Program-made: the position numbers and the translations under genes
The notes under the pieces: generated by a model
Seen by the model: the letters and a program-made list of their open reading frames with translations, nothing else
Told to the model about the DNA's origin: nothing
The model's database searches: none
Source: Acorus gramineus
Taxonomy: Eukaryota > Streptophyta > Magnoliopsida > Acorales > Acoraceae
Reading direction: 5' to 3'
Assembly (NCBI GenBank): GCA_030737835.1
Contig: CM060855.1
Span: 11,379,927-11,443,926, forward strand
Length of the DNA stretch: 64,000 bases
In this document: positions 1 through 64,000 of the stretch, in pieces
Layout of the letters: each line of letters starts with the position of its first letter
Numbering within the stretch: the first letter of the stretch is position 1

Positions 1-103
1 ATCTTATATGCCATAAAATGGTTGTTAGGATTGTCATTGTCCCATATCACTGGAACTTCTTTGCTTTGCATTATTTTAAGAAAAAAAACATTCGTTTATA
101 CAG

Positions 104-3100
104 GCGCAACAGCAGATTGGTGGTCAGTAGGGGTTATTCTTTTTGAACTTATTGTTGGGCTTCCACCATTCAATGCAGAGCATCCACAGGTTTCTTTCCT
201 GTATTGTTCACTCTAGATCTTTATTGCATAAGTAGATGAGCTTGACATGGTTAGTCACTACTTTATCAGAATAACATGAACCATAATACCTCTAGGAAGG
301 ATTAGAGGAAATTTCTCTTATTTTTTTGCCAAGATTTGTACATGTTTTGCATGTTTCAATAAAACCACTCAATTCTTGTGTTATCAATTATAAAAGCATT
401 CCCTAGATTATTACATCTACAAGTTTCCATTTTGACAACTTAGTATGTGCGTGCAGACCATTTTTGATAATATTCTCAATCGTAAGATACCTTGGCCTCG
501 GGTACCTGAAGAAATGAGTCCTGAAGCACAAGATCTTATTGACAGGTAAGAGAAATAGTAATTATTTCAATTCGATTCGTTGTCCTTTTCGTGTATAATG
601 TTTTTTCATTAGCATCAAAGGAAGGGGATCCGTAAAATGTTGTCCAACCCTTGTTCAAGAAGTTCAATGCTACTTCAGAATTAATGTAATTTTTTAATGA
701 TTTGGTCAGTTTCTCATGCTATACTACAAATTAAAATAATATCCTGTTCTGTGGGTGATCTTTTGATTCATCTCAGTTGTAAGTTGATTAATAATACCTC
801 TTGTAATCTTCATTAATATTCTTCATTAATTTCTTCACTGATCATTTCAGTTGTAAGCTTCACAATCACTTTTCAATTTTTAGATATTTTTCTAATTCTC
901 TAAAAACCTTACTCTGAGTCATACACCAACAAATATCTGTCTTCTGTCATGACTTGTAAGTTTTACTTTTGTAATCTAGTTCAGTATTATACTCTTTAAA
1001 CTTGTATCTATGTTCAGTAGTGATAGGTCATAGGTGTAATATTGGAATATAATTTTCACTGCTAGCGTATAGAAAGAGGTTCCTTGGTGCATGTTGCATG
1101 CAGATTTGCATCCCCTTGCTTTCGCAATGGCAAACAATCTTCAAATATTGGCTGAGAAAAAGGTTGTTCTTGCAAACTTTGTGAGCAAATCAGCAACTTA
1201 GATTGCTTGCTGGATTTGTGGTAGACATTTTTGAGTGTGAGATCACTCTGAACTCTGATATTGATGGATAATGGGATTTGTATATTTTTTATTGTTTCCC
1301 AAGAAATAGGAAACACCCATGACATTTGAAGAAATGTTAGTGATGGTTTACGATCATATTTTATGTATCCTTTTTCAAAATTATATTGGAGGTGTGGACT
1401 TGTAATTGTAGAATGAACACTAGTGAAACGATTACGGAAACATTGTACATCTGAACAATTGCATTGGAAGTTAAAAATTGTTGCCCTTCCTGATTGAGCT
1501 TCATAAAAGATGGAAACTTAGGATGTTCTTTTTTTTACTGAGGAAAGGTTATGTAGCGTGATCATGGCCCATTCTACCAATGTTGAGGATCACCAAATGG
1601 ACAACTATGGATGATTTGTAGAGTCATTTATTATTTATTAATAATTAGGATTAGTTATTATTTATGATATCATTGGATTTAAGATTTAGTTAGGATTTCT
1701 TTTTCAGCTATTAGGAGTTCTGGTGATTTGAGAGGTTTAGAGATTTGTTGAGATCCCAGTTTGTTGGAATTCTCTCCTCCGTAAATAAACTCCATAATCA
1801 CAAAATTACAGAATGAACAATTGTATTGGAAGTTAAAAAATTGTTGCCCTTCCTGATTGAGCTTCATAAAAGATGAAAACTTAGGATGTTCTTTTTTTTC
1901 TGAGGAAAGGTGATGTAGCGCGATCATGGACCGTTCTACCAATGTTGAGGATCACCAAATGGACAACTATGGATGATTTGTAAGAGTCATTTATTATTTG
2001 TTAATAATTAGGATTAGTTATTATTTATGATATCTTTAGATTTAGGATTTAGTTACTTCCAGTTATTAGGATTTCAGGTGATTTGAGAGGTTTAGAGATT
2101 TGTTGAGATCCTAGTTTATTGGGATTCTCTCCTCCATAAATAAACTCTATAATCACTAAATTAATGAAGACTTTGATAATTTGAGTTTATTATCTTTATT
2201 GTCCTATTGTTTTTGTTATCATTGGTGGAATAGCAGATTCATAGAAGTCCATCGTTCTGGTATTCCTTGCGAGGAATCAATAGATTTATTGAAGCTCATT
2301 GTTCTGACATTCTTTGTGAAGAATCACCAGATTCCTTCCTTGGAGCCTACAGATCTCATATCCCTTTGTGCGCGAAGGTTGATCGGATTCGTGGAAGAGT
2401 GTATCACATCAAAATATGGTTAATTATGCCATCATATACTTAGATTACATCACCAACTCCTTCAACCAAACTCGAGGATGAGTTTTTCTCAAGAGGGAGG
2501 GTCTGATATAGCGCGATCATGGACCATTCAACCAACATTGAGGATCACCAAATGGACTATTATGGATGATTTATAGAATCACTTATTATTTTTTAATAAT
2601 TAGGATCAGTTATTATTTATGATATCATTAGGTATGATTTCTATTTTTATTTACGATTTAGTTAGGATTTCTTTTCCGTTATTAGGATTTCAGGTGATTT
2701 GAGAGATTTAGATATTTGTTGAGATCTTAATTTGTTGAGATTCTCTCATCTATAAATAAACTCATCAATTTTTTTGAAAAAGATAAATAAACTCATTAAT
2801 CACAAAATTAATGAACACTTTGATAATTTGAGTTTATTCTCCTTATTTTTTTATTGTTTTTGTTATCCTTAGTGGAATAGCAGATTCATATCCATCATTC
2901 TGCTAATCTTTGCGATGAATCATCAGATTCATTGAAGCCCATTATTCTAACATTCTTTGTGAAGAATCAATAGATTCGTTGGAGCCTACAAATCCCATGC
3001 CCCTTTGTGCACAAAGGTTGATTGATCAAATCCGTGGAAGAGCATACCCTACGCTACATCAAAAGGTCAGTGAGCCACTATTTTATTGTTAATAACGCAA

Positions 3101-5810
3101 GAGGTACATGGCCAAAAGGCACAAAAGTAACAAAAAAAACTAAAGAAGAAGAAAATACAGAAGTAATAGAAAGGGAGAGAATGGAGTATGGACGAGTGTC
3201 TACAACACCCCAGATCAACCAAAAACCAAGATTACTACTTGATGATAAGTTTTCGTCCCCCACCCCTCTCAAAACACAATCAGATATGAAATTTTATTAA
3301 CAATAGCCAAAAGGCACAAAAGAAACCAAAAAAACTAAAGAAGAAGAAAATACAGAAGTGATAGGAAGGGAGATAATGGAGTATAGACAAGCGTCTACAA
3401 AACCCTAGATCAACCAAAAACCAGGATTACTACTTGATAACAAGTCTCCCTCCTCTACCCCTCTCAAAACGTATGCTACTAGCCACCACAAGAGAGTCCC
3501 CAATCAGTTATGAAATTTTATTAACAATAGCCAAAAGGCGCAAAAGAAACCAAAAAAAAACCAAAGAAGAAGAAAATACAGAAGTGATTGGAAGAGAGAA
3601 AAATGGAGTATAGACAAGTGTCTACAACACTCCAGATCAACCAAAAACCAGGATTACTACTTGATAACAAGTCTCCCTCCCCCACCCCTCTCAAAATGTA
3701 TGCATGCTACTTGCCACCACACAGTAGATTCCCCAATCATATATGAAATTTTCCAGTCCCAAACATTTTCGACCACACTTTAGGGTGCTCTCCCACCGTT
3801 GAAGATTCGTTGCTTTATGTTGTTGCTCATATTAGATGAGGTTTTAGCCTAAGCTTATCTATTGAAATGGGCGAATTGATAATAACACCATATGCAAGCT
3901 TTGTGGTTTGGATGAGAACATGGAGTCACATTTTCTTTGGGTGTTCTTTTAGTTCTCAAATATGGGAAAGGTGTCTCATAGGTCCCATGCTCTTTTAGTA
4001 AGCGTGAAGAAATGTGTTGATGGTTTAGGAAATGGCGAAAAATAAGTGACAATATTAATTTGAATTCCAATGGCTTACCCCTCATGCGGTGTTGTTGGTG
4101 CATTTGACTACTTGGAATGAACATTTTTCAACAAAAAAGGATCTACTTGAAAAAGACTTGGGCAACAATTTCCTTGCTCCTCAAATCTGGTCATTGTGAT
4201 CCTTGGGGTTGACCCTCCCTCCTCCATCATGGGTAACTATGGATTTGGGGTGGGGCATGATCTTCGATGAGGGATATGCCTTGATTTGGTGGGATTCATG
4301 TATCTTTTTTTCTTCTTTTTATATTCACTATAACTTTTGGAGATCCCTCATTTCCTTCTTGGGGGCATCTTTATTAATAAGAAACTCCTATTTCTTCTCA
4401 AAAAAAAGGAAAGAAAGATAGAAGAAGAGGCCAAATTGCTTTGATGCTCCGTCAACATAGGAAGTGTTTGTGCTAAATGAAAGGCAAGGAAAAGTGAGAA
4501 TGAAAACTTTCCTTGGTCCACCAACTTTGCTTGTGTTTTATGCATGCATATTTTTCAATGGGGAAAAACTCTTGCATCCCATTCCATCCCTTTTAGATGG
4601 AAGTATTCTGCTCGTAAGATGTAAAATTTTCCCTTTGATCCTCAAACAATCATTTGTTGGTCAAGGGGAAAGTGGTCTCATTTACCATATAGGGCTTTGT
4701 GTAAACGCACGTTTAATATTTAGTCCCCTGGGCTAGCATACCAACTAATTTAATTTGTCTCCTGTGTGTCATAAACAGCTTCAGAACATTGTTAAATGTG
4801 CATGTAAAATTTTATGTTTGTGTGCCTACATCTCTCATGGATTCGTCGGTTTATTGTTTAGAGACCGGTAAATTTGTGTTGCTTACTATATTGCTGTAAA
4901 ACATTGTTATATTTTGTTCTATGTAAGTTAATTGCCTCTGGGGGCTCGCTTGATTAGCTGTCCCGGTGGTCCCAATTCGATGTTCTACCAATTTGAAATT
5001 TGAACCATGCTTTAGGTTGTTGACTGAAGATCCCAACCATAGACTTGGAGCCAATGGAGCATCAGAGGTAAATTTGTTGTGCATAAACTTAGTATACCTT
5101 TATGAGATGCAGATTGACTATAGAATGAAAGTAATAAATCAGGTGAAGCAACATGTATTTTTCAAAGACATCAACTGGGACACACTTGCGCGCCAGAAGG
5201 TCTGTTTATATCTCATATCAACAGCAATTTTGTATGTATATGTTTGTTCTTGTGGATTTTCACTAAATATTGATCTAACATTAACATTCATTTTATAGGC
5301 CGCGTTTGTCCCATCTTCAGACAGTGCACTGGATACGAGTTATTTCACCAGTCGTTACTCCTGGAATATGTCAGATGAACGTGTTTATGCAGCCAATGAA
5401 TGTGAAGATTCAAGTGACAGTGGCAGCCCAAGTGGCAGCAGTTGTGAGAGCAATCGTCAAGATGAAATTGTATGGGACCAGCGCCACATTTCCACCAGTT
5501 TTTTTTTAACATGTATTTTATGTTTCAGATATTCTAATGACATTATGGCAAGCAGGGAGATGATCGTGGAGGAGTTACTGAGTTTGAGTCTGAACCATCT
5601 GATAATCAGTATCCATTCAATAATTTTTCATTCAAGGTAACGTTGATTTATCCTTCAGATATTGTTCACTGACATATATTGTTTGCTATTGTCATTTTCT
5701 AACCAACATTTTTTTGGTTTACATAGAATCTCTCACAACTTGCATCAATCAACTATGATTTGCTGACAAAGGGCTGGAAGGATGAGCCACCCATAAAGCC
5801 CAACAAATAG
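104..5810 (+). CDS. IREH1: IRE/IREH1-family AGC serine/threonine kinase, 3' part (7 exons)
   Basis: Exons read as 104-189, 457-545, 5016-5067, 5143-5199, 5299-5469, 5556-5636 and 5727-5810 (TAG), all with GT..AG introns and consistent phase; 205 residues are visible. The first exon carries kinase subdomain IX ([19 protein letters not shown]). Next come [32 protein letters not shown], the AGC tail [19 protein letters not shown], and an acidic/serine-rich stretch ([15 protein letters not shown]). The protein ends in [20 protein letters not shown]. The GATADWW segment and this C-terminus are hallmarks, from memory, of plant IRE, IREH1, IRE3 and IRE4, cytoplasmic kinases linked to root-hair tip growth. 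Which paralogue this is remains uncertain. The ATP-binding lobe and N-terminal regulatory region lie left of the window. The 4.47-kb intron at 546-5015 is unusually large and filled with repeats. Confidence 0.9.
1453..2170. repeat. 362-bp tandem duplication in the kinase intron
   Basis: Two adjacent copies begin with near-identical GAACAATTG at 1453 and 1815, a period of 362 bases. Each copy contains about 95 bases of local flank followed by the first part of the LTR of the neighbouring fossil element. The duplication therefore joins host flank and LTR sequence, so it probably arose after that element inserted. Confidence 0.8.
1911..3061 (+). mobile_element. Compact LTR retrotransposon fossil (TRIM-like), non-coding
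   Basis: Two direct LTRs lie at 1911-2411 and 2504-3061, both starting TGATRTAGCG and ending ACATCA. They enclose only about 92 bases of internal DNA (2412-2503). A purine-rich tract (AAGAGGGAGGG) sits just before the right LTR. A 5-bp target duplication AAAGG flanks the whole unit (1906-1910 and 3062-3066). There is no coding capacity, so it is either a TRIM-type element or an internally collapsed LTR element. The LTRs have diverged visibly, including a short internal duplication in the right one, so it is an old copy. Confidence 0.75.
3106..3755. repeat. Three-copy tandem repeat, about 195-224 bp unit
   Basis: GCCAAAAGG recurs at 3111, 3306 and 3530, each followed by the same A-rich text (AAAGAAGAAGAAAATACAGA), a GGAGTA..GACAAG segment, CCAAAAACCAGGATTACTAC, and a C-rich CCCACCCCTCTCAAAA. 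Units 2 and 3 carry extra sequence (GCTAC..GCCACCAC) absent from unit 1. The repeat lies within the large kinase intron, right next to the LTR fossil. Its origin is not recognised. Confidence 0.8.
3770..4200 (+). mobile_element. LINE (L1-type) remnant, zinc-binding C-terminus of reverse transcriptase
   Basis: The plus strand reads [20 protein letters not shown] near 3880-3945 and, after a frame change, [10 protein letters not shown]. This matches the C-x2-C..H..W pattern of the zf-RVT domain found after the reverse transcriptase in plant LINEs. The reading frame is interrupted, with a stop just after WVFF and a frame change, so it is a dead 5'-truncated piece. A-rich sequence near 4397-4425 could be the decayed tail. 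Confidence 0.6.
4201..5015. other. Rest of the large kinase intron, no gene seen
   Basis: Moderately complex AT-rich sequence between the LINE remnant and the next kinase exon. I see no conserved reading frame or clear repeat border. The intron closes with TTTAG at 5011-5015. Confidence 0.5.
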
Positions 5811-6420
5811 TTCATCATTGTTTTGAGAAGCCAAGAAGGTTGTAAATTCCATCAAACCATAAAGGGTGCAGATCGCCTCTATGGTTGCTTGTGCAGATGT
5901 AAATGTAAGGTCTCACAAGTCATGAACACGTATTATGTCCATCAATCATCTCGTGTTCCTTTTTGGTGAATATAAATACCCTTTTTGTTCCCATCTCATT
6001 GCAGATGTAGGAAGAAAGCTGAGAGCCGGTTTTTAAATGTGATCTTCCTCCCCAATTCGCGCCTTCTGCGTCATTATTTTTCTGTGATATCAAACATAGA
6101 TCACATCTTCTTCCGTCCATGCTTCAGTTTTCAGACTTTTTCAAGGACAGAATTTTTCTTTCGTCATCTGGAACCTTTAATTAAAAAACTTTGGTTTTTG
6201 ATCTTACAGGGACAATGAACAAAAGTAAAAACACTTTTTTTTACCCAAGACAGGGTAGAACAGGTTGTAAATCCCTTGTCATACTGGGAACCAACCATGT
6301 AAAACATATATAAATGTGTTAGAAACTCCAAAGCATACAATCCAGGTGGTCATCAGTGACCAACCATGTATGTTATGCAACAGGTTCAGTTGGAAAATAG
6401 AAATTGCTTACCTTATTATG
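5811..6420 (+). other. Probable 3' UTR and flank of the kinase gene
   Basis: Non-coding sequence directly after the TAG stop, without transposon signatures. The poly(A) site cannot be fixed from sequence alone. Confidence 0.4.
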
Positions 6421-7481
6421 AAATATTGCTATAGATTATCAAGGTTTCTTGATGAATTCTCCTAACTTGATTAATTTTTCCATTAATGAAATGCTGCTAA
6501 CTCATCCAGTGCATGCAGGTTGGGGGTGTGTCTTGATGGTCCACACAGGTTGGCTCCAATCCACTCATTGTTTTGTGCTGAGCCCAAGTTTTTTTTTTTT
6601 GTTAAGTACCAGTTAGTGAGATTCCACATGGCCACATGTTAGACATAGACCGAATTTTTACGTAGTTCACGTGTTTTGATTTTATTTAAAATAGTTTAAC
6701 TCATCTATGAAAGTATATATAATTTTACAAAAAAAGAAATAAGTATATATTCAAAAGAACTTTATAAACCAAATTTAGATTTATGAATTTATATATGTTT
6801 AAAGTGATTTCAGTCCTTTAATCAAAGAAACAAATTGGATTTATGATTTTTTATGTACAAAATGAAAAGTTAAAGATTATAAAATACAAATATATTGTAT
6901 AATAATACAATTTATTTGTAAAACCTGGTCTAGATATAGCCAGGTCTAGCCCTGCCAACATGATGAAGGTTTGAGTTAAGTATTTTGGGTTTGAAGGCTG
7001 GGTTGGATTGAATTTGGGTGGAGTCCCTTCAGCTTTAGTATAGGTTTTGAGTCTCAACCTAATCCAACTCATCTGAGTTGCACCCCTATTCAACAGTCAT
7101 TTCTAGAGGCACCATATCACCTGATGCAATATATGAAATAACTTAATATCATATATTCTCGACTATGTTATAATATACTCTATTTCAAAAACCATAAAAG
7201 TGTACACCTTTATTTCATTTGTATATGTACTTTATTGTACAATTATATGCTTTGAAAAACATTGAAAACATGGTGGGTACTATAAAAAGGACAAGTATAA
7301 CATATTATTAGTTTTGATGGACGTATCATAACACATGATATGATATTAAGATAATGACAGTAAAAATAAAAAATCAATAAATGAAAAATCTTGTATGGCT
7401 AATTATAACCCAATATATAAGCACGATATAAGACTTGTTTTGACAAAATCTCTCATGAAACATTTACATGGAGGACATGTA
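6421..7481. other. Intergenic AT-rich DNA
   Basis: No gene recognised. Text around 6930-7090 (GGTTTGAGTTAAGT..GGGTTGGATTGAATTTGGGTGG) has the look of a decayed repeat but shows no clear borders. Confidence 0.4.
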
Positions 7482-8479
7482 GGGCGCCCATATTTCCACC
7501 CACGTACTTCTTCAACCCACCCATTTCAAAATATAAAAATGTGATTTTTTTAAGAGATGAACCCACCCGACCCATTAGACTTTGTAAAGTCATCCATTAT
7601 GTCACAAGTCGACATCACATAGTCGAACTGGTCACAGAGACCTAAGCCCTCTCTGCGACCCATTCAACTTTGTGTAGTCGTCAGTTATATACTCTGTTCG
7701 ACATCGCAGAGTCGAACAAGTCACAAAAACCTAACGCTCTCATGTGACCCATTCGACTTTGTGAAATCGTCAATTATGATGTTAAGTAAAACATTTATGC
7801 AAAGATTTTATAAAATATTTTATATTTTTATTTAGTAATGATAATTAAAAAAATTATTATATTATAATTATGTCATGATTCAAATCTGGTTGACCTAACA
7901 GTTGAACTAATGACCCTTGACTCATTCATTTTTTTGGTTCATTGAACGGTTCAATTTTTAAAACATTACCATTATGTCACAGATTGACATCACATAGTCG
8001 AACTGATCCCAGAGACCTAAGGCAGTAAGGCCCTCTCTACGGCCCATTCGACTTGTGACATAATGGACAACATCACAAAGAGATATTCAAACACTACATC
8101 ATGTGATCTGTTCTTCATGATACTAAAAAACGCATCATCTTTTGAAGATATTATTTCATTGTGAATGCTATAACACGCAAATACATTGTTCAAAACACAA
8201 AGTCGAATAGGCCGTATAGAGTGCCTTAGGTCTCTGTAAGTAGTTTGACTCTGTGATGTCGACCAGTGTAACAATGAACGACTTCACAAAGTCGAATAGG
8301 CTATAAAGTGAACCTTAGATTTCTGTGATCAGTTTGACTATGTGATATCGACATATCACATAATGGACGACTTCACAAAGTCGAATGGATCGGGGTGGGG
8401 TCATTCTTTAAAAAAACCACATTTTGATTTTTTTAGTAGGGTGGGGTGAATAACTATGTGGGTGGAAATATCGGTACCC
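7482..8479. mobile_element. Foldback Mutator-like MITE with 9-bp target duplication
   Basis: Ends are GGGCGCCCATATTTCCACCC and, on the other strand from the right, GGGTACCGATATTTCCACCC. The arms run about 280 bases on each side (7482-7770 and 8195-8479) and are built of repeated GTCGAA/GTCGACATCACATAGTCGAA motifs. Flanks are GGACATGTA (7473-7481) and GAACATGTA (8480-8488), an 8/9 match of the size Mutator-like elements produce. There is no transposase frame, so it is non-autonomous. Confidence 0.8.
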
Positions 8480-8599
8480 GAACATGTATCACATTTCTCA
8501 TTCTCCATGAAATCTATGTCATCCAAGAGAACAAAAACCAATCTGATAATAAAAAAATATGGTTTTACATAAACAATAGCATATTTTTTCAAAAATTAA

Positions 8600-8792
8600 A
8601 GCTGCATTTGGATGTGAGGTTGAAACGCTAAGATTCTTAAAATCTTGTGTTTCAAACTCAGCTTTTGAAAAATTATATTTTATTAGATTTTCAATCGCAA
8701 GATTTTTTTGTCTAAATGTGTTTGGAACTGAATTTAAGAATTTGCAGTTTTGTAAACGTAGAATCTACCTAAACTCATATCTAAATGGGGCC
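8600..8792. mobile_element. Short Tourist-like MITE (193 bp)
   Basis: Terminal inverted repeats are AGCTGCATTTGGATGTGAG and, in reverse complement, GGCCCCATTTAGATATGAG. The element is flanked by TAA at 8597-8599 and 8793-8795. Size and the 3-bp duplication fit the PIF/Harbinger class. Confidence 0.65.
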
Positions 8793-8795
8793 TAA

Positions 8796-9830
8796 ACCAA
8801 AAAAAAAAAAAAGAAGTCGTGTTTTAAACCTCTCGAGCGTAATATAATTCAAAAGTATTTGAAAAAAATATTACACCCCAACCGATCCACATGGAAAACT
8901 AACAAAATCAAACCAAATGAAATCCAACAAATATAGAACCCAAGATCAACCAAAAAATCAGGGAAGAAATGAGTGTTTGTGCAATTTGTTAGTAGTTTTT
9001 TTAAAATGTATTTTTTATGTGTCTTATAAGTTTATGTCATTTATAAGTTTGTGTGTAGGGTTTTACTGCCACATCGAAAAGAAAAAATAAATAAATTATT
9101 TGCACTATATAAAGTGTAGTGGTTCTAAAATATTGTTTGTTTTATGAGTAGTGTTGTGTTATACACACGGTGTTTAAGCACCGCTCGCGCACGCGCGTGT
9201 GCGATGAGCACAATGTCGTCATTAGGAGTTCGAGCTTTTTCTTTTTGACTAAAATTAGACGATGGAAATCATTTTTATCAGATGTAATCTGGAGTGTTCA
9301 AAAGGTGGACACGTCAGATTCAATGTGCACAATTGAATTGATCAAGCAACAATTGCAATGATAAAGGGGTGACATGGAAAGGGGATGCATCTGATGGTGA
9401 TCGATCTAGACTATCAATTTTGTAACTGAAGATCCAACGGTCCAGATTGGAGGCGAGTAGGCCACTTAAGATGCCTTGAAAAGGTGTTCCATGGCTATAA
9501 ATAGACATGAATTCCAACCATTAAAACCACTCCAAATAATCAAAGGCTTTCTTTTTTCCCCTAAACTTTGTTTTAGTATTGGATTTCTGCATAATCTAAT
9601 ATTGGGGTCTTGATTCACTTGGGTTCTTCATCAGTATCTTGTCTACCATTGTCAGTGCAAATACTGGTGAAAATTTTGCTTTGAGTTATCTTGGAGATAG
9701 ATTCGCAATACCTTGTGCACACTATTTGATGGAAGCAAATATTGTCTTAAGGAGAGCGACTCTGTAACGCGACTCAAAGGGTTCAGTAAAGTCTTGGTCA
9801 TTCTCACTACATCTTCACCAACAATCGATG
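8796..9830. other. Intergenic DNA with a possible LTR-like block
   Basis: From about 9150 to 9830 the sequence is more complex than its surroundings. It has a palindromic GCGCACGCGCGTGTGCG patch near 9187 and a TATA-like CTATAAATAG near 9495, then a leader-like stretch. It could be an old solo LTR, but I could not find matching TG..CA ends or a 5-bp duplication, so the family is unproven. Confidence 0.3.
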
Positions 9831-10520
9831 CTTAACAAAATTTCAATAAAAAAGACATTTTGAAACAAAAAAAAAATCATAAAAATATTTAAAATTTTCA
9901 TTGCAAATTTAAGTATACCCCAACATATCTACAAGAAAACCAAACAAAATCAAAATGCATTGACATAGGAGAAAATTTTTATAAAAAAATAAAAAATTTG
10001 AATGTACATAAAAGAGAAAGGCATATCTCCATTGACTGTATCAAAAAAGTTCATTCTTTTCTTCACTATCAAACAAAAGAAAACCATGAAAAGAAAAGAC
10101 AAAAAAATTGTCTGCTATTCATGCTTAACAAAATTTCAATGAAAAATAAATAAAAATCAACCTCCAAAACCTGAAAAAAATTCGAATTTATATTTGAACC
10201 AAAAAGACATCTTAAAAACATTTAAATTTTTCATTGCATCCCCTAACATATCCACATCAAAAACCAAAAAAAAAATCAAAATGCACTTACTTGGGAGACA
10301 AACTTTACAACATCAAAACAAAGAAAAAAGAATATGAATATACATAAAAGAGAAGGGTATATCTCCATCTCTTGTGTCAAAAAAGTTTTTTCTTTTCTTC
10401 ATAAACAAAAGGAAACCCGAAAAAATAGTCAATGAAAAAATAAATAAATATTGACATCCAAAATCAGAAAAAATTTGAATTATATTTTGAACAAAAAAAT
10501 CATCTTAAAAATATTTTATC
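9831..10520. repeat. Tandem repeat, about 290-300 bp unit, 2+ copies
   Basis: CTTAACAAAATTTCAAT occurs at about 9831 and 10122. The following text (CATTGCA..CC.AACATATC.AC, ACATAAAAGAGAA.GG.ATAT, AAAAAAGTT..TTCTTTTCTTC) repeats in the same order. A third partial unit begins near 10425. Very A-rich on the plus strand. Not recognised. Confidence 0.7.
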
Positions 10521-10759
10521 TAAAACCACGATAGGGAAATTGTCAGTGGAACAAATGTGAAAAAAGACTTTGGAATAACTTTCTTCCTTTTATATCTCTA
10601 AATTTGGAGGATGGTATGCTCCAGTCACACTCCATATCCACCTTCAAATTCAGAGATTTGGATTTGATCCTCCAAATTTGAAGAGCACCTCCATATTTGG
10701 AGGCACATTCAAATCATATTTTTCACTTTTTACTTTATACACTAATTAATTCAATTTAA

Positions 10760-11596
10760 GCCTTGTTTGTTTCGTGTCATTTTTTTTATGGAATTACTTT
10801 ATTAAGAATCAGTTTACTAGGATTATTTTACGAGGAATCCTAATTCCATCAGTCTGTTTGGGTCGCTAGTGGATTTCTCCATATAATCATTTTCTAGTGT
10901 TTGGTTCATACATAGAAAATGATAAGAAATTTGATTTAATTGTCTAAAATACTCTTACTACTAGTATATATACTTGCAAAATTTATTTCTCTACCTATAT
11001 CACAATAATAAAAAAATGAGTAATTTTTTTATAAATATTTAATGAATGTAAATAAATAAAATAACCGATTACATAATTAAACATATAATAATAGTAATAT
11101 TCCTAAATCAGTTGAACAGTATACCAATTATAATAATATCTAAACCATCACATATAAAAATAAAAAAAAACTTAAAAACATACATTAATATATAATACAT
11201 ATTTAAGATTTTTCATATCATATATAAAAATTATAATAGAATTTAATAGTTAAAAAATCAAAATAACTATATAAACCTATTATATGGGTGGTCGGTTAAA
11301 AAAAAATAGAAGAGGGGGTTATTTATTTTAGAAAGGATTTATATATTAATTTTATTAATTTGTAAAAAGTATAATAGTAATATAATTTTGGATTCCTGGT
11401 AGAATTTGATATTACCACCACAAAGGGTGGTAATCTGATTCCATCATATTTTCCCATATATATGGATTTTAATTCAAGTGGGGCCCACAATTACCATCAA
11501 GATTACCATGAATCAAATATTTGATTTTATACACTTTCTGGTAATCTCACATTGAATCAAATTCCATCCTAGAATGACACGAACCAAATGGGACCC
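10760..11596. mobile_element. Tourist-like PIF/Harbinger element (837 bp)
   Basis: The left end GCCTTGTTTGTTTCGTGTCA pairs with the right end, which reads GGGTCCCATTTGGTTCGTGTCA on the opposite strand (written in part). TAA flanks it at 10757-10759 and 11597-11599. The interior is AT-rich with no transposase frame, so it is non-autonomous. Confidence 0.75.
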
Positions 11597-11929
11597 TAAT
11601 GTATATTTAGATCGATCTATTTTTAATAAAAGTACTATAGTTGGAAAAATTTCATCAAGACCTTCAAAATGAGATGAATATTAAATTATTTTAGAATTGA
11701 TTTTAAAAAAATCTTTTATCGTTTGATTATTCAAGAATGATTTTATTTATTTAATGTAAAAACTATTAATTTAAAAATAATACCAAAACCATTTAATATT
11801 AGACTTGATTTAAAAATCTTAATGACATCATTTCAATGGTATAATTTTTATATAAATGGATTAATAATAATAATATTTATTAATGAGATTTCATATAACA
11901 TTATATAATTTTAAAAATGATAAAAAAAA

Positions 11930-12784
11930 AGGAAAATCGATCTAACTCCCTGAAAACTTATGAAAATCAGAAAAAGTGCCGGTAAAATTGGTAAATCCCC
12001 TCAGGTCCCGATTTTATTAGATAATATTTATTTTAGTCCCTATAACTTACCAGATGTATGGTTAACCCTAACTATGCATGGTAAATTACTGTTATACCAT
12101 TTTAAAATTTATTTTCTTTGTTAAAAAAAATTGATATAACTCCCTTAAAACTTTTGAAAATTGAAAAAAGTCCCTCTGAAATTTAAAAATCGTCTTAACT
12201 GCCTGAAATCTTATAAAAATCATAAAAAATCAATGCGATTATCTAAAAATATATACTGATTTATTTAAATTGTATTAAACAAATTATAGTTTTATAGTCA
12301 AGGTGTTATGCTTTTTATTGCTAGTAATTTTGAGTTAAGAATGTATTATAGAATTTTGATTTGGTTTTTAAATTATTTTCTCTACTGATTTTGTGTTAAT
12401 GAAATTGTAATTTTTTTTTGTTTAGTCTCTGTAATGAGATTGAAGATGAAAAAATGTTGAAAAATGACTCAATTTTGTAGATTAATTGAGGTTCGACAGA
12501 TTTTTTTTTTTTTACAAATGCGGATGACATTTTTAGACATAAGGATGTTGAAAAATGACGGGGGTACTTTTGTCTTACAAAATAAATAAATTTGATTTTA
12601 TAAAGTTTATAGAGATTGAATCCAATTTGAGTAAGTTTCTGATAACTTATTTCAATATACTCTTGACTAAGAGACTAAATTCGTTAACCATATACACTTT
12701 ATGAGGATCTAGAATGATTTTCTGATTTTAGAGGGACTTTTTGTGATTTCAAGAAGATTTTAGGGAGTTAAGAAGATTTTTCCC
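11930..12784. mobile_element. Mutator-like MITE with iterated terminal motif
   Basis: The left end AGGAAAATCGATCTAACTCC and the right end in reverse complement, GGGAAAAATCTTCTTAACTC, match over about 50 bases. A 9-bp duplication TAAAAAAAA flanks it (11921-11929 and 12785-12793); its low complexity weakens that evidence. The terminal motif TAACTCCCTxAAAA..GAAAAT..AAAAAGT recurs inside near 12135 and 12190. No coding frame. Confidence 0.65.
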
Positions 12785-12793
12785 TAAAAAAAA

Positions 12794-13053
12794 GGGAGAG
12801 TGATGATTAGAGTGCAACACCCTCCAAAAATGAATTTCATTCAAGCATGAAGGGTCTAGGCTTGGGTTGGAGATGCTCTTAGGAATATGTATTTTTATTA
12901 TTTATTGACATTGAGATATAATGAATCGATGAAGCTACTTTATTACCCCTGTCAAAATAGAAGTAATAGAACAAAAAGTCATTTCAATTTCAAGAATATT
13001 ACAAGGATACAAAAGTATTTTTTCTGAAAATAAAAGTAATAAAAGGGATCATT
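12794..13053. other. Intergenic DNA
   Basis: AT-rich sequence between two transposon remnants; nothing recognisable. Confidence 0.4.
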
Positions 13054-13552
13054 ATGTCATTTCAAAAATGTTGTAGCCCCCGTTTGGATACAGAACATGA
13101 CTTATTATTTGATATACACTTATTCCAGCATAAGTGAGTATAAATAAAAATAAATGATTTTGTGTTTAGTTGTGTTTGAATTATTTTTGTTGAGAAGTGT
13201 AATAATAATTTTTTTGTTGTTTAGGTAAAATGTAAATAAAGTGTGAATAAAGATTTATAAAAAGTGAAAAAATAATGATAATTGATATGACATGTGATTT
13301 ATCAGAGGTAATGACAATTGATTTAATAGTGGACTGACATATTATTTGTGTAGAATAACTTGGAATAATTTTAATTCTAGGGGTTGGTTGGAATCCATAT
13401 ACCAGTTTATTCTGACTTAATTTATCCCTGGGTAGTCCCTGCATCTAAACAACAAAAAAACAGATATTCTGTTTTATTCTCACTTATTCCCTAGGTTATT
13501 CCATATCCAAAAGAGATCCTTGTGTCATTTCAAAAATGTTGTAGGGTTAGAT
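13054..13552. mobile_element. Tourist-like element between 22-bp direct repeats
   Basis: The element runs about 13076-13518, starting CCCCCGTTTGGATACAG and ending ATTCCATATCCAAAAG. TGTCATTTCAAAAATGTTG (plus TAG) lies at both 13054-13075 and 13531-13552, with further weaker similarity upstream of each copy. The interior (AATCAATTGTCAT-type text on the minus strand) resembles the elements at 46251 and 52603. Confidence 0.5.
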
Positions 13553-14267
13553 AAGGTAAATCAAAAAAGTTTTTAAACAAGTGTTTGTCTCATACGTTCT
13601 TATATGTACCTCATGTTGCTTAATATAGTGGTAATAGATTACAGCCAGTTTTTAAACAAGTGTTTATTTATCCTGGGACAACTTACAAAAAGTCCCCTCC
13701 TAATGAACAGATATCCTGACATATTATTGAATTTAAGCCACTTTTTGTACAACTTTTTTAGTCCATTCACCATATACCCTAATCCTGGCTCTGCCCAGGG
13801 TCCCATATAACTGAACAAACAACAGGGTTCCTGAGGCTTATCATGGTAATTCCTTCTTCACCAAAATATGGAACAAGATAAGGTTTCAGCTTCTTATTAG
13901 AATATTCCATTTAATCAGTACTAAGTCCTGCCAAATCAGAACAATGAAATCATGTCTAAACAACTTGTACTATTAGATATTCCACGCATATTTGCAGCCT
14001 TTGAAATAAATAAATAAAAGAGCTGAAACACATAAGAAATCAGGCTTCCTGAACTCCCAAGATTGTTCTGTTGAAGGCACTATTGATGAAAATATTACTT
14101 GAAATATAACTTAAAAGGTGAATCTCAACTACAACTGTCACACAGAAAAACATTACACAACTATCACGCAAAGAAGATCCCCTAAGAATTAATGGATGTC
14201 AAAATTGTACTCTTTTTTGTGAAAAAAGTTAGTTTTGCAATCTAACATAGGAATAAAAAATTATTTT
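13553..14267. other. Intergenic DNA
   Basis: No gene or bordered repeat seen. CAGTTTTTAAACAAGTGTTT resembles nearby text at 13570, a small local duplication. Confidence 0.4.
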
Positions 14268-14268
14268 C

Positions 14269-14470
14269 AGTGATCATAACACAATGGTTCAGAATTTAAC
14301 GGTGTTACCAATAAATCTTGGGTTCGAGTCTTGACACTGACTTACCCACCTATTTGTTGACGATTATTTGAAAGAATTTTTCATGAGATCGGAGCAAACA
14401 GGCGAAGATAGCCTTTTCAGCTCAATCGTAAAATCAGCTACGAAGTATCCCTCCCATATATATATATATG
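14269..14470 (+). mobile_element. tRNA-derived SINE, family 1, copy 1
   Basis: An A-box-like TGATCATAACACAATGG (14271-14287) is followed by a good B box GGTTCGAGTC (14321-14330), the internal promoter arrangement for RNA polymerase III. The body (GACTTACCCACCTATTTGTT) and an AT-rich (TA)n tail near 14458 follow. It is about 75-80% similar by eye to the copy at 46370. No cloverleaf forms, so it is not a tRNA gene. Confidence 0.7.
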
Positions 14471-17400
14471 AATAAACCATGCATGATGATCTCAGGGTAT
14501 GCCCATGTTTAATACAAGATTCTTAAAGAGTTTATGAAAATTGACTTGAGAGGATAGTGACTGATAAAATAAAGGAGTATCTTCAGTTTATTAAATGTCA
14601 ACCAACAATCAATGTCTTGATGATGATGATATCTTTACAACCATCTAATATCACCTACCTAGGATGGAATAGAACTTTTTTCCGAGCTGACATCAAAGTT
14701 TAAATATGAGTATTTTGCACCACAGAACAAGTACAAAATCCACAATTTTCTACTGAAAATAATATTCAAGATTGAACTAAAAACCACTCTTTTCGTTTCG
14801 AGGCACTGTTACACAGTCCTCCTTATAAAACACGCATAGTAACGAATTATAATCCATAAAACAAAACGTGTAATTTTTTATTTTTTTTAAAAAAAGTAAT
14901 TCATTAGAATATATATTTCATTTTTTAAAAGTAAATTATGCACTCCTAACAAAAAAAAATTTAAAGCATTAGAGTATTGCATATGGTACCATCCCTAACA
15001 TTTTCCTTTCATAAACGAGTTCCAAATATTTGAAAAAGAGATTTGATTATTTAACAATCCACATCTCTCCCCCCCCCCCTAAGATGTATGCATTCACATG
15101 CGCTCTCATATAAAAAGCATATATGCCCGAGGCTAAAAAATGGAACAAAAGGTGAGGCTTTTCTTTGATAAAAAAACAATGTCAAACAAACAGGAATATC
15201 AACCCAAGCTCTCAAATTCATCATCTGAGCCATGAACCCTTTATATATCTAGCCCAGCAACCCAAAACTTTTTTTCAATAGATCTACACTGTTGTACATA
15301 TCATATATCAAATACACTTCTATGGATCTTGGTTTCAGAGTTTTCATGTCCAAGGACAATTACTACAGATTCATAATATCAGAAGAATAGATTTATGATA
15401 TGTTGTTGGAGCGGCCTTGAGCACTGAAGTGATAGCTTAATTGTAAGAGTGGTATAACCAAACCTAGGACAATCATAACAACACAATTCTGAATGAACTT
15501 TCATGTCCAGATTTCCCTCAAAGACAGCAGAATATATTTTGACACACATTAGAAAGTTTTATAATGGCCATGGAGAATAACTGCAATGGGAAACAAATAG
15601 TATAGAAATAGCATAGATTATTCAACTTAAAAATATTAGAATTATCAGGTCTAGAGTATACTCCTATATCATCAAAGTAGGAAAAAACACTAAATCAAAC
15701 AAGAGAATATTAATCTAAAAATAGTTGCCATACTCCCCATTCTTCACAAAAACTAACACATTATCAATACTGCAACATAACTGCGGCAACAGGTCCTTGA
15801 AATAAAATGGATCCAAACACATTGTTTAGTTCAGCAACAGAAAATTACTTTTTTCCACACATCACCAAAGCCAAACATTAATAACAAGCATTTACAATGT
15901 TATAATATATTTTCACAATGATTTGTATCTTCAAAATGTAAATACCAAATCCTGAAATATATCTATTTAATTAAAATTTAGAGACAAGCTAAAAAAAACC
16001 ACAATAATTTTCTAATACTGGCATTTCCACAATACGACCAATTATTTTGAAAAATCTTTATCAAAACAAAAACCTACAATATTAATAAATTAATAACTAA
16101 TTAATGTGCCATGCAAATAACTTGATTCATCAATCAAAAACCAAAGGCAAGAAAACCCTGATAAGAGGTGGAGATAAGAAAGCTTCTATACAATGAATGC
16201 TCAATGGTTGTGCAATAACCTTTCACCTACACCTAGAAGCCATCATATACTTGGTCTGAAAGAATGTAAATGCACCAATCAAGAGATCACTGCACAATTT
16301 TTAAAATGCAGATGGGATATTGCAGGGGGGAAAAAAGAAGAATGGCATCAATCATGTCCAGCATAATATGCATAGAGGTGCTTAAGCATATAATTCCCTT
16401 CATAATTCCCATTTCTCATGAATGCCAAGACTGCATTTCCTTAATAACAATGGCTTTACCATTGCTATAGACTAAGAATGAGTGTTGTTAAAAATTATGA
16501 CCATTCATGCATTGAACCTACAAATATAAAAGTTGCACTAAATCCAAAGAAAATCCTTGTAACTATTAGTTCCTCAGGAAAAAAAAAATCTTTGCAACAG
16601 CAATGCACAATTGGACATAACATGCCAGCATTTTAGATGCATTCACATCTCCGGAACAACAGAAATTTTTTAAGATGACTGTAGTTTGACAATTAGTCAG
16701 ATATCATATCATCCAACCAAAGAAACATTTCCACCAAAAGGCCAATACAGTATTACAGTGACATCCTAAAACCATTTTTTTCAAAATATCCTAAAACCTT
16801 ATGTGAAAGCAAATAAGATCAAGTAGAAATGTGTTGAGAACATAGCTCCAATAAATTCTGATCCATCCAACAAAAAAATGATCTAAGAACAAATGGTTGA
16901 GAAACAAATGAAGGGGACAGTTAAATTGGAAGCAATCAGACATGCATGGCAACTCGAAATTATGGTAAATAATCAGCTTAACAATTAAAACAGGAAAAGA
17001 ACAAAAACCTACATGTCAAACTTACAGTAATAAACACAGAGAAGGTAAATTTAATTAAAGTTGCATATGAACAAAATCAGCCATAAATAAATTATGATTA
17101 TCTCCAGTGAGGGTTTGATAAATCGCACATAAATAAAAGATATGAAAGAGAAAAAGAGGCAACATAACCGTATAATTCATCACCACATTAACATAAAACA
17201 GAGAAGGGAAAAAAAGAGAGGCAATTAGAAACATGACAACATGCAAAGTGAAGTGCTAAATGAAATAAAAATTCAAATACTTGTCAAAATGTTTACACAA
17301 TGATTAAAAAGAATGAATTCCACCTATGGATAGGCACAATACGAGAAAAGAACACTAGCTAACATTCTACTTTAAAATGCTGTACATAGAATATCAAAAG

Positions 17401-18889
17401 CCTAAAATCTATGGTGAACAGAACAATTTAAATCCTCTTTTTTAAATCATGCACCTTTATATGTACAAAACCCAATATATAAACAATCAGGAATCTGTAG
17501 TGTTTTTTTTTTTAAATAAAATAAAAGAATCTATAATATAAAGTGTACTTAACAGTGAAAGCACTCAACCTACAAATTAAATTTTAGCCAAAAAAGATTA
17601 ATGGCAAACCAAATAATCAAATTCACTTTTGTTATAACACCTATATCAATTAACAAATTCTTTCTTCATAATGCTTTATGTCTGACTCAATTTTGCAAGC
17701 TTCTCCCATCTAAAATTAGAACATAAAAGTCTTAAACCAATTAGAAAAATGATATGATCACCCACCCTTGGTCATAGAATTTTACTTCTACTTACAAGTT
17801 ACAAACAAATTCCAACACACAATAAGAGCACTGAAACTGACATCAAAAGCACCTTCACAGGTCAAATTTGAAATTTAAATTTGTATCCAAAATTACATCT
17901 AAAGTTTTTGTTACCTCGGGAATGTATTACATTTTGACACTGTCTAAACCAAATTATTTCCAATAGAAACCAGCAGCATAGTTCCATAAACTTCTCCTAA
18001 GTGACATGGCATGTCACATGAGAACTATCAACAGCCTAAAGAGGTGAAAAATAGAAAGAATCAACAGCCTAATGATTGCATGGAAAAAATGGACAACTAT
18101 CAAAATTCTTAGATATCCAACCTGGCCAACCAATTTTCAAAAATAGCTTACGCTTTAAATTAACTATAACATAAAAAGAAAAATATGAAACAAAAAGCTG
18201 AAGTTTAATAGCAATTATCTAAAAACCGATTTTTCAAAAGCAAATCAGTTTGTATTTCCAAATGGTACCGAGTTAAATATCAAAAGCAAATACAAAATTT
18301 GAAAGTATCAATAAAATAATATAAAATCACCACAAATACCCTTCTCACTATAACACAACAATAGATGACATTGCAAATTAAGCTTTTCTCTTGCCATTCC
18401 TAAAACATGCACAGTCAAAAAAAAAAAAAAAATGTTAAGTCTCAACTTTACTTTTCAACCAACAAGAAATAACTACAAACTTAATACTCGAAACCATTAG
18501 CCACACATCAATTTTTAAAAAATCAAAACCATAAACACTGAATACATATAATTATACACAAACAAAAGTAATGGTCATAGTTCAAGATACTAATTTCAAA
18601 GAGAAAGATCACCATTAGAGAAATACAAACACCATCATAGAATTCCAAGTCACCCCCCATAGACAACATTCTTTGCACAATGTACACATGCAAATTAACA
18701 CCTTCACATTACACCACCCATCCTCAAAGAAAAGAAAAGAAAAAAAAAAACAAACATCAACGGTAACACAGTCATCCACAAATCAAGAACCCCTAAAAAT
18801 GAAAAATTTCAAAGATCAAGAAGAAAAACCTCCAACTACCGAAACCATTAGCCACCCATTTCCAATTCCACCACCACCACCCCCACCGC
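14471..18889. other. 4.4 kb without a recognised gene, downstream of HMGA
   Basis: AT-rich but fairly complex sequence with no clear transposon ends. The part nearest 18889 must hold the 3' UTR of the minus-strand HMGA gene. Some of the rest could be a non-coding transcript or a 3' UTR intron, but nothing in the sequence decides this. A (A)15 tract lies at 18418-18432. Confidence 0.4.
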
Positions 18890-19529
18890 TCAGTCAAACC
18901 CAACCGCCGCAAAAGGCGACGGCGCCTTCACCTTCGGCGGCCTCCCGCGGCCCCTCTTGACGACCCCACCGACCACTGCCGGCGCGTCCGCGGGGGGCCT
19001 CCCCCCCTTCTTAGGGGGACGACCCCGGGGCCTCGGCAGCCCACCGGCAGCAGCCTTGGCGGCCGCCGCCGCCGCCGCGGCCACGGGGGCCTTGGGGGGC
19101 CGGCCGCGGGGCCTCGGCGAGGAAACGACGGCGTCGACGGGGAGGGTGGTTTTGGGTTTAGGGGGGCGGCCGCGGCCGCGCTTGGGAGGGGCGTCGGGGC
19201 CGGGGCGGAGGTAGTTGTTCTTGACGAGGAGGAGGTCGCCGGACTCCTTCATGCGGTTGAGGTGGTGGGAGAGGAGGTTGGTGTGGCCGGCGGGGAGGTC
19301 GCCGTAGGTGGACTCTATGTATTTGGAGATGGCGGACTTGTTGGAGCCATTCTGGTCGTTGAGGGCGTCGATTGCTTGGAGGATCATCTGATGATCATCA
19401 TAGATCCATCAACAATCAAACTGAAAATATAGAAACCCTAAAAAACAAAAAAAAAACAGAAGAGATAGAGAATGGTACCTCTGAGTATTGAGGAAGAGAA
19501 GGGGGTTTGTTGACCTCCTCAGTAGCCAT
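18890..19529 (-). CDS. HMGA: HMGA-type chromatin protein (H1/H5 domain plus four AT-hooks)
   Basis: Exon 1 is 19529-19479 (MATEEVNKPPSLPQYSE). The intron is 19478-19388 (GTACC..CAG, phase 0). Exon 2 is 19387-18890, giving 182 residues. Residues about 13-85 form a linker-histone-like globular domain (QYSEMILQAIDALND, NGSNKSAISKYIESTYGDLP, LLSHHLNRMKESGDLL). The tail has four AT-hooks with the RGRP core: KRGRGRPPK, RPRGRPPK, RPRGRPPKK and KRGRGRPPK, separated by an Ala-rich run and ending AVGFD. Plant HMGA proteins bind the minor groove of AT-rich DNA in the nucleus and act as architectural chromatin factors. The start choice rests on the MATEE.. opening and the splice join, which restores the conserved LPxYxEMI sequence. 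Exon 2 is strikingly GC-rich against its AT-rich surroundings. Confidence 0.93.
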
Positions 19530-19803
19530 GGAGTGAAAAATTCAAAAAAAAAAAATCTCTCACTCTGGTTTTCTCTCTCTCTCTCTCTGTTTTTTTTTTT
19601 TTTTGGGATGAGATCAAGAAAAGAAAAGGAGGGGGGGTTTTTTTTGGGTTTTTTTTATCTTTGAATGAGTTTGTGTGATTTTTTTTTTTTTTTCTATTAT
19701 TGATTGTGTTTTTTTTTGTAGAGAGGGGGGAGGGGGTGGTTTGGATTTTTTTGTTTTTTTAAAAAGGGAGAGAGAGTAGAGAGTGAGGGGGGAATGGAGG
19801 AGG
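19530..19803 (-). promoter_or_regulatory. HMGA 5' leader / proximal promoter with CT (GA) and T tracts
   Basis: Just upstream of the HMGA ATG (to the right on the plus strand) lie a CT microsatellite at about 19570-19588 and long T runs (A runs on the gene strand) at 19590-19720. GA/CT-rich leaders are common in plant genes. No TATA box is clearly assignable. Confidence 0.45.
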
Positions 19804-19951
19804 AGTGATGGGGATGGACGGTCGGAGATGGAGAAGATGGGTGAGGATCGGAGGGTGGAGGTGCGGATTGGTGACGTAGTGATGGGGATGGACGGTCGGA
19901 GATGGAGAAGATGGGTGAGGATCGGAGGGTGGAGGTGCGGATTGGTGACGT
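19804..19951. repeat. Perfect 74-bp tandem duplication upstream of HMGA
   Basis: Units 19804-19877 and 19878-19951 are identical as read, each starting AGTGATGGGGATGGACGG and ending GGATTGGTGACGT. Each ends in an ACGT core, so the duplication doubles a potential bZIP-type site within about 430 bases of the HMGA start codon. Confidence 0.85.
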
Positions 19952-20092
19952 GGCTGTGGAAAGATGGGTGTAGCGTGGGGTGACTCGCTGGTGAGGATAA
20001 CGGGATGGGTTGGATGGTGAAGGCTTGCTCTATCGACGGATTTGTTTGAATATGGAATGAAATTTAATTTGTTTATTTCTGTTCTTCTTTTA

Positions 20093-22349
20093 TTTTCTGT
20101 TTGAATTTGGAATAAACGGTGGAATAGATGGGAATAAAGGATAATAAGAAAAAAAAAAAATGTTTGGGTGAAGAGAATAAGTGGGTATGGCTATACAGGA
20201 TTATGTGAGAATAAATTGATATTTATATTTCAAATCTCTTACCCCCGTTTGGGAAGTGGAATTGCGTTATTCAGCCCTGATAGTTATACTGGGATAAATA
20301 TTAGTGTTTGGCTGCATTTTTTGTTACATTTTTAGTCTATCTGTGTTTGGTTGCATTTTTTGTTATTCTTATTTATTCTTATTGGGAAACGTAAAATGCA
20401 GATTTTTGGTGTTTGGTTGACCTAGAATAAACTGTGGATAAATGGTTGATAAGGGATGGATAGGGAGTTATTATTTTTAAAATGTCAACTTTGCCCCTGG
20501 AATATATTTTTATGTTTGGTGTAATTGATGAATATAAATAATTAAATCTGGACGGTCCATCTTATGTAATATTTTATGGTGGGCCTTTATATATTTTTTA
20601 CAACTAATCTATGTATTCATTGGTGATTCCAAATGCTTTATGATGATTCTAATTATCCTATATCAATTTAATTATATTTACTCAATGACTTGATCATAAA
20701 TAGAAAAATATATATAAATCATAGGTTGTCCATAAAATTGATAGATTTTATTACACAAGTAACATTGCCAGGCGTGTTGTTGTACCAAATAACACTAGCA
20801 TTCTTATATAAGCCTTCATTTAATTTAATATTGAAATATAAGTTTTTGTTTGGTTAACGTTGATAGATATATATCAAGAACATGATGAATGAAATTAAAT
20901 CTGAACCGTCCATCTTATGTAATATTTTATGGTAGACATTCAAATATGTTTTACAATTACATTCCAATTATGGGTTATGAGTTAATTAAATTTACCCAAT
21001 CAGTTGGCCATAAATAGTAATAAATTAAAATATTATTCTTATCTAATAAAATGACTTTGAATTATTAACAAATTATATTGCCAATATGGCATTCACATTC
21101 TAAATAAGAAATGAGTATAAAAAAGTAACAAACTCATTCCAAACAATCAGTTACTACTGCTAAACTTACATTATATACCTCGGTCATCTATTTCACCAAA
21201 AATTTCATGTTACTTACTTAATGAAATACTACTGAAGGTTGATCAACTTTAATAGTAGGTTAGCTATGAAAGGAATTTTGACCCTACACCACAAATCTCA
21301 TTAACCATATGAATTCCCAAAATAAGCATGAAATTTATTACACAAATAACAAGTTAAGCATAAAATCATTGCACATACCATACGGTGGGGTAGCAAATGA
21401 GATTATTTACCTCGGTTTGGATCTGCGATGAGGTGGATCCACTTCGTCCGAATGCTTCGCCGCCTCCCCCCACTGCCGCGCAAATGCCGATCGTCGCACG
21501 CTTGGTCGTCGTACAACCGGACGCCGCCCTTCACGAGACGGACATGGTGAAGAAACACAAAAACAGTCGGTAGGGTTTTTTGTTTTCAGAGGAGAAGCAG
21601 TGAAGAAGATGAAGTCGGTGGGGAAGATGAAGTCGGTGGGGAAGAAGAAGAGAATTGAAAGTGGGTTTTTGTGTTTCTTTTGATGGGACTAGGAGTACAC
21701 GTGGCAGCATCTGGTTATTTTCAGTGAGGATTTAGGACAGTCAGGATGAACTGGTCCACTGATTAGATGGTGGAAATATAAGATGGGTATATCATTGGAG
21801 TTTGTTAAAGTAAGTGAGAGAATTTTTTTGTAATGATGGTGAGGGGTATTTTTATTCTCAGGAATAGATAAGCCCTGATAAGCTATTCTCCATTTTATTA
21901 GAATTGTTATCAGGCCTTATGCTAGTTTATCCAGGCATTGCTATCGGGGTTTATCCGCCCCAAACAAACAGCGAATAAGGGCTATTCTACTGTTATTCTC
22001 CCCTATTCATTGTTTATGTCAGTTGGCAAACGGGGGGTTATAGAATTGTGTTATTCATCCAATGGTATAAAGAAAATCACTTATCAAATCACATGTCATC
22101 GTATTAAGTCAACTGTCATCACCTCTTATACATCAATGGAGCCCACACGTCAAATCAACTTTTGACACCTTATGCACATTTTATTTTTCATCAACCAAAT
22201 AACTCAACCTTTATTATTATGTTTCCCAATGAGAATAACAAAAAAACACAACCAAACAAAAAATCACGTATTCAATTGATAAAGTTATTTATTCCTGTAA
22301 CAATAGGTATAAAGCTCTAAATAGCTTATGTCTCTATCCAAACGGGTAC
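20093..22349. mobile_element. Tourist-like element split by a second insertion
   Basis: The outer element comprises about 20093-20241 and 22038-22349. The left part (TCTGTTTGAATTTGGAAT.., AGAGAATAAGTGGGTATGGC) and right part (CATCACCTCTTATACATCAA.., CTCTATCCAAACGGGTAC) match the intact copy at 47957-48410. TTA follows the right end. It lies about 560 bases upstream of the HMGA start codon. Confidence 0.7.
20242..22037. mobile_element. 1.8-kb PIF/Harbinger-like element nested in a Tourist copy
   Basis: Ends are CCCCCGTTTGGG (left) and CCCCCCGTTTGCC (right, reverse complement), with TTA at 20239-20241 and 22038-22040. The interior is mostly AT-rich but holds a GC-rich patch at about 21416-21560 followed by GAAGATGAAGTCGGTGGGGA repeats at about 21600-21640. 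No transposase frame is visible. The GC patch could be residual element coding sequence or captured host DNA. Confidence 0.7.
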
Positions 22350-23039
22350 TTAAGATTTTTTTTTAATGTTTTATACAAATTATGGAATAATTTAATTGGT
22401 AATTTTTATTTTTAACCTCATTATATTTTTTAATTTCAAGATTGACCCTGGTCTAATTTTTATTAGAAAATTAGCCTTGGTCAGTTTCAACACTAATCTG
22501 GATTTTTTTTCTCTTTATTTTGGTAAAGAGACTTGATTATAAATCACTCATCCGAGACTGATTACTTCTCTTTGTAAATGTGATTTATAATAACATTTCA
22601 TATTAAATCTCTTTTCATATTTTTTTAAAATGTTAAATTTTAATCTGTTATTTTAAATCTGATTTAAATTTAGATAATCTTATCTTAATTTCAAATTTTA
22701 AATTATTGTTTTATAAAATTTAATTTTAAATCTGATTTGAATTTAGATAATCTTAACTTAATTTTAAATTTTGAATATTATCTAATTTTGAATCTTGAAT
22801 ATTGAAATTTTAATATGGGTAACAAGAAAAAATTCATGATGAATCCATCAAATATATCCATAAATTAAAAAATTTAAGATTGAAGTTGAAGAACATTTAA
22901 AAAATATGTATTTATAGGAAATGTAACAAACCACGTCTTGCAATTAAAACTGGCATGGGGTCAAACATTTTGAAAACAAAAAGGGAAATAATTAAGTATC
23001 CTCAGCATACCCATGTGTTAATTTTAAGTTTCCAATACT
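22350..23039. other. AT-rich intergenic DNA with a local direct repeat
   Basis: TCTGATTTAAATTTAGATAA and TCTGATTTGAATTTAGATAA lie about 65 bases apart (22667 and 22731), a small decayed tandem duplication. No gene recognised. Confidence 0.5.
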
Positions 23040-23135
23040 TTTCAAGTTATCTTTAGATCCCTAAGTTAGTAGAGGCATTATGTTTAGGTCATTCCATGCA
23101 TCAATTAACTTGAGAAACTTTTATTCCATTTTTAC
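23040..23135 (+). repeat. Left member of an inverted repeat pair (partner near 27870-28000)
   Basis: The text CTTTAGATCCCTAAGTTAGT..GCATTATGTTTAGGTC reappears inverted at about 27900-27955 (CTTTAGGTCCCTAAGTTAGT..TATTTTGTTTAGGTC). A CT-rich, leader-like stretch follows each arm inward. It could be the two ends of one 5-kb element or two separate copies of a small element; related text is at 48970-49100. Confidence 0.5.
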
Positions 23136-26100
23136 CACCTGTGCTTTTCTTCTTTGTGTCCCTTCTCTCTCTTCCTAACCGCACAGATGGTGGTTCTCCC
23201 TCTCCTCCTGCATGCGCCCTCCAATTGCCTCCCTCCTCCAGTTTTTCTTTCCCTACAGCCCACATTGCCTCTTCCGTCGTTGTCTCCCTATTTTTTCTTC
23301 TTTTTCTCCACCTACAAAGGTGTACATAGATTGATTAATAGTATACACAAGCAAAGATAACTGCGTATTCATAATGATTAACAGTGTACACGGGTTTTTG
23401 GATGAGTGGTTGATTTGAATGGGTGGGTAGAATAAAAAAAGTTAATTGCAGTTTAGGATTTTGTTAGTGAAAGGGATCCAAATATAATAGGTATTGGTAC
23501 CTCGGGATCTACTGTTAACTTGAAAATTTTCAAAGACTTAAAATTAATACAAGGATATGATGAGGGACATTGAATTAATTTTCTCAAAACAAAATGAGTA
23601 CCATTACAAAAAAATTTCTAAAAATTAAAAAATAGTGACTTTTTTTTTTTATAGCAGTTTCGCTCTCTAAAGAAGCTCCTTAAATATAGATAAACAAGGG
23701 GGGTTTGTTTAGCTATTTTTGAACTGTAATTTAGATTTGATTTTTGAGATCCAATATCTAAAAATTATATGGTTGGGGATGTTATATAATTATATAAAAT
23801 AAAAAAAGATGAGGACAAATATGATAATGCTCCCCTTTTTCAAACTCAATTTCAATTTACACGTTGTTTTGAATTTTTTTTTAAATAATATACATCATTA
23901 AATGAAGTATACATGTTTTTATAAATAAATTGTATAGATATATTTATAAAAAAACGTAAAATTTTTAAAAAACTGTCAATGGATATGGTTTTTGTTACTC
24001 CTTTCATTTTTCGTTTTGAGTGTTTTTGTATCATGCATGTCCTTGTAATATTTGTTATTTGTAAATATGCCCTCATGAAAATAATTTAAAATATTAACCT
24101 CTTTTTTTAGTGTGGTGAATAAGGATCACATAGAGCGGGAACAGTGAAAAAAACATTCGGTTAGGAAAAATAGAATTTGATAGATGTTAGAATTTGATAG
24201 ATGTACTAAAATAAGTTAATATAAATCGTGATAGTATTTTCAAGAGGGCTATCAATTTTATCCTGATAATTATTTATCTTAAAATTTTATTTTTATCTTA
24301 AATAAGGTTTTGTCACACAGCAAACAGATGCTTAGAATGTATTTGTACATGAAGAAAAGTAGGGAACCACTAGAAAAACGAGTGTTTTTGCTAGATATTT
24401 TCTCTTACCTATTTAATCATATGCAAAGATGGGAATTTTTTTCTATTCCCGTAGCAGTGAACATGTAAAAAAGTTTAGAGAGAATGTTTTCATCACTTTC
24501 ATATGTATAAACAAAATAAAAATTGATCAAATGTAAATGATTTATTTTTCATCAGTATCTTTTTAATTTAAATCCATTCACTTTCTTTCAATTTTTATCC
24601 AAAATTTTGGACAAACACACTCTTAAAATATCAAAATTCCTACATTTACATCCAAAACGCATTGTAGCAGTATCGTTTTTAACCAAATATATATATATAT
24701 AACAATGGATGATTCAAAGTGATATGAAACATTAATAAAAGTACAGTCAGCTCCTTCAAAAATGATAGCATGATCACTTTTTTTTAAAATCTATTTGATC
24801 ACTAAATTGACCAAATTACAGATTACTACATTAGTCTTTTTTAAAAACATTAGGTTATGATGAGGATTAGTATTTTAAAAAAAAAAACATTAGGTTATGA
24901 TGAGGATTCATAAAGTTGTGAGACCATTCTCTAAAAAAATGTCTCTAAGATTCAATAAGGTCATGAATACTTGAATTATAAACAAATTCACTCTAAAAAA
25001 AAAAAAGTAAAATGCATTGGCCACAAGTTTTGCAAAACAAGCACTCTGCTGTATTCAAAAAATTTGCAGTAACACCCTTAAAATGATAACATGAAAGTGT
25101 TGTTTTGTCCCTCCAATTAGTTAAATAAAAATTTTAATTGTAGGCATAAAAATATTAAAAGTCCAAATGCATTTTACCCCTAAAATAATAAGAACATACA
25201 TGTAACATTTCTTTGTGGACTTAACCATAAATAAAAAACTATCAGGGGCATATACCAAAAAATAAACTTTGTTTTAGGGTGCATTTGGAAACACAGTTTG
25301 AAAAACAGTTTTTAACTTTTAACTGTTTTATATACGGTTTTTTAGAATATAATGTGATAATTGTTTTATGAAACAGAGATTTTGAGGCATAATCCTTTGA
25401 TAAAATCTAATAATGATGATGTATGTAAGCTGATCTATTTAACAACAGTTTTTAGCTTTTTAAAAAATTAAAATTCTAATATATTTCATCGCAAATGCCT
25501 ACCATTCTATAAAAAAACAAAAAAACAAAAAAAAAAATTAAAATCCCCCACGCACCCATAGTTGGATATGCAATTATAGTGGGCCCCGGTTTTCATAAAA
25601 TTACATGATCTGCAACTATATATATATATATATTATATATATTTTCTGTTTTAAATTCAATGAAGGGGGAAAACGAGGGATTAGGTTGGGCAGTGGGAGA
25701 CTCTGGGATCTGTACAAGGGTGCATTTATGTATTGTTTTCAGTTTCAGTTTTCACTTTCACTGAAAGTACTCCCACTTCTTCCCCAACTATTTCAAAATT
25801 CAAATAACTCTTGCAAAAGAAAGAAAAAAAAGGTGGGGGTGTGATTTTGAAGGCTCCTGCTTTTTATATATATTATAATTATAATATAATAATAATATCT
25901 CAATATTGGTGTGTTTTAAAAGTGGGCATCTTTGATGAGCAGGCTTTGCAACTCCTTTTTTGTGCAGATTGATTGGTCGGGGGAGTTCCATTGATTTATA
26001 TTTGTTTATGAATGCCCTCTGAGGGGAGCATGTGAACATATTCCCTCTCTGGTTTTTTTTTATAATATAAATTAATAATATATGGAAATTTTTTTGACTC

Positions 26101-26380
26101 GGTATCATTTCGATCTACAAACGCAGTTTGCATTTTTTTTTTTATACAAATGTAATTTACTTTTATTTTTTGTGTGTGGTCGTCAACAACTCAAAAAGGT
26201 ATATATACCGTTAAATGAGATTATAATTAAATAATCTGAGTAAAAAAATGTTTTATTATTTATTTAAAGGGTGCATCAAAGTTTTCAAATCTCTGGATTA
26301 GGTTCAACTTAAAATGCATAGGTGTATTAGTTGGATTTTAATTGGAAGGAGAGAAATCACATTCTTTGGGATTTTCAAAT
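23136..26380. other. 3.2 kb AT-rich intergenic DNA
   Basis: No gene seen. The stretch has a (TA)n run at about 25618-25640 and a duplicated ACATTAGGTTATGATGAGGA at about 24847 and 24889. A hAT-like start GTGCATTTGGAAACACAG lies at 25281, similar to CCGTTTGGAAACACAG at 29793, but its right border was not found. Confidence 0.45.
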
Positions 26381-27293
26381 GGGAAAATATAATATAAGTC
26401 TATTATCTAGCGTCTTAAACTTCTTCTCTATTGATACTTCCAGACCAATTAGCTGATATTTAAGATGAAGCATAGATCGTCAATCCATTATAAGAACTTG
26501 CAATCTTGAGGAGTCTAAAATATAAAAACCAACAAATAAATGACTACGACTCGTCACCCTTCTTATACCGGCATTCCAGTGCGAAAATAAGCGCGTGATG
26601 CGGCCGGCCTAACATGAGTGCTATACGAGCTAGATGACCACGATGTAGTTTAGAAAAAAAAAAAAACCAAAGATTAAATAACTAATACTTGATTCAGTCA
26701 TTCTGTCGAACATAAAAAAATGCATAACATTAGACATCCTATCTCCGACATCATTGTGGAGTAATTCACATCAGTATCGTCGGTGAGATTGGTTTTTTGT
26801 ATGAGCTGCTGTCGGTCTGAGGGTGTAGGAATTGCTACCAGTCTAAGAGTGAAGGAGTTGATGCGGGTCTGAGTTTATATTTCAGAGGAAGTAGAGTTAC
26901 ATGGGGAGGGAGATGGCGCAACGTTCAAAGAGGCAACGGACAAAAGCTGACAACGGTAGAGAGTTTGCAATAGTCGGGGACTGACCAGATTACGGTAGGT
27001 GAAAGAGAGGTTGAAGGAGATGTTAATATGGAGGGAGGGGTAAATTTGTCATTCTCACGGGGGGTTTGTCATTTTTGATTGTTTGTAGTGTGTTCATGTA
27101 ATATAGTATTTGGAACCTGGGTTTGAATCACAAATTTATATACCAAGAATATTCCACTTCCGTCGATGGATTTTTAACTCAGGAGTGTATCCGGATTTAT
27201 GCATATGTATTCAGGGGGCTATAGGGATTTACTGAAAAACTAGGGGGTTATGTGGATATAGCACAGATTACAGGGTTATATAGATATTTTCCC
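26381..27293. mobile_element. Possible Mutator-like element of the GGGAAAA family
   Basis: The left end GGGAAAATATAATATAAGTC and the right end in reverse complement, GGGAAAATATCTATATAACC, agree over the first bases. The right side carries the iterated GGGGGTTAT..GGAT motif seen at 39090-40018. I found no matching 9-bp flanks, so the borders are tentative. Confidence 0.4.
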
Positions 27294-27365
27294 AATAATA
27301 TAATATACATGTATACAAGCATGACATATACGTTAATACATCACATAACTGAGTATATTACATGT

Positions 27366-27533
27366 TGTGTGTGTTACACTGTGTACACTTTTATATCTGA
27401 TATCAGATTTTGTGTTACACTATGTACACTGTTATTCTCAATGTGTACACTGTTATACCTGTTATAGGTTCTTTGTGTTACACTGCGTACATTGTTACGC
27501 TCATTTTGTACACTGTTATACCTGTAATAGGTT
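27366..27533. repeat. Short tandem repeat, TGTTACACTxTGTACACT type
   Basis: GTGTTACACT(G/A)(T/C)GTAC recurs at about 27370, 27411 and 27475, with TGTACACTGTTATACCTGT twice between about 27441 and 27527. Locally amplified minisatellite-like sequence. Confidence 0.7.
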
Positions 27534-27700
27534 AGGCTCACAGATGAGGTCATGAGAGGGGGTTGGGTTCGCGGACGGGGTCGTGAGAGGAGGTAAGGCT
27601 CGTGGACGGGTCGCGAGAGGGTTAGGCTCGCAAACAGAGGTCGCGAGAGGGGGTTGGGCTCGCAGACAAGGTCATGAGAAGGGGGTTGGGCTTGCGGATA
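27534..27700. repeat. GC-rich minisatellite, about 30-33 bp unit, 5 copies
   Basis: Variants of GGCTCGCAGACGAGGTC followed by GTGAGAGGGGGTTG repeat about five times. The GC-rich block is sharply bounded by AT-rich DNA. It opens a frame on both strands but shows no protein-family signature. Confidence 0.75.
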
Positions 27701-27869
27701 GAACGTGGAAAATGGTCGGGAGAGATCGGGAAGCACGATCAGCGTTGGGGTTGAGATCGGCACAGTGAGGGACTGGTGGAGGTGGTCTCCCAACTTATTG
27801 AGTTGTTTGGAGGGAGAAAGAGAGGTTAGGGGAGATAAAGAAGAAAATGATGAAGTTTAGTTAAGGGTA

Positions 27870-28015
27870 AAAAAGATGGAAAAAATAGAATTGATGGAAG
27901 TTGAATTGAAGGACCTAAACAAAATACTACCACTAACTTAGGGACCTAAAGAAAATAAGAAAAAATCAAAGGACCTATTGTTATTACATAGATGTCTACA
28001 AAGACCTTTAATTAA
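27870..28015 (-). repeat. Right member of the inverted repeat pair (partner near 23040)
   Basis: On the minus strand it reads CTTTAGGTCCCTAAGTTAGT and TTTTGTTTAGGTCCTTCAAT, matching 23050-23105. The plus-strand text ends CTACAAAGACCTTTAATTAA before an A run. Confidence 0.5.
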
Positions 28016-31000
28016 TTAAAAAAAAAAAAACTCAGTGTAAAAACATGTCAGCATCGTTCTTATTTCTGAGTGATCACAACTCTCATCGCATTTTCAGCCC
28101 TGTGGGCTTTTACAATAGAAAGCAATATCAAATAAAATGAAAACATAACATAATTAAGAAACACACAATTTTTCCACACTAATTGGGTCAATTCTACACT
28201 TTTACAATATTTTCTATCAGAATGAACAGGAATTCAATAGAGAACATTTAACCAGACTTGTAGACATTGAAAACACATCTCTATCACAAATGGAATTGCA
28301 TTGCAAGTGATCAACTTATACATAAAATAATGAGTATGAATAAATATATACATGGTGGAGAGCAGTTTGTTAAAAAAAAAAAAAAAGATTCACAAAGATC
28401 AGAAAAAAAAAAAAGAAGAAAAAAAGAAGGAAATATAGAACTACAATTTTTGGAGCCTCACCAGACTGTGCAATCGCATCACGACGAGGAGCAGTCGGAG
28501 GATGGCGATTTCCATGCCAAAAACTTGTCAAACACACAGTTCTTCCTGAAACCTCAACTTCGCTAACCATTCGACCTCGATCCATGTCAAATTGTACGAA
28601 TTTTTTTGTCCTCCATACTTTCTTAATCTCAATATAATCTTATATTCTTAATCCTTATCCAGACCCTTTCTTGGACTTCATCAATATTCATAGTTTTATT
28701 GATTAAATAATTGTGTCAAAATAACTCTCACATGGGGTTGGTTATATGTCTAAGCCTATCTAAACTTTGGAATGCACTCTTATACTAGATTATCTGATGC
28801 ACAATGTTTACGGGTGATTTTTAAGATTTTACAACTGATGTTGGGATAAAAAAAATCGTTATTTTTATTCAAATTTGCATTTGATAATTCTTTTTATTAT
28901 CCTCATTTTTTATTTTCTTATCCTCAATCTTGCATTTGGATCAAATATGGGATAACTTTAATTTTTTTTAAAAAATATCAAATCTATCATTCCTATTAAT
29001 GAGGCATTAATATTGTTTAGTGGAGCACATTCTTTCTTTTTTTGGTTTTTATTTATTTTCTTGGAAATGGTAGTAATAAAGGTTATCTCATAAAAAATTC
29101 GGACAAAGTCTGTTTCACCTTTTACCAAGAATAAACTATCCCCATTTTTTATATCAAAATGTGAACAATTGTCCATACTTTATCCTCATTTTTTTTTATA
29201 TCATATGGAATAACAAGTGATTTAACTTAATTTTTTTTTTTATCCTCACTCCTTATCCCAGATCAGACAGGTCAGATTAAAGAGGTAATTCATTTGAAAT
29301 ATAATATGCATTCAGAACTGTGAGATTGTCAGTTCAGATGAAAAGCTGGAACAACCACCCACGCCTCAACCAACTTGTGTGCATGGAGGATGAGCCAACT
29401 AACTTCCATTTTTATAGATACTCATACTCACTCAACAAATTAATTAAAATACAATGACTTTTATGGTATTTTTTATCATGATTGTTTTTACAAGTTCTAA
29501 AAAATGAGCAACAAAGCTAACTAGATATCAAAAGCTCAGAGTGAGTGTTGTTTTTCTTATTATAGAAAAAAGAAGATATTTTTCGATCATATGAACTGTA
29601 AAATAAAAGTGAAAATTAATTTAAAGACTAAAATAAAAGTTCAAAAACATTTTTCTATTTTTGTGTCCTACAAATTAAACTTGGTAGTGATTTCTTTGCC
29701 TTGGATGGATTACACATTGAAAAATGATAAATCAAACTTGTGTGCATCGTTTTAATGGTTGTTCATGACTTATTTTAGCATACCTACACTGGTCCGTTTG
29801 GAAACACAGATTGAAAAGTAGTTTTTGGAATAAAGTTATTTTTTAAGATGATTTTACATCTTGACTATTATTGGGATGCTTTTTTTTTTTTAGTTCGGGA
29901 ATCAATATTTAAAAGCAGTTGATGTTTGACAGAGAAATTTGCTTTTCAATTCAAAAAATCGATTCCGACAAAAAATCGTTGTTTTTTCGATAGAAAATTA
30001 AAATGAATCTAGTTTTCGATTCTGAATAAAGCTATCCCGTTTGAATACACGATTTTAGCTTTTCAAAAAGCAAAAGCTGTCTTAAACATACAACTAAAGT
30101 GAGTTCATGTATCAGCCTTCCAAACATTAATTAGAATCTAAACTTGATTTCAGTCTTACATATCATTCTACCAATAAATTGCGTAGTCCATATTATATTT
30201 AAATTAAGATGTTCATGATATAGACCGCATGCACAAATGCCTACGTTTTGATTTCTCATGCAAAAGCTTTTGGTAAGTGTGTAAAGTCCGGTAACTAAGC
30301 TATTTTTGTTAGAGAGAACCCTAAACTCATGTAATGCTGTCGCATTTTGAGGTGCTTAATTAATAACTAAACTATCAAATGAAGACTCATGCGCTGAATT
30401 TCAACATGGATCAAACATTTAAACTATTTATCAATATATATCTTTTTCGCTAATGATAATAAAAGGAAAAAAAAAAAATCAAGGTCGAACAGACAACGAA
30501 CACAAGGTCGATCCATGAAGAACTGGTCACTTGACAAGCATCACATGGAAATCACTCACCCGTGCAAATATGATTAGCCGTTGGAACTGATCACCACTTT
30601 GATCGAAGCTGTGTGAACGTAGCAGGAGAATTTATCATATGCTTGTGCTTGTTTTTACTTTACTCAATCGCATGATTCTCATTTCATCAAATGAATTGGA
30701 CCATGAGTGATAAACAAACATTTCATTTGATGAACTTTAAACCATTAGATTGATTCAAATACGAAACAAGCAGATGATCCATTCCCAAACGTATAGACCA
30801 CCCAATGGAAGCAACTTCAAACAGTCAATGTATAAAGGAAGAAAAAGTTCCCCCCATGGGAAGCAAATTAGGTTGGCCATATATATATATGCACACACTA
30901 CAGGATCAGGGGATGGATTAGATTTTGTTTTCTTTGACTCGTAGGTAAGAAAAGATCTGTTGCATGTGCTCTTTATTACAACCAACTCTCCTTCTCCACT

Positions 31001-31097
31001 TTCAAATCCATTCAGTTTAACATACAGTTCTTATTTTCATAGACAAGTAAGTGCGTGAAAATTTCTTGACGAGGAATTTGTTAGGAGAAATGTTTTT
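28016..31097. other. 3 kb intergenic DNA
   Basis: No gene recognised. A less AT-rich patch at 28450-28590 gives short frames without family likeness. At 29790-30075 there is decayed repeat text (CCGTTTGGAAACACAG, ATCCCGTTTGAATACACGAT). A (TA)n/(CA)n run is at 30880-30898. Confidence 0.4.
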
Positions 31098-32630
31098 TAA
31101 GCCCCAATTCACAAGTTCTATCACAGACCCCATGAGCTAGCAAATGGAGAATTTCTATTATACATTTTTGCTAACCAATCCCCTAAATAATGCGACGGTT
31201 ACGATTTTCATATTTGCATCCATGCAACATTATTTAATATATATATATTTTTAGAATGTTGAATTTAATTCTTATTCTTTTATCATTAACTCGTTCATTT
31301 TTTTCTCAGAATTGATTTTTCCATGAAGATCACCTTGTAGGAAATATGAATTTCTACTTCGGAAGAATTTAAAATCATGGATTCGGTTTATTTTTCCGAT
31401 TTGGATTTCATTTCAATGTCTATCGGATCAGGTTTGACATATATTATGTTTAAGTTTCACATTTGGTGTTTGGCTTTGAATATGATATTTTTCTGTTTTT
31501 TGTATAGCCTAGATTGAAGAATGTGACATAATTTATTTTTTCATGAACTCAATGTAACATTTGTTAAATGTAACATACAACGAAAAATGTGTTTGACATT
31601 TTTCATAAAATGTAACAGATTATTAAAGAGATGATCTGTATTTAAATTGTTTAAACATTGCATAGAATGTAAAACATTTAGGTAAATGTAACTGTTATGT
31701 TACATTTATATAAATGTAATAGTTTTTTTTATAAAAATGTAACAAATAGTTCATGTAACACTTGTTAATGTAACTCACAATGAAAATGGTGTTTGACATT
31801 TTTCATAAAATGTAATTGACTATTGAAGAGATGATCTTCTTTTAAATTGTTTAAATATCTCATGGAATGTAAAACATTTAAATGTAACTGTTATGTTACA
31901 TTTATATAAATGTAACAGTTTTTATGAAAACGTAACAAATAGTTCATGTAACATTTGTTAAATATAACTCACAACAAAAAAAAATGTTTGATATTTTCTA
32001 TAAAATGTAATTGACTATTAAAGAGAGGATCTGTTTTTAAATTGCTTAAACATTGCATGGAATGTAAAACATTTATGTAAATATAACTATTATGTTATAT
32101 TTATGTAAATGTAACAGTGTTTATATAAATATAACAAATAGTTGTGAGAGATGTAAACATTTAGGAAATGTATTTGCATTTTTTGAGATACATCTTATTT
32201 ATGTAAATTGAAAAGATATTTGTCAAATGCTAGAATGCTTAGTTAATAATTAACATTTTTTTAAAAAAATGTATATAGTACAGATGTAATTTGAAAAAAA
32301 AAGGGTAGCCGTTTGAAGGATTTTGATACAAAAAAAAAAACAATTTAGGTAAGTTTTGGTATAATTTATGTAAGTTTTGGGTGTAACTGAAATAGAAAAT
32401 TCAGTGACTATGTAAGGAGTTGGGTTAATGAGACATATTTTTAACGAAACCATAGAAAATTAGTAACTGAATAGTGAAAAAAGGGGATTTGGGTTAATGG
32501 GACAGATTTTTAATGAAAGGAAGATTTGTATTTTATCATTTTACCATTTTTGAAAAGTCAACAAACCAACCAATGAGATGATGACACCTCATGGAGCTTG
32601 TGAGTGATGTTTATATTTAAGGGCCTGAGT
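31098..32630. mobile_element. Candidate element built around a TGTAAC tandem array
   Basis: The left text AAGCCCCAATTCACAAGTTC..CCCATGAGCT and the right text in reverse complement (AGGCCCTTAAATATAAACAT..CTCCATGAGGT) are weakly alike. They may be the terminal repeats of an element about 1.5 kb long. Target duplication not found. Confidence 0.3.
31553..32155. repeat. Three-copy tandem repeat, about 190-200 bp unit
   Basis: Units start near 31553, 31755 and 31947 with GTAACATTTGTTAAATGTAA-type text. Each then has TTTGACATTTTTCATAAAAT, a TTAAAGAGATGATCTG segment, and ATGTAACTGTTATGTTACAT. Each unit contains short palindromes of the TGTAAC/GTTACA type. Confidence 0.8.
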
Positions 32631-33137
32631 ATCATGACTGCTTTGTTCGATATGATAAATGTACAATAAAAATACAAAGACAATTAAATTATTTTTTATA
32701 TGTATGCTTATCATTAATTATTAGAGAAAATGTATATAAAACCTTTTACGTTTGGTGTGAAAACTGTCGGTATTGGAATTTGAGGGTCCCTGAACTTGGG
32801 CCTGGTTCGTCTCGCAACGAACTAGATCATCGCCCAGAGGGTCGCTTCTGAATCGACCGACAACCTCTCAGAGTGATTAAATGTGATCACCACCTGCTTA
32901 CTAAAAAAACAGAAAAAGTTGGTGTTTACTATTGATCGCTTTGTGGGGGAAATTGGAGGGTGCTCTTCTCTGAGCTACAGCCAGCTGCACACCTAGGTGA
33001 AAACGAGGAATCCTTTCTGCTTGGTAGAATTTGAAAAAGGGGCTGCTAAATGGGGGATAGGGCGTTGGCTACTTCGACCTAGCCGCCTGGGTCCGACGGA
33101 TGGTTTGGACTAGCCGCCTGGTACCTAGTTCTTTGGT
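32631..33137. other. Left half of DNA interrupted by the 33147-34370 palindrome
   Basis: Relatively GC-rich and complex (CTTGGGCCTGGTTCGTCTCG, GGCTACTTCGACCTAGCCGC). Related wording (GACGGCTACTTCCCCGCCTG) returns near 34980 on the other side, so both may belong to one older unclassified element. No conserved frame. Confidence 0.35.
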
Positions 33138-33146
33138 TTTCTAAAT

Positions 33147-34370
33147 GAGCTGGTCTAATCCCACCAAACCAATTGCACTCCCCCCAAACCCAACAGAAAG
33201 TTAAAACATTTTATTTTAGACACTCATCACACCAACCTCACTTGACACAAACTTAGTCATGCTGGGATGTCTAATGTGACCCAAGGTGTGTCACCCAGAA
33301 TTTTTCAACTACAATATTTTAAAAGTAGCGCGACACACCTTGGGTCACCATAAGTTGTTCGGTTTGACATACTCGAGTCAAACTAGGGTGTTTACTATGA
33401 CTTAAGGTGTGTCACCTAGAATTTTTCAATTACGATATTTTAGAAGTGATGTGACACACCTTGAGTCACCGTAAGTTGTTCGTTTTGACATACTCCGAGT
33501 CAAACTGGAATGTCTCCTATGATCCAATGTGTGTCGCTCAATACTATCCAATTGACAATAAGTTAATTTTCTTATCCATCATAAATATCATAAATACACA
33601 ACAAATAAAATATCATAAATAAACAACATTCGTATATATAGTTATATAAGTTAATTCAACATTCGTATATCCAACATGCACATTCACAAATCTAATACAT
33701 TATTTTTTTCACAAATGAAAACCTACTATTAACATAACAGTCTTCCCTGTCGAACATGTATACATCTAAATTCAACCAACTAACACATCCACATTAGTAC
33801 ATTTTTTACTCAATATATTGTTCGGAAGCCAAAATCTACTAATATGGTTGTGTTGGTTGGTTGAATTTGGATGTGTGAATATTGGACAAGGAAGATTATT
33901 ATATCAATAGTATGTTTTCATTTACGACAAAAGAATGATTAGATTTGTGAATGTGCATTATAGATCGAATATGTTAATATTGAATTAACTTATGTGACTA
34001 TGTACTTGAATGTTGTTTATTTATGATATTTATTTGTTATGTATTTATGATATTTATGATGGATAAGAAAATTAAATTATTGTCAATTAGATAGTGTTAG
34101 ACGACACACCTTGGGTCGCAGTAGACACTATGGTTTAACTCAGAGTGTGTCAAACTGAACAATTTACTTTGACCCAAAGTATGTCGCGTCACTTTTAAAA
34201 TATTGCAGTTGAAAATTTTTGGGTGACACACCTTGTGTCATATTAGACACTCTTGTATGACTGCATTTTTGTCAACTGAAGTTGGTGGGATGAGTGTCTA
34301 ATATAAGATGTTTTAAATTTTTATTGGGTTGGGGGGAAGAGCATTTGGGTTGGTGGTGATAGACGGGCTC
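33147..34370. mobile_element. 1.2-kb foldback Mutator-like element, near-complete palindrome
   Basis: The left arm (33147 to about 33795) and right arm (about 33845 to 34370) are inverted copies over most of their length, with an unpaired centre of only about 50 bases. The left end is GAGCTGGTCTAATCCCACC; the right end in reverse complement is GAGCCCGTCTATCACCACC. An exact 9-bp duplication TTTCTAAAT lies at 33138-33146 and 34371-34379. The arms hold repeated GTGACxCAAGGTGTGTCxC motifs. No coding frame. Confidence 0.85.
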
Positions 34371-34379
34371 TTTCTAAAT

Positions 34380-37300
34380 TTGGGCAGATTCTAGGTATGA
34401 AAGTGGTTTGGCTTGGCTAGGGCTAAACAAGGGTTGACCAGGGGGTCTAGAGAGGGTTTATGGAGAGTGGAATTTAATGAAAAGTGAGCTTCATTCTCTC
34501 TCAAATAGGGCTCTCTCTTTCTCGAAGTGGGGGAGTGGGTGTGGAATGATCAAGTGAATATGGTAGTGGAAATGAAAGATGCTTGATCTTTAAAAAAAGT
34601 TTTGAACCCCCTATTTATAGTAAAAATGATGCAAGAGAGTTATATCTGGACAATAGATCAAATTGGATAATAGGGTGGTTGATTTGACTCCCTATTAGAT
34701 TTTTGTGTTCTCAAACTTGGTCCAGGAGGGCGACGGCTACCTAGTTTTAGTCGTCGGGCTCGGGCGGCTGAGTTTAATAACCTGCTTTGCATCATGACCT
34801 ACTATACGTCTCATCTCTGACAAACGATAGAATAGGCCGGTTACCTGGATTAAGCTGTTAGAGATGGACGGCTAAATTAAACAACCTGCTACAATGATCA
34901 ACATTAAATTCAAACTTTATGTCCCATTTCTGGGACGTGGTTGGGTGACGGATTGTTGAACTTAGATGTCGGGGAGAGACGGCTACTTCCCCGCCTGGGT
35001 TCTGACCTCTTGATTTTTCTAAATGTTTAGCCAGCTCTTCTTTCTTCTTTTCTCCCTCTAATTTCTAAATTGTTTTATTTAAGGTTCAAATGTGGTTTTT
35101 TTTTAAGTATTACTTGACGTAATTTTCTCTTCTTTGGACTATCAAAATTGGAGTATCTACAAAAACAATGACAATAATTAGAATTGGTTTTTTAAATTGT
35201 GAAGAATATTTGTGATAAACCAATCCAATTAAATAAATATCCGGATGGTTAATTTGTGGGGTGAGGGCCAATGAAGCAAGGTTATATGTGCTTTGTGTGT
35301 TTGGTAGAGGAAATCACTGCATACATGTGTATCATTCATTCACATGTGCATGTTTTTTGTTCTCCTAAGAATCTCATCTAACCCCAATACGTGGGCCATT
35401 ACAACTTTCCATCCCTGTCCATCTATCATTCTCAACCGTGCATACCCAACAAAGTGAGACAGTTTTCTCTTGTGTTGGTAGAGACCCAACTTCTTAATTC
35501 CCGGATTAATTAATCTTTGGAAATTTTACTTTAATAAAAAAAATTAAATGTCTTCATCTCATGCGCCTTTTGTTTGGTGGTAGGCCTTTATGTTCTTGAT
35601 TATCTTCAAGAAATGGAGGTTAATTAACATACAGTGGAATTTGTTAGAAGCCTAAAAGTTTGTTGAATACATGACTGAGAGTGATTATATGTTTTTTCAA
35701 AGACTGTCTGCTATAATTTTTAAATTTGTGCTATTTTGGCTGCATGTTAACACTTTTTACTCGAGTATATCACATTCATAATCCTCCTCAACTTAACTCG
35801 TTTTTATAACTTTAGAAATTTAATAATTTAATATTGTTATATGAACTATTTTTATATTTGCTTGACATTTGATGTAATACAAAAGTGATTTGTAAAAATA
35901 GAAGAGAGTGGTAATTGATCGATTCACCTATATTTTATATTAATACTTTAACCTATAATATGTATCTAACCTAGGATATATTACATTAGTAAAATGCAAA
36001 AAAAAAAAATATGTGTTGAATTCATTTAAATATGTATTTTATTTTTATTTTTTACATCAATTCATTCGAATAGGTACACAATTAGGCAAGTAAATACATT
36101 CAAAACAATTTAAAAGAAATTGGGCATTGGGATGCAAAAATGATTACTAATATTTTCCAAATATATTTGTATAGTGGATTCAGAGAGAGAGAGAGAGAGA
36201 GTGATCAGATCCATATTACATATGTGTTGGAGGCATTATGATAATGTATTTAGGTTATTTACTTTTAAACCTTTACCCCTTCTTTTAATTAACCCTCCCT
36301 CTTACATAAAACAAAAGTCTATTTTGATTTTACATTTTCATTGACTCCCCATATATGTACATCGAGTCTGCAGTCTAGAAAATATTAGAAAAATTTCTCT
36401 TCCACAAACATGAGCAATCTTACCAAACCATATAAATCTTATTTTATACGTGGTTTTGTATTTGGTTTCCATTCTCTCTACCTCTTCGATTGCAAGTGGT
36501 ATTTTTTTATATCAATATGCTGCTGATGGGGTTACTGTTTTAAACACCTCGATCTTTCTTTATGATAATGCTGTTAATGATTAACAACCAAGCTCAAAGC
36601 CTAGACAGCCCATATAAAAAAAATATACTTGAGGAAGTGTTTCACACTAATCCAGTCACTTGTACAGTTGCACCATGTGTTAGACATGTCTCAAGCTTTG
36701 AAAAGGTAGCTAGGCATGGTGGGATTTTACAAAACTTTTGTTACTGTACATGAACAAAACTATATTATATATAAAAGCATATTGATTTTACACCAAGCTT
36801 TCACTGATTGTAAAAAGGAACTTGTCTCACCCGCAACTCCATTGGACTCCCGGATACAGACATGCATTGTTCAAATAATTCATCTATATTCTAGATGTGA
36901 TTCATTCAAAGAAGAGACAAATTAGTAAAACTAAAGTCAGAGACATACATACTTTATAAATTCCTTCTTTGTGTTATTTCCAGAGAGCAAGCATGATAGA
37001 GTGGACACAAGAGAGTATAATATTTGTTGTTATTTCTTACAAGTTAGAACCTCTAGATTTAATTAAGGATGTGTTATGTTAATGGGTAGGTGTTAGTCAG
37101 TGGACTTTAATTAGGCACATGAAATGTTTTATGATGGATTGAGACATTTGAAAAAACAAAAACAAGAGTTATAATTCCTATTGCATGAAGTGCAACGAAG
37201 GAAAAAAAATTAAGGGCAATTTGTAAAAATATATAGCCCTATGAAATTCAATATTAGCAACAATTGTTCCACAAATCCTATATTTATAAAAAGTAGTATT

Positions 37301-37712
37301 GGACCCGATCAACAACGATGTCATGTGTATCATGCACTATTGCAAAATTAAATGAGAGTTATTGATAAATAATTTGATTTATGAGCCATTAATATCACAA
37401 ACTAAAGTGTGTAAACTCACATGTCCTTATTTCACTTAGTTATTTCAGCAGTCCTAACAGACTATCGATTGTATGTTCACTCTAGAAAAACACAAGAACA
37501 CATCCATCCAATTCATTCTAGTATACATACATATATTTTATATTTCTGTGAAGATATGTACTCATTAAATATATACACCTAAATTTTTTTTCCAAAGTCA
37601 TGACAAGATCACATATGCAACTGAAGACAGAAGGGTTAGAAAGGTCTGAACTTGGAAATGACAACATGGATCACTACGTAAAAGGAAACCATTAATTTCA
37701 AAGTTGGCTGCT
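34380..37712. other. Intergenic DNA left of the peptide gene
   Basis: 34380-35090 continues the complex DNA interrupted by the palindrome (GACGGCTACCTAGTTTTAGTC, CGGGCTCGGGCGGCTGAG). Beyond that it is AT-rich without recognised genes. A (GA)n microsatellite lies at about 36182-36202. The promoter of the downstream peptide gene should lie in the last several hundred bases. Confidence 0.4.
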
Positions 37713-37812
37713 GTTGCATTATATTAAATGCTCCCCATGTATGGTTGCCACCAACACTTCACTCTTTCCTCTCTTTCTTGCTATAATACCTTCACCACCT
37801 TATGTATACTCC

Positions 37813-38034
37813 ATGAAGTATGGACCAGTGTTATACACCAGTGTTCTCATAATCCTCTTCTTCTCGTCGTCGGTGATCGCGACGGCGAGAGGGAGAGCAT
37901 CAGAGGAGCGGATCTTCAAAGCGATGCTGCCGAAGGGGCCGGTCACTCCGACGGGGCCTTTGCCATGCCATTACAAGCAGCAGTTCCACGAGGTCACCAA
38001 CAACGATGATCTTATATGTAATCATGTCTCTTGA
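37813..38034 (+). CDS. Candidate IDA-like secreted peptide precursor (73 aa)
   Basis: Starting at the ATG at 37813, the product opens MKYGPVLYTSVLIILFFSSS. This is a basic residue plus a hydrophobic run ending near VIATARG, a good signal peptide. The body is short (RASEERIFKAM), followed by a proline-rich motif LPKGPVTPTGPLPCHYKQ and the tail ending CNHVS. Family knowledge: IDA/IDL precursors are about 70-110 residues with a signal peptide and a C-terminal LPKGxPIPPSxPSxxHN motif that is released and sensed by HAE/HSL receptor kinases in abscission and related separation events. LPKG, the Pro spacing and the His fit. Unusual are TPTGPLPC in place of PPSxPSxx and the extra tail Cys. A longer upstream in-frame ATG (37714) would bury the signal peptide, so it was not used. 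The segment is GC-rich against AT-rich flanks. Single exon. Confidence 0.6.
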   Translation: MKYGPVLYTSVLIILFFSSSVIATARGRASEERIFKAMLPKGPVTPTGPLPCHYKQQFHEVTNNDDLICNHVS

Positions 38035-38038
38035 GGCA

Positions 38039-38069
38039 ATCTATCTATCTATATATATATATATATATA
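38039..38069. repeat. CTAT/TA microsatellite
   Basis: Runs of CTAT followed by (TA)n directly after the peptide-gene stop codon. Confidence 0.85.
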
Positions 38070-38072
38070 ATG

Positions 38073-38256
38073 GTATGGTCTCCTGTATGCACCATCTCAT
38101 AGCGTAATCTCACGATTGGACGGTTCAATTTTCAGGAGACTCTTATCAGTAAAGAGTATATTAAAATAAATAAACGGTTCTCAAACCTAAAAATAGAACC
38201 GTCTGATTACTCGATCGGATGGTGCATACGCGATCCGCACGGTGCTCCTATATCCA
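38073..38256. mobile_element. Hairpin-forming MITE-like repeat just 3' of the peptide gene
   Basis: The left arm GTATGCACCATCTCATAGCG..GGACGGTTCAATTTTCAGG pairs with the right arm, which in reverse complement reads GTATGCACCATCCGATCGAG..AGACGGTTCTATTTTTAGG. The whole is about 184 bases, beginning some 40 bases after the stop codon, so it may be transcribed in the 3' UTR. Family not assigned. Confidence 0.65.
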
Positions 38257-39080
38257 TACTTACCGTATATTATCGCTTGTGTGCGCGCGCGCGAACATAA
38301 AAGAGAGACATTTAGTGTAAATTTTGGTCTCATTTTATGATTTTATGTGATGTCAATGTTTATATTTTGGATATCATTTGGAGATGGTTAGTCTAGTGTG
38401 TGAGATGTCAAGAAGAACCAGGGTTGATATTATATTTTTTCCTTTTTTTATGATTTGATATAAGAAAATATTAGAGACAGTTTCACATGTACGTTGTTTC
38501 ATTTTACTAATGATGTAAAAATAGAATTGTGTAATAACATATTTTTTATGGGGCTTGCTTGTCACATGTATATTCATTGGGCTCCCATGAATCAACAGCT
38601 CTATCATGGCCGGATGACACCGAAGTGGACATTGGAACTGCGTGATCTGCTTATTCGGAGGAAGATTCGTCCGGCCTTAACATTTATACATTAATGTATA
38701 CACTTTGTACAAAATATACATGAGCTGTACTCACCTCTTTTTGCATATGTGAATACTATATAATATGCCCATTCAGGCCTTTCTTATTGAAAAAAAAATC
38801 TTTGTGTTTTATTTTCCTTTTCAATTATATTCTAATGAATAGCATTTTTATTTTTTTTTGTGTAAACATGTAATCTTTTGTAAATGAATATCATGTGTTA
38901 TTGCGTGACTGTGAGCCGGCTGATCAGGCATAGGTATGGATGGGCTGAAATGTGTGGCCCATCCTTTCAAGGAAAAGGTTAAACTCAGTCAGTCTTTACA
39001 CAGTTCTTCTATATTATTATTCTATATATATATATTTATAAATGATTAGATATATATTTAAACGGATTAAATAATATCAT
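38257..39080. other. Intergenic DNA
   Basis: No gene or bordered element recognised; a TGTGCGCGCGCGCGAAC patch lies near 38280. Confidence 0.4.
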
Positions 39081-39089
39081 TTATATAAA

Positions 39090-40018
39090 GGGAAAATTCG
39101 ATATAACCCCTTGTAATATGATCTAAATCCATATAATCCTCTACAATCTTCATAAATCCATATAAACCCTGAAATCACCCCTCTATATCTATAAAACCCC
39201 CTCGGTCTACCTTCCGCCCATTTGTTTAACGGGGCAAGGGGTTATATGGATTTATAGCAGATTATAGGGGGTTATATGGATTTTTTTTCTTTTTCTTTTT
39301 TAATTTTCTTTATATGTTGTTTAAAAATTAGACTGTTTAACATTTAGTTTGAATTTTTTTTCAAGAGACCACGCACCTTTAATTTTAATAAAAGAAAAAA
39401 GGTTATTCAGATTATAAACACATACAAGATCACCCACCAAAGAGATAGAAGTAAAAGAGAATGAATTTTGTAACAAAAAGTGTGTAACATCAACTAACAA
39501 AATTTCAACAATGCGAATTATGTTTTTTATTAAATCTTGGGACACCTCTTATGTTGGTGTCATAAGTGAATTTTGTTGGGGATAAACTGTACGTGGAGGA
39601 GTAGTTTTTTGTTCTTTTTTGAAATACCAAAATAAAAAATATATATCTCTTTTACTTCTATCTCTTGGTGGGTGATCCTGTATGTGTTTATGATCTGAAT
39701 AATCCTTTTTCCTTTATTAAAATTAAAAGTGCATGATATCTTAAAAAAAATTTAAAAGTAAATAGTTAAACAACCCAATTTTTAAATCACATGTAAAGAA
39801 AATAAATATATAAAAAATGAGAAAAATCCATATAACCCCCTGTAATCTGCCATAAATCCATATAACCCCCTGCCCCGTTAAACAAACGGACGGAAGGCAG
39901 ACGAAGGGGGTTCTATGGATATAGTGGGGTGATTACAGGGGGTTATATGGATTTATCAAGATTGCAGGGGGTTATATGGGTTTAGGTCAGATTACAGGGG
40001 GTTATATGGATTTTTCCC
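39090..40018. mobile_element. 929-bp foldback Mutator-like MITE with exact 9-bp duplication
   Basis: An exact duplication TTATATAAA lies at 39081-39089 and 40019-40027. The arms (39090 to about 39458 and about 39646 to 40018) are inverted copies. The outer about 195 bases of each consist of iterated CATATAACCCCCTGTAATCT units, so each terminal repeat is itself partly palindromic. The inner parts pair as well (GATAGAAGTAAAAGAG with CTCTTTTACTTCTATC). No protein-coding capacity. Confidence 0.88.
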
Positions 40019-40392
40019 TTATATAAAATGTAAAATTTTGAACAAGATATATATTTCATTACAGCGGAACATCACTCTTCTTTCATTATACCCACATTGG
40101 GTTGTGCCAGTATATACCCATATACACTATGACGTTAATATCATAATGTTCTTACGTAAAATAAAGAAAAGTGATGGAAAGTAAAAAAAAAAAATTTACC
40201 GTTAAAAACTTTAGTGTTTGTGTCAAATAATGGAAAAAAAAAATTTCAATAATTTTTCCTCTCCTATTTTGTTTTATTAGAAAAAGGAAGAAAGAATTTT
40301 TCCTTATACGAGAAAATTTGGAAGAAAGTGATGAAATTTTTTTTCATTACATGTACAAACACCATAAAAGTTGGTTAAATGAAATTTTTTTT

Positions 40393-41023
40393 GGGGGCGG
40401 TTATTTCAACCCCATCAACTCCTCCACCCACCTCTTATAATTTATTTTTTTGTTTTTTTTATCTTTGTGATCCTAACCTATCCCCGACCAACGGAGCATT
40501 CATGAGGGGTCACTCGTGAAGGTGTGATACGAAGCGGCAATCACAGCTGTCGAGAGCGGACTGGAGAACGATGAGTCCGTATGAGGTGTCGAAGGTGGCG
40601 TGCCCCACCTCGACGAGGCAGCAGAGTTCTCGGGCCGCCTGATCAACGACGGAGGGGGAGGTGGAGAGGAGGCAGTGGTGGACGGCGCCGCCGTAGACGG
40701 GGGAGGAGGAGCGGAGGTTGTTGAAGATGGAGGCGGCAGAGCTCTCGGGCCACCTGATCGACGACGGAGGGGGAGGTGGAGAGGAGGCAGCGGTGGACGG
40801 CGTCGCCGCCGACGGGGAGGAGGAGGAGGAGCGGAGGTTGTTGAAGATGGAGGCAACGACGAGACGTTGCAGGGATGGTTGGGGGAGGCGGGTCCTCTCG
40901 AAGAACAGATTGAGGGGTGTTTGTTGGTTGGCGGCGTTGATGGGGTGGGTTAGGATCACATAAAAAAAAATAAAAATTTAAGGGGTGGGTGGAGGAGTTA
41001 ATAGAGTTGAAATAACCGTCCCC
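40393..41023. mobile_element. Mutator-like element carrying a GC-rich captured block (Pack-MULE-like)
   Basis: The ends GGGGGCGGTTATTTCAAC and, in reverse complement, GGGGACGGTTATTTCAAC match, and the arms continue for about 80 bases (CTCCTCCACCCACC..TTTATTTTTTT..GATCCTAAC). The flanks are AAATTTTTT-type on both sides, consistent with a 9-10 bp duplication but low in complexity. Inside, 40500-40945 is strongly GC-rich with open frames on both strands and a roughly 110-bp internal duplication (GGAGGTTGTTGAAGATGGAG at about 40711 and 40831). The minus-strand frame at 40959-40510 (149 codons) opens MILTHPINAANQQTPLNLFF and contains SIFNNLRSSS twice. I do not recognise its parent gene. Confidence 0.65.
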
Positions 41024-41032
41024 AAATTTTTT

Positions 41033-44000
41033 TACTGTTTACTATTTTTCTTTTAACTCAAATTCCTTCATCTTATTTCATTTTTCTTTTAAAATTATGC
41101 ACAAAAATACTCTTAAATAATTTTAATATGCGATGGATATGCACTCTTTTGAACTTTTGACCAGTATAGAATGCACTTTCACTGATCGGGGATGTGCTAA
41201 TCTCATTTGTATCTGACCCCTTTTTTTTTTTTTTTATCAGGCCCAAAACAGGGCTCACTGGATTCTGACTTGTTAAATGTGGGAACTTTAAATAGTTGTC
41301 ACATGAGATTTATCATGCTTTGCTCCTCATCATTTTTAGTTCTATTGGAACTTGTGATCGGCTATTATTTAAAAAAAAATAAAAGAAATCATTGATGAAG
41401 TTGAAGTTCAAATGCGTGAATGCATTATTTGTCTATGCGCTTCCCTAGCAAACATTATTTAGATTTTTTTGGGTAGAAGGTTGCAATGGGTTATAAAATC
41501 CCTCACACACAAATGTTAGACCATTATTAGTGGATCGTTGATGCATTCAATCCAAGTTGTAGCCCTGTCTACCATCTAAAAACGGGTTTTTTAGCCGTCC
41601 ATACACTACTGTTGTAATGTTTTAAATTTTTTTTTTCATTTTATTTAAAGAAAAAATATATATTAGTGTATCTCTATATATGCTTTATTTTTTTTATAAC
41701 AGTGCATATATATTTTATGCGTGAGTGTATATTTTTTTAAAAATAATTAGTGAGGTTTGTGAACATGCATGAGGCAAGACATATCATTTTCTTTCCTAGT
41801 ATTATGAAAGTTAGGGTCAGTGTGGGCTCAGAAAGATCCTAGTATTATAGACTAGTAAAAACGGTCGAGAATGACTATATATGATATTTTCATGTTCAAC
41901 ACTTGATGTAAGTAGTGCAAAAGTCTCCTATATGTATGATTATTTTTTCCTTCAACCCTTAAAATTACAAGAAGAAAAATAATCCAAAGTTAGCTCATGT
42001 ACAGCATTATTGTCCTAAAAGAATAAACTCTGATAGCTGGATAAAATAGCATAAGTTTTGATAAATATTATAAGAAGGTTTGGAATTGTTTATTAGCTCT
42101 AATCTATGTCGGATAAATAGACTCTTTTAAATCACTTTAAAACAAATTAACCCACCATACATTTTTACACTCATCAAAATATGTTACATATATTACTCCA
42201 CACACATCACTCACACGTGTTCTCCAACACGAACAATAAATATAAGGGGATAAGAAAGAAAAAACTCTCATTTATCTTTTATCTATCGCTAATGAAAAAA
42301 AGTGATATATTCTTCTCAAGAAAATCCCATAAAGAAACTTGGAAAAGAGAGTAAAAAAATTATATTAAACAAATGTAAGGTATCCTTTTTTAGTGTAATA
42401 ATTTTGGATGAGTTCCTTTGAGCAGTAATAATCACTTTATTAATCAGTTTACTAGGAATGTAACCTGTTGCTTTCCAATACCATTAAAAGTAATTTATGA
42501 TGATTTTTAGAAAGTTGTTGATCACTCAATCTGTTTGATGCTGTAAACAATAGAATCAAAGTCCACTAGATTTTCTTTCTTTCTTCGTTATGGTTAAGAT
42601 CAACTGCTTATTTTTATATACCTATATTGACTTTCATTGTGACATTACCACATCACCACATTGAAAATCAGATGAATGCAAATGCATGTAATTTTAAAAA
42701 AAATCAATTTCACTTGATGCATATACAACCACATAATTAGTTAAGTAAGATATAAATATGATAAAAACAAGCAAAGAATTTGGATCCTCTTTCTTTAAGT
42801 TGGACTAGGGTGTTTGGTGAGAGGTTAATCTCCGTAGAATAATGACTTTGATAAAGAGATGAGAGGGCTTTTTGGAGAATATATATAATGCTAGGGAAAT
42901 TGACCTAAGATGACAGGTCTGTGGTGATGGAAGCCATTTCTAAAGAGTTTTACCTTCTTTTTTTTTTTATCAATTTCTTGTCCCAGAGTTACATCAGTGA
43001 GGCTCTCAATTGCCTTCTTTTTCTTCCCAAAATCCGCTTTTAATGAGTCCTTTGAGGGTTATTGTTCCTTTTCTTCTTGAGTTATAGTTCTCACAGTTAC
43101 ATCAGTGAGACTTATCATCTTTCCCTTATTTCTTTTCTCATTTTCAAGTGAATTCTTCAGTCCACATTTTTTCTCTACTCAATGCAAAATAACCCAAATA
43201 CCTCAAATGATCATATTTCCCAAATGATCATATTTCCATCCTCACATGGAGGATAAAATCATCATTTTATATTAAAATGAGTTAAATTTCATGAAACATA
43301 AAATTTGGAGATAGATTTTGGCTACCTATATATAGGAAACAAAAATCAGTTTTCCTATTTCATGTAAACATTTAAAGAGTGGGTTGGAAAGCGGGTTTGG
43401 AGAGAATTTAGGAATTGGATTGGAGATGGTCAGTGGCTTCTCCCATTGGAATTCCTCTGCTTTGAATGGCCTCTCAATCATCTCCTTTTTCTTTTTCTTT
43501 TTGAATAACATCCTCCACCTACCTCTTTCACCTTTTGCCCAAGGTGCACCCATTCCCTTCTTTATTTTACCTCAACTATATGTATTTTATTGTGGTTAAA
43601 ACAGGTTAACCACCAAATAACCTAATCAAGTAATTCACGCAATGATCAATGATGTGAATCACTCTTTCATCATGTCATGAGATGAGCTCAATATTCAATA
43701 ACATTAAATCGATCCAATCACAGGCACGTAAGTTTTTTTGGATTATGTTATATGTACAAACAACAATCTATGCGTCACTAATTTTTCAAACTGAGATCCT
43801 ATATATGTGCAAGGTATACATGAGAATTTTGCATTGTCTAATTGAAATAGTACTATACATATCGTGTATTACTATTTAAAATAGCACGCAAGGCATTTTT
43901 TAGTAAATAATAGTTAAAAGCATGGATATATATTTTTTTTTTTTAGGAAGTATATAATTTTTATTACTTACGTGTTACTTTTTCATTGATTGTGTTTTTA

Positions 44001-44595
44001 ATTTCTTTCAAAAATTACATCAGCTTAAAACGTTTAAAATGGCACGAGTATGCAAATTAATTTTGTTTTCAACACAGTTTCAATCATATCAATTTAGAAC
44101 CTTGCTTATTTGAATGTGCAATGGGGAAGCTTGTGTTTCAAAACTCATGGGATTTTAAATGCGTGTTTGAATTTATTAAATAGCTTTTGAAACGTGAAAA
44201 AAATTAATTTTGAACAAGCGTGGACAAGCAGTGGAGGTGAAACCCTGTTTACATCCGCATTTGTGTTTATACTGTATTTTCACCCTAGAATCCATACAAT
44301 TGTGGATCCGAACACTCCCATAATTAATGTTTTCAAAATTAATGTTCAAACCAAATTAATTAACCTTCGTGTCAGTACTGACTGGTCAGCCTAGCACGCT
44401 TGGTTTGGTCGTAAACGTCGACGGTTCAATTTCAACACGTTCCCCTCACCAACCACATCAATCTGACTCAGCATTACTCAACCAAACTCTCATTTTACAT
44501 AATATATAAAACAATAATACATAATACATAGCAAAATCAAAACCCTCACGTGGATATGAGTCACCTTCAATAGTGTAAGTAAGGCAAGGACGGCG
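41033..44595. other. 3.5 kb intergenic DNA
   Basis: AT-rich sequence without recognised genes. TGATCATATTTCC occurs as a short duplicate at about 43208-43235 and ACATCAGTGAG.CT repeats near 42992 and 43098. These are small local duplications only. Confidence 0.4.
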
Positions 44596-44617
44596 CCCCC
44601 CCCCCCCCCCCCCCCCC
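44596..44617. repeat. (C)22 homopolymer
   Basis: Twenty-two consecutive C as printed, within AT-rich DNA. A run of this length is hypervariable and prone to sequencing error, and a G4/i-motif structure is possible. Confidence 0.9.
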
Positions 44618-44975
44618 ACCACTTGTTTTTATCCATCCATTTTTGGACTAGACAACCAATCCTACAAGAAAAGGCAGAAAAAGATGGTGCAAACATACAC
44701 ATGAAACAACCTTTGCAACTAATGGGGATCTGTGTGGGGTCCACTCATGTCAATTTTTATACTATTTGGATATTACAGAGGACTGACATTGCAATAGAGT
44801 AGAATATGTGTATTATGGGGGGTGCTGGTGAAAGAGATGGCTAAGGATATAGTGTCCATATCAGATTTTCTTTTTTGTGTCTGCATGTCACGTTTTTGTG
44901 TGTGATTTTTCTCCTTTATTTTAGTCAGTCCCACAGCTTTCGGCACGAAATGTTGTGTCACGCACATAAATATTA

Positions 44976-45472
44976 GAGAAATATCCAAATAATCCCATGT
45001 AAACTATCTAAAATTTATATAACCCTCAATTTTTTTTAAAGTTCATATAACCTCCTGAAAACATCTATATAAATCTAAATAGTCCTCTGAGTTAAATTTT
45101 CGTTGATAGATTTGGATTATTTTATGAATATTCTGTTTGATTAACCCTGGTTGTTAACGTAATATACCAAAACCCCTTCACAATGTGTTAAAAATGTAAA
45201 AAAATCCTTTGTAAATGTGAATTTACTCATCCAAATAGAGTTTTATAATTTATTTGAAATGATAAAATTGTCATGTACAGAAAATTGTCTGCATTTTTAA
45301 CAAATTGTTTTGTATATTATGTTTTCAGTTACGGTTAATAAAATAGAATATTCACATAATATTCATCATCTGTCAACAAAAGTTTAATTCAAAGGGTTAT
45401 ATAGACTTTAAAAAAACCCAAGGGGTTATATAGATTTATGCAATTTACAGGGGGGTTATTTGAATTTTTCCC
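44976..45472. mobile_element. 497-bp Mutator-like MITE
   Basis: The left end is GAGAAATATCCAAATAATCC; the right end in reverse complement is GGGAAAAATTCAAATAACCC. Both continue with TATATAACCC motifs, the same family as 39090-40018. The flanks TAAATATTA (44967-44975) and AAAATATTA (45473-45481) match at 8/9. No coding frame. Confidence 0.75.
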
Positions 45473-45481
45473 AAAATATTA

Positions 45482-46250
45482 AATAGTCTCTGTTTTGATC
45501 CGCGGGCTGGCCTGTTTTTGGCTCGGGTTGGGGGTTGTTTACTTTGGAACTGGCTTTGAGAAGTTAGGTATGGGAAAGGAAAATAGTAGCACATGATTTG
45601 GATTTTTTTTTAATATATTTTTGTGATTAATGGAAATCCAAATAGAAGAGTATAGACACATAAATTGAATGTATGGATTTACCTTTTTGGTATAATGTAG
45701 TATATAATGATGATATAGTGCATTATGTAATGTGTGGAGAAATGTTATATATTGAGTTGGGGAGATTGTAAACGAGATTACAAAACGGATTGTGTCTTGG
45801 CGCCCTCTAGGAATTTTTAGTGGCCGCAATTGTAATTGTGGTCTCTTTCACAATCCCAACTAGTTTTAAATTTTTTGAGAGTATATATTTTTTTAACGAA
45901 ATATGTAGCTTCATAAAAAAGAAATATATAAAATACTAAATGAATTGAGTGTGTACCACTTTTTGTTTTTTTTTTCTACTCAAGTATATAGTCAACTTAT
46001 GTAGCGGGCGGGGAGAGAGAGAGAGAGAGAGAGGGCGGCTGATGGTGGGCAAAGAGGACGATGGTAGACGTCGAGTGTCTGAGAAGATAGGAAGAGGATA
46101 GGAGGGGGTGAGAAAGCGAGAGAAAGAGAGAGAGAGAGAGGGAGAGGGCATGAGTCACGTTGGGAAAGGGCGGCGATAGTGAGAGGAGGTGGTTGGGATC
46201 GTAGATTAATGAAGTAAAAGTAAAAGCACCTTTAAAATTTCATGCACTTA
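45482..46250. other. Intergenic DNA with GA-rich block
   Basis: (GA)n microsatellites at about 46013-46033 and 46119-46141 enclose a G-rich stretch (GGGCGGCTGATGGTGGGC). No supported gene. Confidence 0.5.
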
Positions 46251-46905
46251 GCCCACGTTTGATTCCAGAATAGACTCAGAATAAGTGGAAAATAGTTGAA
46301 ATAGTCTAAAAATTAGGTGTTTGGAAGGCTAAAATAAATGATAATTAGGTGTTTGGAAGGCCCCGGTCTTCAGTGGTCATAACACAATGGTTCAGGGCTT
46401 AGCGGTGTTACCGATATGTCCTGGGTTCGAGTCTTGACGCTGACTGACCCACCTGTTTGTTAGCGATTATTCGAACGAATTTTCCGTAGGACCGAGACAA
46501 ACAGGGGGAGATAGTCTTCCCAGCTTGATCGTAAGACTAATCACGGGGGGTCCCTCTGATATAATAAATAAATAAATAAAAATAAATGAGAATTTGTATG
46601 TCATAACTATAAAGTGGCATATGGATTCTAACTAACATCTGGAATTAAGTTATTCCAGGTTATTTAACCTTAAAGAATACGTGAGATCGCTGTTAAATCA
46701 ATTGTCATTCATCTCTTATAAATCAATTGTTATTCATTTCTTATAAATCAATTGTCAAATCAATTGTCATTTTTTTTTTACATTTTATAAATTTTTATTC
46801 ACACTTTATTTACATTTCATTTGAACAATCAAACAAAAAAATTATTTTATTTTTATTTATATTAAAATAATTATAAACCTCAGCGTAACTTAATTATTGA
46901 ATGGG
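46251..46905. mobile_element. Tourist-like element interrupted by a SINE
   Basis: It starts GCCCACGTTTGATTCCAG after TTA (46248-46250) and ends at ATTGAATGGG before TTA (46906-46908). The interior (AATAAATGAGAATTTGTATG, TTATTCCAGGTTATTTAACC, AATCAATTGTCAT repeats) matches the element at 52603-53281. A SINE occupies 46370 to about 46580. Confidence 0.65.
46370..46580 (+). mobile_element. tRNA-derived SINE, family 1, copy 2
   Basis: TGGTCATAACACAATGG (A-box region) and GGTTCGAGTC (B box, 46424-46433) are followed by CCCACCTGTTTGTTAGCGAT and an (AATA)n tail at about 46562-46581. It is clearly homologous to 14269-14470 and better preserved. AAATAAATGA occurs just left (about 46333) and right (about 46581). 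It sits inside a Tourist-like element, so it is younger than that insertion. Confidence 0.75.
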
Positions 46906-46908
46906 TTA

Positions 46909-47772
46909 AAGTTTGAACCATGGAAATGACTGCCCCATGACCGTCAACTTTTTCATAATATTTTAATCAACCTTGGTTTTTATCACACGAGAGAAAAACT
47001 GGATATTGTTCAAACACAACCTACCATAAACAGAATGGCAAGCATTTTTTATTATTCTTGGTCCAATCCATCCGGATTGGGGATGTGCTGCTCGGAACAG
47101 GAGTTAATTCTTTCCTTGGGTATCACATAAAAATGATCAATATGACTGGGCACGTTTTATTTGAGAATACAAATATGTTATATGTCAATTAAACAAGCCT
47201 GGGGGTTTGATTAGTTGACCCCTTTTTAATTTTATTATATTGATTTGACTTATTATATGTCAATTTAGAAGAACGTGGGGAATCAATACCGAGATCAGGA
47301 TAAAAGTTGCACACGGTAGAAGTAGAATTATCATCCGGTGTGTTATGTAATATAAGGAAAATATTAGACTCAGCCCATTTTTAATCCTAAATACAGTTTA
47401 TATTTTTTTTAAAAAAATAGTATACTTATTTTTTATAATAAAATAAAATATATATCTTAATGAATTTTATATACTCATTTATAAAATGTGTAAAAAGATT
47501 TCTAAAAATATATAATAGTAAGGGTAAGTGATTAACGAGATATATGATATTATAAAATGGGTTGAGTATTATAACAATGTTGTATTATAAATGATTAATA
47601 CAAAGTAGTTTGAGCGAGTATGTTTGGAATACCATTGACTAATTAAAAATCATTTGACACAAATTAATCATTGGTTTTTTGTCAATTTTTTTTTACTAAT
47701 CCACCTTCTCATGGGCTTAAAGGGTGTAATTTGATTATGATAGTTTCTTTGTTGATCTAGGAGTTGATATTT
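46909..47772. other. Intergenic DNA
   Basis: AT-rich; a short hairpin-like TCCAATCCATCCGGATTGG lies near 47073. No gene recognised. Confidence 0.4.
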
Positions 47773-47775
47773 TTA

Positions 47776-48709
47776 CCCATTTGGATGGGAGAATATAGGG
47801 TGGAATAGGGGGGATAAAGAGGAATAAAGGTAAAAAAAGTTGTTTGGGTGGGTGGTATAAAGGGGGTATAGCTATACAGAATTAGATGAGAATAAGTTAA
47901 TATTTATAAGCAGAATTAGATGAGAATAAGCTGATATTTGTATTCCAAGTCTCTTAGGGGCTGTTTGGCTAGAGGAATAGGGGTGGAATAGGGGTGGATT
48001 AGGGGGGAATAAGGCAAAAAAGGCATTTGGGTAGAGGGAATAAAGGGGAATAGCTATGTGGAATTAGGAGAGAATAAGTTGGTATTTGTATTCCAAGTCT
48101 ACCCATGGAATTGTGTTATTCCTCTACGGGAATAAGGGGATCCACCTATCAAATCATATGTCATCACATCAAATCATCTGTCATCACCTCTTATACATCA
48201 ATGGAGCCCACATATCAAATAAACTTTTTATACCTTATTTACATCTTTTTCTTCATCAACCAAACACTCCAACCTTTATTATTACGTTTCTGAATGAAAA
48301 TAACTGAAAACACAACCAAACACAAAATCTCTTATTCCATTGATAAAGTCAACAATTATTAGAATAGGTATAAACTCTAGAATAGCTTATGTCTTTATTC
48401 AAACGGGCTCTTATGGAATTATATTATTCTTTCACTAAGAGGACCCACCTATTAAATCATATGTCATCACATTAAATCACATGTTATTATCTCTTATACA
48501 TCAATGAGGCCCATATATCAAATCAATCTTTTACACATTATTTACATTTTATTCTTTATCAACCAAACACTCCAACCTTTATTATGTTTTCTAATTTGAA
48601 TAACTAAAAATATAACCAATCAAAAAATCACTTATTCCATTGATAAAATCTATAATCTCTAGAGTATGTATAAATTCCAAAATAAATTAAGCCTCTATCG
48701 AAACGGGCA
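47776..48709. mobile_element. Tourist-like element carrying a second copy of its own family
   Basis: The outer parts are 47776-47956 (CCCATTTGGATGGGAGAATA.., ending ..GTCTCTTA) and 48411 to about 48709 (TTATGGAATTATATTATTC.., ending ATCGAAACGGGC). TTA precedes the left end at 47773-47775. The left part contains a small repeat, GCAGAATTAGATGAGAATAA. Confidence 0.75.
47957..48410. mobile_element. 454-bp intact Tourist-like MITE nested in a sibling copy
   Basis: The left end is GGGGCTGTTTGGCTAG; the right end in reverse complement is GAGCCCGTTTGAATAAAG. TTA duplications lie at 47954-47956 and 48411-48413. It is about 80% alike by eye to the outer element and to the split copy at 20093-22349. 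No transposase frame. Confidence 0.85.
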
Positions 48710-48967
48710 AGATTTAGAAATATTATATATATATTTCATATATCCATTTAATGCATATTTTAGCATTGCACATTAAGTATATTATCCTGATCATACCATC
48801 TCAATTTTCATGAAGTTTCCGTGATCCCGTGTGATTTTATTAAAGCGATTTGAATTTTGGATGAATCCATTTATTATAAAATTAATGCCTTAAATACCAC
48901 TCCCTGTTGATGGGATGACGACATATTTTTGGGACTTATTTGTTTCTAAATTAAAAGAAATTAATTA

Positions 48968-49200
48968 GGGGTCCTCCGGAAACCCCTGAATTATGTTTAG
49001 ATCCCTGGAGCATTTGAACTTAATTTTAGGTCCTGACGTTAGTTGGAGTTTTATTTTTGGGTCATTCCATTAAATAGAGGTTATCTTTTACCCTTTTTTC
49101 ACTTTTACCCATAATTTCATCTTTTATTTGTGTTTCTATCTCTTCCATCTACACCAATGACAATCCCTCCTTCGCGCGCCGCCTCCGATAAAAAATAATG
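48968..49200. repeat. Decayed repeat related to the 23040/27870 pair
   Basis: TTATGTTTAGATCCCTGGAG, TTAATTTTAGGTCCTGACGTT and TTTTTGGGTCATTCCATTAA resemble the wording of the inverted pair at 23040-23135 and 27870-28015. A GC-rich CCTTCGCGCGCCGCCTCCG follows near 49170. No right border found. Confidence 0.4.
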
Positions 49201-49241
49201 ATTTCATCATATTTACATCAAAACAAAAGTAAGTAGTTACA

Positions 49242-49747
49242 GTCAGGGGTGCAACTTTGATCGATTAAACTGAATCTGAATTGATCCAAATCGATTTTTC
49301 TTGAGTTTGAGTCAATAGTTTTATGGTTTGGTTTGAGTATAATTTGAAAAATTAATAAATTGATTTACATTAGTTTGAGTTTAGTTTTATTTTAAAAAAA
49401 AACTGAATTAGCCGAATCAAAATGAATTAAATTTAAACATATGATTATTCATAATCAATATTCATTTAGAGCATTCTTTTTATATTAAAATTATATTATT
49501 GTTATATCATAAATCTTAGCATTTTGATATTTTATGTAAAGTTGTAAACTAACCCGCCAAAGAACTTTAACCAGCCCATCAATTTTTAATAATTCGATTC
49601 GGCTTGGTTTAATTCAGTTTAACCAAACAAAAATCAGTTCGATTTTGGGTTTTCGGTTCAATTCGATTTTCAATTTACATGTGAATATAGTTTGGTTTAA
49701 TTTGTGTTTGTCAAAAACCCAACCAAATTGATCAAATTACACTCTTA
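49242..49747. mobile_element. hAT-like MITE with 8-bp duplication
   Basis: An exact TAGTTACA lies at 49234-49241 and 49748-49755. The left end GTCAGGGGTGCAACTTTGAT and the right end in reverse complement AGAGTGTAATTTGATCAATT are similar. Both the CAGGGGTG start and the 8-bp duplication are typical of hAT elements. AT-rich, non-coding. Confidence 0.75.
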
Positions 49748-49778
49748 GTTACAACCAAAAAATTGGAGCCATGGCTCT

Positions 49779-50472
49779 AGATAGGCCTGAAAATGGCTAA
49801 AGCGAAGAATGAGAGGTTCAACCCTCCAACCAAGTCCGACATTTTAAGATTTCCAATTCCTGCGTGCTATTCCTTGAGTTAGAAGGTTTTGCAATTCCTG
49901 CGTGCTCCATCATGACATGAGGTGGTTTGCAACCCGAACCCGATTCGATGAAAGGCATAAATATTCAATCGAAAGACCCGACAATCAAAACGGGTCGGGT
50001 CTGGGTTCACCTCGACCTGATCCTATGGACCCGATTGACTCAACTCAAATATTATGTAATTTTTTTTATTTATGATCGAACCTAACACTCATGATTCAAC
50101 TAAACATTTATAACTAAATATTGAATAATTATTTAAAATTTTAAACATTTGAAATATTTTTATAACCTTCTAACTTCACGTAAAAGCATAATAATCCAAA
50201 CTGTATTCTAAATATTCTCTCATAAAACATTTAAAAATCAAAATAGTGAAGAACTATTTATAATACATCAGACTCTTTTGCAAAGGAAAAAAAATGAGGC
50301 CATTGTAGGCCTTTGAAAAGTTTCTGAATTTCTCTTTGTCTGACCTGAACTTGTTAATGGGTCGACCCAATCTGACCCGAGATCCAATATGGACCCGACC
50401 CAAAAGACCTGACAATCAAACGAGTCGGGTCCGGGTCCACCCCAACCCGAACTCAACCCGTTTACAGGCCTA
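49779..50472. mobile_element. Possible hAT-like element, TAGGCCTG ends
   Basis: AGATAGGCCTGAAAATGG on the left faces AGATAGGCCTGTAAACGG in reverse complement on the right (near 50456-50473). GGGTCGGGTCxGGGT-type text lies near both ends. No clear target duplication, so borders are approximate. Confidence 0.45.
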
Positions 50473-50473
50473 T

Positions 50474-52602
50474 CTGCAACTGAATTACCTTCGTGGAAAG
50501 ACGTGTGTGGCTTTCCATGCATCAAACAACGGCATCAAATTGTTAAGCTCTTATTGCGTGTGAAAGGATAAAAAAAAAATGTTAACGGTGGATTTAACAA
50601 CTGTTTATAAAAAATGACCTGAAAATAATTTTAAATGTTCTAGGAATTTAAAAATAATTCAAAGATTTTTCGAAGGACCTGTAATTTTTTTTTTAAAATA
50701 ACAAAACATAAAAAAAGTTTAATTAAAAATAGTCATTTATTAATTTAAAAAATATCAACCGATGTTCATCTCATTTTCTTACTTTTTTTAATACTCAATA
50801 AAGCCAGGATTGAGAATCCTGACTTATTACACTATGTAATTTTGTTTAAACACTATTTTTTAAACTTACAATGCTTGAAGCATGAAACCAATCATGGCTT
50901 TTAGGTGCGATGATTGAGATTCTTAATTTTTTTTAAAAAAATTATTCAAACAACTTATTAATATATATTAGGATTCTCAATTTCAATCTAGTCACTCAAT
51001 ACTGCTATCTAAACTGACCCTAATATTATTGAAACCCTTTTCGTGGCAGTTGGTATGTGTTAATTATGATTACAATGTTGATAATGAAAAATCATAATTG
51101 CAATGGCAAAATCATGGTTTCTTAGACTTGTTAGAACTTATTGTCAAAATGATTTAGTTTTTGTAAAATTAGTTTTTAAATAGGGTCTAAATTTTTTTCT
51201 CAACTCCTGTTTTCTAATTTGGAATTTTATTTATATGTTAAAAATTAATGACAACAATTTTACAAAATAAGATGATTAATACTAAGGTATTTATGAAAAT
51301 TAAACTATGTGATATTTGTACCATGCATTTTTTCGTAAAATACTATAAAAATTTAGTTTCAAAATGAGGCTTGTTGGAGGGGGGAAAACTTGACTATCTG
51401 AACTCATGTCGGATCGGGTACTTGGGTCTGCTCTATCTCCTCTGTTGCTCCGATGTCGGCGAATAAGATCCTCCTTATGAACATCCTCCAAGCTCCAATT
51501 GATGAAGAGGGAGGTGACCTACAAAAAGTTTTTCTGATGGTCATGTTAGTTTTATATACCGTCCAGGGTTTTTCAAAATAAATTTCAGATACTTATTTTT
51601 TTGGAGTTCCCATCCTTTTTATACAATTGCTTGTCCTTACCGTGCCGGATCCTCCTCCAAATACGCCGTCTACATTTTGAGTGAGTTGATATTCTGAAAA
51701 AATACAGTGGGACTTGATCCCAAGTTGGTCATGCCGTGCGTCAGTGATGCCACGTATTAATCGTTGATCGATCTTGAATCGGCTTCTTGAAAACACGTGA
51801 TGGACAACCATTAGATCCAAAAATGGGCCCTACACCTATGATTTAAGATCAAAGGCCAACCATGATATGTGACGTGACAACTATAATTTAGTCATTTGAT
51901 CATTTTCGCACACTGTGTATATATCATATTGGACTGAAATGACTACAAAAAATGTTGGGTTATAAAATACAATATTGAATTTTATCTTGGGAGTTTTGCG
52001 TATAAACTTCTAATATATTTCAATTTTATTAAAATACCCCAATTTAAAACCGTTGTGCATAAATACCCTTAAATTTTTTAAAATAAGTGCATCGATGCCT
52101 TAATAAACATGTCTTCAATCTCCCACCCTCCATTCCATCTCTTCAAAATCCCACTCTTTCACATGAATAAAAGTATTTCCATTGATCTCCTTCAATACTT
52201 CTCTTCAACTCTTCATTCATCTGACAAAAAATCAACCTTCAACCCCCTTCAATCATTGTGCATATGCATGTGTGTCAAATGTTTGATTAAATGCATGAAC
52301 CAGTAGTTTATTTAAAAAAAAAAAATTGATTTCTTTGTTTGAGTTGAGAACACGCATTGTAGTGTATTTAAGTTGAAAAAAATAAAAATATACATGCTTT
52401 AGAATTCAGTGGGGGTGAAAAAGAAAGCAATGGTGGTGAAAATATTGTCAATGGAAGAGAAAATTGAAAGAGATGGAAGAGAAGACGGAGAAATAGGGGA
52501 CATTTTGGTCTTTTTGCATATCTGGTTTTTCCAAATAACCATGCTTCAATTACGGTAAAAAACAACGGACATGTGATAGAGGGGTGCGACTACACTCACT
52601 TA
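50474..52602. other. 2.1 kb intergenic DNA
   Basis: No supported gene. A complex patch at 51360-51860 (CGGATCGGGTACTTGGGTCT, CCGTGCCGGATCCTCCTCC) looks like transposon interior but cannot be assigned. Confidence 0.4.
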
Positions 52603-53281
52603 TCCCCCTCATTTGGTTTGATAATAGGGTCTTCATTAAATAGAAATTAGTCATAATAGTCTCAAATTTGATGTTTGAAAGACTAGAATAAATGAGAATT
52701 TGTATGTCAGAATTAACTTGTATAAGTTAGTATAGGGTTAAAGACATCTAAGTCCCTACAAACATGGGAAAACCCATATAAGTCCCTACTAAAATTAGGA
52801 CAGACGTACGAGTCCCTGAAAACTCAGAAAAACCCAATTATCATCCCTGAGTTAAATTTCCATCCAAATGTAACGGAATATTCCTAGAATATTCCATCAC
52901 ATATAATTGTGTAGACATTGAAGTCCTTATAAACAGTTATAAAAACAAATTAGTCCCTGCAAAAGATAAAATTGCCCATTATTAAAATTAACTTGTATAA
53001 GTTAGTATATGAATTCTAGCCAACCCCTGAAATTGTTATTCCAGATTATTCAATCCAAAAGAATATACGAGCTCACTATCAAATTAACTGTCATTACCTC
53101 TTATAGATTAATGGTCAAATCAACTGGCATCATTATTTCTTCTTTTATAAATTTTTATACATTTGATACACATTTTATCCAAACAACATAAATTTTCAAT
53201 AAAAAATCATTTTATTTTTATTTATATTAAAATAGTCGAAAACATTAAAATAACTTAATTTTTTTTTATTTAAACGGGAGC
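52603..53281. mobile_element. Tourist-like element split by a 251-bp insertion
   Basis: It starts TCCCCCTCATTTGGTTTG after TTA (52600-52602) and ends ATTTAAACGGGAGC before TTA (53282-53284). The interior matches the element at 46251-46905 (AATAAATGAGAATTTGTATG, TTATTCCAGATTATTCAATC). It ends about 720 bases upstream of the FAB1C start codon. Confidence 0.7.
52735..52985. mobile_element. 251-bp unclassified insertion flanked by an exact 24-bp direct repeat
   Basis: The 24-base text beginning AATTAACTTGTATAAGTT occurs identically at 52711-52734 and 52986-53009; the related element at 46251 has only one equivalent stretch. The insert contains repeated AAGTCCCTACxAA-type text but no clear inverted ends or poly(A) tail. 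Confidence 0.65.
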
Positions 53282-53284
53282 TTA

Positions 53285-54003
53285 AAGAATTTAAGGGCAG
53301 TTTGACAAAATCAAAATAAAATGGAATACATTCGCAAAAATCTCTTCTCTCTCAACCCACAGCGCGCCCCCCCCCCCGTCCCGTCAAAATCACGGCCCGC
53401 GGGCCAATCCAGCATGCGCGAAAACAAAAATCCACGGCTCCATCAAAACACCGAGATTCCCTCTCAATTTTCTCGTTGGTCTCTCTTACCCCCATCACGA
53501 CTGCGACGTCTTCACAAACCAAAGCTCATCAACATTTCTTTTCTTTTCTTTCTTTCTTTCTTTCTTTTTATAAAAAGCAAAGCTAAACTAAAAAAATAAT
53601 AATTCATTCATTATCATCCAAGTACTACTATTTTTTTATATATATTATTAATTTATGACCCACAAAAAGCAGAACTTCAAATAAAATAAAATAAAAACTA
53701 CAAAAAGACTCCCTCCATTGGTACAAGTTGAAGCCATAGATGATGAAGGTGAACAGAAGCAGCGGAACCTCCGAAGAAGAAGCCGATCACGATGAGGCAT
53801 TCAATGAGTATATCTGAAGTTGGATTTCGTGAGATTTTCCAATTTTTTTCTTTCTGATTCGATAACTGTAAATAATTTCGGGAAACTAACCTCTTTAAAG
53901 CATCAAATCTGAGCAGATTTTGTTGTAACTCTATTAGGTTTTCTTTGTATTTCTTTTTTGGTTTCTGTTGTTGTTGTACTTGTATGAGTGGGGGTTTTTG
54001 TCT
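53285..54003 (+). promoter_or_regulatory. FAB1C upstream region and 5' leader
   Basis: It contains a C-rich patch at 53363-53402, CT-rich leader text, a (CTTT)n run at about 53541-53567, and TATATATTATTAATTTATG at about 53638. The transcription start cannot be fixed. Just upstream of the ATG the DNA is T-rich with TTGTTGTTGTACTTGTATGA. Confidence 0.4.
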
Positions 54004-57000
54004 ATGGGAGTACCCGATCGGCCGATTCTGGATCTGATAAAGATAGTCCGGTCTTGGATTTCGTTCTCTTCTAGCGTTTTGTGGGATACGTGGACGATGT
54101 CGACGACGACGACGACGACGTCGGCGGCTGGCGGCGGCGGTGAGGCGTGCATCGAGTGCCGATCGATCCTGCACGCGCAGGACGACCGTCGCTGCCGGAG
54201 CTGCGGGAGGTTGTTCTGCCGGAACTGCGTGCGGCGCGTCGGGACGGCCGAGTCCGGGTCGGCGCCGACGCTGTGTAAGTTCTGCTTCAGGGCCATTAAT
54301 GGTGGTTGTGAGGCGGATGCGTTGATTCGTAGTAGCTGTCCCGTGTCTCCGATGTACAGTAGTAGTCACGGTGTCGCCCGTTTTATTGAAGGGCAGCTGG
54401 GGTTTTCCCCTCGCTCGGCGTTGTCTCCTCTTCGTTGCTTGTATAGCAGGTATCTTTTTCTGTTCATATTTTTTTTTTTCACAATCATGCTTGTGGTGTA
54501 TTTGGGATGAAATTTTGTACGTTTAATGTTTTTAGGATATGGTATCCATCTCGTTCAGGTTGTTTGTCACATTCTTTGCAATTTAAAAAATTAGTGCGAG
54601 TTGCCTGTGTATCTCTTACTAGTAATCAAAATGCATCTAAAACTCAGTTTATTTTATCACACTTATCACCTATCAGTTATGAACGTATACTTACTGTATT
54701 AAACAAAATCATTGGTGAATATTTTCTGTACACAAATTTTGTGACTATGGTTAAGGGTATAAAATTGATGATTTCTCTGCATGATGGTGGTAAATCTTTC
54801 CCTTAAAAAAAAAGATGGTGGTAACTCTTTCATGATCTTGTCAAGTGCTAAAACCTGCTAAATAGATGGCTGTTATAAGGTGTGATATGCGTTTTTGTAT
54901 TAATCTATTAAACTCTTGTTGGGGGCTGTCCAGTTTTGTAGGTTGTTTGGTGGAATTTTAATCTATTTACCTCATAATGTAGAAACTTAATTGCCTGTCA
55001 ATTGTAGCGGATAAGCATTTTCGGACAAGTTGTCTCATTGTTCGTTAATCAGGGTGTGTGATTCTGGCTTACCTTTCCTCCGGCTTAACATACATGTACC
55101 TCACACATTGATGTAGAAATATTTTATGTTCATTCTTTTACATCCACAACCATTTCTTATTCTGTCCCTGATGTGGCTGATTTGGTTGTTGGCTGTTTGG
55201 TGTACCATTCATGAATGCAGGAGCGATGAAGTTGACACTGAGGACACCGAGAAGCATTTCTTTAGCCCGTTAAGTGAATACTTACAAGATAGTTCTGATG
55301 TAGAATCATGTAGTATTAGCACCACACAAGATTTTTACAGTTTTAAGTCAGTGGAGTCCAGTCCATTTGACAGCCCAAGTAGGTCTGACTATTCTCCTCA
55401 GCAGGAGCAAGGGGAGAGTCCTAATAGGCCCCCTCAAGTTTCTCTCTTGGACCAAGAATCATCAGGCATTTTTAGAAGGCCTGCAAAAGCCATTGAGGAG
55501 TTAAGGAGCTCCAATGATTGCACTGGTGGTTTATATATTACGCAAAACCAAACCCGAGATGTTATACAGCCAAAGCCATTGGATTTTGAAAACAATGGTC
55601 CCATTTGGTTTCCTCCACCCCCCGAAGACGAAAGGGATGATGTGGAGGATAGTTTTTTGGAATATGATGATGAGGATGATGAAATTGGAAACTCAGGCAC
55701 AATGTTCTCAGCTAGTAGCTTCAATACTGAAGCTTTCCCTGTGAAGGAGAAGCAGAATGATGCACAAAAAGAACCTTTGAGAGCTGCTGTGCGTGGGCAT
55801 TTTAGGGCTCTAGTATCACAGCTGTTGAAGGGCGAACGCATTAATTGCGGAGGGGAGGATGGAGGAGAAGGCTGGTTAGATATAATATCTTCACTAGCAT
55901 GGCAATCTGCAAATTTTGTAAAACCTGATACTAGCAAAGGAGGGAGCATGGATCCAGGCAATTATGTAAAGGTGAAGTGTGTATCATCCGGAAAACCAAG
56001 CGATAGGTATGGATAGACTGAATAAAGTTCTCTTGCAGATCCTCTATGGCAGTTAGCCAAATAAACTAACTGGAGGTTTTTTTTTTATATTCGACAGCAC
56101 CTTTGTTAAGGGCATAGTTTGCACAAAAAATGTAAAGCACAAGCGAATGTTGTCACAACACAAGAATCCTAGATTACTTATATTGGGAGGAGCTCTGGAG
56201 TTCCAAAGGGTGTCGAATAAGTTGGCATCTATTAATACTGTACTTGCGCAGGTTGTTTATGTCCTTTGCGTATTAAAAATTTTGCACCCTTCATTTATAA
56301 AATGATCATATTAACATCTCAAGCTTTTCCAAATACAGGAGATTGAACACCTGAAGATGGCCGTTGCAAAGGTAGAGGCACATCGACCCAATGTTCTATT
56401 AGTGGAAAAAAGTGTATCTTCATATGCTCAAGAATATCTGTTGGAAAAGGAAATATCTTTGGTGTTGAATGTCAAAAGGCCATTGTTGGAGCGAATCGCC
56501 AAGTGTACAGGTGCACATATAGCTCAATCGATTGAGAGCATTGCCTCCGCTAGGCTGGGGCAATGTGAAATTTTCCGGTTGGAGAAAGTGTCTGAAAGCT
56601 TTTATGGTGACCCACTGAAGAAGTCCAAGAAAACTTTGATGTATTTCGAAGGTTGCCCCAGACGCTTAGGTTGCACGGTATTGTTTTATCTACTTTTTTT
56701 GCTATTTATTAATTTTCTTGTTATGTGGATGCCAATTTGTTGTCCTGTAATCAGATCAAATATCATGTGTTTAGGCTGATCTCGGAGTTGAGTTATTCAA
56801 CTCATGTCAGTACCAGTGAAAATATATATATTTTGTTGTTTATGTAAGTGATAATGTATCATTTTCTAGGGCTATGACTAGCTTTCATTTGGGATAATAC
56901 AAGGTTTAGGTACCGTGTCATGAACCGCACCACGAAGTTGATATCTTGAAGTGGTTAACCACTTATATAATGAATGAATTTTGATCCAATTCTAGTGGTG

Positions 57001-60000
57001 AGTTCAACTAAGCTCAGATAACTACTTATCCTCATCAATGATTTGGGGTTGGATTTATCATTTTAAAAAGAAAATTAAGAGGAAAATGGTTGCATTATAA
57101 TAAAAATGTTATTTTGTCTCATAATGTATTCCTTAAAAAGGTGTGTGTTCTTGCAGTAGAATTTTGATTTGTGTTACCATTTTTAATGGAATCAAAAGTG
57201 AAGAGCAGAGAGAAATTTTGTTATATCGTGCATGTCTGATGGAGCGATGAATTATTAGTTAGAATATTCACTTTGAAGGAGTGTGTGCTAAGAACATTAC
57301 CTAATTGATCATACGTTCATGTTATCAATACGTGTTTCCAAATTTTGATGAGGCATTACTTTTAGGTGATCCTCCCCATAGTCTACAAGCGGATGAAGAA
57401 TTCTATAGATTAAACAACTAAAAATAGTCTCATAATGACATATAGTAAGAATAGTAGAATACAGTAAGAATAGTAGAATACACACTTGCAAGATTAGTGT
57501 CTAAATATTTACGTTGGTCTGCACTTACATTTCATGGCATTGCTTCATCAATGGTAAGGTTGAGAGCTTTGATGTTCTGTCCTCAACTTCTCATTGTCCA
57601 CCACATGCCAGATATTTTTACAAGAAGACATTTTTTTTTCATGATTAAATTTTTATTTATTCTCAGCAAATCAGGTTATACTTACAGTATTGTGGAGCCC
57701 CATAAAATGTTTTCTTATTTTGCATGTTCTATTGATAGCTTAGGCATTGGACCATCAATTGCATAAAAAAATTGAACTGTAAGAAATAGAATATGTTGCA
57801 ATAAAATCGAATATTCAGCCCACATGGAGTGGCTAATTGGGTTCCACATCACAAAATAATGAGAGAGAATATGGCAGTCTGAACCTGGAAAGTTGGTCAA
57901 GTTTATCACCGTATTACATCAAGTTATGGATCAAATTGAAGTAATAGCAAGTAGCCAAATAGGTTTTTTTAATCGGTGTTTTTTTTCCTGCCGCTCAACG
58001 CTCATAATTTTTTGTTCTCAATCACATTCATTTACAATATTTGGAGTTGCAATCCCTTATTGTCACTGTTCATACTACAATCAGTTGTTATCATGATGAC
58101 AGAGGCTGACTCACTAAAGTTTACTAGTAAAAAAATCCGATTATTAAATCATTGTGAGTACTTTTGGTGAGTGGGTCTATCTAGTAAATGAAGTTATGAA
58201 CCGAGGAAGAGTAGAACATGAGATTGAAATGAGTGAGAAATTAATAATCAAATATATCTGATGCTTTACCTGAATTTCATATCTCTTAGAACCATCTGTT
58301 GATATGTGTATCCAAAATTGCTTGGGTGTGGTAATGCCATGTGGAATGTCATGTCTACATCAACTCTACAGATAATAATGAAATGATTAAGCTTTAGGCT
58401 GCACTGTGAGAAAATAAACAGTAATGAGTTCTGTTTAATTATAATGAAGCAACAGCTTCCTTTTGAATATGGTTTTTAATTATTCAGGAAAACCTGGGCT
58501 TATTTATATTGTTCCTCATAGCTCTAAAGACCTTGATGCTAGCCCAGTTGGAGTCTGTTTCTGCTTGTCGTGGGCTTGACTAGATAGACTGTATGCACAA
58601 GTAGCAGACTGTGGTGAAAAGGAAACAATAAAACACATTCATTGCCTACATTTTGATTAGAATAAAATGAGTATGAAATCCTGGCCTGGTTTATGCATCT
58701 TGAGTTTTACTAATCGTTGCAAATTTAATTTTCATACAAGATCAACCTCAAGGCCACAGCATTTGGCAAATACATTTGTTGTGTGCTTATTCCCCGTGTA
58801 ATTATGTGTTGCTTTTTTGCTAGTATATCATCATGTTCTGATCATGATCAACTTGTAATATATTTTATTTTTATTTTTGAAGATCCTCTTAAGGGGCACA
58901 TGTCTTGAAGATCTAAAGAAGGTTAAGCATGTTATTCAGTATGCAAGCTTTGCAGCATATCATCTATCGCTTGAGACATCATTTCTTGTTGATGAGGGTG
59001 CATCTCTTCCTAATATACAATTGAAAACTCCACATTCTACTTTTGAGAGGCCAGTAATTTTTGACTATGCTCCTTTGATAGTAGCTGGTTCCGAATTCTG
59101 TAATCTTCCTCCAGCAAAGGTAGATGATGGTCAAGAAAATGGTGAACACGATAGGCCTGAAATGACATGTTTTCCATCCCCATGTGCTTTTGATTCACAA
59201 AATTGGAAAGAGGGAGAGACTATCAATTGTAAGCTTGAAGGAAGGGAATCTCCCTCTGGTTACGTTGGTTCTGCTGAGTTAAGTTCCCTATGTCCTATGA
59301 TACATGCACAAGATTCTGTATCACGTGAAACCTTGATTTTTGATGTTGAAAATGCTAAAAATAAAGTCAAAGAGAATATATTGGAAGAGGAGGGCATTCC
59401 AGGATATTATAGGCAGCCTGGGGTGGTTCATGAGGAGGAAAATAAGTCCATATATGACAGGAATGCGATCTCTGGTGAATGTTTCTCAAATGTTGACAAT
59501 CAGCAGAGCATCTTGGTCTCCCTATCAAGCCGTTGTGTACTCAAAGGTATTGTTTGCCAACGCGCTCAGCTGCTCCGTATCAAATTCTATGGCAATTTTG
59601 ATAAGCCACTTGGGAGATATCTCAGAGATGAATTGTTTGATCAGGTACAAATATTGCTTTCTGTTATTAGATAACTTGATTTGTGTGATTTATTAAATTA
59701 CAGACTGATTGTGTGCATATTGACAGACGTGGTGTTGCCATTCTTGCCAAGAACCAGCAGAAGCACATGTAAGATGCTATACACACCGGCATGGTAGTCT
59801 CACCATTAATGTCAGACGCCTTCCCTCTTTGAAGCTTCCTGGGGAACGGAATGGGAGGATATGGATGTGGCATAGGTGCCTCAAGTGCACCTATGAAGAT
59901 GGAGTCCCACCTGCAACACAGAGAGTTGTCATGTCTGATGCTGCATGGGGTCTTTCTTTTGGAAAATTTTTGGAGCTTAGCTTTTCAAACAATGCCACTG

Positions 60001-63000
60001 CCAATCGCATTGCAAGTTGTGGCCATTCTCTCCAGAGGGATTGTCTCCGCTTTTATGGGTACTGTATCAACATTATTTTTCTTGACATCTTGATAAAAAT
60101 CTTCTTATATGTCATCACTAGATAACTCAAATCAAATCATTTTGTGTATGAATTGACAGGTTTGGCAGCATGGTTGCCTTTTTTCGGTATTCTCCTACTG
60201 ACATTCTTTCTGTTCATTTACCCCCTTCTTCTCTGGAATTTAGCAGCCACACACAACAAGAATGGGTTATGAAAGAGTCAGTGGAGGTATGCCTTGACAA
60301 CCACACTAATTAAAGCTTTCTTTACTTTTGAAAATATGCTCATCCAGATTAGTCATATTGAACTCTTCTTTCTCTGTGGAATATTCCATATATGTTTCTC
60401 TTTAGTTATGAAATATTTATTTCTGATTCATGTGACATTTCTCTCTTGTGGAACTTAAAATTTTTCCTTTATGATTATTTTAGGTTCTCTAAAAAATAGT
60501 TACTTCTTTATAATTGAAAATTTCATTATTAACAATTAGATTTTTGTGTCTCTTGTCTTGTATTGAACTTGCTATAAGTGTAACATGCATTATTCATTCA
60601 TTATGTTTCAAATTGTAATTAATGATGATTGGTTTTAAATATTAACAAATTTAATTCTCTCCAGTTGACAATTTGCAATTGATACTGTATGACAGTACAT
60701 TGCTTATTTATCTACTGTGTATAGTTCACAAATTTAATAAACATTTGGGAGAGTATTCTGGGGTCTCTCTTAAAGTGTTGGGGACTCAAAATGGGGCTCT
60801 TCCTATGTTGCAATGGGTTCTTTGCTGTTGGTTAGTTTATTTAGATTTATTCTTGTGTTCTTCTGTTTTTTTTTTCTTTTATGATTCCTTGTTCATTTAT
60901 CCTTATTGTTATCACATTCCTATGAAACTATTGACATCCCACTCTGTACGCTCAACTGAAAGAAAAACACCATTTTTACCTAATCCCACATGGGTTTGGC
61001 ATATTGGCTAGAGCCGTAGGTTTACCCCACAGTGCTCAAGTTCGTATCCTCCCAAGCTTACCCGATGCATAGTATTTGTGGGTTATTGCGTATCCAAGGT
61101 TTTCCCAATATTTAAAAAAAAATGTTGGGGTTCCTCTTCACCAAAAAATAAAAATGTTGTACCTACTATGCCTCCATAGATACATGATTGTATTTAATGG
61201 TGGCAAGAAACCTCTAGCTCTTGGCATGCCAGGTTTGTGCTTACTTGGCTCAACTTGGGTTGCAAAAAAGCGTCCTGGTGGGATCAAGGCCCTATACTAC
61301 ATTTTACCCTATTTTCTCCATAGTAGTATTGTATAAATAATCCCTGTCTACAACTGAAGCTTATTTTTAATATAAGAAGACAAATTGAAACCATGTAATT
61401 GCTGCGTCAGCTTGTTACTTACATCAAACCATGGAGGTCATATTTGTGGGTTTTGTAATATCCAATCCTTGCTTGGATGGTAGGTAATACATATCTACAT
61501 GAGCATTAAAATGTCTATTCATGACTGCTTCGGGTTGTATTATGAATTCATCATGCCACAAAGTCCTCCCTGACGTTAATTCTCCTTTGTGATCTTGTTC
61601 CTTTCATTCCCTCTAAACAATTTCCATAAATTTTTCTAGAATGATCTCTTCTGGTACCATTGGCTCTTTGTTTCACTCTTGACAATAATGACATGGACCA
61701 GAAAGTACAAATTTAAAGGTTTAATTTATAGGTCAGTTTCTATATGAGTTCATGATATTTGAATTATATGTGTTAAATTAGGTTTAGATGTGTATTTTTA
61801 CTTACTTTTATTACTGAATACACCATCTCTCACAATGGAGAACATTGAATTATATATGGGTTTGGGCTGGTGTCCTTTAGCAACTTTTGGTCCATTTTAT
61901 ACAGTTCATGTAAGATAGAGTCGTAAGATAAAAAATGAGAAATGTAATGCAAGTCATAGAAGCATTGAAAGTAAAGTAACAAATAAATCAGCACATCCTT
62001 TTGTTTTCTTTGATTTTTTTTTCTTCTTTTCAGTCTTTTTAATTTAGGAGATACCTTATCTCCTTTGTTTCTTTATGTTTTGGCGTTTCCATCTGTGAGT
62101 TAATAAAATTTCAGAAAAAAATAAAATCGCTCTCAGAAAATAGGTCTAAATAAATTTGGCAGTTCAAAAAAGTTTGAGCAGACCTGAAAAATGAAAATAG
62201 GTCTGGTGGCTCCAGGGACAGTTAGGCTCATACTCTCATAGAGTTTCTATCATTTCATAGCCATGAAAGACAAGCAAAATTAAAGATCAGTGTCCTGTAT
62301 TTGAAGAACTGACTGATGAAATAAAAAGTAGTAGATTACGTAGGAAAAATTACAATAGTAGTTCTCTGAAACGAGGCTTTCAAAAAAAAAATTTTCTTCT
62401 GATTTTCTTTTTGCAATGTTTTCCTTCATCACAGATCTCAGGTAAAATGGAATCCTTGTATGCGGAGGTATTTGATGCACTTCACAGTCTTGAACAGAAA
62501 AATGCTACTTCAGGCTATGAATCTTCAAAGGCTATTGATTTTCACAATAACATCATGGAGCTGAAGGAATTACTGAAGAATGAAAGAAACAAGTATGAGG
62601 TAAATGTCAGCTGCTTTTCTCAATTCCCCTCCTCCCCCCCCCCCCCAACCCCACACACCTTTTTTTAATTCTTCTGTCTATTCACAAGAGTTGTCTGTTT
62701 CTCTGTTTTTAAAGTCAATGCATTTCATCAACATTAGAATTATTGTGATTAATGTTAACAGGACTTGCTACGACCAAATGCACTGGATTATTGGGAGCCT
62801 GCCCAGTTAACAATAGATGTTTTTGAGCTTAATCGTTTGAGGCTTTCCCTTCTCATTGATTCTCACATATGGAATCGTCGGCTTTATCTGGTGGACTCTT
62901 CACTCAAGTCAAAAACTGTGATGTCCAAGCTTGATCTCTTTTTGCCAGAGATTTCAGCTAACACAATGCTTGAAAACTTGGATGGATCCTTTGGCAATGA

Positions 63001-64000
63001 ACCTGGGTATACTTTAGATAAAGCTAGTGAATTTCCTTTGTCATCATGCGGACACCCTAAGATGAAGCAACATGAAGAACTTGATATTTCCATTTTGGAG
63101 AGCAACACAACCGAACGAACCAAGATGGGACTATATACTGAGCCTGTTGAGGGGTATGTGAGTCCAGGTGATTTTCATGCGGTTCCAACCAATCATCACA
63201 AGAGTGAAGGACACATAGATTGTGAAATCCCTGTGGAAAATATGGAGGGATTGTCGTCTCCTGCATCTAACCTTTCTGAGAAAATAGATTCAGCATGGAC
63301 AGGTATGGCTCCTTTGTGGAAGACCGAATTTGTCCATGAGTGTCTGACGAGTGGGCAGGACACTAGTTCTGCTGCACGCCACAGAAAGATTATGTCTCCC
63401 ACCAGAGTTTATTCATTTGATTCTGCTTTAAGGCATCAGGATAGCAATCAGAGACTATTGTCTTCTGCTTCTTTGCATTTGTCTTCAGTCAAATCTTTCC
63501 ATTTCCATCGAGAGTCCGGAACATCATACAGAGATCCGATTTCAAAAATGCAAAGGGCCTATTCTGAAACTTCATCCAAAGAAACCCATAATTTGAATCT
63601 TTTATTTGAATATACTCCGTCGTTCATTTCATCAACATCTCGTATGGCAAGGGAAGGTGTACGACTGCTATTGCCGCAAGGTCATAAGAGTCTGGTTATT
63701 GCTGTTTATGACAATGAACCTTCTAGCGTTATTTGTTATGCCCTTTGTTCTAAGGAGTATGTAGATTTTGTAGCTTGTAAGGTGGACATGCATCAGTGCT
63801 GGAAAGAAAATGAAGGCAATAAAGAAAAATTCTCCAGGAGTCCATCCCCCTTACCAGTTCAACAGCCTAAAGGCCTGCTCGAATTGGATGATATTCAGTA
63901 TGGTGGTTATGGATCTGGGGAAGTTTCATCTTCAAAAGGGGGCCTCTTTTCAGAACCCAAAGAAACTCACTTTAGAGTTGCTTTTGACGATGACTCATCA
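54004..64000 (+). CDS. FAB1C: FAB1C-type phosphatidylinositol-3-phosphate 5-kinase, N-terminal 1450 codons (9 exons)
   Basis: Exons: 54004-54449, 55221-56006, 56098-56251, 56339-56677, 58883-59644, 59727-60058, 60160-60286, 62435-62599 and 62762 to the window edge; all introns are GT..AG and phases join. The start MGVPDRPILDLIKIVRSWI matches, from memory, the Arabidopsis FAB1C opening. Residues 49-94 hold eight Cys (49, 52, 64, 67, 72, 75, 91, 94), a FYVE-like finger lacking the RHHCR motif. Then come LDFENNGPIWFPPPPEDERDD (partly quoted: LDFENNGPIWFPPPP), the TCP-1/GroEL-like region (NVLLVEKSVSSYAQ, ISLVLNVKRPLLERIAKCTG, YFEGCPRRLGCT), and the Cys/His-rich region in exons 5-6 (LLRIKFYGNFDKPLGRYL, WMWHRCLKC, CGHSLQRDCLRFYGFG). 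Exon 9 carries LSEKIDSAWTG and RVYSFDSALR. FAB1 makes PI(3,5)P2 on endosomal/vacuolar membranes. The catalytic kinase domain lies outside, so activity cannot be judged here. Confidence 0.93.
56678..58882 (+). other. FAB1C intron 4 (2.2 kb)
   Basis: Starts GTATTG and ends TTTTTGAAG. The splice joins GCPRRLGCT to ILLRGTCLEDLKKV, which agrees with the family sequence. I see no bordered transposon or nested gene inside. Confidence 0.75.
60287..62434 (+). other. FAB1C intron 7 (2.1 kb) with SINE-like insert
   Basis: Starts GTATGC and ends CATCACAG, joining ..QEWVMKESVE to ISGKMESLYAEVFD. It holds the SINE-like piece at 60991-61122; the remainder is unrecognised AT-rich sequence. Confidence 0.8.
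60991..61122 (+). mobile_element. tRNA-derived SINE, family 2
   Basis: TTTGGCATATTGGCTAGAGC gives an A-box-like TGGCATATTGG, followed about 40 bases later by a B-box-like AAGTTCGTATCC (61038-61049). CCAAGCTTACCCGATGCATA and an A-rich tail (61114-61122) follow. It differs from the family-1 SINEs. Single copy in the window; no target duplication identified. Confidence 0.5.

What the first reader, a model, noticed from the sequence alone, without database searches (positions are those of the whole stretch)
20239..22040. Two independent Tourist-type insertions at the same internal TTA of a related element
The 1796-bp element at 20242-22037 and the 454-bp element at 47957-48410 both sit in the homologous site of a Tourist-like host copy: AAxTCTCTTA on the left and TTATxGAATT on the right. 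Two different inserts at one exact position suggest a preferred internal target, possibly protecting the rest of the genome. The uninterrupted inner copy reads AAGTCTACCCATGGAATT at this place, which could be sequence drift or an excision scar.
Basis: partly seen in the sequence, partly recalled or inferred. Interest (0 to 1): 0.72.

Follow-up and report, generated by a model that had tools for sequence, protein, structure and literature searches.

The report
Nested transposons sharing one insertion site
Two small plant DNA transposons each landed at the same spot inside older related elements, most likely because that spot resembles the short target sequence their transposase prefers, a known habit of this transposon superfamily.

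Summary
The 1796-bp insert (20242-22037) and the 454-bp insert (47957-48410) are each flanked by TTA/TTA and sit at the homologous position (consensus 143|149) of two diverged copies of one Tourist-like (PIF/Harbinger-type) MITE family, "F". The same genome (398.6 Mb) holds at least three more insertions at this position, five in all, from two element families. Equal-format junction searches found 4 nested places at this site, 3 separate events at site 376, and none at sites 160, 235 and 290; other sites were not searched this way. The likely cause is target preference. A matrix learned from 52 F insertions elsewhere favours C at -3 and -1 of TTA/TAA (palindromically G at +1 and +3), the 9-bp extent published for PIF and mPing, and ranks the site 1st of 28 TTA/TAA sites in one host and 1st of 41 in the other. 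The uninterrupted inner copy is not a scar: its sequence is one substitution from its subfamily consensus, and one relative has it exactly. No protective role is supported: 71 of 82 sampled F insertions lie outside F and A-type elements at the sensitivity used. Nested MITEs and the "safe haven" idea are already in print. A tidy example of a known kind.

The parts
20109..20241 (+). left half of host A (F-family MITE, consensus 18-143) ending in TTA
   Evidence: blastn to F consensus
20239..20241 (.). target site duplication TTA, left copy, insert A
20242..22037 (.). insert A, 1796-bp A-type element, ends CCCCCGTTTGG / CCCCCCGTTTGC, no ORF of 120 aa or more
22038..22040 (.). target site duplication TTA, right copy, insert A
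22040..22346 (+). right half of host A (F consensus 149-445, 83% identity)
47780..47956 (+). left half of host B (F family, consensus 8-143, with an internal partial duplication spaced 34 bp) ending in TTA
47954..47956 (.). target site duplication TTA, left copy, insert B
47957..48410 (+). insert B, 454-bp F-family MITE, ends GGGGCTGTTTGG / GAGCCCGTTTGA
48095..48112 (+). the same site inside insert B, uninterrupted: AAGTCTACCCATGGAATT (subfamily state, no TTA)
48411..48413 (.). target site duplication TTA, right copy, insert B
48413..48708 (+). right half of host B (F consensus 149-446, 81% identity)

Best explanation
The hosts are old copies of a high-copy Tourist-like MITE family (F). F and the related A-type elements are moved in trans by a PIF/Harbinger-type transposase (inferred). 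It duplicates three bases, mostly TTA or TAA, and prefers C at -3 and -1 and, by symmetry, G at +1 and +3. Position 143 of F has a C-T-C-nnn-T-(G/A)-G context in some subfamilies, and in a few copies the middle is TTA (CTCTTATGG, CTCTTATAG), a very good target. Different elements therefore hit the same base repeatedly and independently; no special function of the site is needed. Shown: structure, recurrence, target preference, rank of the site. Inferred: the transposase and that its preference is the cause.
For: Structure and duplications. Five events at the site: A, B, L046 (A-type; TCA/CCA at the junctions), L069 (F, reversed, ATA), L070 (F, reversed, TTA). Equal-format right-junction searches: site 143, 4 of 4 places nested; site 376, 5 of 6 nested, being L001, L071 and L072-L074, the last three copies of one event, the sixth an uninterrupted host; site 235, 0 of 2 nested, both uninterrupted hosts; sites 290 and 160, no place. 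In 52 non-nested insertions C at -3 is 21/52 and C at -1 is 20/52, against 11.8% and 14.1% at 779 background TTA/TAA sites (Fisher 6e-7, 3e-5). Held-out test: 13 of 29 loci had a clean TTA/TAA pair and their true site is at the median in the top 2.4% of local TTA/TAA sites (KS p 3e-7). Rank of the site in its own joined host: A 1/28, B 1/41, L069 1/44, L046 1/21, L070 3/40. The best-scoring flank context of all 435 trinucleotides of the F consensus is at 337, and an A-type element sits exactly there, duplicating ATT.
Against: Site 376 has three separate events but scores only moderately (6th of 25 in L001, 2nd of 10 in the partial host L071); it is the consensus state, so exposure may explain it, which was not tested. 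L070 ranks 3rd, not 1st. Two of 13 held-out sites score poorly (top 34% and 88%), and 16 of 29 held-out loci had no clean TTA/TAA pair. The five hosts are homologous, so their ranks are not independent tests. Insertions at other internal places occur in the unguided sample: L163 near 85, L205 near 400, L141 near 425. No transposase was sought.
Confidence: 0.85

Rival explanations
1. Coincidence: nested insertions are spread evenly over TTA/TAA sites and two happened to coincide.
For: With 28-41 TTA/TAA sites per host a coincidence of two has a few per cent chance; nested insertions at other places in F exist.
Against: Three further events at the same position, and none at sites 160, 235 and 290 with equal searches.
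Confidence: 0.05
2. The site has gone through repeated insertion and excision, and the inner copy's CTACCCA is an excision scar.
For: The bases at the site vary more than their immediate flanks in a mixed sample of 57 copies.
Against: About half of that sample was chosen by a pattern that contains the site, so the variation is biased. Close relatives of the inner copy share its state. PIF/Harbinger excision is usually perfect where analysed (PMC2836001, passages).
Confidence: 0.05
3. Safe haven: the site draws insertions away from the rest of the genome.
For: 11 of 82 sampled F insertions are inside or abutting F or A-type elements; whether this exceeds the families' share of the genome was not measured. 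The idea is in print (PMC3695323, passages, citing Rothnie 1990 and Jiang and Wessler 2001).
Against: 71 of 82 are elsewhere; position 143 takes 1 of those 82 (L171, the same event as L070).
Confidence: 0.04
4. The interrupted hosts are copies of one composite element or of one duplicated region.
For: L072-L074 at site 376 are such duplicates: the pieces left of their inserts, outer flank included, are 96-99% identical.
Against: The inserts at site 143 differ in family or orientation, and the outer flanks of A and B do not match.
Confidence: 0.01

Closest known systems
PIF/Harbinger elements and Tourist MITEs with a 9-bp extended target (maize PIF/mPIF, rice mPing)
   Same: 3-bp duplication, mostly TTA/TAA, and a preference reaching 3 bp to each side (PMC2836001 and PMC6327408, passages); the matrix here has the same extent.
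   Different: The preference here is graded, tolerates ATA and ATT (and probably TCA), and C is also raised at -2 (17/52), where the maize consensus CWCTTAGWG, recalled and not found in print here, has A or T.
Nested MITEs / self-insertions of maize and rice (Jiang and Wessler 2001)
   Same: MITEs inserted into members of their own family; proposed limiting or safe-haven role (known only as cited in PMC3695323, passages).
   Different: The original paper is not held, so whether it reports one recurrent internal position could not be checked.
Carrot DcSto Stowaway MITEs
   Same: Two different elements at exactly the same position in alternative alleles, and nested MITEs including a Tourist-like one (PMC3695323, passages).
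   Different: Stowaway (TA) elements; the shared position is a locus, not an internal site of a host element.

Membership tests
Tourist-like MITE (PIF/Harbinger) | 3-bp TTA/TAA target site duplication | tested here: met
   Both window inserts TTA/TTA. Of 29 further loci 13 have a clean TTA/TAA pair and 16 do not; by eye some of these have TCA, TGA or TTG pairs.
Tourist-like MITE (PIF/Harbinger) | terminal inverted repeats | tested here: met
   A: CCCCCGTTTGG / CCCCCCGTTTGC; B: GGGGCTGTTTGG / GAGCCCGTTTGA; short and imperfect.
Tourist-like MITE (PIF/Harbinger) | short, non-coding, high copy number | tested here: met
   Insert B: 454 bp, 3136 first-look candidates of which 40 were scored. Insert A is 1796 bp, long for a MITE, and its copy number was not measured; no ORF of 120 aa or more in either.
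Tourist-like MITE (PIF/Harbinger) | extended target preference around the duplication | tested here: met
   for F insertions; not measured separately for A-type elements.
Tourist-like MITE (PIF/Harbinger) | mobilised by a PIF/Harbinger transposase and ORF1 protein | not tested
   No autonomous partner was sought.

The most novel reading that the evidence does not exclude
Beyond the target motif, transposase bound to internal sequence tethers insertion here: the 15 bases to the right of the site in the F consensus (GGAATTGTGTTATTC) repeat, with one difference, a stretch in the left end of the A element (GGAATTGCGTTATTC), so F copies could act as internal landing pads.
Probability: 0.06. Interest if true: 0.5.

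Novelty: new member of a known kind. Interest (0 to 1): 0.25.

Why it matters
Recurrent nesting at one base can be predicted from an ordinary target preference learned from insertions elsewhere, without invoking protection or excision scars. The nested copies are a natural target-preference assay for a PIF/Harbinger-type family whose transposase is still unidentified here.

Tried and rejected
Excision scar at the inner copy: rejected. Excess variability at 143-149: not used as evidence, because about half of the 57 copies were chosen by a pattern that includes the site. CTCTTA alone as the whole explanation: rejected, since site 235 (CCTCTTATAC) has it and no nested insertion was found there, while the hosts of L069, L046 and L072 do not read CTCTTA. 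Left-junction searches gave 36 and 41 places, mostly not in F hosts by their letters, and were replaced by right-junction searches; two of their places were fetched (L131, L132) and showed no match to the library. A test of occupancy: of 275 matches, 100 were listed; 30 were read, 54 and 16 judged uninterrupted. Three are interrupted by an element (A, B, L046). Five (L106, L110, L112, L113, L115) do not read clearly as the family downstream and were counted as not interrupted. By hand count ten of the 100 have CTCTTA and two of these are interrupted, against one of 90 others (Fisher 0.026): a weak test, since A and B were known beforehand. Of 115 matches, 15 were not listed. Literature: six searches, with passages read in eight papers; the key 2001 paper is not held.

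Full report
What is there. The window is G000:C9:11379927-11443926 of a 398.6-Mb genome. Insert A (20242-22037, 1796 bp) and insert B (47957-48410, 454 bp) are each flanked by TTA on both sides. Insert B belongs to a high-copy MITE family, here called F: 3136 candidates at first look, 40 scored, 47 matches. The two interrupted hosts are older F copies, 75-83% identical to the F consensus over their main stretches. In both, the left half ends at consensus 143 and the right half begins at 149. The host halves are 76-77% identical to each other and the outer flanks do not match (best E 0.034), so the events are independent. Insert A belongs to a different but related family (A-type): part of its left end matches the F 3' region in reverse.

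The inner copy. The 30 best F copies give the consensus AAGTCCACCCATGGAATT here. Of 29 copies other than insert B the script read the site in 26; 14 have AAGTCCACCCATGG exactly, none has TTA followed by TGG or TAG, and L028 has exactly the inner copy's variant. The inner copy is thus in the ordinary state of its subfamily, one substitution from the consensus. It is not a scar.

Recurrence. A right-junction pattern (element end, TTA, host sequence right of the site; up to 3 mismatches) gives 4 places in the genome and none for the reversed control: A, B, L069 and L070. L069 is an F element in reverse with ATA duplicated. L070, read with the upstream pieces L133 and L214, is an F host interrupted at the site by a reversed F, which itself holds two A-type elements. 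A fifth event, L046, an A-type insert with TCA/CCA at the junctions, came from the left-side search. The same right-junction format gave 6 places at site 376: L001, L071 and L072-L074 are nested, and one is an uninterrupted host. L072-L074 have F on both sides of the insert, and the pieces to the left, outer flank included, are 96-99% identical, so they are one event duplicated. Site 235 gave 2 places, both uninterrupted hosts. Sites 290 and 160 gave none. Sites 143 and 376 are thus recurrent and the other three are not; the remaining TTA/TAA sites of F were not tested in this way.

Unguided sample. From 108 F insertions found by their left end (100 listed), I fetched the left flank of 82; the other 18 listed lie in loci fetched earlier. 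Against a small library of F and A-type sequences 14 of 82 match. I read five as inside an F-like host: L171 at site 143 (the same event as L070), L185 near 376, L205 near 400, L163 near 85, and L141 near 425, the last inferred because the match stops 19 bases short of the junction. Six abut another element's end, most of them sharing its TTA/TAA (L134, L143, L192, L154, L176, L178). Three are short weak matches and were not counted. So 71 of 82 are elsewhere at this sensitivity.

Target preference. From the 82 flanks I dropped the 11 nested or abutting ones, repeated flanks and those without TTA/TAA, leaving 52. C at -3 (21/52) and at -1 (20/52) is far above 779 background TTA/TAA sites (11.8% and 14.1%; Fisher 6e-7 and 3e-5); C at -2 is raised less (17/52). 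By symmetry this is C-N-C-TTA-G-N-G. The matrix was tested on 29 other loci: 16 lacked a clean TTA/TAA pair and were dropped; for 13 the true site lies at the median in the top 2.4% of TTA/TAA sites nearby (KS p 3e-7), two being poor (34% and 88%). In the joined empty hosts the site ranks 1st of 28 (A) and 1st of 41 (B), 1st of 44 in L069 and 1st of 21 in L046 by its flanks (in L046 the duplication is assumed to be TCA), and 3rd of 40 in L070. The hosts are homologous, so these are not five independent tests. A separate test: the best flank context of all 435 trinucleotides in the F consensus is at 337, and an A-type element sits exactly there in L133/L070, duplicating ATT; L046 has a second A-type end close to the same place. 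Against this, site 376 scores only moderately (6th of 25 in L001).

Literature. A preference that extends 3 bp to each side of the duplication is published for maize PIF and rice mPing, as is usually perfect excision (PMC2836001, passages; the mPIF/PIF 9-bp statement also in PMC6327408, passages). MITE insertion into members of the same family, and the safe-haven idea, are credited to earlier work in PMC3695323 (passages). A review gives TWA as the Tourist preference (PMC12595863, passages). I could not read Jiang and Wessler 2001, so I do not claim that one recurrent internal position is unreported.

Verdict. The best-supported cause is ordinary target preference acting on a site whose flanks fit it, with TTA there in a minority of copies. 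Protection and excision scar are not supported.

Noticed in passing
L214 + L133 + L070 (G000:C4:529000-534700): Multi-level nest: F host, reversed F at site 143, and inside that two A-type elements at F positions about 421 and 337, the latter with an ATT duplication.
   Followed up: yes
L134, L143, L192, L154, L176, L178: F insertions abutting the end of another A-type or F element, most with a single TTA/TAA between them: the duplicated target of one insertion may be reused by the next (one junction seen).
   Followed up: partly
L072-L074 and L215-L217 (G000:C2, about 6.15, 6.37 and 6.52 Mb): One A-type insertion at F site 376 occurs three times within 0.4 Mb with 96-99% identical pieces to its left: local segmental duplication.
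   Followed up: partly
window 20540-20606 and 20893-20959; 21420-21650: Insert A contains a 67-nt direct repeat (87%) and a stretch with an 18-bp tandem repeat that looks GC-rich by eye, possibly captured sequence.
   Followed up: no
window 47860-47942: Host B's left half contains a partial duplication spaced 34 bp just before the insertion site.
   Followed up: no
window 53968-56779 and 18890-19387: Reading frames with a sub-threshold FYVE match and a TCP1/Cpn60 match (FAB1/PIKfyve-like, name from recall), and a linker-histone protein.
   Followed up: partly
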